A DNA stretch of 64,000 nt, from assembly GCF_014205635.1 (NCBI RefSeq), contig NZ_JACIIV010000018.1:1-64000 (forward strand), written 5' to 3'. A program made the translations under genes and the position numbers. Shown one piece after another: positions 1 to 64,000 of the stretch. Under the pieces are notes generated by a model. That model worked only from the letters and a program-made list of their open reading frames with translations. It made no database searches and had not been told where the DNA came from. The stretch's first letter is position 1. The number at the start of each line of letters is the position of its first letter. Source of the DNA: Polymorphobacter multimanifer (lineage in GTDB: Bacteria > Pseudomonadota > Alphaproteobacteria > Sphingomonadales > Sphingomonadaceae).

Positions 1-39
1 CTCAGGCTTCGTAAGCTGCTCAAGTTCCTCGCGATTCAT
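1..39 (-). CDS. N-terminus of a divergent gene, partial
   Basis: An ATG on the minus strand opens a frame that runs off the left edge after 13 residues (MNREELEQLTKPE). It is transcribed away from the PYP gene and shares a 39-bp gap with it. The start resembles the first residues of some IS66-type transposases (MNREEL-like), but thirteen residues cannot establish that, and no clear Shine-Dalgarno sequence precedes it. It could be any gene or a chance frame. Confidence 0.25.
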   Translation of the reverse strand, partial: MNREELEQLTKPE

Positions 40-78
40 GGATAGTGTGAATCATAGACGCGACCCCTTGGCAAGGGG

Positions 79-411
79 GTGGGTAATTACATCGATGCCT
101 TGCCCTATGGTGTCATCGGCCTTGGCCCGGATGGGACAGCCCAAACCTACAACGCCACCGAGTCTGCGTTGGCAGGATTGCCGAAGTCGAGAGTGTTGGG
201 CGTTCATTTTTTCGACCACATCGCCCAGTGCATGAACAATTTCATGGTCGCGCAACGCTTCGAGGACGAGCCCGAACTCGATGCTACGATCGACTTCGTG
301 CTGACGCTGCGCATGCGTCCGACGCCGGTGAAGTTGCGGCTGCTGCAGTCGCTTCCCATCACGCGGCACTATATCCTGGTGGAGCGGACTGTGTCGGCCG
401 GCCGTGCTTGA
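79..411 (+). CDS. Photoactive yellow protein (PYP) homologue, PAS-fold blue-light sensor
   Basis: The 110-residue product aligns along its whole length with the PAS core of Halorhodospira PYP. The cysteine that binds the p-coumaric acid chromophore (PYP Cys69) is present as Cys51 in IAQC, the hydrogen-bonding Tyr42 and Glu46 appear as Tyr24 and Glu28 in TYNATE, and Met100 as Met79 in LRMRPTPVKL. PYP Thr50 and Arg52 are replaced by Ala32 and Leu34, which would be expected to shift colour or photocycle. The roughly 25-residue N-terminal cap of classical PYP is missing: a TAG at 55-57 limits the frame, and GTG at 79 is the only plausible start. The stop overlaps the start of the diguanylate cyclase, so the two are probably co-translated partners. 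No chromophore-synthesis genes (tyrosine ammonia lyase, coumarate ligase) lie in the window. The family assignment rests on residue alignment from memory. Confidence 0.8.
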   Translation: MGNYIDALPYGVIGLGPDGTAQTYNATESALAGLPKSRVLGVHFFDHIAQCMNNFMVAQRFEDEPELDATIDFVLTLRMRPTPVKLRLLQSLPITRHYILVERTVSAGRA

Positions 412-1759
412 CCAATGCGAATCTGAACTCGGGGATGCACTGGAATTTCTGTACGCCTGTCCGGTCGGGCTGGTGAGAACGTCGTCGAATGGCGACATTC
501 TGATGGTAAACCCGATGGCGATGAAGCTGTTGCTGCCGATTGCAGCAGGCGGCATCGTGACCAATCTGTTCGATGTGCTCTTCCGCTACTCGAACGAACT
601 GCGCACCATTGTAGATCGTTTCACGCCCTCACAGGGCAATATGTGCGAGAACCATCGGATCTTTGTCCACGCTGCCGGCAAGAACGGCGTTGTCGATCCG
701 CTCGTGCTGGCCTGCACGCTGGTCAAGCTCAATGATTGCCGAATGGTTGCGGCACTCTCCGATGTGTCGCAGCAAGTTGTTCAGGAGCGGCGTCTCAGGC
801 AGGCCGAAACCTGGTTCGCGACACTGCTCGATAATGTGAATGACTTTGCAGTGATATCGCTCGACCGCCATGGCAATATCGATGGGGTCAACGCCGCTGC
901 CGCGGTGCTGACCGGGTTCAGCCAAAACGCAATGATCGGCCAGTCGCTGGACGATTTTGATCCGCCCGAGCGTGGATCGGCGTCGTACACTGCGCTGGAG
1001 CAAATGGCGATCGCACAGCGTGATGGTTGGCATCTCGACGAGGGTTGGCGCCAACGCGATGACGGCCAGCGCTATTGGTGCCAGCGGCTGGTCGCTGCGC
1101 GCAGCGAAGACGTGGTTGCCAGTACGCGCGTGATTTCGGGATACACGGTTGTTCTTCGCGACGTCACCCGCGGCGAGTCGGACAGCACCAAGCTGAAGGA
1201 ACTCTTGACCACCGATCATCTCACAGGCGCCTGCAATCGCGCGCATTTCTTCGATCTTGCCGAGCGACAGCGCCTGCGCCTCAGCCTCCAGGGCCAACCG
1301 CTGGCATTCGTCCTTATCGACATCGACCATTTCAAGGATATCAACGACCAGTACGGCCACGCTGGCGGCGATCTCGCCTTGCAGTCGGTGACGAACCTTT
1401 GCCGTACGTTGCTTCGCACGAACGATATCTTCGCGCGAATTGGCGGCGAGGAGTTCGTCGTCCTGTTGCCTGCAATCGATCTCGAGGCCGCAATAGCGAC
1501 CGCCGAGCGATTGAGAATTGCCATCGCCGCCATGCCGCTGCATCTGGCCGACGACGTTGTTCATATCACCGCCAGTTTCGGCTGCGCCGTGCTGAGCAAC
1601 AGCGCTGAAACACTGGGCGGTGTGCTTGAAGTCGCCGACCAGTGCCTTTACGCCGCCAAGCATGGCGGCCGAAATCGCGTTGAGCCCGCCAGCATATTTG
1701 TGGAATGTCCTGCACTCGAGGACAGCAATGGTGTCCAAATTCCGTTGGCAAAACTGTAA
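404..1759 (+). CDS. PAS-PAS-GGDEF diguanylate cyclase
   Basis: The 451-residue product has an N-terminal PAS-like segment (about 10-125), a second PAS domain (about 130-255, ending in the VLRDVT motif) and a GGDEF domain (about 262-430). The active-site motif is intact as GGEEF (347-351), with DIDHFKDIND metal and substrate elements upstream, so synthesis of c-di-GMP from two GTP is expected. An inhibitory I-site RxxD (Arg338-Asp341) lies five residues before the GGEEF, as in product-inhibited enzymes. There is no transmembrane segment, so it should be cytoplasmic. The GTG start overlaps the last 8 bp of the PYP gene, and this is the basis for inferring light control of this cyclase. The role of the first PAS domain (PYP docking or another ligand) is not visible. 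Confidence 0.9.
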   Translation: MLDQCESELGDALEFLYACPVGLVRTSSNGDILMVNPMAMKLLLPIAAGGIVTNLFDVLFRYSNELRTIVDRFTPSQGNMCENHRIFVHAAGKNGVVDPLVLACTLVKLNDCRMVAALSDVSQQVVQERRLRQAETWFATLLDNVNDFAVISLDRHGNIDGVNAAAAVLTGFSQNAMIGQSLDDFDPPERGSASYTALEQMAIAQRDGWHLDEGWRQRDDGQRYWCQRLVAARSEDVVASTRVISGYTVVLRDVTRGESDSTKLKELLTTDHLTGACNRAHFFDLAERQRLRLSLQGQPLAFVLIDIDHFKDINDQYGHAGGDLALQSVTNLCRTLLRTNDIFARIGGEEFVVLLPAIDLEAAIATAERLRIAIAAMPLHLADDVVHITASFGCAVLSNSAETLGGVLEVADQCLYAAKHGGRNRVEPASIFVECPALEDSNGVQIPLAKL

Positions 1760-2007
1760 CTGAACTTTGGCACTTGATGACCTGACGCCTTGCTTTGATC
1801 CAGCGGGGGTCAGAGCCAAGCGGAAGTTGATGCGCATCGGCGCGCTTGTCGATATGAAAGCGCCGACCGGCGAGGCGATCAGTCTTCGCCACTCGATCAC
1901 ATCCGGCGTCAGCCACGGCTTTGCCGCGGCGCTGCTGCTCGAGGCCAACCAAAAGCCCCGTTGCACCCCATCCCCAACCCCGCTAATGCAGCGCGTCCGG
2001 TGCGCGT

Positions 2008-2083
2008 GGGGCAGTAGCTCAGATGGGAGAGCGCAGCAATCGCACTGCTGAGGTCAGGGGTTCGATCCCCCTCTGCTCCACCA
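2008..2083 (+). tRNA. tRNA-Ala (anticodon CGC), phage attachment target
   Basis: A full cloverleaf can be drawn: acceptor GGGGCAG pairs with CTGCTCC, D stem GCTC/GAGC, anticodon stem CAGCA/TGCTG with loop ATCGCAC (anticodon CGC at 2041-2043), T stem AGGGG/CCCCT around TTCGATC, discriminator A and encoded CCA. The last 49 bases are duplicated at the far end of the prophage, so this copy is the one that remains functional in the lysogen. Confidence 0.95.
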
Positions 2084-2088
2084 CGCAT
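2035..2088 (+). repeat. attL core, 54-bp direct repeat
   Basis: From AGCAATCGCACT in the anticodon arm of the tRNA to CACGCAT just past the CCA end, this sequence is identical to 39846-39899 at a constant offset of 37811 bp. The bases on both sides differ between copies. Integration into the 3' half of a tRNA, with the gene reconstituted by the phage copy, is typical of tyrosine integrases. Confidence 0.93.
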
Positions 2089-2110
2089 TTTGCGTTGAAA
2101 TCGTTGGGGT

Positions 2111-3556
2111 TCATTGGCCGGCTGCGGCGGGGCGTGGGGGCAAATGGATGATTTTGGGACCGAACTGGGACCGACGGTGAGAATTTGTCAGGGCGTCAAT
2201 GTTGCTCCAGTAGGTTTCAACGGCTTCGATAAACTCACGGAGGTATTCGGGGCGGAGGTGAGTGTAGTTGGCGCCGCTGCCCTGCTCGGTGCTGTGGCCG
2301 CTGGCCTTGTCGATCTGGGCTTGCGGGACGCCCATGGTCTGCATGTAGGTATGGCAGGTGTGCCGGAAGGTGTTGGGCGTGCCGATGGCGCGCCACTGGG
2401 GTTCGGGATCCGGGATGCGTCCGTTCTGGCGCTTGGTAAAGACGCGGTGCAGCTGGTTGCCATCGGCATCGAGGAGAGGCTCGACCAGGCGGAGCGACGG
2501 GTGGGCCTTGGCGGCGGAGATGATGGTGGAGCTGAGCGCGTTACCGATATCGAACGTGGGGCGCTCGAAGAACTCGGCGACGGTTTCGACCTTCCAGCGC
2601 TTTTCGGCGATCGGCACGCGGTATTTGATCAGCTTGCCCTTTCGGCCTTCCAGCCAGGCATTGAGGCTGGGCGCGATGGGGACGGTGCTGCGGCGCTTGC
2701 GGGTCTGGCGATCCCCGGGAACGAGCCACTGGATGCGCTTGCCGTGGCGTTGGGTATCGAGATCGCATTCGAGAATGGCATTCGTGCGGGCGTGGGTGCT
2801 CAGGCTGGTGATGGCGAACAGATGGACGTGGTGGCGCTCGGGCATCGACCATGCCGCCTCGAGGATGGCGGCCACCTGCTCCGGGGACCATTCGAGCTGG
2901 CGGGGGCCGCTGCACTGTGATTCCGGCACGCCCTTGATGTAGGGCGCGCTGGTAATGAGCCCGCCCTTCCATGCCCAGTTGATACCGCCGCGGATGGTGG
3001 CGAGTTTGCGATTGATCGTCTCTCCGACGTTGCCCTGCTGGCGCAGCCAGTGGATGAACCTGTCAACAACCTTGGGCGTGATATCGGCGACGGTGACCAG
3101 CGCCGGCAGCGCGCCGGCGCGGCGCTGCTCGGCCATGAACAGTTCGAAATGCTGGACGGCGATCGCGTCTTTTTCCGGATAGCGCAGGCCGGCGCAATGC
3201 TCCGAAAGGTAGCTTGTCAGGATGGCAGAGAGACCAGCTTCGGCCGGGGCCTGTGCGGCTTCGGGTCGGGCGAAGGCGGCGTAATGTGCCGCGAGCGCCT
3301 GCTTTGCCTCGATCGGAGGGTCAACGCCCTCGCCTGCTCCAACGCCTGTGCTGACGCGGCGTCTTGTACCTGCTCGCGGGTCGTACCAGGCCACGACATA
3401 TTGCTGCCGGTCTGGGCGCCATTCGAGGAAATAGGGATCGATCCGGTGGCGGCGGGCGGCGGCAGCGCGGGCGCTGTCTGTGACTGGGGTGGTAACGTGG
3501 TTTCGGGGGGGAACAAGGGCAAGTGTGGGCTGTCCGGGGTGGTGTTTGCGAGGCAT
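2111..3556 (-). CDS. int: Phage tyrosine integrase
   Basis: The 481-residue site-specific recombinase would integrate and excise the prophage at tRNA-Ala. The C-terminal catalytic domain shows the first active-site Arg in STHARTNAIL, the FRHTCH motif (Arg-x-x-His), a later GHS histidine and the tyrosine nucleophile in ANYTHL. The N-terminal part has an Arg-rich stretch followed by a SAM-like core-binding region (about 110-190). It is the last gene of the leftward operon and ends 22 bp inside the attL core. The ATG at 3556 has a GAGGAG about 11 bp upstream. Its first 113 codons overlap another minus-strand frame (3217-3717), so the true N-terminus could be shorter. Confidence 0.93.
   Translation of the reverse strand: MPRKHHPGQPTLALVPPRNHVTTPVTDSARAAAARRHRIDPYFLEWRPDRQQYVVAWYDPRAGTRRRVSTGVGAGEGVDPPIEAKQALAAHYAAFARPEAAQAPAEAGLSAILTSYLSEHCAGLRYPEKDAIAVQHFELFMAEQRRAGALPALVTVADITPKVVDRFIHWLRQQGNVGETINRKLATIRGGINWAWKGGLITSAPYIKGVPESQCSGPRQLEWSPEQVAAILEAAWSMPERHHVHLFAITSLSTHARTNAILECDLDTQRHGKRIQWLVPGDRQTRKRRSTVPIAPSLNAWLEGRKGKLIKYRVPIAEKRWKVETVAEFFERPTFDIGNALSSTIISAAKAHPSLRLVEPLLDADGNQLHRVFTKRQNGRIPDPEPQWRAIGTPNTFRHTCHTYMQTMGVPQAQIDKASGHSTEQGSGANYTHLRPEYLREFIEAVETYWSNIDALTNSHRRSQFGPKIIHLPPRPAAAGQ
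2154..2174. repeat. Candidate integrase arm-type site, left
   Basis: Two TGGGACCGA units separated by AC occur here, inside the last codons of the integrase gene and 66 bp from the attL core. The same 21-bp block is found at 39732-39752, 94 bp from the attR core. A paired short tandem motif just inside both phage ends is what arm-type binding sites of lambda-class integrases look like; binding is inferred. Confidence 0.55.
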
Positions 3557-3717
3557 TGGCGAGTGGTCTCCTCGGCGATCAGACGGCCGAACAGGGCTTG
3601 GACTTCGGGATGCTGCGCCAGGGCGCGGGCGTGGGCAAGATCAAGATGCAGCCGCACGCCTTTGACGGCGGCGGCGCGGGCGCGGGTGGTGATGTCATGG
3701 AAGGGGGTGGCGGTCAT
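3217..3717 (-). CDS. Hypothetical phage protein overlapping int
   Basis: The first 60 or so of 166 residues (starting MTATPFHDITTRARAAAVKG, with an amphipathic stretch around LDLAHARALAQHPEVQALFG) look like a real small protein. The remainder, from about residue 70, is Pro/Ser/Arg-rich and lies over the start of the integrase in another frame, so it may be only a shadow. Position just ahead of int would suit an excisionase or directionality factor, but no helix-turn-helix is recognisable. Not identified. Confidence 0.45.
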   Translation of the reverse strand: MTATPFHDITTRARAAAVKGVRLHLDLAHARALAQHPEVQALFGRLIAEETTRQCLANTTPDSPHLPLFPPETTLPPQSQTAPALPPPAATGSIPISSNGAQTGSNMSWPGTTREQVQDAASAQALEQARALTLRSRQSRRSRHITPPSPDPKPHRPRPKLVSLPS

Positions 3718-3812
3718 GCTTCGCCCTGAATTTGGAAAAATTTATAGGGGGCACCGAAGGCGGCGCGGGAAAAGGCGAAGCCGAATTTTCGCGCCGCTTG
3801 GGGAACGCTCAA

Positions 3813-4268
3813 TCAGCCATAGCCATAGCCAGAGCCATCGCCATAGCCATAGCCAGAGCCATCGCCAGAGCCAGAGCCATAGCCATCGCGAGAGCCATCG
3901 CCAGAGCCATAGCCAGAGCCATCGCCAGAGCCAGAGCCATAGCCATCGCGAGAGCCATCGCCAGAGCCATAGCCAGAGCCATCGCCAGAGCCATCGCGAG
4001 AGCCAGAGCCATAGCCATCGCCATAGCCAGAGCCATCGCGAGAGCCATCGCCAGAGCCATAGCCAGAGCCAGAGCCATCGCCAGAGCCATCGCGAGAGCC
4101 ATAGCCAGAGCCATCGCCAGAGCCATAGCCAGAGCCCTCGCCATAGCCATAGCCATCGCCAGAGCCATCGCGAGAGCCAGAGCCATAGCCAGAGCCATCG
4201 CGAGAGCCATAGCCAGAGCCATAGCCATCGCCAGACATGGCCGTGCCCGTGGTTACATATTCGGCCAT
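3813..4268 (-). CDS. Gly-(Ser/Asp/Tyr) dipeptide-repeat protein
   Basis: A 151-residue frame starts MAEYVTTGTAMSGDGYG and continues as alternating glycine with Ser, Asp or Tyr, with occasional Arg-Asp, to its stop. Its ATG overlaps the end of the upstream DUF6948-like gene by 16 bp. From memory, proteins of that family can end in similar Gly-Xaa tails, so this may be a C-terminal extension split off by a frameshift, or a separately initiated product. No enzyme or fold can be inferred; such tails are usually disordered. Repeat length is likely unstable by slippage. Confidence 0.45.
   Translation of the reverse strand: MAEYVTTGTAMSGDGYGSGYGSRDGSGYGSGSRDGSGDGYGYGEGSGYGSGDGSGYGSRDGSGDGSGSGYGSGDGSRDGSGYGDGYGSGSRDGSGDGSGYGSGDGSRDGYGSGSGDGSGYGSGDGSRDGYGSGSGDGSGYGYGDGSGYGYG
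3815..4235. repeat. Hexanucleotide tandem repeat, about 70 copies
   Basis: A 6-bp unit of form GC(C/G)A(T/G)(A/C) runs without interruption for 421 bp, mostly GCCATA, GCCATC, GCCAGA and GCGAGA. A higher-order 60-bp period is visible: 3853-3900 is repeated almost exactly as 3913-3960. Because the unit is two codons long, several frames on both strands are open; only the minus-strand Gly-Ser/Asp/Tyr frame has gene context. Confidence 0.97.
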
Positions 4269-4561
4269 GTCGCGCTCTCGATGCTGGTGACGGCTTCGGG
4301 GGTGCAGTCGATGATTTCGACCGCTTCGGTCAGGGTGATCGAGACGGGTCCGGCAACGGTGCTGCGGGACACGTCCAGGCCAGAAGTCGCCAAGCCGCTG
4401 CAGGAATTGGCGCCATACCAGCGCCAGATGCGGCGGCTGCGGACGAGATCGACATCCTTGCCGTCGCGCCGGGCCAGATAGCCGAAATGCACGCCGGCCG
4501 AATAGGTGCGCACGATGACCGGCTTGAGGTCATCAGGGGTGGCTGTGGGTTTGTCTGTCAT
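4253..4561 (-). CDS. Small phage protein, DUF6948-like
   Basis: The 102-residue product has the recognisable core KPVIVRTYSAGVHFGYLARR, then RRIWRWYGA and a LTEAVEIIDCTPEAV ending, a pattern I associate with a family of unknown function in many phage early regions (DUF6948, name given with reserve). It is likely a compact beta-rich protein with no membrane segment or catalytic motif. It overlaps the next upstream gene by 29 bp and the glycine-repeat frame downstream by 16 bp. Confidence 0.7.
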   Translation of the reverse strand: MTDKPTATPDDLKPVIVRTYSAGVHFGYLARRDGKDVDLVRSRRIWRWYGANSCSGLATSGLDVSRSTVAGPVSITLTEAVEIIDCTPEAVTSIESATWPNM

Positions 4562-4862
4562 GCTCGTTCCTCGATCTTGCCAGCGTCTTGCCCGCCGCTG
4601 GCTTACGGGTAGTTATGGCTGCGGCTTGTTGCTCGTCGGCGCGGGCGCAGGCTTCGCGGAGATCGTTGGAGATCACCGCTTGCAGGAAATGGCCGGTGGG
4701 GATGCCCTTGACGATGTAGCGAACCAGGCCGCCGCGCAGGCGCTCGGGTATGGTGCTCATGTTGGCGGCGGCGAGCTGCTCGGCCCGGCCGCGCTGGGCG
4801 GGGTTGAGGGTCTCGAGTTTGAGCCAGTGCTCGGTGCAGAAGGCTTGGAGCCGGGCGCTCAT
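4533..4862 (-). CDS. Conserved hypothetical phage protein
   Basis: The 109-residue product starts MSARLQAFCTEHWLKLETLN. The central LRGGLVRYIVKGIPTGHFL..VISNDLREACARAD segment is a pattern I have seen in small phage proteins of alphaproteobacteria, with no known function. The ATG at 4862 is chosen because its TGATG overlap with the preceding zinc-motif gene implies coupling; the open frame continues further upstream only as Arg-rich shadow. The basic C-terminal tail overlaps the next gene. Confidence 0.65.
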   Translation of the reverse strand: MSARLQAFCTEHWLKLETLNPAQRGRAEQLAAANMSTIPERLRGGLVRYIVKGIPTGHFLQAVISNDLREACARADEQQAAAITTRKPAAGKTLARSRNEHDRQTHSHP

Positions 4863-5107
4863 CGTGTAGTTCCCACGCCGTCGCACTGGCTGCAGGTGAG
4901 ATAGCCGAGGCCATCGTAGTAACCGCCTTCGCCCTCGCACTGCGGGCATGGCTGATTGGCGGGGACTGAGACGGGCGGCGGGCTGGCGATGGCCAGTTGC
5001 AGGATGCGGCCACGCCACTCGATCTCGATGTACCTGCCCTCCGCCTCGCCCGCGTCCGTGCAGAACGTAATGCCGCCGCGGCGGATGGTGGGAAGCCAGC
5101 GGCTCAC
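4859..5107 (-). CDS. DnaJ-type zinc-finger small protein
   Basis: The 82-residue protein carries two CxxCxGxG-like motifs near the C-terminus (CPQCEGEGG and CSQCDGVG), the zinc-binding pattern of the DnaJ cysteine-rich domain, so it probably folds around one zinc ion. The N-terminal half is a short beta-rich region. The GTG at 5105-5107 overlaps the TGA of the upstream gene. A role in binding nucleic acid or a host chaperone is possible but not shown. Confidence 0.65.
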   Translation of the reverse strand: MSRWLPTIRRGGITFCTDAGEAEGRYIEIEWRGRILQLAIASPPPVSVPANQPCPQCEGEGGYYDGLGYLTCSQCDGVGTTR

Positions 5108-5376
5108 TTTTCCGCCTCCGCCGCGTTGAGCGCGTGGATGATCATCGCGGCGGCTTGACGGGCGGTGAGCCGCCATTCGCCGCCAATGGCAGCCTGAGCC
5201 GATGCGCCGGACGCCAGAAACCCAGCGGTGTGCAGCAGCTCATGCGCGGCCAATGGCGTCCCAGAAGCGGTGCGGCTCTCCACCAGATCGAGCACGCTGT
5301 GCTCGCCCTCGGTGACGCACTGGCGAAGATCGGTGGCGGCGAAGTCGGCGGGGGTGATGACGTGGTGATCACTCAT
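5104..5376 (-). CDS. Hypothetical phage protein
   Basis: The 90-residue protein starts MSDHHVITPADFAATDLRQC and ends with an alanine-rich helix (QAAAMIIHALNAAEAEK). It has no recognised domain, signal or membrane segment. Start and stop overlap both neighbours by 4 bp, so it belongs to the leftward early operon. Function unknown. Confidence 0.6.
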   Translation of the reverse strand: MSDHHVITPADFAATDLRQCVTEGEHSVLDLVESRTASGTPLAAHELLHTAGFLASGASAQAAIGGEWRLTARQAAAMIIHALNAAEAEK

Positions 5377-5858
5377 CCGGCCATCCTTTCGGCATCCGGC
5401 CAGGTCCACAGGCCCTGCGCTCCCTTCATCGAGAAGGGGTGCTCCCAGCGCTCGATGTCCTGCATAGGCCAGCCCCAATTCGAGTGCATGTCCCGGTCGC
5501 TATCGTTGGCCCGGTTCAAGCCGAACTCGGCGGAGATCTCCGTGCCAAGCCGGGCGACGCCGACGATGGCGGTGCCCAGACCGGCGGCAAGCGGCAACTC
5601 GGTGCCGTTCATCCAGTCGCGCAAAAGCGGCAGCGCCAGATCCGGCTTAAGGCAAGTGTGCGCGGCGAAGCGCCCGCCGGCCTCGAGTAGCCGCACGAGC
5701 TGGTGCACCTCGCGCGTGTCCACCTCGCGCGCAGCGGCGTGCACCACCAGGCGCTGCCCCACCAGCGAGGACGGCGGGCGCCATCCCCGGAACTCGAAGG
5801 GCTTGGCGCCGATGATGATGAGGCTCGCCCAGGGCTGGAAGATGGTGAGGGCTTTCAT
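5373..5858 (-). CDS. ASCH-domain protein
   Basis: The 161-residue protein begins MKALTIFQPWASLIIIGAK, followed by FEFRGW and RLVVHAAAR. This is the hallmark of the ASC-1 homology (ASCH) fold, a PUA-like beta barrel that binds RNA or modified nucleotides, or acts on them in some families. The TIxQPWAxLI..G.K signature is intact. The C-terminal part includes WGWPMQDIERWEHPF, where substrate-side residues usually lie. Phage ASCH proteins are common but their substrates are mostly unknown. The ATG overlaps the preceding stop by one base. Confidence 0.85.
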   Translation of the reverse strand: MKALTIFQPWASLIIIGAKPFEFRGWRPPSSLVGQRLVVHAAAREVDTREVHQLVRLLEAGGRFAAHTCLKPDLALPLLRDWMNGTELPLAAGLGTAIVGVARLGTEISAEFGLNRANDSDRDMHSNWGWPMQDIERWEHPFSMKGAQGLWTWPDAERMAG

Positions 5859-6094
5859 CAGACCTCGCCCATTTCGATGCAGTGGCCGAGCTCCTGGGCG
5901 GCGTCGATCAGCCGGGCCGAGGCTTCGATCAGCTTGGCGCGAACGGCATGCAGCGGCGCATCGTCGGCAACGGCGTTGGCTTGCCGGACGAGCACGGACG
6001 CATCCTCGATCTGGTCTTGCCACGTCTGGTGGTTCGACCATTCGCTCTGATGCTCTTCCAGATGCTGGACGATTTCGAGGATGGCGAAGCTCAT
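5858..6094 (-). CDS. Hypothetical helical phage protein
   Basis: The 78-residue protein (MSFAILEIVQHLEEHQSEWS...) appears wholly alpha-helical, with heptad-like spacing and a C-terminal helix ending GHCIEMGEV. No family recognised. It overlaps both neighbours by 1-4 bp. Confidence 0.6.
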   Translation of the reverse strand: MSFAILEIVQHLEEHQSEWSNHQTWQDQIEDASVLVRQANAVADDAPLHAVRAKLIEASARLIDAAQELGHCIEMGEV

Positions 6095-6339
6095 TGCAGC
6101 CCCGCCGGCACGTCTTCGCGCAGGGTCTTTGCCTGCTGCCGCACCAGGTGCACGAAGGCATCCACCTTCGAGAGCGGCATGATGAGGATCTGCGTCAACT
6201 GCGGATCCCGAGTGTTCACCGCGATCGCCAGGGCGGGCTCGGGTCCGTTGCACTCCGGGGGCACGATGCCCACACCATAATCCAGCGACCAGCCACCCTT
6301 TCGCAGCGTCGCCATGCCGAACTTAACGCCTTCCAGCAT
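6091..6339 (-). CDS. Hypothetical phage protein
   Basis: The 82-residue protein starts MLEGVKFGMATLRKGGWSLD and is predicted beta strands followed by a C-terminal helix (VDAFVHLVRQQAKTLRED). No family recognised. Its start lies within the 3' end of the upstream gene (17-bp overlap) and its stop overlaps the next ATG by 4 bp. Confidence 0.6.
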   Translation of the reverse strand: MLEGVKFGMATLRKGGWSLDYGVGIVPPECNGPEPALAIAVNTRDPQLTQILIMPLSKVDAFVHLVRQQAKTLREDVPAGLQ

Positions 6340-6640
6340 AGGTGTTCTCCTCGATCGACGGCAGGCTGAGAGCGATGCCGTGTTTGCAGTAGAGCCGGCT
6401 GCGGCCCTTGCCGGTGATGGGGCGGATGGGCAGGCCCATCACATGCGGGGGGCGAGCCGGGTCGCGCTTCGGGAGCGGCAGGATCTCGGCGGCAGCGGCA
6501 TCGGCGGCGGTGAGGTACACCGATTTCGGCACCAGCTTTCGCGCGCGGGCGCGGCTCACCGCGGCTTCCACATTGCGCACCAGCGCCTCGCGGGCCGGAG
6601 TGGGCGACAGCGCCAGCGGGCTTGGGAACGGACTGCTCAT
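6323..6640 (-). CDS. Hypothetical phage protein
   Basis: The 105-residue protein starts MSSPFPSPLALSPTPAREAL. An N-terminal basic helix (NVEAAVSRARARKLVPKSVY) is followed by a conserved-looking segment with RPPHVMGLPIRPITGKG. No domain recognised and no membrane segment. ATG at 6640 overlaps the previous stop by one base. Confidence 0.55.
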   Translation of the reverse strand: MSSPFPSPLALSPTPAREALVRNVEAAVSRARARKLVPKSVYLTAADAAAAEILPLPKRDPARPPHVMGLPIRPITGKGRSRLYCKHGIALSLPSIEENTYAGRR

Positions 6641-6828
6641 CAGGCCAGACCGCTGCCGGAGCGGACAATCAGCGCCACCATGAGCAGCGTGGCGCCGAAG
6701 CCGGCCCAACTGAGCCGGGCGCCCCAGCGGGTGGAGACGATGCCGCCAACGCTCAAGCCCACCGCCAACACGCCGGCGGCGAGCGGAGCGAACCAGAGCG
6801 GCGCCTGTGCAAGGGTGTGGGCGACCAT
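6640..6828 (-). CDS. Small two-helix membrane protein
   Basis: The 62-residue protein has hydrophobic stretches around residues 9-31 (PLWFAPLAAGVLAVGLSVGG) and 40-58 (LSWAGFGATLLMVALIV), consistent with a helical hairpin in the inner membrane. It is coupled to the GapR-like gene by a one-base overlap. Small early phage membrane proteins can act in superinfection exclusion or host take-over, but nothing in the sequence specifies this. Confidence 0.55.
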   Translation of the reverse strand: MVAHTLAQAPLWFAPLAAGVLAVGLSVGGIVSTRWGARLSWAGFGATLLMVALIVRSGSGLA

Positions 6829-7073
6829 CAGTCATCCAGCCCGAGGGCTGCCTTGTACGTTTCCAGCAGCGCCTCTGCCTCGGCACGGGCGTTGGCATCG
6901 AGCCGCCGCAGCCGGATGATGGTCTTCATCGTCTTCGTGTCGAAGCCGGTGCCCTTCGCCTCGGCGTACACATCCTTGATCTGGTCGGAGACGGCCTTCT
7001 TCTCTTCCTCGAGCGTTTCCACGCGCTCGATGAACTGGCGCAGCTGGGCAGCGCTCACATTTTTGGTGCTCAT
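6828..7073 (-). CDS. GapR/DUF2312 family DNA-binding protein
   Basis: The 81-residue protein matches the alphaproteobacterial GapR family: LRQFIERVETLEEEKKAVSD, then DVYAEAKGTGFDTKTMKTII and a short acidic C-terminus. Host GapR is a nucleoid-associated tetramer that clamps overtwisted, AT-rich DNA ahead of forks and helps topoisomerases. A phage copy in the early operon would suit a role in phage replication or in competing with the host protein; that is inference. The start ATG at 7073 is shared with the end of the upstream gene. Confidence 0.88.
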   Translation of the reverse strand: MSTKNVSAAQLRQFIERVETLEEEKKAVSDQIKDVYAEAKGTGFDTKTMKTIIRLRRLDANARAEAEALLETYKAALGLDD

Positions 7074-7459
7074 CAGTAAAACCCCAATCCGTTGGAAAGC
7101 AGGAACCAGGCTGCGATGACGCCAGCGAAGCCCAGCAGCAGCGCCGCGCGCAGCAGCCAGCGCTGGCGGCGTGCGGAGCGCGCACCCTCGCCGAGCGGCA
7201 GCGGGGTACCGGGCGGGGATGGCGGGCTGGGGATGCCGGCAGCGAGGCGCTGCTGTGCAGAGAGCTCGGGATGGTGGCGGCGGGGTGCGGTGGGCATCCC
7301 TGCCCCGCGCATCGCCAGCACATTGTTCGCGGGTGCTGGCGCGGCGACGTCCCGCGCCAGCGCGCAGCCGGTGCAACAGCCGAGCTGGCTCAGCCAGTCT
7401 TCCAGATCGATCGAGCGGCCGCACTCGTTGCAGGGGCGGTAGAGATAGGCGGCGATCAT
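7073..7459 (-). CDS. Zinc-ribbon protein with C-terminal membrane anchor
   Basis: The 128-residue protein begins with two Cys pairs (CNECGRSIDLEDW and CCTGCALARD), a zinc-ribbon-like layout of the DksA/TraR type. A Pro/Ala-rich linker then leads to a C-terminal transmembrane helix (about 103-125, WLLRAALLLGFAGVIAAWFL). It would sit in the inner membrane with the ribbon in the cytoplasm. Function unknown. Overlaps by 4 bp with the first gene of the operon. Confidence 0.6.
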   Translation of the reverse strand: MIAAYLYRPCNECGRSIDLEDWLSQLGCCTGCALARDVAAPAPANNVLAMRGAGMPTAPRRHHPELSAQQRLAAGIPSPPSPPGTPLPLGEGARSARRQRWLLRAALLLGFAGVIAAWFLLSNGLGFY

Positions 7460-8193
7460 GCGACCAGCTCCAACAGGCCGGCGCGGAGATTGTGGAGCCG
7501 GGCGAGCAGCGCGCTGGCATCGGCGGTCTCGCGCTCGATCACGTCGACGGCGGCAGCGATGCGGCGGGCGCGATCGGTGGCGCGCAAGATCTGCGCAGGG
7601 ATGGATGCGGGATGGATATGGGGAGGCGGCGGCACCCTTCCTGCCGCAGCCTCCCCGGCCGTCGCCTCGCCCTGCACATCAGCCGGTTCCGGGCGATGCA
7701 GGGCGGCAGCGACAGTGGGAGGCAGCGGGTCGCGTGCTGCCTCCGGTCCCGACGCCGGGGGGCTGGCGTCGGAATGGCGGGAATGTTGTTCGGTGGCTGC
7801 CGCTGTCGGCAGCGCATCGTTTACGGCGAGATCGGGGTTCGGTTCCGCAGCGGGTTCGTCAGGGGTGTCGGCGTCGTCTGCTCCGGGGGGCGTGATCGGG
7901 CCCCAGTCGGCGGGCTCGCCAATCCACGCCACGGGCAGCGTGCAGCCGGTGGTGCCGTACATGCCTTCAAGGAGCTTGGGGCCGATCGGATTGTGGCCAT
8001 TAAGCGTATTGCCTACGGTGCTGCGGCCGACCTCCAGCGCCTGGGCCGCATCGTCAAGCCGGGCTGAAATCGTGTCACCCTCGCAATGGCCGAGGATCCG
8101 CAGCAGATCGGCAATCACCTGATCCTTGGTGGTGCCGCGTTCGTTAAGCCGCTGCTGTTCGCCGGTGAGCTGCTGGACTGGCGTGCTGGCCAT
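7456..8193 (-). CDS. First gene of leftward early operon, HTH-like hypothetical
   Basis: The 245-residue protein has an N-terminal helical region (about 20-75) with a helix-turn-helix look (LDDAAQALEVGRSTVGNTLN), a long Pro/Ala/Glu-rich linker (about 100-190) and a C-terminal coiled helix ending LLARLHNLRAGLLELVA. This layout would suit a DNA-binding early regulator or a replication accessory. It is the promoter-proximal gene, 66 bp downstream of a good promoter candidate. No named family recognised. Confidence 0.6.
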   Translation of the reverse strand: MASTPVQQLTGEQQRLNERGTTKDQVIADLLRILGHCEGDTISARLDDAAQALEVGRSTVGNTLNGHNPIGPKLLEGMYGTTGCTLPVAWIGEPADWGPITPPGADDADTPDEPAAEPNPDLAVNDALPTAAATEQHSRHSDASPPASGPEAARDPLPPTVAAALHRPEPADVQGEATAGEAAAGRVPPPPHIHPASIPAQILRATDRARRIAAAVDVIERETADASALLARLHNLRAGLLELVA

Positions 8194-8258
8194 CGGACCA
8201 TCCCCCTGCCCCGTCCTGCATCGCCCCGAATTGGGCGACGCGGCAAGGCGTGGGAATG

Positions 8259-8288
8259 TTTATGCGCTACGCGAATATGCGACGTCAA
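8259..8288 (-). promoter_or_regulatory. Candidate early leftward promoter (PL-like)
   Basis: On the minus strand TTGACG (8283-8288) is followed after 18 bp by CATAAA (8259-8264), a good sigma-70 match upstream of the 8193 operon. An operator-like site lies between the two hexamers and another just upstream, so the repressor could block RNA polymerase here. Confidence 0.55.
8262..8276. promoter_or_regulatory. Candidate repressor operator, OL1
   Basis: ATGCGCTACGCGAAT fits the near-palindrome ATKCG-N5-CGWAT shared with 8297-8311 and 9409-9423. It lies between the -35 and -10 of the leftward promoter. Binding by the CI-like repressor is inferred from position and symmetry. Confidence 0.45.
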
Positions 8289-8608
8289 GAAGGAATATTC
8301 GCCTGACGTATTTTATTGCCGCGCATGTCGAGGCCCGTCGTGATCTCGGCGCGGCAGTTCGGACAAACCGAAGCGCGAGGGTCGATGAGCGAGAAACAAG
8401 CAGGGCATTCGACAGCATCCCCCTTGCGAAGCGCCTTGGCCTTTTCGCGCTCGGGGTCCGGGGATATGACCACAGCAACAACTAGGCCGACGATGGGGAT
8501 AAGCAGGATCAGGATGATAAGCCCGCAGGAGGTGCGGCCTTTCGCCAACATGATTGTCAACCCCAGCGCCGCCAGCAGTATCCATCCCAAAAACAATATT
8601 CCGGCCAT
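8285..8608 (-). CDS. Membrane/zinc-ribbon protein co-transcribed with the repressor
   Basis: The 107-residue protein (ATG at 8608) has two hydrophobic helices (about 4-22 and 29-48, the second LIILILLIPIVGLVVAVVIS), a charged linker and a C-terminal zinc ribbon (CPAC then CPNC 12 residues on). Its ATG overlaps the stop of the CI-like gene (TGATG), so it should be expressed from the repressor transcript in the lysogen. A lysogenically expressed small membrane protein is a reasonable candidate for superinfection exclusion or immunity; this is inference from position. An in-frame TTG one codon upstream is an alternative start. Confidence 0.6.
   Translation of the reverse strand: MAGILFLGWILLAALGLTIMLAKGRTSCGLIILILLIPIVGLVVAVVISPDPEREKAKALRKGDAVECPACFSLIDPRASVCPNCRAEITTGLDMRGNKIRQANIPS
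8297..8311. promoter_or_regulatory. Candidate repressor operator, OL2
   Basis: ATTCGCCTGACGTAT matches the site upstream of the Cro-like gene at 13 of 15 positions and has the same dyad. It lies just upstream of the leftward -35 and inside the last codons of the membrane/zinc-ribbon gene. Confidence 0.5.
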
Positions 8609-9339
8609 CAAACCCCCAATAATTCCGCCAGCCTCACCACCCTGTGTACTGCATGCACCATCGCCACCGGTACCCGAAAGCGCAAGGGTGGATTGTACTG
8701 CTCAAGCTCCACGAATTGCGAAGTGCGCCGGCAGAGGCGCTTGACCATCGCAGTCACGACGCGCTGCTCATCGCCCTCCTCGCCGCAAAGCTGCACTACC
8801 ACATCATCACCAGCAGAAGGTGGACGGCGGGTGTCGACATAGATCAGGTCGCCCTGGTCAAGTCGCGGGCTCATCGATGCACCCTGAACGTAGAGAGCAT
8901 AGGCGCCCGGGTTCGCGCGCAGTCCGTGTGGCCGCTTCACATAGTCGATGGCGTCGCACAGCCCCAGCTCGAGCCGCTCGATCTGATGAACCCCGTTGCC
9001 ATCCTGCGCCAGCTCGAGATCTGCACCCAGCACGGCGCCCAGTACCGGCAGATCGCGCGGCAGCTCGGCGCCAACCGGGGGCGGCTTATACGCGGTGAAG
9101 GGCGATGCCATTTGCGCTAGCTTGGCGGCCTCCGTATCTGGTGGCGGGCCAGTGTCCGTCAGCTCATCCAGCGGCACACCGAGCACCTCCGCCAGCTTGC
9201 GGAGTCGGGCGAGCGGCGGGCTGATGTTGCTGCTCTCGTATCGGGCGATCGTGCCCTGTTGGACATCGACAAGCTCGGCCAGCTCTTCCTGAGTGAGACC
9301 GGCGCGCTTGCGCGCGGCACGAAGAGAGGCAGCAGACAT
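8608..9339 (-). CDS. CI/LexA-like phage repressor (XRE HTH plus S24 peptidase)
   Basis: The 243-residue repressor has an N-terminal XRE helix-turn-helix (about 5-57, AGLTQEELAELVDVQQGTIA) and a C-terminal S24 autoprotease domain (about 94-235). The catalytic Ser155 lies in QGASMSP and the Lys200 candidate in TAMVKRL, so RecA-stimulated self-cleavage and SOS induction are expected. A cleavage site could lie near LGAVLGA (100-106). ATG at 9339 is chosen because the HTH starts at once; the open frame runs up to 9441, but the extra 34 residues would cover the operator region. It is divergent from the Cro-like gene. Confidence 0.9.
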   Translation of the reverse strand: MSAASLRAARKRAGLTQEELAELVDVQQGTIARYESSNISPPLARLRKLAEVLGVPLDELTDTGPPPDTEAAKLAQMASPFTAYKPPPVGAELPRDLPVLGAVLGADLELAQDGNGVHQIERLELGLCDAIDYVKRPHGLRANPGAYALYVQGASMSPRLDQGDLIYVDTRRPPSAGDDVVVQLCGEEGDEQRVVTAMVKRLCRRTSQFVELEQYNPPLRFRVPVAMVHAVHRVVRLAELLGV

Positions 9340-9408
9340 ATCATTCTTTATCGCTTCCTCGGCGCACTTGCGCCATGACGCGGGCGGAATGACCACTTGC
9401 GGAATAAT

Positions 9409-9423
9409 ATGCGTCTGACGTAT
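9409..9423. promoter_or_regulatory. Candidate operator between repressor and Cro-like gene (OR)
   Basis: ATGCGTCTGACGTAT is a near-perfect dyad (six of seven half-site bases). It overlaps a candidate rightward -10 (TATGTT, 9421-9426, 18 bp after TTGCGG at 9397-9402) and lies upstream of the repressor gene on the other strand. It matches the two leftward sites. Confidence 0.5.
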
Positions 9424-9433
9424 GTTGCTGTGC

Positions 9434-9664
9434 ATGAGCATTCAACTCTCCGATCTCGTCCGAAGCTGGCGCAAGCGGCTGTCGCTGAAACAGGAGGACG
9501 CCGCGGCGCGGCTTGGCATTACGCAATCCTCCCTCAGCCGGATCGAAACCGGCCAGCAATTCCCTGACCGGGAGACAGCGCGGCTGTTTGTGGAGGCTGG
9601 CGCGCTCACCGCCGAGCAGCTCGGCCAAGCGATGGTTGCAACGCCCACCACTGAGGCAGCATAG
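9434..9664 (+). CDS. Cro-like XRE regulator
   Basis: The 76-residue protein consists of one XRE helix-turn-helix (SLKQEDAAARLGITQSSLSR, residues about 18-37) and a short tail. Small size, the divergent position opposite the CI-like gene and the shared operator are those of a Cro-type lytic switch protein. ATG at 9434 is chosen over 9422 because the latter would begin inside the -10/operator region. Confidence 0.8.
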   Translation: MSIQLSDLVRSWRKRLSLKQEDAAARLGITQSSLSRIETGQQFPDRETARLFVEAGALTAEQLGQAMVATPTTEAA

Positions 9665-9665
9665 C

Positions 9666-10199
9666 ATGGGAGCGCGGGGTGCCGGGCGGTTTGCATCGCC
9701 GGATGATGGCGGGCACGGGGCCGAGGCGGCAGGGTCAATCGGCCTGGCCGTTTCACCCTCTGCTGTGCAGCGGCGGCTGGTCGAGGTGGTGCGCATGCAC
9801 TGCAAGGTGCGCGGGCTCCACACCATCAAGGATCTGGCTGGGCTGGCCGGGGTGCCCATCAACCGGATGCGCAAGCTCGTCTCCGACAATCCCGACGATC
9901 AGCGCGCCCCATCGGCGGCGGAGCTGCTCAGCCTGTGCGCGGTGATGGGCCCGGCGGAGACGAGCCTCATACTGTCGCTGATCGGGATGAGTGCTGCGGA
10001 CGAGGAAGATCTCGAGGTCGACCCGCTGGGCAAGATGGCGGCGGACCTGATGGGCGAAGTGGCGACGCTCGCCCGTGTTGCCAGCGACGGCAAGGTGAAC
10101 CCGCACGAGGTCAACATGACCGAGGAAGCCACAGACGCGATCATCGAGAGCGCGCTCAAGTTCAAGGCCGCAGCGCGGCAAGCGAAGGGACGGGGATGA
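9666..10199 (+). CDS. CII-like early regulator (tentative)
   Basis: The 177-residue protein begins MGARGAGRFASPDD right after the cro stop. The central part (VEVVRMHCKVRGLHTIKDLA, then LAGVPINRMRKLVSDNPDDQ) reads like a helix-turn-helix, and position directly after cro is where lambdoid phages place cII. The C-terminal part is helical (ALKFKAAARQAKGRG). No specific family can be asserted; a role in the lysis-lysogeny decision is inference. Confidence 0.55.
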   Translation: MGARGAGRFASPDDGGHGAEAAGSIGLAVSPSAVQRRLVEVVRMHCKVRGLHTIKDLAGLAGVPINRMRKLVSDNPDDQRAPSAAELLSLCAVMGPAETSLILSLIGMSAADEEDLEVDPLGKMAADLMGEVATLARVASDGKVNPHEVNMTEEATDAIIESALKFKAAARQAKGRG

Positions 10200-10363
10200 G
10201 CAGGAAACCAGAGACACCCGAGCAAGCGCTGACACCGGCGCAGGCGGATGCCGTTCGCAAGATTGCCGAGGAGGCCGTGTTGAGGGCGGCGCCCGCACTG
10301 TTGAACGCCGCCCGCGCAGACTTGAGGGCTAGCCTATCTGGCCGGAATCGAGCGCCGAAGTGA
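10196..10363 (+). CDS. Small helical phage protein
   Basis: The 55-residue protein starts MSRKPETPEQALTPAQADAV and is Ala/Arg-rich and helical. Its ATG overlaps the stop of the CII-like gene by 4 bp. Its 3' end overlaps the convergent gene at 10329 by 35 bp. Function unknown. Confidence 0.5.
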   Translation: MSRKPETPEQALTPAQADAVRKIAEEAVLRAAPALLNAARADLRASLSGRNRAPK

Positions 10364-10610
10364 TGACGGCCGCATCGTCTCTTTCCATTGTGGAATCGCT
10401 TTCCGCCCACCGGGCAGCTTGCGCGGCTATTTCGCGCTGCACGTCCTGGGCAAAGCCATTGCCCAGCCTCCGTTCGTGCACCTTGAGCGTTGCATCAGCA
10501 AAGGCGCGTGCGATCACTGCATCTTCGATCGGCATGTACTCCGGGCCTGTCCGGTTTGCGGCGACGAGCGTGGCGATCTCGGCATCTATATCGGGGTTCT
10601 GTCCGGTCAT
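10329..10610 (-). CDS. Hypothetical protein on the opposite strand
   Basis: The 93-residue protein starts MTGQNPDIDAEIATLVAANR and reads as a plausible acidic, helical protein (PIEDAVIARAFADATLKVHE). It is the only minus-strand gene inside the rightward early block, and its 3' end overlaps the preceding plus-strand gene. It may be expressed separately in the lysogen. The upstream continuation of the open frame looks like shadow and is excluded. Confidence 0.5.
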   Translation of the reverse strand: MTGQNPDIDAEIATLVAANRTGPEYMPIEDAVIARAFADATLKVHERRLGNGFAQDVQREIAAQAARWAESDSTMERDDAAVITSALDSGQIG

Positions 10611-10712
10611 GGTTTCAGCCTTTCGTGTGTGTGTTGGAGCTCGCACGATGGTGGAGGCGGGGGGGTGTTGCAATCCCTCCGCCGAAACCGCCGGCGCCGG
10701 CGAGGCGATAGC

Positions 10713-10988
10713 ATGAAGGCCCGCATTCTCGGCACCACGCAGCATCGGCTGCTGGACATGCTCACTTGCGCGGCTGACGCCGGTGCGCCGTGCCCGAGCA
10801 ATGCCCGGCTGGCCGAGGAACTCGGTGTGAACAGCTTGAAGGACGTGACCGGCCCGATCAAGCGGCTGGAGGCGCGCGGGCTGATCAAGGTACAGCGCGG
10901 CAACCGCGCGCGGATCGTGGAGATTGTGAGCACCGGCAAGCGCACGGCGGAAGTGACGCTGCATCCGGCGCGGCGGGTGCCCGCGTGA
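10713..10988 (+). CDS. Winged-helix DNA-binding protein
   Basis: The 91-residue protein (MKARILGTTQHRLLDMLTCA...) fits a winged helix: a recognition region SNARLAEELGVNSLKDVTGP, then KRLEARGLIKVQRGNRARIV as wing. Similar small MarR/HTH-like proteins accompany phage replication genes. It is translationally coupled to the next gene through GTGA. Confidence 0.65.
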   Translation: MKARILGTTQHRLLDMLTCAADAGAPCPSNARLAEELGVNSLKDVTGPIKRLEARGLIKVQRGNRARIVEIVSTGKRTAEVTLHPARRVPA

Positions 10989-11170
10989 GCGAAGAGGGGG
11001 CGGCACCGGTAGGGCGGTGGAAGGTGGAGCAGGAAGTGCGGACAGGGCTGGGCACGGTGCGCTGGCTCACGGTTGCCAGCGGCATCGCGTCCGAATCCAT
11101 GGCCCACACCACCGCCGCACGAAAGCACCGCGCCACCGGCTGCAAGACACGGGCGGTGCGGGAGGGATGA
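10985..11170 (+). CDS. Hypothetical small phage protein
   Basis: The 61-residue protein begins at GTG 10985, overlapping the preceding stop, and ends overlapping the ATG of the replication gene. It is short and basic (HTTAARKHRATGCKTRAVRE) with no recognised motif. Coupling on both sides supports it being real. Confidence 0.5.
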   Translation: MSEEGAAPVGRWKVEQEVRTGLGTVRWLTVASGIASESMAHTTAARKHRATGCKTRAVREG

Positions 11171-12351
11171 GCAACCGGCTGCACAACCTGGCCAAGCATG
11201 TGACCAGCGCCGGGCATAGGCGGCTGCGGCCTTCCGAAAAGTCGGTGCTGCTCATCCTCGCCGATGATGCGCGCGATGCGCACGGCGGGCGATCGCGGCT
11301 GACGACGCGGCAGATCTGCACGATCAGCGGGCTTTCGCCTCGCGCGGTGGGGCTGGCCTATGCCACGCTCGCCCAAGCCGGCCTGATCACCCGCGAGGCG
11401 ACCTGTGCCGGCGGCGCTTTCGACACGTTGGTGCACCCCAATGCGGCACCGGCAGAGTTTGCAGGGGTGGCAAAAACAGTCGTTGCCACCCCCTCGCAAA
11501 ATACTCGACCCCTGGCAAAAAGTGCCACCCCCCTGGCAAAGATTGCGACACCCCTCGCAAACAGTGCCACCCCCCTTATAGATATAAGGAATCTACCAAT
11601 AGACCACACACCAAAGGCGCGTGTGTGTGAGCATTGCAGGCAGGCGTTGCCGGAAGATCATCCGGGGCCGGTGCCGGTGGTGCCGGCGGTGGTGGCGGAG
11701 CCCGCTGTCCAACCCTCAGCACAGCCCCATAACCGGGCACAGCCCGATGCGGTGGCGCAGGTGTTCGATGCGTGGGACCGGATGGCGGTTGTGGCGGGGC
11801 TGCCGGGGCCGGTGGCGCGCGATGTGCCGCGAGAGGCGGCCATCCACCAGGCGCTGCAACGCGAGCCGCTGTGGAGGCTGCTGCAATCGATCCGCAAGGT
11901 GGGCGAGAGCGATTGGCTGACGAAGCGGAAGAACCGCCAACAGGGCGATTTCATGGCGTCGTTCGATTATGTGTTTGGGGTTGGCCGCTGGCGAAACTAC
12001 CGCGTGCTCACCCGGCTGCTCGAAGGCGAGTTCAACGGCGGGTCGGGCGTGCCGCTGGTGGCGCCGGCCGCGCCGCCCGTTGCTGGTGGGCCCGTTGCTG
12101 GTGGGCCCGGTGCTGGGAGGGAGAGCCGAACGGCGGCGCGGGCGCGCCAGGAGCTGCTGCGGATGATCGGGGAGCGCTCCTTCCAGGCGTGGTTCGGCGA
12201 CGCGCGCTTCGTGGAGATTGAGGACGGGGTGACCGCCCGGCTGCCCGGCCCGTTCAATGTGGATTTTGTACGCGGCAACTACGCCCGCCAGCTCGCCGCC
12301 GCCGGCGTGACCGAGGTTGAGGTTTTGAAGAGGGAGATGGTTGATGGCTGA
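11167..12351 (+). CDS. Phage replication initiation protein with internal origin
   Basis: The 394-residue protein has an N-terminal winged-helix domain (about 10-90; RPSEKSVLLILADDAR, TRQICTISGLSPRAVGLAYA), typical of phage replication initiators. A segment of repeated PLAKSAT-like heptapeptides (about 100-140) corresponds to DNA iterons. After a linker, the C-terminal domain (about 325-394) resembles the DnaA N-terminal/DnaA-like domain (ERSFQAWFGDARFVEIEDG, FVRGNYARQLAAAG) that contacts helicase. It would bind its own gene and recruit host DnaB, like lambda O. No helicase or loader gene lies next to it, so host DnaB/DnaC functions are presumably used. Confidence 0.75.
   Translation: MSNRLHNLAKHVTSAGHRRLRPSEKSVLLILADDARDAHGGRSRLTTRQICTISGLSPRAVGLAYATLAQAGLITREATCAGGAFDTLVHPNAAPAEFAGVAKTVVATPSQNTRPLAKSATPLAKIATPLANSATPLIDIRNLPIDHTPKARVCEHCRQALPEDHPGPVPVVPAVVAEPAVQPSAQPHNRAQPDAVAQVFDAWDRMAVVAGLPGPVARDVPREAAIHQALQREPLWRLLQSIRKVGESDWLTKRKNRQQGDFMASFDYVFGVGRWRNYRVLTRLLEGEFNGGSGVPLVAPAAPPVAGGPVAGGPGAGRESRTAARARQELLRMIGERSFQAWFGDARFVEIEDGVTARLPGPFNVDFVRGNYARQLAAAGVTEVEVLKREMVDG
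11464..11608. other. Candidate phage replication origin: iterons plus AT-rich element
   Basis: Inside the replication gene there is a perfect 10-bp inverted repeat (GGGGTGGCAA at 11464-11473, complement at 11483-11492). Four tandem iterons of about 21 bp follow, starting with CCCCT(C/G)GCAAA at 11490, 11509, 11530 and 11551, and then a stretch rich in A and T (TTATAGATATAAGGAATCTA from 11577). Iterons plus an unwinding element within the initiator gene is the lambda O/ori arrangement. Confidence 0.65.
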
Positions 12352-12548
12352 AGTTTCGAGCACGTCCGACGAGCGGACGGTGAACAATGCGATGCGCCAC
12401 GGCTACCGGGTGCTGAGCGATGCAGAGAAGCAGCAGATGCAGGCGCTGAAGGATACCGGCCTAGCCTTCTGGCAGCCGCGAGCTGTCGATCGCCAAGACG
12501 AAGATCGAGGAAGCGCTGATGTGGGGCGTAAAGCACATCACGGCTTGA
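12344..12548 (+). pseudogene. Acb2/Tad1-like anti-CBASS protein, frame-disrupted
   Basis: The ATG frame codes MAEVSSTSDERTVNNAMRHG...KQQMQALKDTGLAF, the first helix of the Acb2/Tad1 hairpin family, phage sponges that sequester cyclic oligonucleotide or cADPR-type immune signals. At about 12470 the frame then departs. The expected second helix, SRELSIAKTKIEEALMWGVK followed by HITA and a stop, is coded from about 12478 to 12548 in the next frame. The loop between helices also appears some residues short, so a small deletion that is not a multiple of three is the simplest explanation. As written, the ATG frame instead runs to 12568 with an unrelated tail. Either the gene is dead, the frames are joined by recoding, or the sequence has an error. 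Family identification rests on remembered patterns. Confidence 0.6.
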
Positions 12549-12564
12549 GCGGGAAGGATCATCG

Positions 12565-12738
12565 ATGAGCAGTTTCGTTCGAACCATCCAGCGCACGGTC
12601 AAGCGCAAGTCCAAGGGCACAGGCGGCCCGGTCCACTATCTGGGGCGGGGCAGCAAGCTCGGTGTGCTAAACCCCAAGGCGATGGATCTGCTGGCTAGGC
12701 AGGCGCGGGAGAAGCTCCGGGAGGCGCGGAACCAATGA
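12565..12738 (+). CDS. Small basic phage protein
   Basis: The 57-residue protein (MSSFVRTIQRTVKRKSKGTG...GSKLGVLNPKAMDLLARQAR) is strongly basic at the N-terminus, and the family-like core GSKLGVLNPKA suggests conservation among related phages. Function unknown; nucleic-acid binding is likely from charge. Its stop overlaps the next ATG by 4 bp. Confidence 0.6.
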   Translation: MSSFVRTIQRTVKRKSKGTGGPVHYLGRGSKLGVLNPKAMDLLARQAREKLREARNQ

Positions 12739-13787
12739 AGTTCACACTCCGCCTTGCCGATGGCCGGGAGATCGCAGCGAGCATCTCCGAGATTGCATCG
12801 CTGACGATCGATCAGCCGGCGGCGCTGCCTGCGCCAACGCCAGCGCCCGAACCTGTGCCTGCGCCCGCTCCAGTCGCGCCCGGGCTCACTGCTGCCGAGT
12901 TTCTGCCGGCACTGCTCGCCTGCAAGGGCGGGGAGGAGCTGACGGTGCGGCCGGGTGAGGTCATCCCCGGCTACACGGTGCGCGATCGGATATGGAAAGA
13001 GCCTGTCACCATAATCGGCCGCGGCGCGGCCTTCGAGCGCCCGCATTACTGGGGGTGCGAGGGCATCCGCCACATCGGTGGCACATTCTTCAGTCCGGCC
13101 GAGCATGAGGGCGTGGGCGGCGGCGGCTATGCGCTTTGGCTTCGGGACTGCCGGAATACCCATGTGGTCGGAGCTCTTGTCATCGATGCGGTCAAAGGGC
13201 TGATCATCGGCTCCTGCGAGGATGTGGAGATCGAGGGTTGCCTCTTCTACAATATCAGGTCGGACGGAATTAACCTGGGCAGCGTCCGGCGCGTGCGTGT
13301 TGCCCACAACCGCTTCCGGGACTTCGCGCCCCTGCCGACGACCTGCGCGCTGAAGAACGGCACGGTTCTCGATGGCCTCAGCCGCGCCACGTGCGTGGCG
13401 CAGGGCGGCACCTGGCGCGACGGGGACCATGCGGACGCCATCCAGATGTTCGGCACCCATGTCGAAGATGTGCTGATCGAGGACAACGAAATCGAGGGCA
13501 ACATGCAATCGATCACGTATTTCAACGGCGCGCATCCCAAGGTGCGCGGCCAGCGCATCCGCATCAGGAACAACCGTGTCCGCTCGCCGCGCGGCTGGGG
13601 CATCAGCCTGCAGAATTGCGACGATTGCGAGGTAACCGGCAACGATGTAGGCCGGACGGCGGGCGGGATGGCGAAGGTGCAGATCAACGTGAGCGGATCG
13701 ACCGGCCGATTTGGCAGCAATGTCAATCCGGATGCGCCGTCAGGGCATGTAACCACCACGCCTTTGCTCGAGGATTCCCGCCCATGA
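12735..13787 (+). CDS. Right-handed beta-helix (pectin-lyase-like) protein
   Basis: The 350-residue protein has an N-terminal stretch (1-28, MKFTLRLADGREIAASISEI), a Pro/Ala linker (about 29-52, alternating P-A-P), then a parallel beta-helix (about 55-330) with repeating turns such as IIGSCEDVEIEGCLFYNI, VRVAHNRF, VLIEDNEIEGN, IRIRNNRVRS and CEVTGNDVG. DADAIQ-like polar turns could form a carbohydrate site, but no catalytic set is identifiable. Phage beta-helix proteins usually bind or cut surface polysaccharide. Here it is unusually placed between replication and packaging genes rather than with the tail. It has no signal peptide. Confidence 0.75.
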   Translation: MKFTLRLADGREIAASISEIASLTIDQPAALPAPTPAPEPVPAPAPVAPGLTAAEFLPALLACKGGEELTVRPGEVIPGYTVRDRIWKEPVTIIGRGAAFERPHYWGCEGIRHIGGTFFSPAEHEGVGGGGYALWLRDCRNTHVVGALVIDAVKGLIIGSCEDVEIEGCLFYNIRSDGINLGSVRRVRVAHNRFRDFAPLPTTCALKNGTVLDGLSRATCVAQGGTWRDGDHADAIQMFGTHVEDVLIEDNEIEGNMQSITYFNGAHPKVRGQRIRIRNNRVRSPRGWGISLQNCDDCEVTGNDVGRTAGGMAKVQINVSGSTGRFGSNVNPDAPSGHVTTTPLLEDSRP

Positions 13788-13867
13788 ACGACGACACCGA
13801 AGGCGCAGGGGGAGGCGATACATCGGGAACACATGCGGGTTGCGATTCCAGCGGTTTGCAGCGATAA
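13784..13867 (+). CDS. Possible 27-residue peptide
   Basis: An ATG overlapping the beta-helix stop (ATGA) opens MNDDTEGAGGGDTSGTHAGC, seven more residues and a TAA. Coupling is the only support; it may not be expressed. Confidence 0.25.
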   Translation: MNDDTEGAGGGDTSGTHAGCDSSGLQR

Positions 13868-13903
13868 GACGGTTCGGTTTTCTTGAGTGCGGCGGGAGAT
13901 TGA

Positions 13904-14563
13904 ATGGGGACTAGGCGGCGACGGCGCGCCCGATTCGACACCTGCGCCGACGTGCCTTCACCGCAAACCGACATGCAGCGCGATGCTGCCCGGCTGCGCA
14001 AGCGCGATGCGCGGCTCAAGCTGGTGGAGGATCTAGGCACGCCGCCGGCCGAGCAGCTGTCGCGCGGTAGCTACACCACCACCCAGATCATCGACCCGGA
14101 AGACAATCGCCCGCGCTGGGTTAAGCGATCGATGCATACCCGCAACCTCGAGCGGTGGCTCTCGCGCGGTGCGATCGAGCCGGCGATGTACCGAGCCGGA
14201 GATCTCTACCGCAGCAGCTATGAGCGTGCCGGCATCGAGCGCTCGATGATCAGCCGTTACGGCCCGGGCGGCGGCAGCGTGTCCGATTCGCCGAGCTATG
14301 CCGGCACCCTGCCCTCAAACCACCAGCAGATGGCAGCGCGCGAGCATTGGCGCGCGGCGCGTGCTGTCATCCAGGCGAACCTACTGCCGGGGTTCGAGGC
14401 GATGGTGCTGCACGACCAGTTTGCCAACGAACTCAACGCCGATCATGGGCGAACCGGGCTCTGGACGCTGCGCACATCTATACCAATCGTCTGCGCCTGC
14501 CTGGAGACGCTGATGCTGCACTACCAGATATCGGTTGACACGACTGTACAATGTAAAGTTTAG
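13904..14563 (+). CDS. Hypothetical phage protein before packaging genes
   Basis: The 219-residue protein starts MGTRRRRRARFDTCADVPSP. The middle contains RNLERWLSRGAIEPAMYRAG and YRSSYERAGIERSMISRYGP, and a C-terminal helical domain follows with MAAREHWRAARAVIQANLLP. This composition is reminiscent of the DUF6456-type proteins of sphingomonad and rhizobial chromosomes and phages, but I hold that loosely. Position just before the late genes would suit a late-gene regulator. Confidence 0.55.
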   Translation: MGTRRRRRARFDTCADVPSPQTDMQRDAARLRKRDARLKLVEDLGTPPAEQLSRGSYTTTQIIDPEDNRPRWVKRSMHTRNLERWLSRGAIEPAMYRAGDLYRSSYERAGIERSMISRYGPGGGSVSDSPSYAGTLPSNHQQMAAREHWRAARAVIQANLLPGFEAMVLHDQFANELNADHGRTGLWTLRTSIPIVCACLETLMLHYQISVDTTVQCKV

Positions 14564-14689
14564 TTTATGCAGTGAGTGAAGTTGCGCCTTTAAACGGCGC
14601 TGCTCCACCCTCCCGGCCCCGGCCCGCCAGCGCTTGAAACGCTCGCAGGTGCGGGGCCGTCCCATTTCTAGTGGCAAGCGAGGTGCAGC

Positions 14690-14869
14690 ATGGCGACAGC
14701 CGCAGTAGCACCGCGCCGCACCTATGCCCAGCGCGCAAATGAGGTTGCCGATCTGATCAACAAGATCTGCCTGCTCCGTAGCGATGCGGACCGCTGGCAC
14801 GAAACCCGCGATGCCGCCGCCCGTGCGGCGCGCAAGCTTGCCCTGGCGCTCGATGCCGATGGCCTCTGA
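14690..14869 (+). CDS. Small helical phage protein
   Basis: The 59-residue protein (MATAAVAPRRTYAQRANEVA...) is a single Ala/Arg-rich helix pattern with RSDADRWHETRDAAARAARK. It is followed by a gene starting 11 bp inside its 3' end. AGGTGCAGC lies just upstream. No family recognised. Confidence 0.5.
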   Translation: MATAAVAPRRTYAQRANEVADLINKICLLRSDADRWHETRDAAARAARKLALALDADGL

Positions 14870-15077
14870 TCGCACTGCCCCGGAACCGGGGATGCACCCG
14901 CTGATGCGCGCTACGCTGGTCGAACTTTATGGCGAGGCCGGCGTGCGGACGCTGGAAGCCTCGCGGCCGCAAGATGCCGCCGAGCTGGAGCGCGAGCGCG
15001 ACGAGATCGAGGCCGAGCGCTTCCGCATCGAATGCGAGCGCGATGCCGCCGCGGCTGCCGGGGAGATCGACGCATGA
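14859..15077 (+). CDS. Small coiled-coil phage protein
   Basis: The 72-residue protein starts MASDRTAPEPGMHPLMRATL and ends in an acidic coiled coil (AAELERERDEIEAERFRIEC). It overlaps the stop of the preceding gene and the start of the HNH gene. Function unknown. Confidence 0.55.
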   Translation: MASDRTAPEPGMHPLMRATLVELYGEAGVRTLEASRPQDAAELERERDEIEAERFRIECERDAAAAAGEIDA

Positions 15078-15919
15078 GCGGCCCCTCCGATCATCCCGCC
15101 GCGGCCTATCCGTTGTGGCTGCCGATGCCGGCGGTGCCGGTGCGGGTGATCGTGGGCCCGCCGGGGAATGGTGCGGCGCTGTTCGTCGCCGGCCGGATGC
15201 AGCCGGGCGAAGTGTCGATCGACGTGGCGGCGATCATCGCCGAGCTCAGCTCCGGCCAGGCAGCGACCGGCGGCGGGGACTGGATCATTCGTGCGCTCGA
15301 AGCGCGCAACGCCCGGCTGGCGGCGCTCGCGAAGCCGGAAGACATCACCGGCGCCTGGCTTATCGCCGGGGCGCCGAAGCAGTGGCAGCGGGATTTCTGG
15401 TCACGCACGCTCGGGGCAGAAATCATCGTGCTCGATCCGGGCAAGCAGGCGGCGATCGCCGGAGCGGCGGCCGAGAATGTCGCGGTGAAATACGTCCACC
15501 GCTGGTATGCCGAGGCACAGGACGCGATGGCGGGCATGATGATGCCGGCGGCGCGCACGACCCCACCGCCGCGCGAAACCCGGCCGATCGAGCCGCGCGA
15601 GTCATCGAGCAAGCGCGGCTATGGCAGCACCCACCGCGTGCTGCGCGACAAGCAGCTCGCGCGCGAGCCCTGGTGCCGCTTCTGCTGGGAGGAGCGCAAG
15701 CAGAAGGTGCCGGCCACGGTGCTCGACCATATTCTGCCGTTCAAGCGTCCGGACGATTCAACCGACTGGAAGCTGTGGGGCGACCCGAAGAACCATCGGT
15801 CGCTGTGCAAACCCTGCCATGATGCACGCGGCGCGCAGCGCGGCCGGGCGGAGAAGCCCGCCGGCGCCGCCACCAATGGCCGCCCGATGGACCCGGCGCA
15901 CCCGTGGAACCGCAAGTGA
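15074..15919 (+). CDS. HNH endonuclease fused to a degenerate P-loop domain
   Basis: The 281-residue protein has two domains. Residues about 15-145 follow the fold of small phage P-loop kinases/ATPases: VRVIVGPPGNGAALFVAGR in the Walker A position, IDVAAIIAELS, and GAWLIAGAPKQWQRDFW. The Walker lysine and Ser/Thr are replaced (GPPGNGAA), so nucleotide hydrolysis is doubtful. Residues about 190-250 form an HNH nuclease: CRFCWEE, VLDHILPF, NHRSLCKPCHD. In HK97-like phages HNH proteins next to terminase are needed for DNA packaging and cos cleavage. It is coupled at both ends. Confidence 0.85.
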   Translation: MSGPSDHPAAAYPLWLPMPAVPVRVIVGPPGNGAALFVAGRMQPGEVSIDVAAIIAELSSGQAATGGGDWIIRALEARNARLAALAKPEDITGAWLIAGAPKQWQRDFWSRTLGAEIIVLDPGKQAAIAGAAAENVAVKYVHRWYAEAQDAMAGMMMPAARTTPPPRETRPIEPRESSSKRGYGSTHRVLRDKQLAREPWCRFCWEERKQKVPATVLDHILPFKRPDDSTDWKLWGDPKNHRSLCKPCHDARGAQRGRAEKPAGAATNGRPMDPAHPWNRK

Positions 15920-16323
15920 GCGATGCAGCTGCCCGCCCCGACAATTGGCTTGCCGAGCCGGATTGGGACGGGATGCTGCCCGACACGATCGACAAGGCAT
16001 CGGCACACAAGCACTGGCTGGAGATCGTGGGCGAGCTGCGGGCGCAGGCGAAGCTTGCCTCGGTCAACGGCCATGCCGTGAGCCGGCTGGTGATCGCCCG
16101 GGTGATGTATGAGCAGGCCGCGCGGCTGGTGATGCGCGAGGGGCTGACGATCACCCACAAGAACGGGGCCGTGAGCCAGCATCCGGCGCTGAGCATCCAG
16201 AACAAGCAGGCCGAGATCTGTGCCCAGCTCGAGGCCGAGCTCACCCTCTCCCCGCGCAAGCGCGCCACCGGCGGCAAGGTGGCGGGCAAGCGCAAGGACG
16301 AAGGCGGCGGCGTGAAGCTGTGA
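15916..16323 (+). CDS. terS: Terminase small subunit, P27-like
   Basis: The 135-residue protein follows the HNH gene and precedes the large terminase. The helical core (HKHWLEIVGELRAQAKLASV, LVIARVMYEQAARLVMREGL, NKQAEICAQLEAELTLSPR) and the basic C-terminal tail fit the P27 small terminase family, which binds phage DNA at cos. GTG 15916 overlaps the HNH stop; GTG 15904 is an in-frame alternative four codons longer. Confidence 0.8.
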   Translation: MSDAAARPDNWLAEPDWDGMLPDTIDKASAHKHWLEIVGELRAQAKLASVNGHAVSRLVIARVMYEQAARLVMREGLTITHKNGAVSQHPALSIQNKQAEICAQLEAELTLSPRKRATGGKVAGKRKDEGGGVKL

Positions 16324-18140
16324 GGGACACTGTTTCGGAGCTGGCCGGCGCGATCATCGATGGCAAGCTGGTTGCGGGCGAGCTGGTGATCCACGCCGCC
16401 AAGCGCCACCTGAAAGACAAGTTCGAAGCGAGCGAGCGCAAGCTGATCTGGCGGCCGGAGGAGGCCGAGCGCGTCATCCAGGCATATCCGGCGAACTTCA
16501 CCATCACCGATGGCCCGCGCGCCGGCGAGCCCTTCGAACTGCTGTGGTGGATGGCGTTCGTCACCGGCCAGATGTTCGGCTGGTTCACCACCGACAAGGA
16601 GGGCAACACCCGCTGGCGCTTCGATGAGGCCTATGTGGAGACCGGCAAAGGTCAGGGCAAATCGCCGTGGCTCGCCTCGACCGCGCTGCTGGTGATCGGC
16701 GGCTTCGGCCGGGCCCGGGCGCAGGCTATCATCACCGGGCCGAAGGAAGACCAGGCGATGATCACGATGGGGGATGCGGCGGCGATGATCCGCGCCACCA
16801 TCCCCGGCGAAGACGATGGCGTAAGCCTCGAAAGCGAAGGCAAGTTCATCGTGCGGGGGCTGGGCAACAATGCCCACACCGTGGAGCATGCGGCATCCGG
16901 CGGCGTGTTCCGCACCGAAAGCGGCAAGAGCACCCAGATCTCCGGCCCGCGGCCCGATCTGGTGGAAGTGGACGAGGTGCACGAGCTTTCGAGCACCGGG
17001 CTTATCGACATGCACCAGGCGGCGCTGGCGAAGAACCCGCGCGGCGGCATGCTGCTCTGCTGCTCCAACACGCCGGCGCAAAGCCAGGGCATCGGCACTT
17101 TCTACTCCGAGCGGGCCCAGCGGGTGGCGAGCGGGCGGGACACGAACGAGAACCTGCTGGCCTTTGTGGCGCGGGTGGATGTGCGGGACCGGGAGACGGT
17201 GTTCGACAATGAGCAGGTGTGGCCTAAGCCGATGCCGGCGCTTGGCCTCACCTTCCCGATCGAGAATGTGCGGCGCGAGGTGGCCAAGGCGCGAACCAAC
17301 CCGGCCGAGGCAAACCGGGTGAAGCGGTTGTTCTTCGGGATCCCGACCGGCGGGGCGGACACCTGGCTGAGCGACGAAAGTTTTTGGGAGCGGGCGCTGG
17401 CGCCGGTGGATGAGGCCGCACTGGTCAACTGCCCATGCTGGCTGAGCCTCGACCTTTCGGAGATGCACGATCTGACAGCGCTCACGGCGACGTGGCTGCT
17501 GCCCGAAGAGGGCACCACGCCCGAGCGGCTGGTGAGCAAGACCTGGTACTGGACGGTGAGCGCCAACATCGAGGCGCGGGCGAAGAAAGACCAGATGCCA
17601 TATGATGTGTGGGCGGCGGCCGGACATCTCACGGCTCTGCCGGGCGCGTCGATCAACAAGGAGTTCGTCGCGGTCAAGGTGCAGCAGCTCTGCCAGGAGC
17701 AGAACGTCCAGTTTCTGGCGTTCGATGTGTACAAGATCAGCCAGTTCATCGAGGCGAGCGAGCGCATCGGCTTTGCGGTGTGGCGCTATCTGGGCGAGGA
17801 CAAGAAGCCGATCGGCGGGGCGGCGACGCGGGGGCTGATGCTGGTGGGGCACGGCCAGGGCCTGCGGATTTCCTTTCAGGGGCGCGAGCTGAGCATGCCG
17901 GTAAGCTGCGAGGCGCTCGATGAGCGGCTGCGCAACGGCACGCTGCTGATCGACAACAACCCGATCAACACGGCGTGTTCGGCCAACGCGGTGCCGATCA
18001 GCGATGCCACCGGCAACTGGGCCTTCGACAAGGCCCGCTCCCGCGGCCGCATCGATGGCCTGATCACGATCACGATGGGCGTGGGTGCTGCGGCGATGAA
18101 GCTGCCGAAGCCCAAGCGCGCCGGCGTGATCCTGCTTTGA
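16320..18140 (+). CDS. terL: Terminase large subunit
   Basis: The 606-residue packaging motor of the Terminase_1 (HK97/P27) type has an ATPase half with Walker A ETGKGQGKS (about 107-115) and Walker B LVEVDEVHE (about 214-222), and a coupling motif region LLCCSNTPAQ. The C-terminal nuclease half has acidic residues in LSLDLSEMHDLTAL and FAFDKARSRGR. It cuts concatemers and pumps DNA into proheads through the portal. GTG start overlaps the small-subunit stop. Confidence 0.93.
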   Translation: MRDTVSELAGAIIDGKLVAGELVIHAAKRHLKDKFEASERKLIWRPEEAERVIQAYPANFTITDGPRAGEPFELLWWMAFVTGQMFGWFTTDKEGNTRWRFDEAYVETGKGQGKSPWLASTALLVIGGFGRARAQAIITGPKEDQAMITMGDAAAMIRATIPGEDDGVSLESEGKFIVRGLGNNAHTVEHAASGGVFRTESGKSTQISGPRPDLVEVDEVHELSSTGLIDMHQAALAKNPRGGMLLCCSNTPAQSQGIGTFYSERAQRVASGRDTNENLLAFVARVDVRDRETVFDNEQVWPKPMPALGLTFPIENVRREVAKARTNPAEANRVKRLFFGIPTGGADTWLSDESFWERALAPVDEAALVNCPCWLSLDLSEMHDLTALTATWLLPEEGTTPERLVSKTWYWTVSANIEARAKKDQMPYDVWAAAGHLTALPGASINKEFVAVKVQQLCQEQNVQFLAFDVYKISQFIEASERIGFAVWRYLGEDKKPIGGAATRGLMLVGHGQGLRISFQGRELSMPVSCEALDERLRNGTLLIDNNPINTACSANAVPISDATGNWAFDKARSRGRIDGLITITMGVGAAAMKLPKPKRAGVILL

Positions 18141-18150
18141 GGAGATGAGG

Positions 18151-19458
18151 ATGGCCGAAACCGCTTCGCCTCCTGAAAAGCCGAACGCACTGCGATCGGC
18201 GCTGGACTGGCTGCTGGGCACCGGGCCGATCGCAACCGGCGGCGGGAGTGGCTTTCAGAACAGCCGCCCGCTCGGCGGCATCACGGCGGCGAGCGGCGAA
18301 TATTATTCGATGTTCACCGGCACCAGCGGGGACGATGTGCCGGCGTTGTCGCTGACCAGCGCGTCGAGCGTGACGGCGGTTCATGCGTGCACCGCGCTCA
18401 TTTCGGGGGCGATATCGTCGCTGCCGGTGAGCATCTACCAGCGCACGCCGCAGGGCGAGCAGGAGGAACTGTTCAACGAGGATCTGTGGTGGCTGCTGAA
18501 CGAGCAGTTCAACCCGCGGTGGAGTGCCGCAAAGGGCTGGGAATATCTCGGCATGTCGATCCTGCTGCAGGGCGATGCCTTTGCCATCATCGAGCGGCGC
18601 GGCCCGCGCATCACCGGGCTGCGACCCATCCACCCGATCGCCGCCGAGGTGCGCCCCAGCAACGATGGCCGGCGGCTGGTGTATCGGTTCACCTTCGATT
18701 GGGCGGACGGCGCCGACATGCTCGGCTCCCGTATCTATGACCAGGACGATGTGCTGCACTTCCCGGGCATCGGCTTCGATGGCCTGCGCGGCATGTCTCC
18801 GCTGCGGTCGTTCCTCCGGATGGCTGGCGGGGTGGCGCAGGCGCTGCAAAACTACAATGGCAAGTTCTTCACGAACGGCGCGCGCCCCGATTACGTCATC
18901 ACAGGCGACATGACCGAGGAGCAGATCACCCAATCGCGAGCCTCGATCGACGCCTATCACGGCGGGCTGGCCAATTCGCGGCGGCCGATGCTGCTTTCGG
19001 GCGGGCTGGAGGTGAAGACCATTTCGCTGCCGCTCGAGGATGTGCAGCTGCTGGGGCTGCGACAGTTTGCGGTGGAGGAGATCGCCCGGGCTTATCTCGT
19101 ACCGCCGTTCATGATCGGCCACACCCAGAACACCACCAGCTGGGGTAGCGGCGTGGAGGCGATGGGCGTGGGCTTCGTGCGGTACACGCTGCGCAACTAT
19201 CTGAGCGCCATCGAAAACGAGCTCAACCGCAAGCTCTATCGTGGCGGCAACAAGTTTCTGGCGTTCGATACCAGCGAGCTCGAGCGCGCGGACCTGAAGA
19301 GCCTGTTTGAAGCCTTGCGCACGGCGATGGGCCGGGCGGGGGAGGCGGGCTTCATGACACCGGACGAGGTGCGCCGGGTGCTCAAACTGCGGAAGGTGCC
19401 GGGCGGGGATGCCCTGGCCACCGGCGAAAAGGAAATGACCGATGCACAAGCTGCTTGA
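18151..19458 (+). CDS. HK97-family portal protein
   Basis: The 435-residue portal forms the dodecameric DNA gate at one capsid vertex. Family features: SVTAVHACTALISGAISSLP, LHFPGIGFDGLRGMSPL, then the conserved FAVEEIARAYLVPPFMIGHT and NTTSWGSG segments. ATG at 18151 has GAGGAG six bases upstream; ATG 18145 is too close to it. Its end overlaps the protease gene by 17 bp. Confidence 0.93.
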   Translation: MAETASPPEKPNALRSALDWLLGTGPIATGGGSGFQNSRPLGGITAASGEYYSMFTGTSGDDVPALSLTSASSVTAVHACTALISGAISSLPVSIYQRTPQGEQEELFNEDLWWLLNEQFNPRWSAAKGWEYLGMSILLQGDAFAIIERRGPRITGLRPIHPIAAEVRPSNDGRRLVYRFTFDWADGADMLGSRIYDQDDVLHFPGIGFDGLRGMSPLRSFLRMAGGVAQALQNYNGKFFTNGARPDYVITGDMTEEQITQSRASIDAYHGGLANSRRPMLLSGGLEVKTISLPLEDVQLLGLRQFAVEEIARAYLVPPFMIGHTQNTTSWGSGVEAMGVGFVRYTLRNYLSAIENELNRKLYRGGNKFLAFDTSELERADLKSLFEALRTAMGRAGEAGFMTPDEVRRVLKLRKVPGGDALATGEKEMTDAQAA

Positions 19459-20200
19459 TCTGCTGAAGGCCAACAAGGGGCGCGGCGCTCCGCTGGCGAT
19501 GGAGCGCAAGGGCAATGATGTGACGATCGAGGTTTACGACGCCATCGTCACCAACGATTCCGATGTCGAATGGTATGGCGGCGGCTGCTCGGCGCAGAGC
19601 TTCGGGCGCAACCTTCGTTCGCTCTCCGCCGATGACCGGCTTTCGATCCGGGTCAACAGCCCCGGCGGCGATGTGTTCGGCGGCGTGGCGATGGCACAGG
19701 CGATGCGGGAATGTGCCGCTTCGATCACGCTGCACATCGATGGCTATGCCGCGTCCGCTGCTTCCTTTCTGGTGGCGGCCGCTTCGGACAGTGTGATTGC
19801 ACCTGGCGGGATGGTGATGATCCACAAAGCCTGGACGCTAGGCTTCGGCAATTCCGATGACTTCATGCGCACCGCCGCACTGCTGGAGAAGATCGATACC
19901 GAGATCGCCGGCGGCTACATGGCGCGCGCCGGCGGGGACGTGGAAGACTGGCTGGCGCTGATGGCGCTGGAAACATGGTTCACCGGCGAGGAGGCCGTTG
20001 CGGCCGGGCTGGTGAGCCGCGTGGCCGAGCGGCCAGCCGCTGCCGCACAGACGATCTTCGACATGAGCGTTTATGCCAACGCCCCGCCGGTTGTGGCGGC
20101 GGTGGAACCCGAGCCCCAGCCGGAGCAGGAAGCCCCGGGTGTGGCCGATATCGAGCGGAGGCGGCGTCTGGCGCGCGCCTTCGCACCCCGAGCTGCCTGA
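19442..20200 (+). CDS. ClpP-like prohead protease
   Basis: The 252-residue maturation protease of the ClpP/S14 type shows an oxyanion loop NSPGGDVFGG, serine nucleophile in DGYAASAASFLVAA and histidine in GGMVMIHKAW, with an Asp further on. It would trim scaffold/capsid N-termini during HK97-style assembly. The C-terminal third is Pro/Glu-rich and charged and may act as scaffold. A hairpin terminator follows before the capsid gene. Confidence 0.92.
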   Translation: MHKLLDLLKANKGRGAPLAMERKGNDVTIEVYDAIVTNDSDVEWYGGGCSAQSFGRNLRSLSADDRLSIRVNSPGGDVFGGVAMAQAMRECAASITLHIDGYAASAASFLVAAASDSVIAPGGMVMIHKAWTLGFGNSDDFMRTAALLEKIDTEIAGGYMARAGGDVEDWLALMALETWFTGEEAVAAGLVSRVAERPAAAAQTIFDMSVYANAPPVVAAVEPEPQPEQEAPGVADIERRRRLARAFAPRAA

Positions 20201-20227
20201 GCGCGCTGCGCACTGGTGGAAACCCCG

Positions 20228-20250
20228 GCCCGCCAATCGGCGGGCTTTTT
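20228..20250 (+). terminator. Intrinsic terminator between protease and capsid genes
   Basis: GCCCGCC (20228-20234), loop AATC, GGCGGGC (20239-20245), then TTTTT. It lies only 19 bp before the capsid ATG, so it probably attenuates read-through or marks a processed transcript end rather than ending the operon. Confidence 0.75.
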
Positions 20251-20268
20251 CATGGAAGGAAAGACGGA

Positions 20269-21489
20269 ATGAGCATCCAGGCTCTCCGCGAGCAGCGCGA
20301 CGCCAAGGCGAAGGCGCTGAAGGAACTCGCGAACAAGGCGGATTACAACCCCGCAAACGACAACACCGTTTTCGATGCGATGGTCGATGAAATCAACGCG
20401 CTCGAAGGCCAGATCGATCGCATCACCAAGGCGAACGAGATCGCCTTCGAGAATGAAGAGATCGAGGGCGTGAAGGCCGGGCTCGAGAAGCTGTCGCGCG
20501 ACCGTGGCAAGGATTCGCCCGAGCTCTCGGCATTCGTGGCGTTCATCAAGGCCGGCGACAAGGGCCTCGACGGTGATCAGGTCAAGCGCTTCCGCGCCGA
20601 CCTCGGTGTCGGCACCAACGGCGCCGGCGGCTTCACGGTGCAGACCGATGTATCGACGCGGCTGCTCGATGCCCTCGCCTATTATGGCGGGATGCGCGAG
20701 ACGGCGACGATCCTTCGCACCGAAGGCGGCAATCCGCTGCTGATTCCGGCGAGCGATGGCACCGCCGAGGAAGGTGTGATCGTGGATGAAAACACGACCG
20801 CCACCGATCTCGACCCGACCTTCACCCAGATCCCGCTGCCGGTGTACAAATACTCCAGCCGCGTGATCCCGCTCAGCATCGAACTGCTGATGGACAGCCA
20901 GATCGATGTGGTGAGCTTCATCGAGACGCGGCTCATGCAGCGGATCGGCCGCATCCAGAACCGTCACTTCACGGTGGGCACCGGCACTGCGCAGCCGCGC
21001 GGCATCGTCACCGCCGCAACCGTGGGCAAAGCCGGCATCACCGGCCAGACCCTCACGGTGACCTATGACGATCTGGTTGACCTCGAGCATTCGGTTGATG
21101 TCGCCTATCGCGGCCGCCCCGATTGCGGCTGGATGATGCACGACTTGGCGCTGCGCCAGATCCGCAAGGTGAAGGACACCACCGGCATGCCGATCTTCGC
21201 CCGCGGCGTTGCCAACGGCCCGCCCACCGATGCGATGGACTTCGTTCTCGGTCGCCGGGTGACGGTGAACAATCACATGCCGGTGATGGCTGCCAATGCC
21301 AAGTCGATCATCTTCGGCGCCCTGGCGGAGTACATGATCCGCGACGTGATGGGCGTGCTGCTGCAGCGCTACGACGACAGCGCATATGCCAAGAAGGGTC
21401 AGGTGGGTTTCAACGCCTGGTCGCGCGCTGGCGGCAACCTGATCGACAATGGCGGGGCGGTGAAGGCCTATCAGAACTCGGCCACCTGA
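20269..21489 (+). CDS. Major capsid protein, HK97 fold
   Basis: The 406-residue protein has an N-terminal coiled-coil delta domain (about 1-100, ALREQRDAKAKALKELANKA) that the protease should remove, then the HK97 shell domain with family signatures GGFTVQTDVSTRLLDAL, YSSRVIPLSIELLMDS, RIGRIQNRHFTVGTGT and a C-terminal DSAYAKKGQVGFNAW. AAGGAAAG lies upstream of the ATG. Terminator hairpins lie on both sides of the gene. Confidence 0.95.
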   Translation: MSIQALREQRDAKAKALKELANKADYNPANDNTVFDAMVDEINALEGQIDRITKANEIAFENEEIEGVKAGLEKLSRDRGKDSPELSAFVAFIKAGDKGLDGDQVKRFRADLGVGTNGAGGFTVQTDVSTRLLDALAYYGGMRETATILRTEGGNPLLIPASDGTAEEGVIVDENTTATDLDPTFTQIPLPVYKYSSRVIPLSIELLMDSQIDVVSFIETRLMQRIGRIQNRHFTVGTGTAQPRGIVTAATVGKAGITGQTLTVTYDDLVDLEHSVDVAYRGRPDCGWMMHDLALRQIRKVKDTTGMPIFARGVANGPPTDAMDFVLGRRVTVNNHMPVMAANAKSIIFGALAEYMIRDVMGVLLQRYDDSAYAKKGQVGFNAWSRAGGNLIDNGGAVKAYQNSAT

Positions 21490-21516
21490 GCCGGGCTGTC
21501 GCCCACCACTGAAAGC

Positions 21517-21550
21517 CACGGGCAGCGCGAAACCGCTGCCCGTGCTTTTT
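21517..21550 (+). terminator. Intrinsic terminator after the capsid gene
   Basis: An 11-bp stem (CACGGGCAGCG at 21517-21527, complement at 21534-21544) with a six-base loop is followed by C and TTTTT. It should give extra capsid transcript relative to downstream tail genes, which must be reached by read-through. Confidence 0.8.
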
Positions 21551-21580
21551 CAGGCCCCGTAGTTTCAGGAAGGACAGACC

Positions 21581-21772
21581 ATGGCCAAGCAACCGACTGC
21601 AAAGCCCGCCGCCGATCTGATCGAGGCCCGGGTGCTCGTCGCTGGCTACGGCTGGGACGTTGGCGAGCTCGCGCTGCTCACCCCATCCGAAGCGGCCAGC
21701 CTTGAAGGCTGTGTAGACCATCACCCCGCCGCCGTGGCCTTTGCCAAGGCGCAGCTTGCCCAGGAGGGCTGA
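21581..21772 (+). CDS. Small phage protein downstream of capsid
   Basis: The 63-residue protein begins MAKQPTAKPAADLIEARVLV and has a GELALLTPSEAASLEG segment of the kind seen in small head-associated proteins that follow capsid genes (Mu-like FluMu N-type look). AGGAAGGA precedes the ATG. Role unknown; a capsid accessory or head completion factor is plausible. Confidence 0.65.
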   Translation: MAKQPTAKPAADLIEARVLVAGYGWDVGELALLTPSEAASLEGCVDHHPAAVAFAKAQLAQEG

Positions 21773-21775
21773 TTA

Positions 21776-22480
21776 ATGTCGGAGGTTTCAGTAACGGCGC
21801 CCGGCGCCGGGACGCCGCTGCGGTTCAATTTCGTCGGCGGCGTCAATCTCTCGGTCGCCAAGCTGGCATTCGGTGATGCCGATACCGCCACGCTGGTGCA
21901 GACCGGCTCCGGCCTGCCGGTGGCGGTGCAGGGGACGGTGCCTGTCTCGGGGCCGCTCACCGATGCGCAGGCCCGCGCTACGCCGCTGCCGGTGGCGGTG
22001 CCGGGCTCGGTGGCTGTTACCGGGCCTGCAACCGATACCCAGCTGCGCGCCACGCCGCTGCCCGTCCTGGTCTCCGGTGTCGCCACCGCAGCCGCACAGG
22101 GCACCGGCAACACCTCGCTTGCCAGCATCGACGGCAAGACGCCGGCGCTGGCGGGCGGGCGGGTGCCGGTGGTGCTCGATGCTGTGCCGCGGCTGGCCAC
22201 CACCACCCGCGCCTATGCGGACTCGGTTCGGATCGTCACCGCCGGCACGGCAGCGGTGCGCACGACACTAGGCATCGCCGCCACCGAAGTGACGCTGTGC
22301 GCGACGGTCGATGGCTTCTATGCCATCGGCAGCGGCAGCGTGGTGGCGGCGAATGCGGCCGGCAGCTTCCCGGTGGCGGCGTTCGTGCCGTTCTCCGAGC
22401 AGATCACCAGCGGCCAGTTTATCAGCTTCATCCGCGCGGGCAGCACGGACGGCGCGCTTTTCATCAAGCCGGTGGCGTGA
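21776..22480 (+). CDS. Phage structural repeat protein (head decoration or fibre-like)
   Basis: The 234-residue protein has internal repeats of the form VSGPLTDAQARATPLPVAV and VTGPATDTQLRATPLPVLV, a Thr-Asp-Xaa-Gln-Leu-Arg-Ala-Thr-Pro-Leu-Pro motif common in phage structural proteins. The C-terminal part (about 130-234) is a beta-rich domain. It is a likely virion component near the capsid surface. Its stop overlaps the beta-helix ATG by one base. Confidence 0.65.
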   Translation: MSEVSVTAPGAGTPLRFNFVGGVNLSVAKLAFGDADTATLVQTGSGLPVAVQGTVPVSGPLTDAQARATPLPVAVPGSVAVTGPATDTQLRATPLPVLVSGVATAAAQGTGNTSLASIDGKTPALAGGRVPVVLDAVPRLATTTRAYADSVRIVTAGTAAVRTTLGIAATEVTLCATVDGFYAIGSGSVVAANAAGSFPVAAFVPFSEQITSGQFISFIRAGSTDGALFIKPVA

Positions 22481-25400
22481 TGTTTTTGGGTAGCGGCGTC
22501 GGGCGCATCGGTGGCGGCGGCAAGCGCCGCGCAGCTGCCGACATCATTGCGCCCAGCATCCCCGCGACCCTTGCTGTCAACTTCGGCGCGAAAACGCTTG
22601 TCGGCTATGGCGAAGCGGACCTGCAGTATGAGGGCGGCGGCGCGCTGACGATCGCCTCGGGCGACCCGCTCGGGCATTGGCAGATCACCGGCCGCAATCG
22701 CATCGCGCCGCGCAACGGGGCTGGCGCCTATGGCAGCGTGCCGCCTGCCTTCGCCGGGCCATACACGCTCGTCATCACCGATGGCACGGTGAGCTGCACC
22801 CTCACCATCAACATACTCGCCGATGCGGCGCATCTTTGCGCGGTCAACACCGGGCCGAACGCCGACTTCACCTATGGCTCGCCTGTCAGCCGCGGCCACC
22901 AGTTCGGCGGGTATCTGAACGTCGCCACGGCCATCGCGCTCGGGGATACCATCTGGTGCCGCTCGCACACCGAGTTCATGACAGACCCGGCCACGGCTGC
23001 AAATGGCGTAACGGCGCCAGAAATTCGTCCGCCGCTTGGCCTGTATCCCGGCACAGGCCGCATCACGATCCGCTCAGAGGTTGCCGACACTACCGGCTTC
23101 AACGGAGACGGCATCGCGCAGCGGCGTCATGGGTTCCGCATGGGCAAGTTGCTTGTCAGCGGAGCGCTGTGTGGCGCTGTAGCATTGCCTTTTGTCTGGC
23201 GCGACCTGTTTTTCTACCGCACCGGAGCCTCCGTTACCGGCCCTGTCATTCAATTCTCCGGCGGCACACCGCCGTTTGGCTGCGATTACATCAACAACCG
23301 ATACGAGAACTTTGCCACAACGACCAACGCGGACTTCCTGCTTGATGGCATCCGTGACACAGGCAATGCAGGGCGTCAAATTATCGTTGAGAACAACATC
23401 TTCGTCCGGCTCGGCAAGTGCATTACTATCACGCAAGGCAATGCTATTGTGCGCGGCAACCACTGCAACGAAACCCTTGAGGACTTCATCTGGTTTGCCG
23501 GAGCCAATCTGCTGATCGAGGAAAACTTCGCGCACAACCGTCAGCCTGCCGATGATCCGACCGCGCACCCTGACTTTATTCAGGGCCACTCTGCGGTCTT
23601 TCCTCACTCAAACATCATCATTCGCCGCAACGTCTTTGCTCGTGATGCCAGCTTCGCTACTGGCCTCGATGTGCAGTTTATCTTCCTCGACGACAACCCG
23701 CCAGGTGTTAAGTCGCTCGGTGTGGAGGTTTATGAGAACATCGGCATCATCACCTACGGCAACGGCATTTTTCTCAATCAGGCTGTGGACCCGATTGTTG
23801 TGCGCAACACGGTTCTCACTGATTATCGTGGACAGGACACTATCACCGAAAGCGGCCTCAACCCGGCGCGAATTATCGCACCTGACTCGGCTCCGAGCAC
23901 ACGAGGCATTATTATTAACAATACTGCCAGCATGCTCGCGTTGAGCGGCTTTGTCGGAGCGGCACCAATTGCACCCAACAAAACGCTGCCGCTGCTTTCC
24001 ACTTCAGCAGCAACACAGGCGTCCTATGTCGTTTCCATGCCTGCTTTCACAACGCGCATTGGCTCGATACCGCAGGCGTTGGCAGCATGTGCCCCGGCTG
24101 AGCTGGCTGTGGTTGACGGTGGGCTTCGCAACCCTGACTTCACCTACAACGGCGCTGTGCTGCCGAACGGCACATGGAACAATGGAGAAGTTTACGGCGA
24201 GCCTGAGTTCCCGCCTGTGCAGCTTACCCGCTTCGAGCCAAGCGGAGGCACCGCCGAGTTTGCAGGCATCCCTGTGGGCCTTGACCTGAACATTCCCTAC
24301 AACCTCACGCGGCAGGGCTTCAGCGCGACAGGCGAGCCGATAACCATTCCAACAACCAGCTATGTCAACTGCCAGGTGCGCACGGCATGGAACAACCCTC
24401 CCGGCGCCAACCTGACTCAGACGCTGCCGCCAAACTATACCCGCACGGTCAACACCGTGGCGCTGTCGGACATCGTGTATGTCGGGGACAGCGCCGATGG
24501 TGTCATAAACGACAGCACACGCACCCCGCCCAAGCCGATCGTGCAGCGCCTCGGCATTGACCATCGGGTGACAGGCAACAGCGTGACGGTGGCGGTGATC
24601 GCCGCGCACTTTGACGGGCGCGCTCGCCAGCAGGTGCGCTGCGTCCGGTTCAGGGCTGTGCAGGGTGCCACGACGACGCCTTGGGTTGTGGCGTCCGCGC
24701 CGACGCTCAGTGCGCGTGCGGGCTGGGTCTATCAGGTGCCCGAGTATTCGGCGACGCTGGATGTTTCGACGCTCACCGACGCCGCCAGCTACCGAGTCGA
24801 GTATGAGGTAATCCCGTGGTTTGGCGTCCGCAACGACGCTTCGCCCTCGACCGATCCTATTCACCGCTCGTGGCTTGTGACCGATCCCTACAGGCTCGAT
24901 GACAGCTTCGTGTTTGTCAAGAACGTGGCGCGCGCTGCCGACCCGGTGATTGCGGTAGTCAGGCCATCAATCGGCGTGACTGCCGGAGTGTTGGGCACCG
25001 TGTCCGACCCCGCCGCAGCACGCGCCACGCCGTTCAGCAGCATCAGCACGGCGATGGCAGCACTCAACACGGCAGGCGACAACAGCGGCTGTCAAATATG
25101 GATTGCCGAGACGCAGGCGGCGTCATGGGGAGCGGTGTCGCGCAATCATCGCGGTGGCGCGCTCATCATCCGGCGCGACCCGAGCGTGGCTGTTTCGGCA
25201 TCCATCCTGCAAGCGTCGGCCGAGATCCGCCCTCAACTGGTGCCGACAGGCGGCTATATTGCCGGTATCTCCAAGTCTGTCCTTATCTTCGAAGACATCG
25301 AGGTTGCTCGTGGCCCTGTCAACAGCTACAAGTCGGAGACTTCTGCACCGCTCTATGTCGGCTATTCCAATGCCCGCTTTAATCCCGGCACGTCCACTGG

Positions 25401-26310
25401 CGCAATCATCGGCGGCTTGGGCCTGATCCCGGCGCTGCACTTCGACGGTGTGCAGTTCCTCGCAGCACCTGCCGGGTCAGCGTTCCTTGCCCCTGCCGCA
25501 GCGACCATGAAGCTTTTTCACGGTTGCAGCGTGATGAGCGTGACTTCCTTCAGCCACGACTGGCACAGCATCGTCGGCTCACGCTTTGAAAACGCGAACA
25601 ACTTTACCATCGGCGCGGCCCGTAGCCAGAACGGCAATATGATTTATCACAGCTTCCTCGACGGGCTGGGGCAGAACAGTAACAACGCCATCCAGCTGGG
25701 CTACTCGCTCAACGCGACGAACAACGCCATCGTCAACAACACAACTGCATGGATTGGCACCATCAACAGCCGCATCATGCGCATATCCGGAGACAGCCCC
25801 GACATCGGCAACATCTCGCACTTTGTCGTTGTGCATAACAGTTTTGTTGGCGGACAAGCGAGCGGCACCCATGGCGGCTGCAACGCGCTTTACGACGAAA
25901 GCACCGCAGGCCCGCGCTTCCACGAGTTCGTGCGCTGGCAGGGCAATATCCACCGGAGCAAGGCGAGCAAGGCCGACATCACCTTCGGCAATGCGGCGCG
26001 GCGCGGCAACTTCGAGTATGACCATGGCATCGGTGCTGGCTGGAATTATCAGGAGGCCGAGGGCGGTTTTCCATGCACCAGCAATGGCGTGTTCTCGATC
26101 CGCCCTGCAGCCGATGGAGACCCGGCACTTGAGGCGGGCTTTATCGACAGGCGCACCAGCACCGCAGGGCCGACTGCGGGCAGCCTTGGTGGTAATTATC
26201 ACCTTGCGCCGGATGCACCTGCCCGAGCGATCTCGGCGCCATCATCGGTAAGCCACGATCTCGACGGCAATGTGCGCGGCGTGACGGGCGCACCGGGAGC
26301 GTATGTCTGA
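22480..26310 (+). CDS. Giant double beta-helix virion protein
   Basis: The 1276-residue protein is beta-rich. An N-terminal Ig-like domain (about 10-110) is followed by a parallel beta-helix (about 190-520; turns like IIVENNIFVRLGKCITITQG, AIVRGNHCNET, NIIIRRNVFARD), a middle region with fibronectin-like strands (about 560-800) and a second beta-helix (about 850-1250; IIRRDPSVAVSASILQ, FHGCSVMSVTSFSHDWHSIV, AIVNNTTAWIGTINSRIMR). From about 23 to 26 kb base composition is near 57% G+C by two hand-counted lines, against about 68% nearby, so it looks acquired. It sits between capsid and connector genes; a surface polysaccharide-binding or degrading decoration is the best guess, with no active site identified. 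Confidence 0.75.
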   Translation: MFLGSGVGRIGGGGKRRAAADIIAPSIPATLAVNFGAKTLVGYGEADLQYEGGGALTIASGDPLGHWQITGRNRIAPRNGAGAYGSVPPAFAGPYTLVITDGTVSCTLTINILADAAHLCAVNTGPNADFTYGSPVSRGHQFGGYLNVATAIALGDTIWCRSHTEFMTDPATAANGVTAPEIRPPLGLYPGTGRITIRSEVADTTGFNGDGIAQRRHGFRMGKLLVSGALCGAVALPFVWRDLFFYRTGASVTGPVIQFSGGTPPFGCDYINNRYENFATTTNADFLLDGIRDTGNAGRQIIVENNIFVRLGKCITITQGNAIVRGNHCNETLEDFIWFAGANLLIEENFAHNRQPADDPTAHPDFIQGHSAVFPHSNIIIRRNVFARDASFATGLDVQFIFLDDNPPGVKSLGVEVYENIGIITYGNGIFLNQAVDPIVVRNTVLTDYRGQDTITESGLNPARIIAPDSAPSTRGIIINNTASMLALSGFVGAAPIAPNKTLPLLSTSAATQASYVVSMPAFTTRIGSIPQALAACAPAELAVVDGGLRNPDFTYNGAVLPNGTWNNGEVYGEPEFPPVQLTRFEPSGGTAEFAGIPVGLDLNIPYNLTRQGFSATGEPITIPTTSYVNCQVRTAWNNPPGANLTQTLPPNYTRTVNTVALSDIVYVGDSADGVINDSTRTPPKPIVQRLGIDHRVTGNSVTVAVIAAHFDGRARQQVRCVRFRAVQGATTTPWVVASAPTLSARAGWVYQVPEYSATLDVSTLTDAASYRVEYEVIPWFGVRNDASPSTDPIHRSWLVTDPYRLDDSFVFVKNVARAADPVIAVVRPSIGVTAGVLGTVSDPAAARATPFSSISTAMAALNTAGDNSGCQIWIAETQAASWGAVSRNHRGGALIIRRDPSVAVSASILQASAEIRPQLVPTGGYIAGISKSVLIFEDIEVARGPVNSYKSETSAPLYVGYSNARFNPGTSTGAIIGGLGLIPALHFDGVQFLAAPAGSAFLAPAAATMKLFHGCSVMSVTSFSHDWHSIVGSRFENANNFTIGAARSQNGNMIYHSFLDGLGQNSNNAIQLGYSLNATNNAIVNNTTAWIGTINSRIMRISGDSPDIGNISHFVVVHNSFVGGQASGTHGGCNALYDESTAGPRFHEFVRWQGNIHRSKASKADITFGNAARRGNFEYDHGIGAGWNYQEAEGGFPCTSNGVFSIRPAADGDPALEAGFIDRRTSTAGPTAGSLGGNYHLAPDAPARAISAPSSVSHDLDGNVRGVTGAPGAYV

Positions 26311-26924
26311 TGTTCGTCCACATGCTCCTCATGCTGTTGCAGGGCAGCACCACGCCGCCGCCGGACCCCGAGCCCGATCTGCTGATGCCGGTGAGCCTGG
26401 CCGAGGCCAAGGCGTGGCTGCGGGAGGATCTGGACGAGCATGATGCGCTCATCACCGCGCTGATCGGCGCGGCAGGATCGACCATCGAGCAGCAGACCGG
26501 CGTGGTGACCGGCGGGCAGCGGGTGGCGGAGTTTACCTACCCCACTTTCGGCGAACGCCTGGTGCTGCCGCGCCGGCCGCTGATCGAAGTGATTGGCATC
26601 GACTATGACGCGATGAGCGACGGCGCGGAATCGACGGTGGAAGAAGGCATCTGGCGGGTGCGCGAGTTTGCCGGCCAGCCGGCATTGCTGCCGATGCCCG
26701 GCACCAGCTGGCCGGGGGCCTTTGTGGCGCCGGGTGCGGTGCGGGTGGTGGCTCGGGTGGGCTATGCCACGCGCGGCGATGTGCCGGAGGCGCTGCGGCA
26801 GGCGGCGCTGATGCTGGTGGGGCATTGGTTCCACAATCGCGAGGCGGCGAGCACGGGCATGCAGGAAGTGCCGCTGGGCGCGCGGGCGCTGATGGCGCCG
26901 TTCAGGCGTGGGCTGATCGGGTGA
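26310..26924 (+). CDS. Head-tail connector (gp6-like)
   Basis: The 204-residue protein has the connector core LMPVSLAEAKAWLREDLDEH, DALITALIGAAGSTIEQQTG and a closing helix PEALRQAALMLVGHWFHNRE, the pattern of the HK97 gp6/YqbG-like adaptor that sits under the portal. ATG overlaps the beta-helix stop by one base; a start nearer LLMPVSL is possible. Residues 1-25 are not part of the fold. Confidence 0.85.
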   Translation: MFVHMLLMLLQGSTTPPPDPEPDLLMPVSLAEAKAWLREDLDEHDALITALIGAAGSTIEQQTGVVTGGQRVAEFTYPTFGERLVLPRRPLIEVIGIDYDAMSDGAESTVEEGIWRVREFAGQPALLPMPGTSWPGAFVAPGAVRVVARVGYATRGDVPEALRQAALMLVGHWFHNREAASTGMQEVPLGARALMAPFRRGLIG

Positions 26925-26938
26925 CGGAGGAGGCGGCG

Positions 26939-27166
26939 GTGAGCGGCATCAAGGTGCAGGCCATCATTGCCTGGGTGGCGCTGGCGTGTTCGCTCGGCGC
27001 GATCGTGTGGGACGCTGCCGAAAAGAGCAGGGACATCGAATACCATGGCAACCGGCTCGACAAGATCGAGGCGAGCACCGTGGTGGACAACCGCGCAATC
27101 ATCGTGATGCAGCGCGACATTCAATTTCTGGCTGAACGGGCACGAAGGGAGGACGAAAAGCGATGA
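26939..27166 (+). CDS. Small membrane-anchored coiled-coil protein
   Basis: The 75-residue protein has an N-terminal transmembrane helix (VQAIIAWVALACSLGAIVW, about 5-23) and a charged coiled coil (RLDKIEASTVVDNRAIIVMQ). GTG at 26939 is chosen because GGAGGAGG lies 5 bp upstream; GTG 26921 overlapping the preceding stop is the alternative. It belongs to a two-gene membrane insert between connector and stopper genes. Role unknown. Confidence 0.6.
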   Translation: MSGIKVQAIIAWVALACSLGAIVWDAAEKSRDIEYHGNRLDKIEASTVVDNRAIIVMQRDIQFLAERARREDEKR

Positions 27167-27291
27167 CGATTTTTGATGCCGGCCCCGTGCTGATGGCGGC
27201 GGTGGCGATGCTGCTGGCGACCGCCAGCATGGTGCTGCGGGCCAGGGCGGAAGCGCCGCGGTGCGAGGTGAGCCATGATCGGCGCCGGTGA
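27163..27291 (+). CDS. 42-residue membrane peptide
   Basis: MTIFDAGPVLMAAVAMLLAT followed by ASMVLRARAEA forms one hydrophobic helix with a basic C-terminal tail. ATGA-type coupling to the preceding gene and a 17-bp overlap with the following one support it. It might work with the preceding membrane protein. Confidence 0.5.
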   Translation: MTIFDAGPVLMAAVAMLLATASMVLRARAEAPRCEVSHDRRR

Positions 27292-27607
27292 CCTGCGTGA
27301 GCGGGTGATCATCCAGCGCCAGACGGTGGCCAGCGACGGCGCCGGCGGGGAGGTGCGCGACTGGGAGCAGTGGCTGAGCCTCGCCGCATCGGTGAAGCCG
27401 ACGCGCGCCGGCGGCGAGGCCGTGATCGGCGAGGCTGTGCAGGGCGTGCAGGGCTTCACCGTGATCGTGCGCTTCGTCAACGGCATCGACATCACCAACC
27501 GGCTGCTGTGGCGTGGGCGGGTGCTGAAGGTGCTCTCCGCCGTAGACATGACCGGCAAGCGCGCCTTCACCAGCATCACCACCGATGACGGCGTGGTGAC
27601 CGAGTGA
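27275..27607 (+). CDS. Head closure/stopper protein (SPP1 gp16-like)
   Basis: The 110-residue beta-barrel protein starts MIGAGDLRERVIIQRQTVAS, with DGAGGEVRDWEQWLSLAASV and RFVNGIDITNRLLWRGRVLK, typical of the head-tail adaptor that plugs the connector channel. The start lies in the 3' end of the small membrane gene, and the stop overlaps GTG of the next gene. Confidence 0.88.
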   Translation: MIGAGDLRERVIIQRQTVASDGAGGEVRDWEQWLSLAASVKPTRAGGEAVIGEAVQGVQGFTVIVRFVNGIDITNRLLWRGRVLKVLSAVDMTGKRAFTSITTDDGVVTE

Positions 27608-28137
27608 GCAGCCAGCGCCGGGGCAAACGCGGCCTGCAAGGCGCGGCGCGGGTGCGGAAGATATTGAAGCTGCTGCCCGATGAGGCGCGCGCCAGCCTGA
27701 TCGGCATCTACCGCGAGGAAGCGCCGGGCATCGTGGCGTTCATGCGCGGCCGGGTGCCGAAGCGCACCGGCTTTGGCGCATCTAGCATCAATTCGCGGAT
27801 CCGCGAGAAAACGCTGTCGCTGCAGGTGGGGCTGCTCGGGGCGGCGCTGAACGGGCGGGGCAAGCGGGGCAAGCGGCTGGGCGGCAAGAAGGCGCGCTCG
27901 GCATTCTACCTCACCTTCCTGGAGCGCGGGCGCGGCGGCGGACGGACCCGGACCTTCACGCGCGCCACGCCATCGGGCGGGCGATCGAAGCCGTTCACCG
28001 CGCGCAAGAGCCCGATTTCGCGCGGACGGTATGACTTCATCGAGGGCGTGGCTGCGAAGGCGGTGATTGCCCGCATCCGGCCGAAGCTGGCGGCGGTGTG
28101 GGACCGGGCGCTGGCGAATTTGCGGGGTGTCTCATGA
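27604..28137 (+). CDS. HK97 gp10-like head-tail joining protein
   Basis: The 177-residue basic protein contains KILKLLPDEARASLIGIYRE and the FMRGRVPKRTGFGASSINSR region characteristic of the HK97 gp10 (minor capsid/tail joining) family. A Gly/Arg-rich middle (about 80-140) is followed by a C-terminal helix. Position between stopper and tail terminator agrees. Confidence 0.8.
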   Translation: MSSQRRGKRGLQGAARVRKILKLLPDEARASLIGIYREEAPGIVAFMRGRVPKRTGFGASSINSRIREKTLSLQVGLLGAALNGRGKRGKRLGGKKARSAFYLTFLERGRGGGRTRTFTRATPSGGRSKPFTARKSPISRGRYDFIEGVAAKAVIARIRPKLAAVWDRALANLRGVS

Positions 28138-28526
28138 GCCTGTTCGCCGAGCATGTGGAGGCCGCTGTGCTGGCGAAGCTGGCCACCGCCGGGCTGAGCT
28201 ATGAAGTTCTGGGCGTGGTGCCCGACAAGAAGCTGCCGCCGTACACCCTGGTTGCCGAAAGCGTGATGGACGATGTGGGCGGCAAGGGGCTGGTGATAGA
28301 GCAGCACCAGCTGACCATCCGCACGCTGGTGGCGGGCACATCGAAAACGCCGCTGTTGCGCGAGCAGGCGCGGATTACCGCCGCCCTCGATCGCCAGCCG
28401 CTGAGCCGGGCCGGGGTGCGGCTTTCCGCTGCCGAGGTGCGTGGCGGCGGCAACGCTCGTGAGGAGGGCGACGGCTATCTTCTCGCCGAATTGCAGGTGG
28501 TGGTGCGGGCGCGGCCGCCACTCTGA
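28134..28526 (+). CDS. Tail completion/terminator protein (DUF3168)
   Basis: The 130-residue protein has FAEHVEAAVLAKLATAGLSY and PPYTLVAESVMDDVGGKGLV, with a later LTIRTLVAGTSK strand, matching the DUF3168 tail terminator family that caps the tail tube and joins it to the head. Coupled to the preceding gene by a 4-bp overlap. Confidence 0.85.
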   Translation: MSLFAEHVEAAVLAKLATAGLSYEVLGVVPDKKLPPYTLVAESVMDDVGGKGLVIEQHQLTIRTLVAGTSKTPLLREQARITAALDRQPLSRAGVRLSAAEVRGGGNAREEGDGYLLAELQVVVRARPPL

Positions 28527-28558
28527 TTTTTTGACCAGCGCAACCACAGGAGAAAACG

Positions 28559-28975
28559 ATGAGTGACGGAAACGTTCGCCAGCTCTGGCTGGCGGCGCCG
28601 GGTGGCAGCCCGGTTTATGCCAAGATCACCCCGCAGCGGGACATGAGCCGATCGGACAGCCGCTCGACGCAGGATGCCGGTCACAAAAATTCCGGTGGCC
28701 TCAACCTCGCGCGCTCGGGCAACCGGACGATCAGCATCAGCCTCGACTTTGTGGCGGAATGGCCCGATGCCGCCGCCGAGACGGCCTATGCCGCGTACAA
28801 GGCCGGCACGCCGCTGCTGGTGCAGCAGCGCGATGGGCCCACCGATGTGGTGTTCGCCTGCGAAATGCTGCTCACCAGCTTTGCGGTGACCGATCCGTTC
28901 AACGGCGTGTCCACCGGCAGCCTGTCACTTTCGCCCTCGGCGATCCCGACCATCGATCTGCTGGTGGCACCATGA
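28559..28975 (+). CDS. Major tail tube protein
   Basis: The 138-residue beta-rich protein (NRTISISLDFVAEWPDAAAE, PLLVQQRDGPTDVVFACEML, FNGVSTGSLSLSPSAI) fits siphovirus/GTA tail tube subunits and lies where they do, just before the chaperones. CAGGAGAAAACG gives a strong ribosome site, as expected of an abundant protein. Confidence 0.82.
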   Translation: MSDGNVRQLWLAAPGGSPVYAKITPQRDMSRSDSRSTQDAGHKNSGGLNLARSGNRTISISLDFVAEWPDAAAETAYAAYKAGTPLLVQQRDGPTDVVFACEMLLTSFAVTDPFNGVSTGSLSLSPSAIPTIDLLVAP

Positions 28976-29346
28976 GCGAGGGCGCGCAGCCGAACAAGCA
29001 TCGCGGCGATGTGGCGATCACGCTCGGCGGGCAGGCCAAGGTGCTGCGGCCGAGCTTCGAGGCGATGGTGGCGATCGAGGCGCAGTGCGGCTCGATCCTC
29101 ACGCTGGCGATGCGTGCCGGGCAGCGTGGCGGCCAGCCGCTCGATACGGGCGAAATGGCGGTGATCATCGCCGAAACGCTGAAGGCCCATGGCCGGGACG
29201 AGAAGAGCACCGATGCAGGCGCGAGCACCGACAAGGTGCGCAAGCTCATCTTCGAGGCCGGGGTACACACGGTGGTGCCGGTGGTGGTGGAAGTGCTGAT
29301 CGCCATGGTGCGCGGCGGCCAGTCGGACACGCCGGGAAACGCCTGA
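28972..29346 (+). CDS. Tail assembly chaperone, GTA gp10-like
   Basis: The 124-residue protein (HRGDVAITLGGQAKVLRPSF, EAMVAIEAQCGSILTLAMRA) matches the GTA-gp10 tail chaperone family (lambda gpG equivalent). The slippery heptamer GGGAAAC lies three codons before its TGA, so a fraction of ribosomes should shift by -1 and add the downstream 66-residue domain, making a gpGT-like fusion that coats the tape measure during tail assembly. Confidence 0.88.
   Translation: MSEGAQPNKHRGDVAITLGGQAKVLRPSFEAMVAIEAQCGSILTLAMRAGQRGGQPLDTGEMAVIIAETLKAHGRDEKSTDAGASTDKVRKLIFEAGVHTVVPVVVEVLIAMVRGGQSDTPGNA
29334..29340 (+). promoter_or_regulatory. -1 ribosomal frameshift site GGGAAAC
   Basis: In the chaperone frame the heptamer reads G GGA AAC, the canonical X XXY YYZ form (lambda G uses GGGAAAG). 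The zero-frame stop is at 29344-29346, and a -1 shift leads straight into the open frame ending at 29537, which has no ATG, GTG or TTG of its own near its start. Confidence 0.8.
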
Positions 29347-29537
29347 AGCCCGGCAATGGCGGCCGGGCTGCTACCGAATATCCATTCCGCGAGCTGCTGG
29401 GAGCGGCGGTTGTCCACCTCGGGTGGACGCCCGCCGCCTTCTGGCGCGCGACTCCGCACGAGTTCTTCGCCGCACAGGAAGCCATCCAGGCGGCGAATGA
29501 AGCGCGCGAGCAAGCCATGAGGGACGCTGGCCGATGA
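29340..29537 (+). CDS. Frameshifted C-terminal domain of tail chaperone (gpT-like)
   Basis: About 65 residues are read after the -1 shift (RLKPGNGGRAATEYPFRELL, then WTPAAFWRATPHEFFAAQEA and a charged helix). The WTPAxFWxxTPxEF pattern is that of the rcc01693-type phage tail assembly chaperone encoded between gp10 and the tape measure in gene transfer agents. There is no usual start codon in this frame; a CTG at 29343 would be the only alternative to frameshifting. It overlaps the tape-measure ATG by 4 bp. Confidence 0.8.
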   Translation, partial: RLKPGNGGRAATEYPFRELLGAAVVHLGWTPAAFWRATPHEFFAAQEAIQAANEAREQAMRDAGR

Positions 29538-31366
29538 GCGAAAAGCAGGATCTTCGGCTCGACATCAGCGCCAACTCGCAGATCGCCCGTGCCGAGCTCG
29601 AAAAGCTGGCGACCGATCTGGAGCGGATGGACCGGCGCGTAGACCGCACGCAAGGCAACTTCGACAAGCAGTTCAGTGCCATCGATAAATCGGTGGGGCT
29701 GCCGAAGGCGAACATCGCGGGCTTTGTGGCGGCTCTCTCGATCGATGCGATCATCAGCTTCGGGCGCGGGATCCTCGAAGCGGCGGACAATATCGCCACC
29801 GCTGCCGACCAGGCCGGGCTGGGTGCCGAGCGCTACCAGACGCTGACTGAGGCACTGCGCGTGCTCGAGCTTTCCAGCGAGCAGACGGCGACGGTGTTCT
29901 CGAAGCTGCAGGATGCCATCGGCAGCGTGCAGGAGGGCACCGCCGCCCCGGCGCTGGTGGCCACGCTCGACCGGCTGGGCATTCTTTCGGGCATCCTTTC
30001 CGGCGAGATCACCACCACCGAGCAGGCTTTCGATGCGCTCGCGGAAGGGGTGAAGCGCTACAACAGCCAGGCGGCGTTTGCGGCCGATGTGACAGATGTG
30101 GTGGGCCGCAAGGCCGGGCCGGCGCTGGCGGCGGCGCTGAAGGGCGGCTCCGATGCGGTGAAGGAACAGGAGGACCGATTCCGGGAGACCGGGGCGGTGA
30201 TCCAGAAGGAATATCTCGACCGGCTGGCGGATGCGAACGAGAAGATCGACGCCTTTTTCGCGGCCGGGCAGAACAAGGCGATTATCTGGGCGGCCGAGAC
30301 GATCGACGCCTTCAGCCGTGCGGGTGCTGCGGCCGAGGATTATCTGAGCAAGGCGCTGCGCGCGGTGGATGCGGCGCTGGGCGTGGAAACGCGAATTGCA
30401 CCAGCCGGAGCAGGTGCCGGGCGTGAGGCGCAGCGGGCGCGAGATGAGCAGACGCTTGCCGGGCTGAACCAGGGCACGGTGATTTACGAGCAGCGGCTGG
30501 AAGCGTTTCGCCAGAAGTATGGCGAAGACCCGACGATCACAGTGTCTGCCGCGCGGCGGGGTGAGGCGGTTGCAGATCCCCGCCTCAAGCCGACGAAGAC
30601 CTCCGCCACAAAAGCCCGTGCCGCCGCCGTGCCGAAGGACGTTTACGGCGGGCGCACCGCGGCGCAGATCCGTGCGGGCGATGTGTTCGGCGCCAGCCCG
30701 GATGATTTCAGCCAGGGCTCGCTGCTACCGGACATCGACCGGGCACGGAGTGCTGCCGAGTCGCTGGCGGCGGCGCAGGAGCGGGCGCGCTCGGCATCGG
30801 CGGAGTATGAGGCCAACCTCGCCAAGCTGAAGCCCGAAGTCGATTTTCTCGGGCAGGCGATGGACGACATCTTTCGCAACACCAGCTTTTTCGTGGACGA
30901 CATCTCGGGCGGCATCGCTGGCTGGGTGGTGGGTGCTAACAGCCTGGGCGATGCGCTGGAAGACAGCTTCAAGCGCGCCGGGGCATCCTTCCTGCAAAGC
31001 GGCATCAGCACGCTTTTCCGCGCCGGGCTGAACGCGGCGGTGCCGGGCCTCGGCTCGTTCGGCGGCTTTTTTGCCGAGGGCGGACGGCCACCGATGGGCA
31101 AGGCCAGCATCGTGGGTGAGCGCGGCATTGAGCTGTTCGTGCCCGATGTGCCCGGCACGATCATTCCCAACCACAAGCTGGGCGGCGGCGGCGGCGGGCC
31201 GCAAATCTTCGTGACGGTGGATGCGCGCGGCTCGACCGATCCGGCACTTGTGGAGCAGATTGCCACCCGTGCCATCTTGCGGGCGGCGCCGGCACTCGTG
31301 AACGCATCGAAAACCGAGACGCTCGGCACGCTCGGCCGGCGCTCGCTGCCGGGGGGCAGGCGCTGA
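29534..31366 (+). CDS. Tail tape-measure protein (short)
   Basis: The 610-residue protein has a long N-terminal helical region (about 1-120, with IARAELEKLATDLERMDRRV and a hydrophobic SIDAIISFGRGILEAADNIA), a middle Ala-rich helix zone, and a C-terminal region with FAEGGRPPMGKASIVGERGI and GGGGGPQIFVTVDARG, the lambda/TP901 tape-measure ending. Tape length sets tail length, and 610 residues implies a short flexible tail of roughly 90 nm by the usual 0.15 nm per residue. Confidence 0.88.
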   Translation: MSEKQDLRLDISANSQIARAELEKLATDLERMDRRVDRTQGNFDKQFSAIDKSVGLPKANIAGFVAALSIDAIISFGRGILEAADNIATAADQAGLGAERYQTLTEALRVLELSSEQTATVFSKLQDAIGSVQEGTAAPALVATLDRLGILSGILSGEITTTEQAFDALAEGVKRYNSQAAFAADVTDVVGRKAGPALAAALKGGSDAVKEQEDRFRETGAVIQKEYLDRLADANEKIDAFFAAGQNKAIIWAAETIDAFSRAGAAAEDYLSKALRAVDAALGVETRIAPAGAGAGREAQRARDEQTLAGLNQGTVIYEQRLEAFRQKYGEDPTITVSAARRGEAVADPRLKPTKTSATKARAAAVPKDVYGGRTAAQIRAGDVFGASPDDFSQGSLLPDIDRARSAAESLAAAQERARSASAEYEANLAKLKPEVDFLGQAMDDIFRNTSFFVDDISGGIAGWVVGANSLGDALEDSFKRAGASFLQSGISTLFRAGLNAAVPGLGSFGGFFAEGGRPPMGKASIVGERGIELFVPDVPGTIIPNHKLGGGGGGPQIFVTVDARGSTDPALVEQIATRAILRAAPALVNASKTETLGTLGRRSLPGGRR

Positions 31367-31983
31367 TGGCGCTGATTCCGCTCCCCACCGTTGGCACCCG
31401 GGATATCACCTGGGAGATCAGCGACCCTTCGATCAGCTCGCGGTCGATCATCACCCAGAGAACGAAGATCCTGATGCAGCCGGGCACCCGCTTTTCCGCG
31501 AAGGTCGATCTTTCGGTGCAGAACGCCGTGGAGGCGCGGGCATGGAAGCGCTTCTTCACCGCGCTCAAGGGCCGGGTGAACACCTTCGAGCTGCCGGCGG
31601 TAAAGCCGGGCGAGCAGGCGACGGTGACGCCGGCGACGGTTGCTATCATCGGCGGTCCGTACATGGGCGCCAGCATAGTGACGGCCGGCTGGGCGCGGCC
31701 CTCCCCGGCTGTGGTGATGCAGGCAGGCATGACGATCAGCCACGCCGGCCGGCTGCATGTGGTGCAGGCCGATGTGCTGGCCGGCGCGGCGGAGTTCGGG
31801 GCCGACCCCAATCTGGCACGCATCTTCGTTGGCCCCGAGGTGGACGTGAACACCATCGCCACCGCCGCCGTGCGGGTTGCATCGCCCGTTGGCACGATGC
31901 GGATTACCGGCGCCACGCTCGGCTGGGCCGATCTGCTCGAGAATTACCAGCCGCTGAGCTTCACTTGCGAGGAGGCGTTTTAG
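31366..31983 (+). CDS. Distal tail protein candidate
   Basis: The 205-residue beta-rich protein follows the tape measure, where phages code the distal tail/baseplate hub subunit. Visible segments include GTRDITWEISDPSISSRSII and WKRFFTALKGRVNTFELPAV, the latter like the LmbE/Dit N-terminal barrel, and a C-terminal domain with MRITGATLGWADLLENYQPL. Family not certain. Overlaps neighbours by 1 bp. Confidence 0.65.
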   Translation: MALIPLPTVGTRDITWEISDPSISSRSIITQRTKILMQPGTRFSAKVDLSVQNAVEARAWKRFFTALKGRVNTFELPAVKPGEQATVTPATVAIIGGPYMGASIVTAGWARPSPAVVMQAGMTISHAGRLHVVQADVLAGAAEFGADPNLARIFVGPEVDVNTIATAAVRVASPVGTMRITGATLGWADLLENYQPLSFTCEEAF

Positions 31984-32636
31984 TGGATGATTTCAACAGC
32001 GCGGGCATTGCAGCACTTGAGGCGCAGATTCTCAACGTCCGCTGGATTGTGTTCCTCGATATCGCGAGTCTGCCGCTGCGGGTGACGAATGCCGATCGGC
32101 CGCTGCAATTCGATGTGCTGGTGGATGATCCGCTGCTGGCGGGCTTCACCTTCGGCAAGATCGACAATGTGCTCGATGTGAGCGAGGTGTTCCACCAGCC
32201 GGGCGGCGGGGCGGGGATGACCTTCATCCTTTCCGGCCTGACCGGCATCGACACCGCCGAATTGAACGCGATCGGCGACAAGAGCCGGTGGCAGGGGCGG
32301 CCCGCCGCGGTGTGGGCCGCGGTGCTCGATCCGGCCAGCCAGGCGGTGATCAGCGTCAAGCGCATCCACACCGGGCCGATGGGCGTGCCGAAGATCGGCT
32401 TCGATGGCAGCTCGCAGACGATCGTGCTCGATATCGAGAGCGAGAGCGCCATCTTCGCCGAGGCGGGGAACAGCAGCTACCTCGACCAGGCGCGGGTGGA
32501 CCCGAGCGACGACATTGCCAGCGCGATGCTGGCGGCAGCCTCCGGCCTGACGCGCGGGCGCGGCATCGGCGGCACCGCTCCCAGCGAATTCGAGCGGCAG
32601 GTGGTGCCGTACTTCGAGCAGAGGTTCATCCCATGA
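31983..32636 (+). CDS. Tail tip protein, GTA gp12/DUF2163-like
   Basis: The 217-residue protein (VRWIVFLDIASLPLRVTNAD, GIDTAELNAIGDKSRWQGRP, KRIHTGPMGVPKIGFDGSSQ) resembles the hub proteins that sit between distal tail protein and peptidase in GTA-like tails. The GTG start overlaps the TAG of the preceding gene. Assignment is mainly by order and by the mention of a TG-P-KI-FDG pattern. Confidence 0.65.
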   Translation: MDDFNSAGIAALEAQILNVRWIVFLDIASLPLRVTNADRPLQFDVLVDDPLLAGFTFGKIDNVLDVSEVFHQPGGGAGMTFILSGLTGIDTAELNAIGDKSRWQGRPAAVWAAVLDPASQAVISVKRIHTGPMGVPKIGFDGSSQTIVLDIESESAIFAEAGNSSYLDQARVDPSDDIASAMLAAASGLTRGRGIGGTAPSEFERQVVPYFEQRFIP

Positions 32637-33124
32637 TTTCGGGGCCAATGATGCCGGTGCGCTTTCCCAACTGGCAGGAGCGGCTCGGCGACTTCATCGA
32701 GCGCCATGCCGAAACGCCGTTCCGCTGGGGCGAGCATGATTGCGGGCTGATGGCCGGGGCCGCCGTGGCGGCGATGACGGGCCGAGACTACACCACGCCG
32801 CTACGAGGCCGATACAGCACCGCCCGGGGCGCTGCGCGCGCGTTGCGGCGCTTCGGGGCGGGGAGCATCGCCGCGACCTTCACGGCAGCACTTGGCGAGC
32901 CGGTGCCGGTGATGCTCGGGCACCGCGGGGACATTTGCGGCTTCGAAGGGGCGGTGGGAATTTTGCTGCCCGAGCATGGGCTGTTCGTGGGGCGCGCCGC
33001 CGATGATGCGCCGGTGATGGAGACTCGCTGGGGAGCGCGGATCATGGGGCATGGCTGGGTGCGGGTGCCCCGCCAGCTGCTAGACCCGGTATGCTGGCAT
33101 GTGCCTTTCGAGGGCGAAGGCTGA
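32633..33124 (+). CDS. DUF6950-like tail protein, NlpC/P60-like
   Basis: The 163-residue protein has FPNWQERLGDFIERHAETPF followed by WGEHDCGLMAGAAVAAMTG, the pattern of the DUF6950/NlpC-P60-like family in which the HDC cysteine would be the nucleophile. A later LGHRGDICGF and VGILLPEHGLFVG place the His region. In related phages this gene provides a tail-tip peptidase that helps DNA injection through peptidoglycan. Activity is not certain. Confidence 0.8.
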   Translation: MISGPMMPVRFPNWQERLGDFIERHAETPFRWGEHDCGLMAGAAVAAMTGRDYTTPLRGRYSTARGAARALRRFGAGSIAATFTAALGEPVPVMLGHRGDICGFEGAVGILLPEHGLFVGRAADDAPVMETRWGARIMGHGWVRVPRQLLDPVCWHVPFEGEG

Positions 33125-36100
33125 TGGGCAAGATTCTCAAGCCCATCGCGATCGGCGCGCTGATTATCGGCGCGGTCGTGCTGACCGGCGGGGCGGCGGT
33201 GATCCCCGGCCTGGTCGCCACCAGCACAACCGCCGTGGTAGCGGGCACGACGCTCACGGTGGCGGTGGGCGCCACGGCGGCGACGGTCGCGGTGGCGGGC
33301 GGCATTGCCGGTGTGCTGGCCACGGCGGCACTCTCGATCGCGGCGGGCTCGATCCTTTCCGGGGTGGGGGCGATCTTTGCCAAGACGCCGCCGATCAGCG
33401 GGGCAACGCTCGGGCGGCTGAGCCCCAGCCTCAACGCGAATGTGCAGCGGGGCACGGTGTTTGGCACCACTGCGATGCACACTGATGTGCTCTACCTATG
33501 GTTCTCCGGCACCGATGAGGAATATGTCGATGCCATCGTGTGCCATGCCTCCCACCGCTGCCACGCGGTGCGCGAGATGTATTTCGACGGGAAGCTGGCC
33601 TGGACGGCGGCCGGCGGGGTGCAGGGTGAATTCGCGGGCTATCTGACCGTTGCGGTGAGGTTGGAAGGCACCGCCGCCAACGGGGTGACCTTCGGCGGGT
33701 GGAGTGCGGCGAGCCAGAAGGCCATCGGTCTTTGCTACAGCCACATCCGGGTGAAGCGCAGCGGCAACACGAAAACCACCACCTCGCCGCTGCCGGGCGG
33801 GCTGCCGGGGCAGATGGTGGTGATCGGCGACGGGATGCCGGTTTATGATCCGCGCCGCGACAGCACCGCCGGCGGCAGCGGCAGCCACCGCCTGAACGAC
33901 AACACCACCTGGCAATTTGTGGATGGCGGCACGGTGCTGGGAAGCAACACGGCCCTGCAGGCGCTGAGCAACTGCCGGGGCTGGTGGAAGAACGGCCAGC
34001 GACTGGTGGGCGGCTCGGCCAGCCCGGCGCGGCTCAATGTGGCGAGCTTTGCTGCGGCGGCCAACCTTTGCGATGAGGTGATTTCGCTTTCGGGCGGTGG
34101 CAGCCAGAAGCGCTACGAGAGCGGCGCGGTCTTCCGCGATGACCAGCCGGTGTCCGGCCAGCTCGATGTGCTGATGACGGCGTGCCAGGGCGAGATCGAT
34201 GACAGCACCGGGCGGATTGCGATGCGCATCCGCCACAATGACCTGGCCGATGTGGCGCTGGCGCTGGGGCCCGACGACATCACCGGGTCCGGCAGCTATG
34301 TGCCCGCGCTGAAGCTGAGCGAGACCTTCAACATCGTGCGCGGCCGGTTTGTGGATGGCTCCGCCACCGGGCTTTACCAGCTCAATGATTATGCGCCGAT
34401 CGTGCTCACCAGCCCCGATGGGGTGGAGCGGGTGCGGCCGGCGGACTTCGGCGCGGTGCAGGACGGGCGGCGGGCCACGCGGCTGGCGCGCGGCATTGCG
34501 CAGAGTGCGCAGTTTCCCGGGATCTTCACCGGCATCTTCGGACCAAGGGCGCTGCTGCTACGGCGCGGCAAGATCGTGACGCTGACGCTGCCGCAGCTGA
34601 ACTTCGTGGCCAAGAAATTCCGGGTGCTGAGCCAGAGACTGGAAATGACCAGCGGTGATGTGGAGATGCAGCTGGGCGAGGAAGACCCGGTGATCTACGC
34701 CGGCGACGGCGGCGAGGAAGGCCCGGTGGTGGTGCCCGCTCCGGTGCTGTTCGACGGGACGCAGTATCCGATCGTGCCGCTCGGCGTGGAGCAGGGCGCC
34801 ACCCGCAACAACCCGCGCGGCACTTACAACGCCGGGGCAACCTATGTCTTCGGCGATTCGGTGATCTTCGCCGGCTCCACCTATCAGCTGATCGTGTCGA
34901 ACAGCATCGGCAACGCGCCGCCGGACGTGGCGCGCTGGGCGCTCGTGGCGGCGGCAGGTTCCGGCGTGCCCGGTGCAGATGGCCTTCCCGGCATCACCAT
35001 CGAGGTGACGAACGAAAACCATTCGGTGGCCACCGAGGCGGATGGTTCGGCGGGCAGCTACACCGCTGCCGGCGGGCTGATGCGGCTGACGCGCGGCACC
35101 ACCGTGCTGACGCCGGTGTTCAGCATCGCCGCCGCCACGCCTGCCACCAGCTGGATTACCATCGATGCGAGCACTGGCGTTTACACGGTGACCGATCCCG
35201 GCGTGACGCAGGCCACCGCGACGCTGCGCGCGGCCTGGGCGGGGCTGAATTATGACCGTACCTACACGCTGAGCAAAACCTTGCGCGGGGTGGAGGGGCC
35301 GAACCTGCAGCTCAGCGCGAGCTCGCAGGGGTTCATCTTCCTCGACAATGTGGCGACGCCGGGAAGCCAGACGATTACGCTTACCGCTGCGCTCACCAAC
35401 CTTTCGGGCACCGCCACCTTCAGCGCCTCGCCATCGGTGACGGTGGCGGGCAGCGGCAACAGCCGCACGCTGGCGATCGGCGATTTCGGGGCGAACCGGC
35501 AGGTGACGGTGGAAGCCACGCTTTCCGGCATTACCGACCGCATCACTATCGTGCGGCTCGACCGCAGCACGGCGGACGCGGGCGCGAACCTGGTGGCGGC
35601 GGCGAACAGCAACCGGGTGCCGTTCAGCCGCATGGAGCGCAAGACCGAGGGCTGGGGGGTGCTGTTCAACCCGTTCTCGCTGGCCTTCACCGAAGGCGAT
35701 GGCGATTTCGAAAACCGGCGTTTCTATGCGGCCTTTGTGACCGCGACTGCAAGCGCACAGTTGATCAGCATCGGCAGCACTACGGCAGGCGAAATGCGCG
35801 TGAGCGCCCTTGAGCGCCTCTCCGTATCGGGGCGCGTCGATGCCTTCGGCTTCGTGAGCAGCTGGTTGTTCCGCGCTGTCATCCGGCTCGCCGATGGCAG
35901 CTTCGCTTTCGAGACAATTGCGTTCGGCAGCGGTGCTATCGGAGCGGCGACCCTGACTACCGGCTTCATCGTGATGCCAGCCACTGCCGTCGCGATGAGG
36001 CTGGAGCTTCTCGCGATCACCAGCGGCGCAGGTGCCATGACGCTGGCGATCTCCGAGCCGATGGTAACGAGTGCGGTCACCGGGCAGGCGTTGCACCCGC

Positions 36101-37323
36101 CGTTCACGGCCGGTCCGAATGCGCAGTCCGGCGCCACGGTTGGTGCGCCTGCCGGCACGATGGTGGGCGGGCAGGAGGCGGCGGCGTTGGTGGCGGATGC
36201 TGCCACGGCGAAGGCCGATGCGACAACGGCGCTGGTGGCGCTGGGCGACATCGCCAGCGATGGCATGTTCTCGGTGCCCGAGAAGCTTCAGGTTCGCACG
36301 CTGCGCGATGCGATCGAGATCGAATATCCGGTGCTGCTGGCACGCGCCGCGACCTTCGGTGTGAGCAGCTCGGCCTACACCTCGGCGTACAACGCGCTCA
36401 TCAGCTACCTCGCCTCGGTGGCGATCGACACCAACGTCAAAACCAGCATTTCGCGCTCGGCCTTCGCCGCCGCCTTCGCTGCCTATTTCGATGCGCGTGA
36501 TGACATGGCGGATGCGAATGTCGCCGTGGCCTCGCAGCGCGCGACATGGGCGACCGTGAGCGGCACCGGGCGGCCGGCGGACAATGCCGATGTGACCGCG
36601 GCGAATGCGCCGGTGGCGGTGCCGGCGGCGACACAGGTTATCCGCACTGATTCGGCGTTCACCGCTCTCGCGGGGCAGCTGCCCCGCGAGGCGCAGTTCC
36701 GGCTGCGGGTGGGGGGCGTTGACGTCACCACCTCGGCCGCCTGGTCGAGCGTTTCCTACAGCAATACTGCCACAATCGGCGGATCGACCGGGTTGCTCAC
36801 CATCACCGCGATTTCGGGCGATGGGCGGGTGGACGTGCAGGCGGTCTATGCCGGTGTCACCTATCCCGCGACGATGGGCGTGATCCGCCAGCGCGAGGCA
36901 CCGCCCACGAGCGGCGGCGGTGGCTCGGGGAGTGCGGGCTCGGCTTCGGGGACGATCAGCTTCCTCACCTCGAGCACCAGCTACGGCAGCCCGGCGCTCG
37001 ACTTGACGGTGACGGCGGGCAGCGGCGGCAGCGTGGCGCTGGCAGCGGCGGCTTCCTACACCAGCGGCACGCCGGGCGTGGTGCTGGGCGCGGCGGGCAA
37101 ATGGCAGTGGCGGATCGTCGGCGGCACCTTTGCCGATGTGACCGGCGGCGAGGGCTTCCATTCGGTGAGCGCCGATGATGTTGAGTTCGGCATCATCGAG
37201 GTCAACCGCACGCAATCGGGGCTGACGGCGGGGGGAAACTACCAGTTCCAGTTTCTTCTGCGCTCCGGCTTTGGCGGCGTGACAGCGAGCTTCGGCGGCG
37301 GCGGATCGGCGGTGGCCTCATGA
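33124..37323 (+). CDS. Central tail fibre / host-specificity protein (gpJ-like)
   Basis: The 1399-residue protein has a hydrophobic Ala/Val/Gly-rich N-terminus (1-85; membrane-active, as in many tail hub proteins), a hub domain (about 90-530; LYLWFSGTDEEYVDAIVCHA, KLSETFNIVRGRFVDGSATG, LNFVAKKFRVLSQRLEMTSG), a carbohydrate-binding-like module (about 570-620; YNAGATYVFGDSVIFAGSTY), then several Ig-like domains and a helical segment (about 1010-1150) before a Gly/Ser-rich tip. It should recognise the host receptor. Overlaps both neighbours by 1-4 bp. Confidence 0.85.
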   Translation: MGKILKPIAIGALIIGAVVLTGGAAVIPGLVATSTTAVVAGTTLTVAVGATAATVAVAGGIAGVLATAALSIAAGSILSGVGAIFAKTPPISGATLGRLSPSLNANVQRGTVFGTTAMHTDVLYLWFSGTDEEYVDAIVCHASHRCHAVREMYFDGKLAWTAAGGVQGEFAGYLTVAVRLEGTAANGVTFGGWSAASQKAIGLCYSHIRVKRSGNTKTTTSPLPGGLPGQMVVIGDGMPVYDPRRDSTAGGSGSHRLNDNTTWQFVDGGTVLGSNTALQALSNCRGWWKNGQRLVGGSASPARLNVASFAAAANLCDEVISLSGGGSQKRYESGAVFRDDQPVSGQLDVLMTACQGEIDDSTGRIAMRIRHNDLADVALALGPDDITGSGSYVPALKLSETFNIVRGRFVDGSATGLYQLNDYAPIVLTSPDGVERVRPADFGAVQDGRRATRLARGIAQSAQFPGIFTGIFGPRALLLRRGKIVTLTLPQLNFVAKKFRVLSQRLEMTSGDVEMQLGEEDPVIYAGDGGEEGPVVVPAPVLFDGTQYPIVPLGVEQGATRNNPRGTYNAGATYVFGDSVIFAGSTYQLIVSNSIGNAPPDVARWALVAAAGSGVPGADGLPGITIEVTNENHSVATEADGSAGSYTAAGGLMRLTRGTTVLTPVFSIAAATPATSWITIDASTGVYTVTDPGVTQATATLRAAWAGLNYDRTYTLSKTLRGVEGPNLQLSASSQGFIFLDNVATPGSQTITLTAALTNLSGTATFSASPSVTVAGSGNSRTLAIGDFGANRQVTVEATLSGITDRITIVRLDRSTADAGANLVAAANSNRVPFSRMERKTEGWGVLFNPFSLAFTEGDGDFENRRFYAAFVTATASAQLISIGSTTAGEMRVSALERLSVSGRVDAFGFVSSWLFRAVIRLADGSFAFETIAFGSGAIGAATLTTGFIVMPATAVAMRLELLAITSGAGAMTLAISEPMVTSAVTGQALHPPFTAGPNAQSGATVGAPAGTMVGGQEAAALVADAATAKADATTALVALGDIASDGMFSVPEKLQVRTLRDAIEIEYPVLLARAATFGVSSSAYTSAYNALISYLASVAIDTNVKTSISRSAFAAAFAAYFDARDDMADANVAVASQRATWATVSGTGRPADNADVTAANAPVAVPAATQVIRTDSAFTALAGQLPREAQFRLRVGGVDVTTSAAWSSVSYSNTATIGGSTGLLTITAISGDGRVDVQAVYAGVTYPATMGVIRQREAPPTSGGGGSGSAGSASGTISFLTSSTSYGSPALDLTVTAGSGGSVALAAAASYTSGTPGVVLGAAGKWQWRIVGGTFADVTGGEGFHSVSADDVEFGIIEVNRTQSGLTAGGNYQFQFLLRSGFGGVTASFGGGGSAVAS

Positions 37324-37844
37324 TTGCGATCGTGCACGACGAAACCGGCGAGTTGCGCTTTGTGGAGACGATGGGCGGCATGGGGCCGGAGTGGCTCGTG
37401 GTGGCGGAGGAGGCGCCCGAGGGCCTTGCTGACACGCCCTGGCTTGTGGTGGAGGGCGCGCTGGTGCCCGATCTGGCGGCGGTGCGGGCGGTGCAGCGGG
37501 CGCTGATCAACGGTGCCCGCGACGCAGCGCGCGATGGCGGCGTGGACACGCCGAGCGGGCGCTTCGACAGCGATGCCGAAAGCCGGGGGATGCTCAACGG
37601 TGCTGTGACCACTGCGATGCTGGCGACGCAGCAGGGGGGCGCCTTTTCGGTTGACTGGACGCGCGCCGATGACAGCGAGGTGAAACTAGATGCGCAGGCG
37701 GTGGCGGTTGCCGGTGTGGCGGTCGCGGCCTGGGTGAGTGCCGTGCACGAGCGATCGCGGGTGCTGAAGGCGCGCATCGATGCAGCCGAGACGGTGGAAG
37801 AGATTCGAGCGGTGATCTGGTCGCTCGTGGATGAGGAGGACTGA
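37320..37844 (+). CDS. Tail-associated protein with DUF4376-like C-terminus
   Basis: The 174-residue protein begins MIAIVHDETGELRFVETMGG and has a C-terminal DUF4376-type domain: RDGGVDTPSGRFDSDAESRG, then SVDWTRADDSEVKLDAQAVA and VHERSRVLKARIDAAETVEE. Such proteins follow fibre genes and may be fibre chaperones or tip subunits. Confidence 0.8.
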   Translation: MIAIVHDETGELRFVETMGGMGPEWLVVAEEAPEGLADTPWLVVEGALVPDLAAVRAVQRALINGARDAARDGGVDTPSGRFDSDAESRGMLNGAVTTAMLATQQGGAFSVDWTRADDSEVKLDAQAVAVAGVAVAAWVSAVHERSRVLKARIDAAETVEEIRAVIWSLVDEED

Positions 37845-37846
37845 CT

Positions 37847-37993
37847 GTGGAGATTGATATGATCGTGATCTTTCTGATCGTGCTTGTGGTCGCTGGGCTG
37901 CTTGTGTGGCGCTCGTGGCGGCACCGGCCGCCGGCTCCGGGTGCGGACCTGGCCGAGCGCGATGGTGACCAGCCGCCGCGTGCCGAGCCGTGA
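37847..37993 (+). CDS. Single-span membrane peptide ahead of endolysin
   Basis: The 48-residue protein has one transmembrane helix (MIVIFLIVLVVAGLLVWRSW) and a Pro/Asp-rich tail. The GTG start is 2 bp after the previous stop, and the TGA overlaps the endolysin ATG. A pinholin/antiholin-type role is possible from position alone. Confidence 0.55.
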   Translation: MEIDMIVIFLIVLVVAGLLVWRSWRHRPPAPGADLAERDGDQPPRAEP

Positions 37994-38700
37994 TGCGGCC
38001 GGCGGCTGTCGAATGGCCAGTGGTGCAGCGGCGGCTCGGTGTGGCGGCGGATGGACTGCCGGGGCCGGTGACCTTTGCCGCCCTGTTTCGCGCGATGGGA
38101 GCGGACCGGCTGGCGGTGCCGCTGGGGGCGGCGGCGTTCGCTGCGCTGCAGCCGGCCGGGATCCTCTCCACGCAAACGCGGCTGGGGCACTGGCTGGGGC
38201 AGAATGCGCATGAGAGCCTTGGCTTCACGCGGCTGGTCGAGAGCCTGAACTATACTTCGGCGGCGCGGATCCGGGAGGTGTGGCCCAGCCGGTTCCCCAC
38301 CGTTGCTGACGCCATGCCGTTCGTGCGGCAGCCCGAGCTGCTCGCCGAACACGTTTATGGCGGGCGGATGGGCAACAGCTGGCGGGGCGCTGGCTGGCGG
38401 TTTCGCGGGCGCGGGCTGAAGATGATCACCGGGGCGAACAACTACGCCTGGCTGCAGCAGATCACCGGCGTGCCGCTGATGCAGCAGCCGGACCTTGCGG
38501 CCGAGCCGGCCACGGCGCTGCGGCTCTCGGCTGCCTATTGGGCGCATGTGGGGTGCCATGGCTGGGCCGATGCCGATGATGTGCGGCGGCTGTCGAACCT
38601 CATCAACCGGGGCGATGCGCGGGCCCCGCAATCCCCGATCGGGCTGGCGGACAGGGTGGCGCGCACGCGGCGCGCGGCGGCGCTGATCGGCGGGCAGTGA
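37993..38700 (+). CDS. Endolysin, GH19 chitinase-like muramidase
   Basis: The 235-residue lysis enzyme has a short N-terminal peptidoglycan-binding-like helix pair (about 5-40), then a GH19 domain: RLGHWLGQNAHESLGFTRLV with catalytic Glu74, the second Glu83 (LVESLNY), AEHVYGGRMGN and FRGRGLKMITGANNY. There is no signal peptide, so export requires the holin. ATG at 37993; GTG one codon upstream is an alternative. Confidence 0.9.
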   Translation: MRPAAVEWPVVQRRLGVAADGLPGPVTFAALFRAMGADRLAVPLGAAAFAALQPAGILSTQTRLGHWLGQNAHESLGFTRLVESLNYTSAARIREVWPSRFPTVADAMPFVRQPELLAEHVYGGRMGNSWRGAGWRFRGRGLKMITGANNYAWLQQITGVPLMQQPDLAAEPATALRLSAAYWAHVGCHGWADADDVRRLSNLINRGDARAPQSPIGLADRVARTRRAAALIGGQ

Positions 38701-39149
38701 GGGGGCTGGGCCGGCTGCTGCGCGGCCTGACCACGGCCAAGGATGGCACGACGCCCTCGGTCATCCGCATCTGGGGGCTGGCCTTTGCGCTGATCGATCT
38801 GGCGATGAGCATGAGTTTCCTCGCGCTGGTGTGGATGGCGGCGGGCGGGCGCGTGGCGATGGGCTTTGACGTGATGAGTGCTGCGCAGGGCTTCGGGCTG
38901 CTGATGGCGGCGCACTGGGCCGGGCTGGCCGGCTTTGCGGCGGCGCTGCGGTGGCAGGCGAGCGTGACGGCGGGCAACGACTTTGGAGGTATATATGGGC
39001 GTTCTGATGGTTCTGAGGCGGGTGCCGGCTTGGGCGTGGAAGTTAGCGGGGGCAGTGCTGACGCTGCTGCTGGTGGAGTGGCTGCTGGCCGCCCGGGTGG
39101 AGCGGCGGGTGGACCAGGCGCGGAAGGATGGGGCGGCGGCGCAGGCTGA
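38697..39149 (+). CDS. Holin candidate
   Basis: The 150-residue protein begins at GTG overlapping the endolysin stop. It has two hydrophobic helices (about 25-50, IWGLAFALIDLAMSMSFLAL; about 62-86, QGFGLLMAAHWAGLAGFAAA). The C-terminal 50 residues are Gly/Ala-rich and lie over the spanin gene in another frame. Position between endolysin and spanins and the hairpin topology fit a holin; some phages code a DUF-type membrane protein here. Confidence 0.65.
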   Translation: MRGLGRLLRGLTTAKDGTTPSVIRIWGLAFALIDLAMSMSFLALVWMAAGGRVAMGFDVMSAAQGFGLLMAAHWAGLAGFAAALRWQASVTAGNDFGGIYGRSDGSEAGAGLGVEVSGGSADAAAGGVAAGRPGGAAGGPGAEGWGGGAG

Positions 39150-39537
39150 GATGGACCGCGCCGCGTTCAGGGATGCGCAGCTGCAGGCCGAGGCCAACCA
39201 GGCGGCGCGCGTGGCGAACGTAAAGGCGGCTGATGCTGCTGTGGCGAGGAGGACGGAAGATGCGCTTCGGGAAAAGCTTGACGATGTGCGCCGGGATGCT
39301 GGTGCTCTGCGGGTGCGGTGGCAAGCGGCCCGTGCCGATCCGGGTGGCGCCGGCGGTGGTGGTGTGCCCGGCGCTGCCGGTGCCGCCGCCCGCGCTGCTG
39401 ATGCCGCCTGCGCGGCCGGCGGGGGGCTACCTTTCGACGTTGCCCTTCCTGCCCTCGAAGACGCGGAAGCCGACGCCGCACGACTGAGGGCGTGGGCTGA
39501 GTGGTGGGCTGGGGTGGAGGCCGTGGAGCGGGATTGA
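38995..39537 (+). CDS. Rz-like i-spanin
   Basis: The 180-residue protein has an N-terminal transmembrane anchor (VPAWAWKLAGAVLTLLLVEW, about 8-28) followed by a long periplasmic coiled coil (RVERRVDQARKDGAAAQAEM to EDALREKLDDVRRDAGALRV). This is i-spanin topology, which with the o-spanin fuses inner and outer membranes at lysis. ATG 38995 has GGAGGT 4 bp upstream. The o-spanin gene lies entirely inside it in another frame. Confidence 0.8.
   Translation: MGVLMVLRRVPAWAWKLAGAVLTLLLVEWLLAARVERRVDQARKDGAAAQAEMDRAAFRDAQLQAEANQAARVANVKAADAAVARRTEDALREKLDDVRRDAGALRVRWQAARADPGGAGGGGVPGAAGAAARAADAACAAGGGLPFDVALPALEDAEADAARLRAWAEWWAGVEAVERD
39260..39487 (+). CDS. Rz1-like o-spanin lipoprotein, nested in Rz
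   Basis: The 75-residue protein has a signal sequence MRFGKSLTMCAGMLVLCGCG with a lipobox-like LCGC (lipidated Cys19), then a Pro-rich mature part (PVPPPALLMPPARPAGG), as in Rz1 proteins. It is embedded in the +1 frame of the i-spanin gene, the lambda Rz/Rz1 arrangement. The longer frame from 39233 is unlikely because it would bury the signal sequence. Confidence 0.82.
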   Translation: MRFGKSLTMCAGMLVLCGCGGKRPVPIRVAPAVVVCPALPVPPPALLMPPARPAGGYLSTLPFLPSKTRKPTPHD

Positions 39538-39573
39538 TTAAAGGCACGGCTGCAGCAGTGTTTGGCGCAAAGG

Positions 39574-39602
39574 GGCGGCGAGGCTTGGCCTCGCCGCCTT
39601 TT
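39574..39602 (+). terminator. Intrinsic terminator at the end of the late operon
   Basis: An 11-bp stem (GGCGGCGAGGC at 39574-39584, complement at 39588-39598) with TTG loop and TTTT follows the spanin genes. The 39538-39845 interval otherwise holds only the arm-type repeat and no gene. Confidence 0.85.
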
Positions 39603-39731
39603 GCTGTGTCTGGCGGCCTTCGAGACGGGGGGGAGGGTAAAACTGTGGTGATCGAAGGCCTCAAGACCACCCGCGAAAGTTCCTTTGCACTCACAGCGAA
39701 TTTGGGAGGGGGGGTAACGATCGAGGTGAGC

Positions 39732-39752
39732 TTGGGACCGAACTGGGACCGA
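39732..39752. repeat. Candidate integrase arm-type site, right
   Basis: The same pair of TGGGACCGA units separated by AC found at 2154-2174, in direct orientation, 94 bp inside attR. Together with the left copy it brackets the prophage ends. Confidence 0.55.
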
Positions 39753-39845
39753 AGCCCCCCTGCACTTCCCGGTTTGTTCTGGCGTAATCGCTGCAGCTAC
39801 CTTGGTAGCTGCCCTTCGAAGCGGCCCATTTTCACGGGAGCGGTG

Positions 39846-39899
39846 AGCAATCGCACTGCTGAGGTCAGGGGTTCGATCCCCCTCTGCTCCACCACGCAT
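39846..39899 (+). repeat. attR core, 54-bp direct repeat
   Basis: Exact copy of 2035-2088. It contains only the anticodon loop through CCA of tRNA-Ala, so no tRNA can form here. It marks the right prophage boundary. Confidence 0.93.
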
Positions 39900-40005
39900 C
39901 GTCATACGCGCACTATCGGTCGGCCTGCGTACAAAGCTGCGTGACGTTGCTAGTCTGCCGCGCTAGGGTTTGAAAACGAAAGTCGGTGGGGATCAGCGCG
40001 TGCAG

Positions 40006-40455
40006 ATGAACATCAATGGCAAGCCGGTGACACTGGAGGCGGATGGCGACATGCCGCTGCTCTGGGCGCTGCGCGACGTGATCGGCCTCACGGGCACCAA
40101 ATATGGCTGTGGCGCCGGGCTTTGCGGAGCCTGCACCGTGCATCTCGATGGCGCCCCGGTACGCGCCTGCCAGACTCCGGTCGCCGATGTCGGCACGGCG
40201 AAGATCACCACCATCGAAGGCCTTTCGGCCACCGACCTAGGGCGCAAGCTGCAGGCCGCCTGGGCGGCGCTCGACGTGCCGCAATGCGGCTATTGCCAGG
40301 GCGGGCAGCTGATGGCCGCCGCTGCACTGCTCAGGGACACACCCAAGCCGAGCGATGACGACATCGACGCCGCCATGGCCGGCAACCTCTGCCGCTGCGG
40401 CACCTACACGCGCATCCGCGCGGCCATAAAGCAGGTAGCGGGAGTGAGGGCATGA
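40006..40455 (+). CDS. iorA: [2Fe-2S] subunit of a molybdenum hydroxylase (IorA-like)
   Basis: The 149-residue small subunit of the xanthine dehydrogenase family has a plant-type ferredoxin cluster ([15 protein letters not shown] and a later Cys) and a second cluster site ([22 protein letters not shown]). It passes electrons from the molybdenum subunit coded next. Without an FAD subunit nearby it matches isoquinoline 1-oxidoreductase or aldehyde dehydrogenase types. ATG 40006 is chosen; GTG 40000 is possible. Stop overlaps the next ATG. Confidence 0.9.
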
Positions 40456-42638
40456 ACGCGCTTCCCCTCAGCCGCCGGCAGATGCTGTTCGCCGGTGCCC
40501 TCGCCGGTGGCGGGCTGTGGTTCGGCGCCGGACCTGCAGGTGCGGCACAGGATGGCGTGGCCGGCAGTCCGGGCGCAGGGCTCACCGCCTTCATCCGCAT
40601 CATGCCCGACAACCGCATCACCATCGTCTCGCAAAATCCCGAGATCGGCCAGGGCATCAAGACCTCGATCCCGATGCTGATCGTCGAGGAGCTCGATGCC
40701 GACTGGAGCCAGGTGACCATCGAACAGGCGCTCGCCGACCAGAAGATTTACGGCCGCCAGGTCGCCGGCGGCTCGATGGCGACGACGCTCCTCTATGATT
40801 CGATGCGCCGCACAGGGGCTGCCGCGCGCGCCATGCTGGTGCAGGCCGCTGCCACGCGCCTCGGCGTGCCGGTGGGTGAATTGACCACCGGCAGCGCCAT
40901 GGTGCGCCACGCTGCCAGCAACCGCTCGCTGAGCTATGGCGCGCTCGCTGCCGATGCCGCCACGCTGCCGCTGCCGGACCTCAAGGCCGTGACGCTCAAG
41001 GACCCCAAGGCCTTCAGGATCGTCGGCAAGCCGATGCCGGGCGTGGACAATATGAAGGTCGTCACCGGCGCCCCCCTGTTCGGCATCGATGCCAGCGTGC
41101 CGGGCATGAAGATCGCGATGTTCGTCAAATGCCCCTGCTATGGCGGCACCGTCGCATCGGCCAACCTCGATGCCGTCAAGGCCATCAAGGGTGTGCGCAA
41201 CGCCTTCATCGTGGCGGGCAACGGCGATGATTACGAACTCGCCGCCGGCGTCGCGATCATCGCCGACACAACCTGGGCCGCGATGAAGGCACGCGAGGCG
41301 CTGCAGGTCGAATGGGCGCCGGGTGCCGGGGCCGACCAGTCGAGCGAAGGCTTCGCCAAGGCCGCCGCTGCCCTTGCCGGCACGCGCGGGCCACAGGAGA
41401 TCTTCACCGAAGGCGATGCCGCCGCCGCCATGCCGGGTGCTGCCAAGCGCCTCAAGGCAAGCTACCACTACCCATTCCTCGTCCACGCCCCGCTCGAGCC
41501 GATGAACTGCACCGCGCGTGTCGATGGCGACAAGGTCGAGCTCTGGGCGCCGACGCAAAATCCAGAGCCCGGCCGCGCCTCGATCGCCAAGCTGCTCGGC
41601 GTGGCGCCCGAAGCGGTGGTCATCCACATGATGCGCTGCGGCGGTGGCTTCGGCCGGCGGCTGACCACCGAATACATGACCGAGGCGGCCTGGATCGCCC
41701 GCGAAGCCAAGGTGCCGGTCAAGCTGATCTGGACGCGCGAGGACGATGTCACCCGCGGCAACCTCCGCCCCGCCGGCTGGCACCACCTCGAAGCCGGGCT
41801 CGACGCAGACGGCAAGGTGACCGCCTGGACCAATCATTTCGTCAGCTTCGGCAAGGAGGGCAAGTTCGGCCGCGCCGCTGCGATCGAAACAACGCAGTTT
41901 CCGGCGCGCTTCGTGCCCAACTTCCGCTGCGATGCGACCGTGCTCGATCTCGCCGCCCCGACCAACTTCCTGCGCGCCCCCGCCAACAACGGCTTCGGCT
42001 TCGTGATGCAGAGCTTCATCGACGAGCTGGCGTATCTCGCAGGGCAGGACCCGGTCGCCTTCCGCCGCACCCTGCTGGGCACCCCCCGCCTCGTCGGCCC
42101 CGCCGACAAGCGCGACAGCTATGATGCCGCGCGTGCCCTTGGCGTGCTCGACAAGGCCGCCGCCATGGCTGGCTGGGGCCGCAAACTGCCCAAGCGAGAA
42201 GGTTTGGGCATCGCCTTCCACTTCAGCCACCTCGGCTATTTCGCCGCCGCGATGGAAGTCGCCGTTGCCGATGCCGGCGATGTGAAGGTGAAAAAGGTCT
42301 GGGCCGCCGGCGATGTCGGCCGCCAGATCGTCAACCCCTCGGGCGCCATCAACCAGGTGCAGGGCTCGGTCATCGATGCCATCGGCTCGGCGATGGGCCA
42401 GGCTGCCACCCTCTCGGGCGGTGCCATCGAGCAGCGCAACTATGATGGCTTCCCCATCATGCGGATGCCCGACACGCCGCCGATCGAAGTGGCGTTCGTT
42501 CTCTCCGACCATCCGCCCACCGGCCTCGGCGAGCCCGCCTATCCCGCCACCCCCCCGGCACTCGCCAACGCCATCTTCGCGGCGACCGGCGTGCGCCTGC
42601 GCAGCCTTCCGATCGACACCGAGCTTCTCAAGGCCTGA
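40452..42638 (+). CDS. iorB: Molybdopterin-binding subunit (IorB-like), Tat-exported
   Basis: The 728-residue large subunit has a twin-Arg signal ([20 protein letters not shown]), then xanthine-dehydrogenase-type molybdopterin domains: [59 protein letters not shown] and the final [18 protein letters not shown]. It likely oxidises an aldehyde or N-heterocycle in the periplasm, with the small subunit carried along through the Tat system. The substrate cannot be read from the sequence. Confidence 0.9.
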
Positions 42639-42641
42639 TCC

Positions 42642-43445
42642 ATGCGGCTCGCAGGCAAGTCGGCGCTTGTCACCGGGGCCGCTCGCGGCATCGGCGCCGC
42701 GATCGCGCAGGCCCTTGCTGCCGAAGGCGCGCGGGTGCTCGTCACCGATATCGATGGTAACGGTGCCGCTGCGGTTGCGGCCAGCATCGGCGACACCAGC
42801 CGGGCCATGGCGCTCGATGTGCGCAGCGAAGCGGAGTGGGACGCTGCGATCGACGCCGCGACCGCCCATTTCGGCGGGCTCGACATCCTGGTGAACAACG
42901 CCGGCATCACCGGCTTCGAAGCCGGCCCCGTCGCCCATGATCCCGAACATGCCAGCCTGGCGGACTGGCGCGCCGTGATCGAGACCAATCTCGACGGCGT
43001 CTTCCTCGGTTGCCGGGCGGCCATCCGCGCCATGCGCCCGGCGGGCCGGGGCAGTATCATCAACATCTCCTCGCGGTCGGGCCTCGTCGGCATCCCGGCC
43101 GCATCGGCCTATGCCGCGTCCAAGGCTGCAGTGCGCAACCACAGCAAGTCGGTCGCCCTCTGGTGCGCCGGACAGGGGCTCGATATCCGCTGCAATTCGG
43201 TCCACCCGGCCGCAATCCTCACGCCGATGTGGGAGCCGATGCTCGGTGATGGCCCGGAGCGGGAAGCCAATATGGCGGCGCTTGTTGCCGACACGCCGAT
43301 GCGACGCTTCGGGACTGTCGAGGAGGTTGCCGCCGTTGTCGTGATGCTGTCGTCGGACGAGTGCCGCTACATGACCGGCACCGAAATCACCATCGACGGC
43401 GGGCTTCTGGCTGGCAGCGCCGCCTCACCGGCGGTGGCCGACTGA
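42642..43445 (+). CDS. SDR-family oxidoreductase
   Basis: The 267-residue classical short-chain dehydrogenase has a cofactor motif TGAARGIG (about 11-18), Asp after the second strand (VTDID, suggesting NAD preference), NNAG, and catalytic Ser with SAYAASK. The C-terminal [10 protein letters not shown] is typical. It starts 3 bp after the molybdo-subunit, so it may act on the same pathway, for example interconverting an alcohol/ketone substrate. Confidence 0.88.
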
Positions 43446-43450
43446 GCCGG

Positions 43451-44428
43451 TCAGGCGCTGGCTTCGTTCGGCGCCATTTTGATGATCGTCTTGGCGGACA
43501 AGACTCCGGCCGCCATGCCGGCAATCGCCTGTGCGCCATCGGCAAGCGCGAAGACGCTGCCGATATGCGGCTTCAATGCCTCCGCGCGTGCGTCGATGGC
43601 GGCCATGGCCGCCGCCCCTGCGGCAGGATCCTGCCGGCCATGTTCGCCGGCGCGCACGCCGATGATCTCGATCTCCTTCAGCAACGCGCGGTTGAGCGCA
43701 AGCGGAGGCGCCTGGCCGCCGGTAAAGCCGATGATCGCATGGCGCCCGCCGCGCGCCAGTGTGCGCAATGCCGGCATGAACAATGCGCCGCCGACGGGAT
43801 CGAATACCAGGTCGATCCCCCTTGCCGCAATTTCCGGCGCCGCGCGGTCGATCTGCACAATGTCATGCGCACCCGCTGCACGCGCCAGCTCCAGCTTTTG
43901 CGCCGACGAGGCAACGGCCGTCACATGCGCGCCCTCGGCAACAGCCAGCGCCACGGCTGCAAGCCCCATGCCGCCGCCGGCCCCTGTCACCAGCACCCGC
44001 TCGCCGCGCCGCAACCGCCCTCGCACCATCAGCCCCACCCAGGCGGTGAGCGCGCCGACAGTGAAGGCGGCCGCCTGCAGGTCGTCGAGCCCCGGCGGAA
44101 CGGCACGCACCTGTGCCGCAGCCAGCGTCACGCGTTCGGCAAGCAGCCCCTGCCGCGCACCCGTTATCACCCGGTGGCCAAGCCAGTGCTCGCTCCCCTG
44201 CCCCGCCGCCACCACGACCCCGCACCCCTCGGTGCCGGGGATGAAGGGCAATTGCGGGCGAAATTGATAGCCGCCACGCAGCATGAGCATATCGGGAAAG
44301 TTGAGCGCAACGGTGAGCATCCGAACCGTCACTTCGCCCGGCCCGGGGGGATGCGGCTCGGGCCAGTGGCGCTCGAGGGTCAGCCCCGAAAGATCGGGCG
44401 ACAGGGCATGGCAGACCAGCGCGAGCAC
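43451..44428 (-). CDS. Quinone oxidoreductase-like MDR protein
   Basis: The 325-residue medium-chain dehydrogenase without zinc-binding Cys, of the NADPH:quinone reductase type, has an N-terminal GroES-like domain (ALNFPDMLMLRGGYQFRPQL, PFIPGTEGCGVVVAAG) and a Rossmann domain with VTGAGGGMGLAAVALA. It is convergent with the SDR gene (5-bp gap) and lies 3 bp downstream of the rhomboid gene in the same direction. Confidence 0.88.
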   Translation of the reverse strand: MLALVCHALSPDLSGLTLERHWPEPHPPGPGEVTVRMLTVALNFPDMLMLRGGYQFRPQLPFIPGTEGCGVVVAAGQGSEHWLGHRVITGARQGLLAERVTLAAAQVRAVPPGLDDLQAAAFTVGALTAWVGLMVRGRLRRGERVLVTGAGGGMGLAAVALAVAEGAHVTAVASSAQKLELARAAGAHDIVQIDRAAPEIAARGIDLVFDPVGGALFMPALRTLARGGRHAIIGFTGGQAPPLALNRALLKEIEIIGVRAGEHGRQDPAAGAAAMAAIDARAEALKPHIGSVFALADGAQAIAGMAAGVLSAKTIIKMAPNEASA

Positions 44429-44431
44429 CGC

Positions 44432-45133
44432 TCAGGGCAGGATTTCCGGTCCCCGTCCCCAGAAACGGGCAAGGATGAGGCCGGTGAGGAAGCCGCCGAT
44501 ATGCGTCCAGATCGCGATGCCACCGCCGAGCAGACCGCCCGAAAAGGCCACGCCCATCAGCAGCTGCAGCCCGATCCAGCTTGCAGCGTACCACAAGGCA
44601 GTGAGCAACTCTCCCGGCACCGCGATGCCGAGGACCCGCCGGCCGCCGGCACGGCTACGCGCAAACATCATGGCATAGGCGCCGAACACCGCCGCGATGG
44701 CCCCCGAGGCGCCGATCACCGGGCTCATGCTTGCAGGGTCGGCAAACCATTGGGCTGCTCCGCCGACAAGGCCGCCGGCGAGAAACAGCCCGATCAGCCC
44801 GATCCTGCCGGTCACCCATTCGACATAGCGGCCGACCCAGGCGAGAAACAGCATGTTGAGCCCGAGGTGCAAAAGGCCCGAATGCAAGAACATGTGCGTG
44901 ACGCCGATCCCGAGCGAGCCCGCCGGTTCGACGCCCGCCAGCACCGCCGAGATGCGCGCCGGCACCAGCCCATAGCGCGCGATGATAGCAGAATCGAAGC
45001 CGCTGCCGCCGATCAACAGCGCCCCCTGTACTGCAACACACAGCAGGATCAGGCCATTGGTGGCCATCGGGCTGGGGGGCTTGAAGGGCTTCATCCCCGC
45101 CCCCAGCCAGTCGCCGTCATCAGATGAACTCAA
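44432..45133 (-). CDS. Rhomboid-family intramembrane serine protease
   Basis: The 233-residue protein has about six hydrophobic helices. It shows the family signatures [17 protein letters not shown] (oxyanion His/Asn helix), [15 protein letters not shown] (Ser in GxSG, helix 4) and [14 protein letters not shown] (catalytic His, helix 6). It cleaves transmembrane substrates within the inner membrane. The start overlaps greA by 14 bp; an ATG at 45094 is a possible shorter start. Confidence 0.9.
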
Positions 45134-45599
45134 CGCTTTCGATCGTATAGTAGCGGTCGCCCGAGGGAGTGTTGACCTCCACTTCCTCGCCGACGCGGCG
45201 GCCGATCAGCGCGCGGCCGAGCGGCGAGTTGAAGCTGATCCGCGCCACCCGCGCATCAGCCTCCATCTGGCCGACGATCTGATAGGTGATCTTCTTGTCG
45301 TCCTCGTCGAGCAGGTGCACCGTGGCGCCGAACACCACCCGGTCGCCCGAAAGCGTGGTGGGATCGATGATGATCGCCCGCGCCAGCTTGTCCTCCAGGT
45401 CGAACACCTGGCTCTCGATCTGCCCCTGCCGCTCCTTGGCGGCATGATATTCGGCATTCTCCGAAAGGTCGCCATGCGCGCGCGCCACCTCGATGGCTTC
45501 GACCACTTCAGGACGCTCTTCTTCCTTCAGACGGCGCAGCGTTTCCACAAGGATGGCGTGGCCAGTGGCCAGCATCGGCACCTTTTCAATCGTTGCCAT
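45120..45599 (-). CDS. greA: Transcription elongation factor GreA
   Basis: The 159-residue protein has the N-terminal coiled coil ([40 protein letters not shown] with the acidic tip) and the C-terminal FKBP-like domain ([20 protein letters not shown]). It rescues backtracked RNA polymerase by stimulating transcript cleavage. It follows carB in the same direction after 132 bp. Confidence 0.96.
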
Positions 45600-45731
45600 T
45601 GGCGTTCACTCATCTTTCTTCAAACGCGGCAGCAGGCGGTTGCAGGCAAAACTGTTCCGCCAACACAGCCGTCCAAAGCCGAAAAACCGGGGCTGAAGCG
45701 CTTCGTGCTGCCAGATGGCAGACGTAGAACC

Positions 45732-48700
45732 TCAACCCCGGAATTGTGTATGATAGGACTGGAGCGGCCGCACTTCAAGCGGGTGCCTGCTCAGCGACCC
45801 AATTGCCGCGACCGATGCAATGCTCGCCGCGGCTGTCGTGAAATAGGGAACCCGGCCATAAAGTGCCGATGCGCGGATCGACTGGCTGTCCTTCAACGAT
45901 TGCAGGCCTTCGGTGGTGTTGAAGATCAGCGCGACCTCGCCATCCTTGATCCTGTCGACGATATGCGGCCGCCCTTCCGCCACCTTGTTGACCTGCGAAA
46001 CCGCAATGCCGGCCGCTTCCAGCACCCGCGCCGTGCCCTCGGTCGCAATCAGCGTGAAGCCCAGCGCCACCAGATCATGCGCTGCCGGAATGATCTGCTG
46101 CTTGTCGCCATCCTTGAGGCTGATGAACACCGTGCCGCTCTCCGGCAATTTGGTGCCGGCCCCGAGCTGCGACTTGGCAAAGGCCGTTGCGAAATCGACA
46201 TCGATTCCCATCACTTCGCCGGTGGACTTCATCTCCGGTCCGAGCACCGGATCGACCCCGGGGAAACGCGCGAACGGAAACACCGCTTCCTTCACCGCGA
46301 TGTGGCTGCCGGTGGCACGCGACGAAAAGTCGAAGCTCGAAAGCGCCTCGCCCGCCATCACGCGCGCCGCAATCTTGGCCAGCTGGATGCCGGTCGCCTT
46401 GGCGGTGAACGGCACGGTGCGGCTGGCGCGCGGATTGACCTCGATCAGATAAACCAGCCCGTCCTTCACCGCGAACTGGATGTTCATCAGCCCGCGCACG
46501 CTCAGCGCCCGCGCCAGCAACGCCGTCTGCCGCTCGATCTCGGCAATGATCTCGGGCGAAAGGCTGTACGGCGGGATCGAGCAGGCGCTGTCGCCCGAAT
46601 GCACCCCGGCCTCCTCGATATGCTGGAGCACCCCGGCCACTTGCACCGTATCGGCATCGGCAATCGCATCGACGTCGACTTCGATCGCATCGCGCAGATA
46701 GCGATCGATCAGCACCGGGCTGTCCCCCGACACCACCACCGCTTCGCGAATATACGTCTCGAGCTGCCCTTGCGTCTCGACAATCTCCATCGCCCGGCCG
46801 CCGAGCACATAGCTCGGCCGCATCAGCACCGGATAGCCGATCCGCGTTGCCACCTCGATCGCCTCGGCCGCCGAGCGGGCGATGCCATTCTCGGGCTGCT
46901 TCAGGCCGAGCCGGTCGATCAGATCGGCAAAGCGCTCGCGGTCCTCGGCCAGGTCGATATTGTCGGGGTCGGTGCCGAGAATGGGAATGCCCGCATCCTC
47001 CAGCGCCTGCGCCAGCTTGAGCGGCGTCTGCCCGCCCAATTGCACGATCACGCCTTTCAGCGTGCCGTTCTGCATTTCGGTGTGCAGGATCTCGAGCACA
47101 TCCTCGGCCGTCAGCGGCTCGAAATACAGCCGGTCCGACGTGTCATAGTCGGTGCTGACCGTCTCCGGGTTGCAGTTGATCATGATCGTCTCATAGCCAA
47201 CCCCATTCTGCTTCGAGCCGAGCGCGAAACAGGCGTGGACGCAGCAATAATCAAACTCGATCCCTTGGCCGATGCGGTTCGGCCCGCCCCCCAGGATCAC
47301 CACCTTGGTGGCGGCCGTGGGCTCGGACTCGCACTCGGGCACGCCGAAGCTCGGCGCCTCATAGGTCGAATACATGTACGGTGTCGCGGCGGTAAACTCG
47401 CCTGCACACGTGTCGATGCGCTTGAACACCGGCCGGACACCGAGCGCCCGGCGCGCAAACGCCACCTGCGCCTCGGTCCTGCCGCTCAATATCGCCAGTC
47501 GCGCGTCGGAAAAGCCCTTCGATTTCAGCCGGCGGAAGCCGTTGGGACCGGCGGGCAGCCCTTCGGCACGCACCTTGGCCTCGACCTCGATCAGCTCCTC
47601 GATCTGCCGCAGGAACCAGGGCTCGAACTTGGCGATCTCGTGAATCCGCTCGACGCTCAGCCCCGCCCGCAGCGCCTGTGCCGCCACCCGCAGCCGATCG
47701 GGGGTGGGGCGTGAAAGCTCGGCCTCGATCTCTTCCTGCGTGGCACCGACCAGATGCTCCACCTCGTCAAAGCCCGTCAGCCCGGTCTCCAGCCCACGCA
47801 GTGCCTTTTGCACGCTCTCCTGGAAGTTGCGGCCGATCGCCATCACTTCGCCGACCGACTTCATGGCGGTGCCCAGCAGCGGCTCGGCGCCCTTGAACTT
47901 CTCGAAGGCAAAGCGCGGGATCTTCGTCACAACATAGTCGATCGTCGGCTCGAAGCTCGCCGGCGTCACCCCGGTAATGTCGTTCTGAATTTCATCGAGC
48001 GTATAGCCCACCGCCAGCAGCGCCGCGACCTTGGCGATCGGAAACCCGGTGGCCTTGGAGGCAAGTGCCGACGACCGCGACACCCGCGGGTTCATTTCGA
48101 TCACCACCAGCCGGCCATCGGCGGGGTTGACCGCAAACTGCACGTTGGAGCCACCCGTTTCCACGCCGATCTCGCGCAGCACCGCGATGCTGGCGTTGCG
48201 CATCACCTGATATTCCTTGTCGGTGAGCGTCAACGCCGGCGCCACGGTGATGCTGTCCCCGGTGTGCACGCCCATCGGATCGACGTTCTCGATCGAGCAG
48301 ATGATGATGGCATTGTCGGCGCGATCGCGCACAACTTCCATCTCATACTCCTTCCAGCCGAGCACCGATTCCTCGACCAATACCTCGGTCGTCGGCGAGG
48401 CATCGAGCCCGGTGCTGACGATATGCACGAACTCCTCGCGGTTATACGCAATGCCGCCGCCAGTGCCGCCCATCGTGAAGCTCGGCCGAATGATCGAAGG
48501 CAGGCCTACGAATTCAAGCGCTTCCAGGGCTTCCTTCACCGTGTGTGCAATGCGGCTCTTGGGGCTTTCCAGCCCGATCTTGTCCATCGCATCGCGAAAC
48601 TTCAGCCGGTCCTCGGCCTTGTCGATGGCTTCGGCATCGGCGCCGATCAGCTCGACGTCATATTTTTCGAGCGTGCCGTCACGGTGCAGCGCCAGCGCCG

Positions 48701-48992
48701 TGTTCAGCGCCGTCTGCCCGCCCATCGTCGGCAGGATGGCATCGGGCCGCTCCTTCTCGATGATCTTGGCGACGATCTCTGGCGTGATCGGCTCGACATA
48801 AGTGGCATCGGCCAACTCGGGATCGGTCATGATCGTGGCGGGGTTGGAATTGACCAGGACAATTCGATAGCCCTCGGCTTTCAGCGCCTTGACCGCCTGC
48901 GTGCCCGAATAATCGAACTCGCAGGCCTGGCCGATGATGATCGGGCCAGCGCCGATGATGAGGATGGACTGGATATCGGTGCGTTTCGGCAT
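45732..48992 (-). CDS. carB: Carbamoyl-phosphate synthase large subunit
   Basis: The 1086-residue enzyme is of usual length, with two homologous ATP-grasp halves (start [20 protein letters not shown], second half from [20 protein letters not shown]), an oligomerisation domain between, and a C-terminal MGS-like allosteric domain ([20 protein letters not shown]). It makes carbamoyl phosphate from bicarbonate, ammonia from CarA, and two ATP, for arginine and pyrimidines. It is separated from carA by rraB and an opposite-strand toxin-antitoxin pair. Confidence 0.97.
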
Positions 48993-49009
48993 TGGACATT
49001 CATGCTTTC

Positions 49010-49029
49010 ATTGCATACATTGATTGCAT
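49010..49029. promoter_or_regulatory. ATTGCAT direct repeat upstream of antitoxin
   Basis: ATTGCAT occurs at 49010-49016 and 49023-49029, 13 bp apart, in the 49-bp gap shared by carB and the antitoxin gene. It is a plausible autoregulatory binding site of the FitA-like antitoxin; not demonstrated. Confidence 0.3.
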
Positions 49030-49041
49030 TGGAGACATTTC

Positions 49042-49410
49042 ATGGCGAGCCTCACAGTCCGCAACATCCCCGAAGATGCCAAGCACCGCTTCAGGCAGGT
49101 TGCCGCCGCTCACGGCCGATCGATGGAGGAGCATCTGCGCCACCTCGTCATCGAGGCCGATCTCGCGCGACCGTCCGGGCAGTTCGCCGACGCGCCGCAG
49201 CCGTTTAACCATCAGCAACCCGCATCGGAATTCGTGCAGACACTGCTGCAGATCGCCGATGGTGAAAGCGCCGAGGAAAATCTGCGCCACGCCCCGATCC
49301 GCTTCATGACCGCGAAGGACGCGATGGCCGAGCTGCGCCGCCTCGCAAATGGCGCCGGCCTCGACCTGCCACCCCGCATGAACACCGCCCTCGAAGCCCC
49401 CGACCTTTGA
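49042..49410 (+). CDS. FitA/VapB-like antitoxin
   Basis: The 122-residue protein has an N-terminal ribbon-helix-helix (MASLTVRNIPEDAKHRFRQV, HGRSMEEHLRHLVIEA), as in FitA (Arc/MetJ) antitoxins that bind operator DNA and the cognate PIN toxin. The C-terminal part is longer than usual (about 60-122) and would wrap the toxin. ATG 49042 has GGAGA nine bases upstream. Stop overlaps the toxin TTG. Confidence 0.85.
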   Translation: MASLTVRNIPEDAKHRFRQVAAAHGRSMEEHLRHLVIEADLARPSGQFADAPQPFNHQQPASEFVQTLLQIADGESAEENLRHAPIRFMTAKDAMAELRRLANGAGLDLPPRMNTALEAPDL

Positions 49411-49820
49411 TCCTGGTCGATACCAATGTCTGGAGCGAACTGACCAAGCCACACGGCGACCCCGCCGTGCTGGCCTGGCTGGAAGCGCATGACGATGATC
49501 TGGCGCTGTCGACACTGGTGCTTGCCGAAATCCACTACGGCATTGCGCTGGCGACGAGTGCTCCCAAAAGACACACTCTGTCAGCATGGCTGGCCGGCCT
49601 CGAAGCACGCTATTGGGGGCAGACGCTGAGCTTCGGCCGCGCATCGGCAAGCCATTACGGCCAGATTGCAGCGCGCCCCGAAGTGAAGGCGCGCCAACCG
49701 CAGATAATCGACATGCAGATCGCCGCCCAGGCGCAGGAACACAGGATTCCGCTGGCAACCCGCAACGCTCGCGATTTCGACTGGATCGGGATTCCGCTGA
49801 TCGACCCCTGGACTGGCTGA
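49407..49820 (+). CDS. FitB/VapC-like PIN-domain toxin
   Basis: The 137-residue PIN-domain ribonuclease has acidic metal ligands Asp5 (ILVDTNVWSE), Glu41 (LVLAEIHYGI) and later Asp residues in PQIIDMQIAAQA and TRNARDFDWIG. It presumably cleaves tRNA or other RNA when freed from antitoxin. The TTG start overlapping the antitoxin stop (TTGA) implies coupling and low expression. Confidence 0.87.
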   Translation: MILVDTNVWSELTKPHGDPAVLAWLEAHDDDLALSTLVLAEIHYGIALATSAPKRHTLSAWLAGLEARYWGQTLSFGRASASHYGQIAARPEVKARQPQIIDMQIAAQAQEHRIPLATRNARDFDWIGIPLIDPWTG

Positions 49821-49832
49821 ACGCCGCAGGCC

Positions 49833-50177
49833 TCACGCCCCCGTCTCCGCCTGGCAGCCCCAACCATCGAACGCCACATCATGGCTGATCTCGATCTCCA
49901 GCGCGCGTGTGATCAGCGCCCGGATCGCCGGCCGCGTCACCGGCCCATCGACCTGAAAATCCGCCGCCCAGTCACCGTCCTCGAACTCACCGAAATCGAT
50001 GAAGCGAAACCCCAACCGCTCCGCATCCTCTGCCAGCGTCTCGATCGCCTCCTGCGAGCCCTTGAAATGCACATCGATCACGCGCGAAAGTTCGGCCACA
50101 TCGCCGTTCGCCGCCAGCTCGAGCAGCACTTCCTCGTCTGCTGCGAGTTCCTCGGCGAGGCGCTTCTGGTCGATCAT
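49833..50177 (-). CDS. RraB-like regulator of ribonuclease E
   Basis: The 114-residue acidic protein has the RraB-family layout: helical N-terminus (KRLAEELAADEEVLLELAAN), VIDVHFKGSQEAIETLAEDA, and a beta domain RFIDFGEFEDGDWAADFQVD with a closing helix. Members bind and inhibit RNase E in enterobacteria; the alphaproteobacterial role is inferred. It overlaps the carA stop by 4 bp. Confidence 0.82.
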   Translation of the reverse strand: MIDQKRLAEELAADEEVLLELAANGDVAELSRVIDVHFKGSQEAIETLAEDAERLGFRFIDFGEFEDGDWAADFQVDGPVTRPAIRALITRALEIEISHDVAFDGWGCQAETGA

Positions 50178-51346
50178 GCTGCCTGACCGAGCCCGCCCAC
50201 GAACTTCTCGAACAGATAATGGCTGTCCTGCGGACCCGGGCTCGCCTCGGGGTGATACTGCACGCTGAATGCCGGCTTGTCGGTCAGCTCCAGCCCCGCC
50301 AGGCTGCCGTCGAACAACGAGATGTGCGTCGCCCGCGCCGTCGCCGGCAGCGTGTCGGTATCCACGGTGAAGCCATGGTTCATCGAGGTAATTTCCACCC
50401 GCCCGTCATCGAGCCTTTTCACCGGATGGTTGGCGCCGCGGTGGCCCTGCTGCATCTTGATCGTGCGCGCCCCCACCGCGAGCCCGAGCAGCTGGTGACC
50501 AAGGCAGATGCCGAACAACGGCTTGCCGGCGTTCAACAGGCTCTGGATCACCGGCACTGCATGCACGCCGGTCGCCGCCGGATCACCGGGGCCGTTGGAC
50601 AGGAAGATGCCATCGGGCTTCAGCGCCATGATCTCGTCGAAGCTCGCACGCGCCGGCACCACCGTCACCCGCGCACCCGCCGCCACCAGATTGCGCAGGA
50701 TGTTGCGCTTCATGCCATAATCGACCGCCACCACATGCGGGCCGCCGGCGTTTTCCTTGTGCTGGAGATAGCCACCCGCCATCGTCCACAGCCCTTCGTC
50801 CCAATCATAATTCTGGGTCGAGCTGATCACGCTGGCGAGGTCCATCCCCTCCAGCCCCGGCCAACCACCCGCCTGGCGCTGCAGCCGCGGAATATCGAAC
50901 TTGCCGACGCGGTTGTGCGCGATCACGCCATTGGGCGCCCCGCCCAGCCGGATGCGCTTGGTGAGCGCGCGGGTATCGACGCCCGAAATCCCGATCCGCC
51001 CCCAGGCCTTCATCCACTCGTCGAAATTGCGCGTCGAGCGATACGAGGCAGCCGGCGTCACCGGCTCGCGGACCACGCAGCCGAGCGCATGCGGGTGGGG
51101 CGATTCGACATCGTCCTGGTTGGAGCCGACGTTGCCGATATGCGGAAAGGTGAAGGTGATGATCTGCCCGGCATAGCTCGGATCGGAGAGCACCTCCTGA
51201 TAGCCGGTCATCGCGGTGTTGAAGCAGACTTCGCCCACCGCCACGCCCTCGGCACCGAATCCCTGCCCCCAGATGACCGCGCCATCGGCGAGCACCAGAA
51301 CAGCGGTCGCGCCTTTCGGTTGGGCGGGTGCTGGCGCAGCAGCCAT
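50174..51346 (-). CDS. carA: Carbamoyl-phosphate synthase small subunit
   Basis: The 390-residue glutamine amidotransferase subunit has an N-terminal CPSase domain (GEVCFNTAMTGYQEVLSDPS) and a C-terminal GATase with nucleophile Cys in FGICLGHQLLGLA and catalytic His/Glu in SVQYHPEASPGPQDS. It delivers ammonia to CarB. ATG 51346 is preferred to 51376, whose extra ten residues (MSTRKPEGTA) precede a normal start. Confidence 0.96.
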   Translation of the reverse strand: MAAAPAPAQPKGATAVLVLADGAVIWGQGFGAEGVAVGEVCFNTAMTGYQEVLSDPSYAGQIITFTFPHIGNVGSNQDDVESPHPHALGCVVREPVTPAASYRSTRNFDEWMKAWGRIGISGVDTRALTKRIRLGGAPNGVIAHNRVGKFDIPRLQRQAGGWPGLEGMDLASVISSTQNYDWDEGLWTMAGGYLQHKENAGGPHVVAVDYGMKRNILRNLVAAGARVTVVPARASFDEIMALKPDGIFLSNGPGDPAATGVHAVPVIQSLLNAGKPLFGICLGHQLLGLAVGARTIKMQQGHRGANHPVKRLDDGRVEITSMNHGFTVDTDTLPATARATHISLFDGSLAGLELTDKPAFSVQYHPEASPGPQDSHYLFEKFVGGLGQAA

Positions 51347-51473
51347 GGCGGTTCCTTCGGGCTTTCGGGTGGACAAACGGCGAGCGAGTTAGGGACCGGC
51401 GCCCCTCGCGTCAATCTATTCTTTGTGGCCCGGCAAGGCTAGTGTGGCCGTTCAGAATCCGAAGGAACACCCA

Positions 51474-51929
51474 ATGCTGCGAGACGATATAAAGGCCGCC
51501 ACTATAGCCTCGATGAAGGCGGGAGACTCGGCCCGCACCGGCGCGTTGCGGCTCATGTCGGCCGCGATCAAGAACCGCGATATCGAGCTGCGCACCGGCC
51601 CTGCCCCCGCCGACGACGATGTCGTCGTCATCGAGGTGCTCACCAAGATGGCCAAGCAGCGCCGCGAGTCGATCGAGATGTATGTGAAGGGCAATCGCCC
51701 CGAGCTGGCGGCCGCCGAAACCGCCGAACTCGCGGTCATCGAAAGCTTTATGCCCGCGATGATGAGCGATGACGAAGCGCGGGCCGCCATCCAGGCGCTG
51801 GTGCTCGAACTCGGCGCCGGCAACCTCAAGGACATGGGCCGCGTCATGGCCGCAGTGAAGGCACGGATGGCCGGCCAGATCGACATGGGCAAGGCCGGCG
51901 GCATGGTGAAGGCAGCGCTGGGGGGATGA
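51474..51929 (+). CDS. GatB/YqeY domain protein
   Basis: The 151-residue protein (MLRDDIKAATIASMKAGDSA, RLMSAAIKNRDIELRTG, IESFMPAMMSDDEARAAIQA, MGRVMAAVKARMAGQIDMGK) is a full YqeY. It is related to the tail of amidotransferase subunit GatB and is associated with tRNA-dependent functions in an undefined way. It is coupled to dnaG, a common order in alphaproteobacteria. Confidence 0.93.
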   Translation: MLRDDIKAATIASMKAGDSARTGALRLMSAAIKNRDIELRTGPAPADDDVVVIEVLTKMAKQRRESIEMYVKGNRPELAAAETAELAVIESFMPAMMSDDEARAAIQALVLELGAGNLKDMGRVMAAVKARMAGQIDMGKAGGMVKAALGG

Positions 51930-53815
51930 GCCTCAGCCCGGCGTTCCTCGATGAGCTTCGCGCCCGCGTGCCGCTGTCCCCGGTCGTGGGGCGGCGGGTC
52001 AAGCTGGTGCGCGCCGGGCGGGAATGGAAAGGCTGCTGCCCCTTCCACAACGAGAAGACGCCGAGCTTCTATGTCAACGACGACAAGGGCTTCTACCACT
52101 GCTTCGGCTGCGGCGCCCACGGCGATGTGTTCCGCTTCCTCACCGAGCAGGAAGGCCTGCCGTTCATGGACGCGGTCACGGCGCTCGCCGCCCAGGCCGG
52201 CATGGAGGTGCCCGCCGCCTCGCCGCAAGCCCAGGCCCGCGCCGACGAGAATGAAGAACTGCAGACTCTGGCCGGCCGCGCTGCCGACTGGTTCCGGTCC
52301 CAACTCGCCGCCCCTGCCGGGAGCGAGGCGCGCGCCTATCTCGCCCGGCGCGGCGTATCCGAAGCCATTGTTGCCGCCTTCGGCCTCGGCTTCGCGCCGG
52401 GCACCGGCCTCAAGGCTGCTCTCGGCAATCCGCAAGAAGCCGCGATGCTCGCCGCCGGCCTGCTCGGCCAGGGCGATGACGGCCGCATCTTCGAGCGCTT
52501 CCGCGGCCGGCTGATATTCCCGATCCGCGATCGGCGCGGCCGCGTGGTGGGCTTCGGCGGCCGTGCGATCGAGTCGGGGTCCCCGCGCACTGGCGCGCGG
52601 GGTGGCGGCGATGTGCAGCCGAAGTACCTCAACTCTGCCGATGGCCCGCTCTTCGACAAGGGCCGGCTGCTCTACAATCTCGATCGCGCCGGCCCCGCCG
52701 CGCGCAAGGCCGATCGGCTGGTCGTCGTCGAAGGCTATATGGACGTGATTGGCGTGGCAGGTGCGGGCATCGCCGAGCTCGTGGCCCCGCTCGGCACCGC
52801 GATGACCGAGGCGCAGCTCGAGCTCGCCTGGCGCCTCGTCGATGTGCCGATCCTCTGCTTCGACGGCGACGGCGCCGGCCAGCGCGCCGCCGTGCGTGCT
52901 GCCTTGCGCGCGCTGCCGCTTCTCAAGCCCGGCAAGTCGCTCGCCATCGCCACACTGCCACCGGGCGAAGATCCCGATGATCTCGTCAAGCGCGGCGGCC
53001 CAGCAGCGTTCGAAGCGGTGCTCGCCGCCGCACGCCCCCTCGCCGAAGCGCTCTGGCTCGCCGAAACCGCCGGCGCCGAGACCGCCACGCCGGAAACCCG
53101 CGCTGCCGTCCGTTCGCGCCTCAAGGCGCATGCCGAGACGATCCTCGATCCCGATGTTCGCGCGCTTTACCGCGCCGATTTCGATGCCCGTTTCGATGCC
53201 GCCTATCTCGCCCGCCGCCGATCCGCTCCCGCCCCCCAGCGCGGCGCCTTCAAGGGTCGCGGCGCCTGGGCCCCGCAGCCGCAGCCGGTGTCCAGCGCCC
53301 TCAAGGCCCAGGCCGCCGGCGGCGGGGACAGTGCGGAGAGCATCGCCGTCGTCGCCGGCCTGCTGCGCAACCCCTGGCTTGCCGACAGCCATGGCGAGGC
53401 GATTTCTGCCCTGCCGCTGGGCGCAGGTCGCGCCGCCCGGCTGCGCGATGCTGTGCTTGCCGCCGCAACGCATACGACAGGGCTTGATGCCAGGCGCCTC
53501 GATGCCCATCTACACTCTGCCGGTCTGGCAGAAGCAGCCGATGCGCTCTGCCGGGCCAACCGGCTTCGCTTCAGCTTCTGCATTCCGGATTCGGCAAAGG
53601 CGCCGGAACGGTCGGTGCAGGCGCGTGATTTCGCACTTGTCGTGGGTCGGTTGTCGGCACGCTCGGGCCTGGAAGCTGAGCTGGCGATGGCCACCGCGGC
53701 ACTGGCGCAAGCGCCGAGCGAAGACGGGTTCAGGCGCCAGCAAGCCTTGGTGGCCGAAAGGCAGGAGTTGGACGCGGCAATGATGCGACTGGCGGAATCG
53801 ATGCGCGAGGACTAG
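51926..53815 (+). CDS. dnaG: DNA primase DnaG
   Basis: The 629-residue primase has an N-terminal CHC2-type zinc domain (CPFHNEKTPSFYV and YHCFGCGAHGD; Cys38, His41, Cys59, Cys62), a catalytic core with Toprim motif (VVVEGYMDVIG, DGDGAGQRA), and a C-terminal helicase-binding region after an Ala/Pro linker at about 430. It makes RNA primers at the fork with DnaB. Start overlaps the yqeY stop. Confidence 0.97.
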   Translation: MSLSPAFLDELRARVPLSPVVGRRVKLVRAGREWKGCCPFHNEKTPSFYVNDDKGFYHCFGCGAHGDVFRFLTEQEGLPFMDAVTALAAQAGMEVPAASPQAQARADENEELQTLAGRAADWFRSQLAAPAGSEARAYLARRGVSEAIVAAFGLGFAPGTGLKAALGNPQEAAMLAAGLLGQGDDGRIFERFRGRLIFPIRDRRGRVVGFGGRAIESGSPRTGARGGGDVQPKYLNSADGPLFDKGRLLYNLDRAGPAARKADRLVVVEGYMDVIGVAGAGIAELVAPLGTAMTEAQLELAWRLVDVPILCFDGDGAGQRAAVRAALRALPLLKPGKSLAIATLPPGEDPDDLVKRGGPAAFEAVLAAARPLAEALWLAETAGAETATPETRAAVRSRLKAHAETILDPDVRALYRADFDARFDAAYLARRRSAPAPQRGAFKGRGAWAPQPQPVSSALKAQAAGGGDSAESIAVVAGLLRNPWLADSHGEAISALPLGAGRAARLRDAVLAAATHTTGLDARRLDAHLHSAGLAEAADALCRANRLRFSFCIPDSAKAPERSVQARDFALVVGRLSARSGLEAELAMATAALAQAPSEDGFRRQQALVAERQELDAAMMRLAESMRED

Positions 53816-53905
53816 AGGGCATAGGTTGGCGCGCGTTCGGTGTACCCGGGCGGGCGTCTTTTGATATTTCCCGGTGCTGCAGGCGCCGGTGCAGTGCAGG
53901 CGAGG

Positions 53906-55936
<2,031 letters not shown>

Positions 55937-55974
55937 GGTTGCACGCAGAGGGGGCTTGCGCCACACTTGCCGCC

Positions 55975-57582
55975 ATGGCGACAAGGCTTGTCCTCCTCCT
56001 CGGCTTGACGGCGTTCACCTCTGCTCCCGGCGGTCCGCCGGCGGTGGACGCGGCGCTGCAAGCCGCGCTGCGCGCCACGGCCTGTGCGCCGCCTGAAGTT
56101 CCGGGGGAAGGCACCGGAGCCCGCGCCGAAGCCTCGCGGGGCGCTATGGTGCTGGTGCCCGGCCTCACCCCGGCGCACCTGCCCGTCACCGCCAACGGCA
56201 CCGCGCAGAACTTCTTCGACCAGGGCCTCGGCCAGCTCCTCGGCTTTGACTATGACGAAGCGCTGGCCAGTTTCCGCGAAGCGCGCCGCCTCGATCCGGC
56301 ATGCGTGATGTGCCGCTGGGGCGAGGCGCTGGCGCTCGGCCCCTATATCAACTCGGGCCCGATCGACGCCGCCACCATTGCCGAGGCGCGCGCGCTCGTG
56401 GGCAGCGCGCTCAAGGATTCCGCGGTCCTGGCCCCACGCGATCGCGCGCTGCTCGATGCCTTGTGGATGCGCTACGCTCCCGGCGGCCGCCAGAACGGTG
56501 TCCATGGCAATCGCTATGCCGACACCATGCTGCGGCTCGCAGCCCAATTCCCCGACGATGATTTCGTCGCCGTCCATGCCGCCGAGGCCATCATGGATGC
56601 CCAGCCCTGGGATTACTGGCAGGCCGGCGGCCGCACCCCCAAGGGCCGCGCCGGCGATGCGCTTCGCCTCGTCGAAACCGTGCTGGCGCGGACCCCGAAC
56701 GACCCGCAGGCGATCCATCTGCTCATCCACCTGACCGAAGCCTCCGCCGCCCCCGAACGCGCTGCCGCCGGCGCCGCGCGACTCGGCGGCCTCGCGCCCG
56801 CAGCACCGCACATGGTGCACATGCCGAGCCATAGCTGGTACCGGCTCGGCCGCTTCACCGATGCCATCGCCGCCAACAAGGCCGCCATCGCCGCCGACGA
56901 GGCGTATGCCCGCGCCACCGGCGGCGAGCCCCGCCATTACGGCTATTTCCGCCACCACAGCCACTTCCTCGCCTCGGCTGCCACCCAGATCGGGGACCGC
57001 GAGACAGCCCTTGCCGCCGCCGATGCGCTGGAGGCCTCGCTCCCCGCCGGCGCTTCGGCGCGCGGCCAGGGGCAGCAAGTGACAGCCCTCCAGGCCCGCG
57101 CGCGTTTCCTCACTCCGGAACAGTTTCTCGCCCTCCCCGCCCCGGCCCCGGCGATGAAGCGACTGCGCATCGCCTGGCACGGAGCGCGCGCCGAAGCCCA
57201 TGCCCGGCTCGGCAACCCCGCCGCCGCGCATTCCGAGCTGGCAGCGTTGCGCATGCTCCGCGACGAGACCGCCGGTGCCAGCGATGCCGAGCGCGCTGTC
57301 GCCGCTCTTGCCGATACCGTGGCACGCGCCCGCATCGCCGAGGCCGAGGGCCAGCCACAGGAGGCGCTGCGCCAATACCGCGCGGCGGAAGCGATCGAGA
57401 GCGGGCTGGGCTATTTCGAGCCGCCGCTCTGGGCCACACCCGTTGCCGTGCTCGCCGGCGAGCTCAGGATGCGGCTTGGCGACACCGCCGGCGCCCGCGC
57501 AGACTTCCGCCGCGCACTTCTATCGCGCCCCGGTCATGCGACCGCGCTCGCCGGCCTCGGGGGCGCGGCAAACGGCGTTTGA
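55975..57582 (+). CDS. Exported tetratricopeptide-repeat protein
   Basis: The 535-residue protein has a Sec signal peptide (MATRLVLLLGLTAFTSAPGG) and then TPR-like helix pairs (FFDQGLGQLLGFDYDEALAS, FREARRLDPACVMCRWGEAL, RYADTMLRLAAQFPDDDFVA, YRLGRFTDAIAANKAAIAAD). Conserved His-rich segments (HMVHMPSHSWYRLG, YGYFRHHSHFLASAA) recur in this family of unknown function. Probably periplasmic scaffold or binding protein. Confidence 0.8.
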   Translation: MATRLVLLLGLTAFTSAPGGPPAVDAALQAALRATACAPPEVPGEGTGARAEASRGAMVLVPGLTPAHLPVTANGTAQNFFDQGLGQLLGFDYDEALASFREARRLDPACVMCRWGEALALGPYINSGPIDAATIAEARALVGSALKDSAVLAPRDRALLDALWMRYAPGGRQNGVHGNRYADTMLRLAAQFPDDDFVAVHAAEAIMDAQPWDYWQAGGRTPKGRAGDALRLVETVLARTPNDPQAIHLLIHLTEASAAPERAAAGAARLGGLAPAAPHMVHMPSHSWYRLGRFTDAIAANKAAIAADEAYARATGGEPRHYGYFRHHSHFLASAATQIGDRETALAAADALEASLPAGASARGQGQQVTALQARARFLTPEQFLALPAPAPAMKRLRIAWHGARAEAHARLGNPAAAHSELAALRMLRDETAGASDAERAVAALADTVARARIAEAEGQPQEALRQYRAAEAIESGLGYFEPPLWATPVAVLAGELRMRLGDTAGARADFRRALLSRPGHATALAGLGGAANGV

Positions 57583-57683
57583 ACCGGCCCGCCGGTGTTG
57601 CTGCGTCGCCACGTCCAGCCGTCGATTGGTGTTGTCACCAACTCACAACTTGTCGCCGCGCTGCACAATGTTATGAGTCGCAT

Positions 57684-58364
57684 GTGAGACTCCTTGTTCT
57701 TCCGGCACTGGCAGTGCTGCTTACCGCAGCCAGCCTGCCCGTTGCGGTCGTCGATGGCCGTGATCCGCTGCGCGATGCCATCGTCGCCGCAGCCGGAGCC
57801 CAGTCGCCCGCGACCGTGTCGTTCGATCGTGTGACCCGCCTCGTCCGCACGGGCGGCGGCAGCACCACACGCCAGGTCCGCGTGGAGCGTTGGGATGGAG
57901 CTCGGTGGACGCTGGTGAGCATCGACGACCAACCCCCCTCGTCTGCCGAACGCGCCAGGGCGGCACGATCGGCGAGCGTACCCGGCTATCATGAACTGGC
58001 GCGCATCGTGGCCGCCGCCACCGAGCGCAGGGTCGATTCCGATGGCCGTACGGTGCTGATGGTGCCCGTGCTGCCGGCCGGCTCGGTGATTGCCGATGGC
58101 AAGGACATTTCGGCGCATCTTCAGGCCGAAGCCGTTCTTGGCCTGCGCGCCGGGATGCCCTGGGTTGCGCAACTGCGCGTGCTGAACCGCGAGAGCTTCA
58201 GGCTCAACATGCTCATCAAGGTCACCGAATTCGAGCAGGTCAATGATTACAAGCTCGATGCCCAGGGCCAGCCCAGGCTGGTTGCGCAGCAGAATGATTC
58301 GCAGGGCTCGATGTTCGGCTTCTCGGGCGGCGAAAAGAGCGAAGTCGTTTACGCCTATCGTTAG
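57684..58364 (+). CDS. Exported hypothetical protein
   Basis: The 226-residue protein has an N-terminal signal sequence (VRLLVLPALAVLLTAASLPV). The mature part is beta-rich with VRVERWDGARWTLVSIDDQP and VLNRESFRLNMLIKVTEFEQ and ends GGEKSEVVYAYR. No family recognised; a lipoprotein-like or outer-membrane assembly role cannot be inferred. GTG 57684 is selected because the signal begins there. Confidence 0.7.
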   Translation: MRLLVLPALAVLLTAASLPVAVVDGRDPLRDAIVAAAGAQSPATVSFDRVTRLVRTGGGSTTRQVRVERWDGARWTLVSIDDQPPSSAERARAARSASVPGYHELARIVAAATERRVDSDGRTVLMVPVLPAGSVIADGKDISAHLQAEAVLGLRAGMPWVAQLRVLNRESFRLNMLIKVTEFEQVNDYKLDAQGQPRLVAQQNDSQGSMFGFSGGEKSEVVYAYR

Positions 58365-58423
58365 GTTGCCGGAGCGCAGGTCCGCCGCTAGCGTGGGCTT
58401 GTTCGATCTGAAAGGCCCAACGA

Positions 58424-59269
58424 ATGCGCTTTACCGGCACCAGCGGCTATGTTGCCACCGATGATCTGAAAGTCGCGGTCAACGCCGCCGTCACGCTGCG
58501 CCGGCCGCTCCTCGTCAAGGGCGAGCCCGGCACCGGCAAGACCGTGCTGGCGCAGCAAATCGCCGATGCCTTCGATGCGCCGCTCATCGAGTGGAACGTC
58601 AAGTCGACCACCCGCGCCCAGCAGGGCCTTTATGAGTACGATGCCGTCAGCCGGCTGCGGGACAGCCAGCTTGGCGATCCGCGCGTGTCGGACATCAACA
58701 ACTATATCCGCCGCGGCAAGATGTGGGAGGCGTTCACCGCACCCCAGCTGCCGGTGCTGCTCATTGACGAGATCGACAAGGCCGATATCGAATTCCCCAA
58801 CGATCTTCTCACCGAGCTCGATCGCATGGAGTTTGACGTCTACGAGACCGGCGAGCGCGTGAAGGCCGTCACCCGCCCCATCGTCATCATCACTTCGAAC
58901 AACGAAAAGGAGCTGCCCGACGCCTTCCTGCGCCGTTGCTTCTTCCACTACATCAAATTCCCCGATCGCGAGACGATGGAAGCCATCGTCCGCGTCCACC
59001 ACCCCGATATCCAGCGCAGCCTCGTCAGCGAAGCCCTCAACATCTTCTTCGATATCCGCGAAGTGCCCGGCATGAAGAAAAAGCCAAGCACCTCGGAGTT
59101 GCTCGACTGGCTCAAGCTCCTCATGCACGAGGACCTGCCCATCGAAGTCCTGCGCAATCGCGACACCAAGAGCCTCATCCCCCCCCTCCACGGCGCGCTG
59201 CTCAAGAACGAGGCCGATGTGATGCTGTTCGAGAGGCTGGCGTTCATGTCGCGGCGGGGGAATGGCTAG
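58424..59269 (+). CDS. MoxR-family AAA+ ATPase
   Basis: The 281-residue ATPase has Walker A KGEPGTGKTVLAQQ (about 33-44), Walker B VLLIDEIDKADIEF, sensor 1 IITSNNEKELPDAFLRRC with the arginine finger, and the MoxR C-terminal region. With the VWA protein coded at 60075 it should form a chelatase-like chaperone pair that matures metalloenzymes (CoxD/CoxE type). The molybdenum hydroxylase at 40 kb is a possible client, but it is 18 kb away. Confidence 0.92.
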   Translation: MRFTGTSGYVATDDLKVAVNAAVTLRRPLLVKGEPGTGKTVLAQQIADAFDAPLIEWNVKSTTRAQQGLYEYDAVSRLRDSQLGDPRVSDINNYIRRGKMWEAFTAPQLPVLLIDEIDKADIEFPNDLLTELDRMEFDVYETGERVKAVTRPIVIITSNNEKELPDAFLRRCFFHYIKFPDRETMEAIVRVHHPDIQRSLVSEALNIFFDIREVPGMKKKPSTSELLDWLKLLMHEDLPIEVLRNRDTKSLIPPLHGALLKNEADVMLFERLAFMSRRGNG

Positions 59270-59979
59270 CGCAGCATCAACCCCCCGTCGATCGCCAGGC
59301 TCTGCCCGGTGATATACGCTGCCGCCGGTGATGCCAGAAACAGGATCGGCCCCGCCACCTCGTCCGGCGTTCCCCAGCGGCGCATCGGGACACTTTTCAG
59401 CAGCCGCGCCTCATAGTTCTCGTCGACCCGCGCCCGCGCCGTCATCCGCGTCGCGATGAAGCCCGGTGCCACAAGGTTGACCCGCACGCCATCGGGCGAC
59501 CATTTGTCCGCCAGCGCCCGCGTGAGCCCCAGCAGCCCTGCCTTGCTCGCGGTGTAGGCCGGCGTCTCCTTCAGCGCCAGGAAGCTCGCCAGCGACCCCA
59601 CATTGACGATGCTCCCCTGCCCCGCCTTCAGCAGCGGGTGCAGCCGCACGGAAAGGTCCATCACGCTGTTCAGATTGAGGTCGATGATCCGCTCGAACTC
59701 GTCCTGCTCATATTCGCGCGCACTCCCGCCCCCTGCATTGTTGACCAGCACATCGAGCGCCACAATCTCCCCTGCCAGCGCCGCGCGCCCCGCCGGCGCG
59801 GTCAGGTCCGCCGCGATGTAGCGCACTCCCTCCAGCGGCTCGTCATAATCGGCAAAGCTGGCGCGCGTCCCCGTCACCACCACCTCAGCCCCCGCATCGC
59901 GGAACGCCCGCGCCGTCGCATGGCCGATCCCCTGGCTGCCGCCGGTCACCAGCACATGTTTGCCGCTCGCCCAATCCAT
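59266..59979 (-). CDS. SDR-family oxidoreductase
   Basis: The 237-residue short-chain dehydrogenase has TGGSQGIG cofactor motif, NNAGGG, catalytic Ser (VNVGSLASF) and TPAYTASKAGLLG (Tyr-x-x-x-Lys), and final ITGQSLAIDGG. The VVVTGTR after strand 2 suggests NADP(H) use. It lies on the opposite strand between the MoxR and VWA genes, overlapping the MoxR stop by 4 bp. Substrate unknown. Confidence 0.9.
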   Translation of the reverse strand: MDWASGKHVLVTGGSQGIGHATARAFRDAGAEVVVTGTRASFADYDEPLEGVRYIAADLTAPAGRAALAGEIVALDVLVNNAGGGSAREYEQDEFERIIDLNLNSVMDLSVRLHPLLKAGQGSIVNVGSLASFLALKETPAYTASKAGLLGLTRALADKWSPDGVRVNLVAPGFIATRMTARARVDENYEARLLKSVPMRRWGTPDEVAGPILFLASPAAAYITGQSLAIDGGLMLR

Positions 59980-60074
59980 CGCATCTCTCCCTCTTCAAAA
60001 TGACGATGGGCGCTGTCGCCCAACACGCAAAGCAGCACTTGTGACAGGGCCGCACCGCGCATAGGCTGGACCCC

Positions 60075-61253
60075 ATGTTCCTGACCTTTCTCGAAGAGCT
60101 GCGCGCGGCAAAGATCCCCGCGTCGATGAAGGAGCATCTGATGCTCCTCGAGGCGCTCAAGGCCGATGTCATCGATTGGTCGATCACCGATTTCTATTAT
60201 CTCGCCCGCGCCGTCTATGTGAAGGATGAGGCGCTGCTCGATCGTTTCGATCTGGTTTTCGGCAAGGTTTTCAAGGGCCTCGAGACGAGCACCGAAACGG
60301 GCACCGCCGAGATCCCCGCCGAGTGGCTGCGCGCGATCGCCGAGTTGAACCTCAGCGCGGAGGAAATGGCCGAGCTCGAAAAGCTGGGCTGGGACAAGCT
60401 GATGGAGACGCTGGCCGAGCGCCTCAAGGAACAGAAGGAGCGCCACGAAGGCGGCAACAAATGGATCGGCACCGGCGGCAAGAGCCCCTTCGGCGCCAAT
60501 GGCTCGCACCCCGAGGGCGTGCGCATCGGCCAGGACAAGAACCGCAAGAACTCCGCCGTCAAAGTGTGGGACAAGCGCGAGTTCAGGAACCTCGACGACA
60601 ATGTCGAGCTTGGCACCCGCAACATCAAGGTCGCACTCCGCCGCCTGCGCCGCTTCGCCCGCGAGGGTGCGGCCGACGAGCTCGATCTCGACAAGACCAT
60701 TTCCGGCACCGCCAAGCAGGGCTGGCTCGATATCGTCATGCGCCCCGAGCGCCACAACGCCGTCAAGCTGCTGCTCATGCTCGATGTCGGGGGCTCGATG
60801 GACCCGCATATCAAGGTCTGTGAGGAGCTGTTCTCGGCGGCCCGCAGCGAATTCAAGCATCTCGAATTCTTCTACTTCCACAATTGCCCCTATGAGGCAC
60901 TGTGGAAGGACAACAAGCGCCGCTGGAGCGAGCGCACGCCAGTCATGGAGCTGCTCCACAAATTCCCGCATGATTACAAGCTGGTGTTCGTCGGCGATGC
61001 CTCGATGAGCCCCTATGAGATCAACTATGCCGGCGGCAGCGTCGAGCATTGGAACGAGGAGCCCGGCGAGGCCTGGCTCGGCCGGATGCTCGACATCTAC
61101 CGCTCCGCCGCCTGGCTCAACCCCATCCCCGAAAAGAACTGGAGTCACAGCCAGTCAATCCAGATGATCCGCCAGATCATGGAAGACCGCATGTATCCGC
61201 TCTCGCTCGAAGGCCTCGACCGCGCGATGCGCGAGCTCACCCGCTCGCATTGA
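60075..61253 (+). CDS. VWA-domain protein, CoxE-like partner of MoxR
   Basis: The 392-residue protein begins with a helical region (FLTFLEELRAAKIPASMKEH, VIDWSITDFYYLARAVYVKD) and has a C-terminal von Willebrand A domain with a MIDAS-like motif LLMLDVGGSMDPHI. The first MIDAS Ser position is Gly here (DVGGS). CoxE-type proteins act with MoxR ATPases in metal-cluster insertion. Confidence 0.9.
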   Translation: MFLTFLEELRAAKIPASMKEHLMLLEALKADVIDWSITDFYYLARAVYVKDEALLDRFDLVFGKVFKGLETSTETGTAEIPAEWLRAIAELNLSAEEMAELEKLGWDKLMETLAERLKEQKERHEGGNKWIGTGGKSPFGANGSHPEGVRIGQDKNRKNSAVKVWDKREFRNLDDNVELGTRNIKVALRRLRRFAREGAADELDLDKTISGTAKQGWLDIVMRPERHNAVKLLLMLDVGGSMDPHIKVCEELFSAARSEFKHLEFFYFHNCPYEALWKDNKRRWSERTPVMELLHKFPHDYKLVFVGDASMSPYEINYAGGSVEHWNEEPGEAWLGRMLDIYRSAAWLNPIPEKNWSHSQSIQMIRQIMEDRMYPLSLEGLDRAMRELTRSH

Positions 61254-61266
61254 AATCCACCGCTGA

Positions 61267-63573
<2,307 letters not shown>

Positions 63574-63580
63574 GCCGCAC

Positions 63581-63607
63581 GGCCGGCGGGATCATTTTCC
63601 GCCGGCC
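63581..63607. terminator. Hairpin between convergent genes
   Basis: GGCCGGCGG (63581-63589) pairs with CCGCCGGCC (63599-63607) around a nine-base loop containing TTTT. It lies at the convergent ends of katG and the dehydrogenase and could serve as a two-way terminator, although no T run follows on the plus strand. Confidence 0.4.
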
Positions 63608-64000
63608 ATCGCCCCTTCCTCGCGCGCCAGCACCTTGGCCTGCTCCGCCACATAGCCGCGCACCGCTTCAAGCTGTGCTGGCGTGAACCATTTGCCGAAG
63701 CTTATCATGCCATTGCCCGCGAGCGTGCCTTCATGGACGATGGCGCTCCAGGTGTCCTTCTCGCCCAGCGACGCCACCCGCCGCAGATCGGGCAAGATCC
63801 CCGAGGAGCGCGCCCCGGCGCCATGGCACACGCCGCAATTGCTCTCGAAGATGCTGCCGCCCTCGGCAATCTGTGTCGGCGTGAAGGCATCGGCAACGAT
63901 ATTGGCGGGCGGCAGCTTGATCACGTCCGCCGCCGGCAACTGGGCCTTGCCGCCGAGCTTGAACACCAGCAGCCGACCATTGGGCGCACCGCGGCGCTTG
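63592..64000 (-). CDS. C-terminus of a quinohaemoprotein alcohol dehydrogenase, partial
   Basis: The frame is open from the right edge to its stop at 63592, giving 135 residues. It starts within NGRLLVFKLGGKAQLP, the end of the PQQ beta-propeller, and continues as a cytochrome c domain with haem motif CGVCHG and axial Met candidate in GNGMISFGKW. This is the layout of type II quinohaemoprotein alcohol dehydrogenases (PQQ plus c-haem, periplasmic). The catalytic domain lies outside the window. Confidence 0.88.
   Translation of the reverse strand, partial: KRRGAPNGRLLVFKLGGKAQLPAADVIKLPPANIVADAFTPTQIAEGGSIFESNCGVCHGAGARSSGILPDLRRVASLGEKDTWSAIVHEGTLAGNGMISFGKWFTPAQLEAVRGYVAEQAKVLAREEGAMAGGK

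What the first reader, a model, noticed from the sequence alone, without database searches (positions are those of the whole stretch)
79..1759. PYP homologue overlapping a PAS-PAS-GGDEF cyclase: a candidate blue-light c-di-GMP switch
The first protein keeps the PYP chromophore cysteine (Cys51), Tyr24 and Glu28 and the Met100 equivalent, but lacks the N-terminal cap and has Ala and Leu for Thr50 and Arg52. It shares 8 bp with a cyclase whose GGEEF and I-site are intact. Known PYP output fusions use phytochrome-kinase or phytochrome-GGDEF modules. A short stand-alone PYP translationally coupled to a separate soluble cyclase would be a simpler arrangement. The changed residues predict altered absorption or recovery.
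Basis: partly seen in the sequence, partly recalled or inferred. Interest (0 to 1): 0.8.

Follow-up and report, generated by a model that had tools for sequence, protein, structure and literature searches.

The report
Blue-light sensor gene split by transposon
A bacterial blue-light sensor gene that normally sits beside an enzyme making the messenger c-di-GMP has here been cut in two by a jumping DNA element, so the apparently short sensor is a broken copy of a known arrangement, not a new kind of switch.

Summary
Window 91-411 is the core of a photoactive yellow protein (PYP) with Tyr42, Glu46, Cys69 and Met100 equivalents, overlapping by 8 bp a GGDEF cyclase with GGEEF and I-site. The missing N-terminal cap is not a natural feature. 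Bases 1-90, including the first four 'PYP' codons, are the end of an insertion sequence found identically at 11 contig ends of the genome. The cap-coding piece lies at the end of contig C30, bounded by the opposite end of the element and the same target duplication, ATCGATGCC. So pyp is split between cap and core. All 81 relatives examined keep an open frame for the cap; 80 of 81 have a cyclase homologue within 71 bp. PYP plus separate cyclase is already published, and Ala50/Leu52 are family consensus. No aromatic ammonia-lyase and no close match to the dedicated p-coumarate ligase were found in this genome, and only a 41-residue EAL tail stands before pyp. Most likely a recently inactivated member of a known light/c-di-GMP module with an orphaned cyclase. 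The ligase-less PYP branch is the open lead.

The parts
1..90 (.). End ('left' end) of a multi-copy insertion sequence; an ATG frame opens on the minus strand at 39 and runs off the contig (start of a transposase by its look, read by eye and recalled)
   Evidence: Bases 1-90 recur identically at 11 contig ends of the own genome and the sequences diverge directly after base 90
74..90 (.). Terminal inverted repeat of the insertion sequence (17 shared bases; 16 of them, 75-90, were used as the search string)
   Evidence: The same bases end 11 opposite ('right') ends, which have a different inner sequence
79..90 (+).
   Evidence: Inside the repeated 90 bases
91..99 (.). Target-site duplication ATCGATGCC (8 bp plus one chance base, judged by the other copies)
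   Evidence: Same 9 bases directly before the right end of the element on contig C30 of the own genome; 9 of 11 left ends pair in this way
91..411 (+). Core (3' part) of the pyp gene; Tyr42 equivalent at 148-150, Glu46 at 160-162, Cys69 at 229-231
404..1759 (+). Diguanylate cyclase gene (451 aa), GTG start overlapping the pyp stop by 8 bp
   Evidence: PF00990 E 8.8e-41, PAS E 2.7e-10; 67% identical to the congener's cyclase
1415..1456 (+). I-site RTND (1415-1426) and GGEEF (1442-1456)
   Evidence: Read from the sequence; the GGEEF columns are invariant in an alignment of 49 cyclases, the window's and 48 chosen from 80 relatives

Best explanation
The finding is the 3' part of a photoactive yellow protein gene, of a group that stands directly before a PAS/GGDEF diguanylate cyclase, which has recently been split by an insertion sequence between its N-terminal cap and its chromophore-binding core. 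In intact relatives the likely working is: PYP charged with p-coumarate absorbs blue light, changes shape, and tunes the neighbouring cyclase; where a stand-alone EAL enzyme lies in the same cluster it removes c-di-GMP. In the window's genome this chain is most likely dead: the photoreceptor gene is interrupted, the EAL gene before it is a fragment, no close match to the dedicated coumarate ligase and no ammonia-lyase were found, and the cyclase is left without its sensor. Shown: both ends of the split, the target duplication, the conserved neighbourhood, the missing matches. Inferred: the join through the unassembled element, loss of function of the PYP remnant, and that PYP acts on the cyclase at all.
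For: Window 1-90 is identical at 11 contig ends and the flanks diverge right after base 90. The window's left end (C18) and the right end on C30 share ATCGATGCC; 9 of 11 left ends pair with a right end through at least 8 identical bases, 11 right ends compared (8 pairs; the ninth, C10 with L092, seen in the output). C30, minus strand, carries ATG and 19 residues with Phe at -16, then the duplication and the element; Phe stands at -16 or -17 in 78 of 81 relatives. 81 of 81 relatives have an open frame of 15 or more codons above the core, 80 of 81 with a start codon at -40 to -14. The congener G002 has the unsplit arrangement EAL - PYP - cyclase. Tyr42, Glu46 and Cys69 are kept in 82 of 82, and dN and dS against G002 are 0.19 and 1.03 for the PYP core, 0.24 and 1.28 for the cyclase, so the gene was under constraint until recently. 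Own genome: no PF00221 match, while 5 of 14 control genomes ring; best TIGR02372 match 51.5 bits against 229-345 bits in 39 of the 50 genomes. C30 has a 41-residue match to the tail of the congener's EAL (score 90; best of 200 shuffles 51) and no EAL hit at 1e-6 in its first 12 kb.
Against: The interior of the element is not assembled, so the join C30 - element - C18 is inferred from both ends and the duplication. 2 of 11 left ends found no partner. The remnant has a frame open from a GTG inside the element, with AAGGGG directly before it, so a cap-less protein could be made; N-terminally truncated PYPs are reported to keep a similar photocycle (PMC4214557, two passages seen). A ligase matching PRK12582 (568.5 bits, under its cut-off of 777; that this is the feruloyl-CoA synthase type is recalled) or another of the 16 scanned ligases might charge PYP. 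No expression data.
Confidence: 0.9

Rival explanations
1. A working cap-less PYP coupled to the cyclase: the element's end supplies the start codon, giving a truncated photoreceptor with a long-lived signalling state that still controls the cyclase.
For: Frame open from GTG at 79 through the core; chromophore residues intact; truncated PYPs are said to have a similar photocycle with a much longer-lived signalling state (PMC4214557 passage); a 100-residue PYP chain, 1odv, matches from its first residue at query residue 8.
Against: The AAGGGG stretch touches the GTG, too close for usual initiation (by eye); no promoter-like site on the + strand in 1-2200 in a simple consensus scan; perfect target duplication points to a recent event; no close match to the dedicated ligase and no PF00221 lyase; the same passage says truncated PYPs have a less stable ground state.
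Confidence: 0.06
2. The split is an assembly artefact or a minority variant: the strain carries an intact pyp.
For: The element is not assembled through, and both halves lie at contig ends.
Against: The contigs run 90 (C18) and 93 (C30) bases into opposite ends of one element with a matching duplication, a pattern shared by 9 of 11 left ends; only one PYP core is found in the genome.
Confidence: 0.04
3. PYPs of this branch no longer use p-coumarate, or get it only from outside or through a general ligase, and act as a conditional or non-light sensor for the cyclase (about the branch, compatible with the split here).
For: G000, G002 and L003 form one branch (95/92) and none of the 3 genomes has a TIGR02372 match near the strong range; G000 and G002 also lack PF00221.
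Against: Tyr42, Glu46, Cys69 are invariant in 82 of 82; a general CoA ligase could charge PYP; L003 comes from a metagenome bin, whose genome has two PF00221 matches.
Confidence: 0.25

Closest known systems
Clade C photoactive yellow proteins next to GGDEF proteins (PMC9664959)
   Same: Core with Cys69/Tyr42/Glu46 and Met100, neighbouring cyclase; the paper says clade C PYPs were often found adjacent to GGDEF proteins
   Different: Here the gene is split by an insertion sequence and the cap is on another contig; membership in clade C was not tested on the paper's tree
pyp operons with GGDEF/EAL and pCL genes (PMC12826048, Table 2: GGDEF in 29, EAL in 22, pCL in 42 of 113 operons)
   Same: PYP followed by a separate GGDEF gene; many relatives also carry pCL and EAL nearby
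   Different: Window genome has no close pCL match and only an EAL tail
Idiomarina loihiensis PYP (2009 work, seen only as cited in PMC12826048 and PMC9664959)
   Same: Stand-alone PYP thought to act on an adjacent GGDEF protein; blue light lowers biofilm formation
   Different: Intact gene, placed in clade A
Ppd of Thermochromatium tepidum (PYP-phytochrome-GGDEF/EAL), as described in the same two papers
   Same: PYP linked to c-di-GMP output
   Different: One fused protein with a phytochrome; separate genes here

Membership tests
Photoactive yellow protein | Cys69 for thioester-bound chromophore | tested here: met
   Cys51 in the remnant; 82 of 82
Photoactive yellow protein | Tyr42 and Glu46 | tested here: met
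   Tyr24, Glu28; 82 of 82
Photoactive yellow protein | TIGR02373 above its curated cut-off | tested here: not met
   59 bits against 143; PMC9664959 (part 2 of 7 read) says this model covers about 20% of PYP homologues, so it is a poor membership test
Photoactive yellow protein | Unbroken frame of about 125 residues with N-terminal cap | tested here: not met
   Split by an insertion sequence; cap on contig C30
Photoactive yellow protein | Binds p-coumarate and has a photocycle | not testable with these tools
   No experiment
Diguanylate cyclase | GGDEF domain with GG[DE]EF | tested here: met
   PF00990 E 8.8e-41; GGEEF
Diguanylate cyclase | RxxD inhibitory site | tested here: met
   RTND five residues before GGEEF
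pyp-GGDEF operon | PYP gene directly followed by a GGDEF gene | tested here: met
   8-bp overlap here; a cyclase homologue within 71 bp in 80 of 81 relatives (five of the 80 frames are short, 143-276 aa)
pyp-GGDEF operon | Dedicated coumarate ligase in the genome (frequent, not universal) | tested here: not met
   Best 51.5 bits in the own genome; 55 of 82 genomes have 150 bits or more
pyp-GGDEF operon | PYP controls the cyclase by light | not testable with these tools
   No experiment; structure prediction not available
IS66-like insertion sequence (traits recalled) | DDE_Tnp_IS66 transposase, 8-bp target duplication, ends beginning GTAA | tested here: inconclusive
   8-bp duplications and GTAA ends seen; the element's interior is not assembled, and 5 of 6 fetched loci with an IS66 transposase (L110-L114 of L110-L115) hold no copy of this end

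The most novel reading that the evidence does not exclude
An insertion sequence has turned a light-sensing PYP into a natural cap-less version, started inside the element and still coupled to its cyclase, in a lineage without its own dedicated chromophore supply, so that the switch works only when p-coumarate comes from outside and stays on long after light.
Probability: 0.04. Interest if true: 0.6.

Novelty: new member of a known kind. Interest (0 to 1): 0.2.

Why it matters
It removes a false lead: the short PYP is a transposon-split gene. It also shows this light/c-di-GMP module to be patchy: 6 of 397 genomes drawn from the family have a PYP match, own genome and congener included. The intact congener (G002: EAL, PYP, cyclase, no close coumarate-ligase match, no ammonia-lyase) is the better subject for asking whether PYP controls a separate cyclase and where its chromophore comes from.

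Tried and rejected
Natural short PYP group: rejected, because 81 of 81 relatives keep the cap frame and a cap piece is on C30. Ordinary PAS domain: rejected, since Pfam PAS models match weakly (E 0.005-0.009, below cut-off) while the PYP model and PYP structures match far better. Spectral shift from Ala50/Leu52: not good evidence, consensus residues; the same paper notes a trend of Ala50 to red shift with exceptions. Gln at position 68 as a mark of lost function: rejected, 47 of 82 have it. Frameshifted cap in bases 1-78: looked for by eye in three frames, nothing like the cap.

Limits of counts. The 80 relatives come from a scan seeded with the window's own peptides (160 stretches, 125 relatives, best 80 kept), so 80 of 81 is a count among near kin, not across all PYPs. 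Some loci are cut by contig ends, so a gene not seen in a locus may exist. In one search three of the seven ligase queries were cut from a wrong frame or strand (L121, L122, L127 by their look); one of the 48 loci counted with a ligase (L015) rests on such a query, and its ligase is known instead. Labels for the tree put two genomes with 108 and 111 bits (L071, L068) under 'no pCL' while four Paraburkholderia at 121-132 bits were 'weak'; the report regroups these six as weak. One search used a limit of E 1e-3 and of 1e-30. Of the 18 PF00501 matches in the own genome, 16 proteins were scanned; two matches in one 1846-aa frame were left out. PF00221 was searched in 50 genomes, not in the 32 further loci. 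One more genome match of the end (33 rows in all) covers 15 bases (C53) and was not followed.

Full report
What is in the sequence. The frame 79-411 encodes a 110-residue protein and overlaps by 8 bp (404-411) a 451-aa frame, 404-1759. The first matches the PYP model TIGR02373 (E 4.5e-16, 59 bits, cut-off 143) and solved PYPs (best E 4e-13, 1mzu); general PAS models match below their cut-offs. Tyr42, Glu46, Cys69 and Met100 are kept. The second has a GGDEF domain (E 8.8e-41) and one PAS region by Pfam, GGEEF at 1442-1456 and an RTND I-site at 1415-1426.

Why the cap is missing. The window starts at base 1 of contig C18 of its genome. A search of the own genome with bases 1-90 gave 33 rows: 11 places with 100% identity over all 90 bases, all at contig ends, and 11 more contig ends that share only the last 17 bases; the other 11 rows are shorter or weaker. 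Directly after base 90 the 11 flanks differ completely. Bases 1-90 are thus one end of a multi-copy insertion sequence and the shared bases its terminal repeat. Comparing what lies outside the 11 left and 11 right ends, 9 left ends find a right end with the same 8 or 9 bases next to it, a target duplication (8; the ninth, C10 with L092, CCGCAACC, read from the output). Two left ends found no partner. The window's end pairs with the right end on contig C30 through ATCGATGCC.

The other half of the gene. On the minus strand of C30 the bases before the duplication read ATG and, with it, 19 residues (MHDFSNIPIATLDAMDESA), then the duplicated ATCGATGCC, then the element. This is the cap: Phe at -16 as in 52 of 81 relatives (-17 in 26 more), and the core in the window starts at the matching place (IDALPYG). 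So pyp is split between cap and core.

Relatives. A scan of genome contigs found 125 relatives, of which the best 80 were kept; a congener, G002, adds one (2 of 24 genomes of the genus, own included, have a match). In all 81 the frame is open for at least 15 codons above the core, and in 80 there is a start codon at -40 to -14; the exception, L003, has one at -47. In 80 of 81 a homologue of the window's cyclase begins within 71 bp of the pyp stop (L053 is the exception, and five frames are short, 143-276 aa). Tyr42, Glu46 and Cys69 are invariant in 82 of 82 including the window; Ala50 in 60, Leu52 in 73. A pCL-like ligase lies within 48 of the 81 loci (39 downstream of pyp, 9 upstream), and a close homologue of the congener's EAL gene (E below 1e-60) in 32 of 81 (8 upstream, 24 downstream); 30 have both. 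In many Sphingomonas loci the order is pyp - cyclase - pCL - EAL, in Methylobacterium loci EAL - pyp - cyclase - pCL.

Chromophore genes. No PF00221 lyase in the own genome, while 5 of 14 control genomes have one; of 50 genomes searched together 13 have one, G000 and G002 do not. The TIGR02372 ligase reaches 229-345 bits in 39 of 50 genomes, 121-132 bits in 4, and is weaker in 7, among them G000 (51.5 bits) and G002 (44.2 bits). With the remaining 32 loci, 55 of 82 genomes have 150 bits or more, 6 have 108-132 bits, and 21 have neither; some of the 21 are metagenome bins. Of 16 ligases of the own genome scanned against NCBIfam (18 PF00501 matches), none had a coumarate-ligase model among its listed matches; one search listed only matches to 1e-100 and to 1e-80, and the three proteins without a listed match there were looked at again to 1e-10 (best 25 of 82-99 families shown). 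One protein matches PRK12582 at 568.5 bits (cut-off 777), which I recall as the feruloyl-CoA synthase type, and one the benzoate-CoA ligase family at 341.4 bits (cut-off 375). So a general ligase cannot be excluded. The tree places the window's PYP with G002 and L003 (95/92), none of the three with a strong TIGR02372 match (few columns, 27 of 78 inner branches open).

Decay of the module. In G002 a stand-alone EAL gene stands just before pyp. On C30 only a 41-residue match to the tail of that EAL is left before pyp (score 90, best of 200 shuffles 51). dN/dS between G000 and G002 is about 0.18-0.19 for both PYP core and cyclase, so both were under constraint until recently; the perfect target duplication also speaks for a recent insertion.

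How it works. In intact relatives the best explanation is a light-tuned c-di-GMP switch: PYP as sensor, the adjoining cyclase as output, EAL, where present, as counterpart. That PYP touches the cyclase is inferred from gene order only. In this genome the chain is most likely broken and the cyclase an orphan. A cap-less protein could still be made from the GTG inside the element; PMC4214557 (two passages seen) reports that truncated PYPs have a similar photocycle, a less stable ground state and a longer-lived signalling state. I hold this unlikely.

What is known. PMC9664959 (parts 2 and 3 of 7 and passages read): clade C PYPs, mostly Proteobacteria and especially Burkholderiales, are often adjacent to GGDEF proteins, and clade C is uncharacterised. 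PMC12826048 (abstract and outline, sections 4, 5, 8 and passages read): 113 pyp operons, 29 with GGDEF, 22 with EAL, 42 with pCL, 7 with TAL; consensus residues Ser47, Leu49, Ala50, Leu52, Thr97; uptake of p-coumarate from outside is considered. I found no paper on an insertion in a pyp gene: one search, 'photoactive yellow protein' with 'insertion sequence', listed 4 papers, none about this by title and start of abstract; 'photoactive yellow protein' with 'Sphingomonas' listed 3, none about a pyp in that genus by title and start of abstract. Supplementary data of the two PYP papers, which may list these genomes, were not seen.

Verdict. A transposon-split member of a known pyp-cyclase module. 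New member of a known kind, interest 0.2.

Noticed in passing
window 2008-2083 and 2111-3556 (-): A tRNA-Ala gene is directly followed by a 481-aa frame on the minus strand that looks like a phage-type integrase (by eye, recalled motifs), suggesting an integrated element downstream of the cyclase.
   Followed up: partly
window about 3809-4230: Long stretch of short repeats (ccatagcc / agagccatcgc units) beyond the integrase frame; open in several frames on both strands.
   Followed up: no
own genome, C59, C48, C44, C35, C15, C9, C1: A second repeated stretch, 76% alike over 41-42 bases to the element's end, occurs 7 times, several of them close to contig ends, so the genome may carry more than one expanded insertion sequence.
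   Followed up: no
G000, G002 and the genomes of L003, L011, L018, L019, L027: PYP genes with Tyr42, Glu46 and Cys69 in genomes without a strong TIGR02372 coumarate-ligase match; a possible group depending on outside or general-ligase chromophore supply.
   Followed up: partly
genome of L066 (G473), C13:75517-76845: The coumarate ligase is matched in two pieces in different frames (75517-76173 and 76171-76845), perhaps a frameshifted copy.
   Followed up: no
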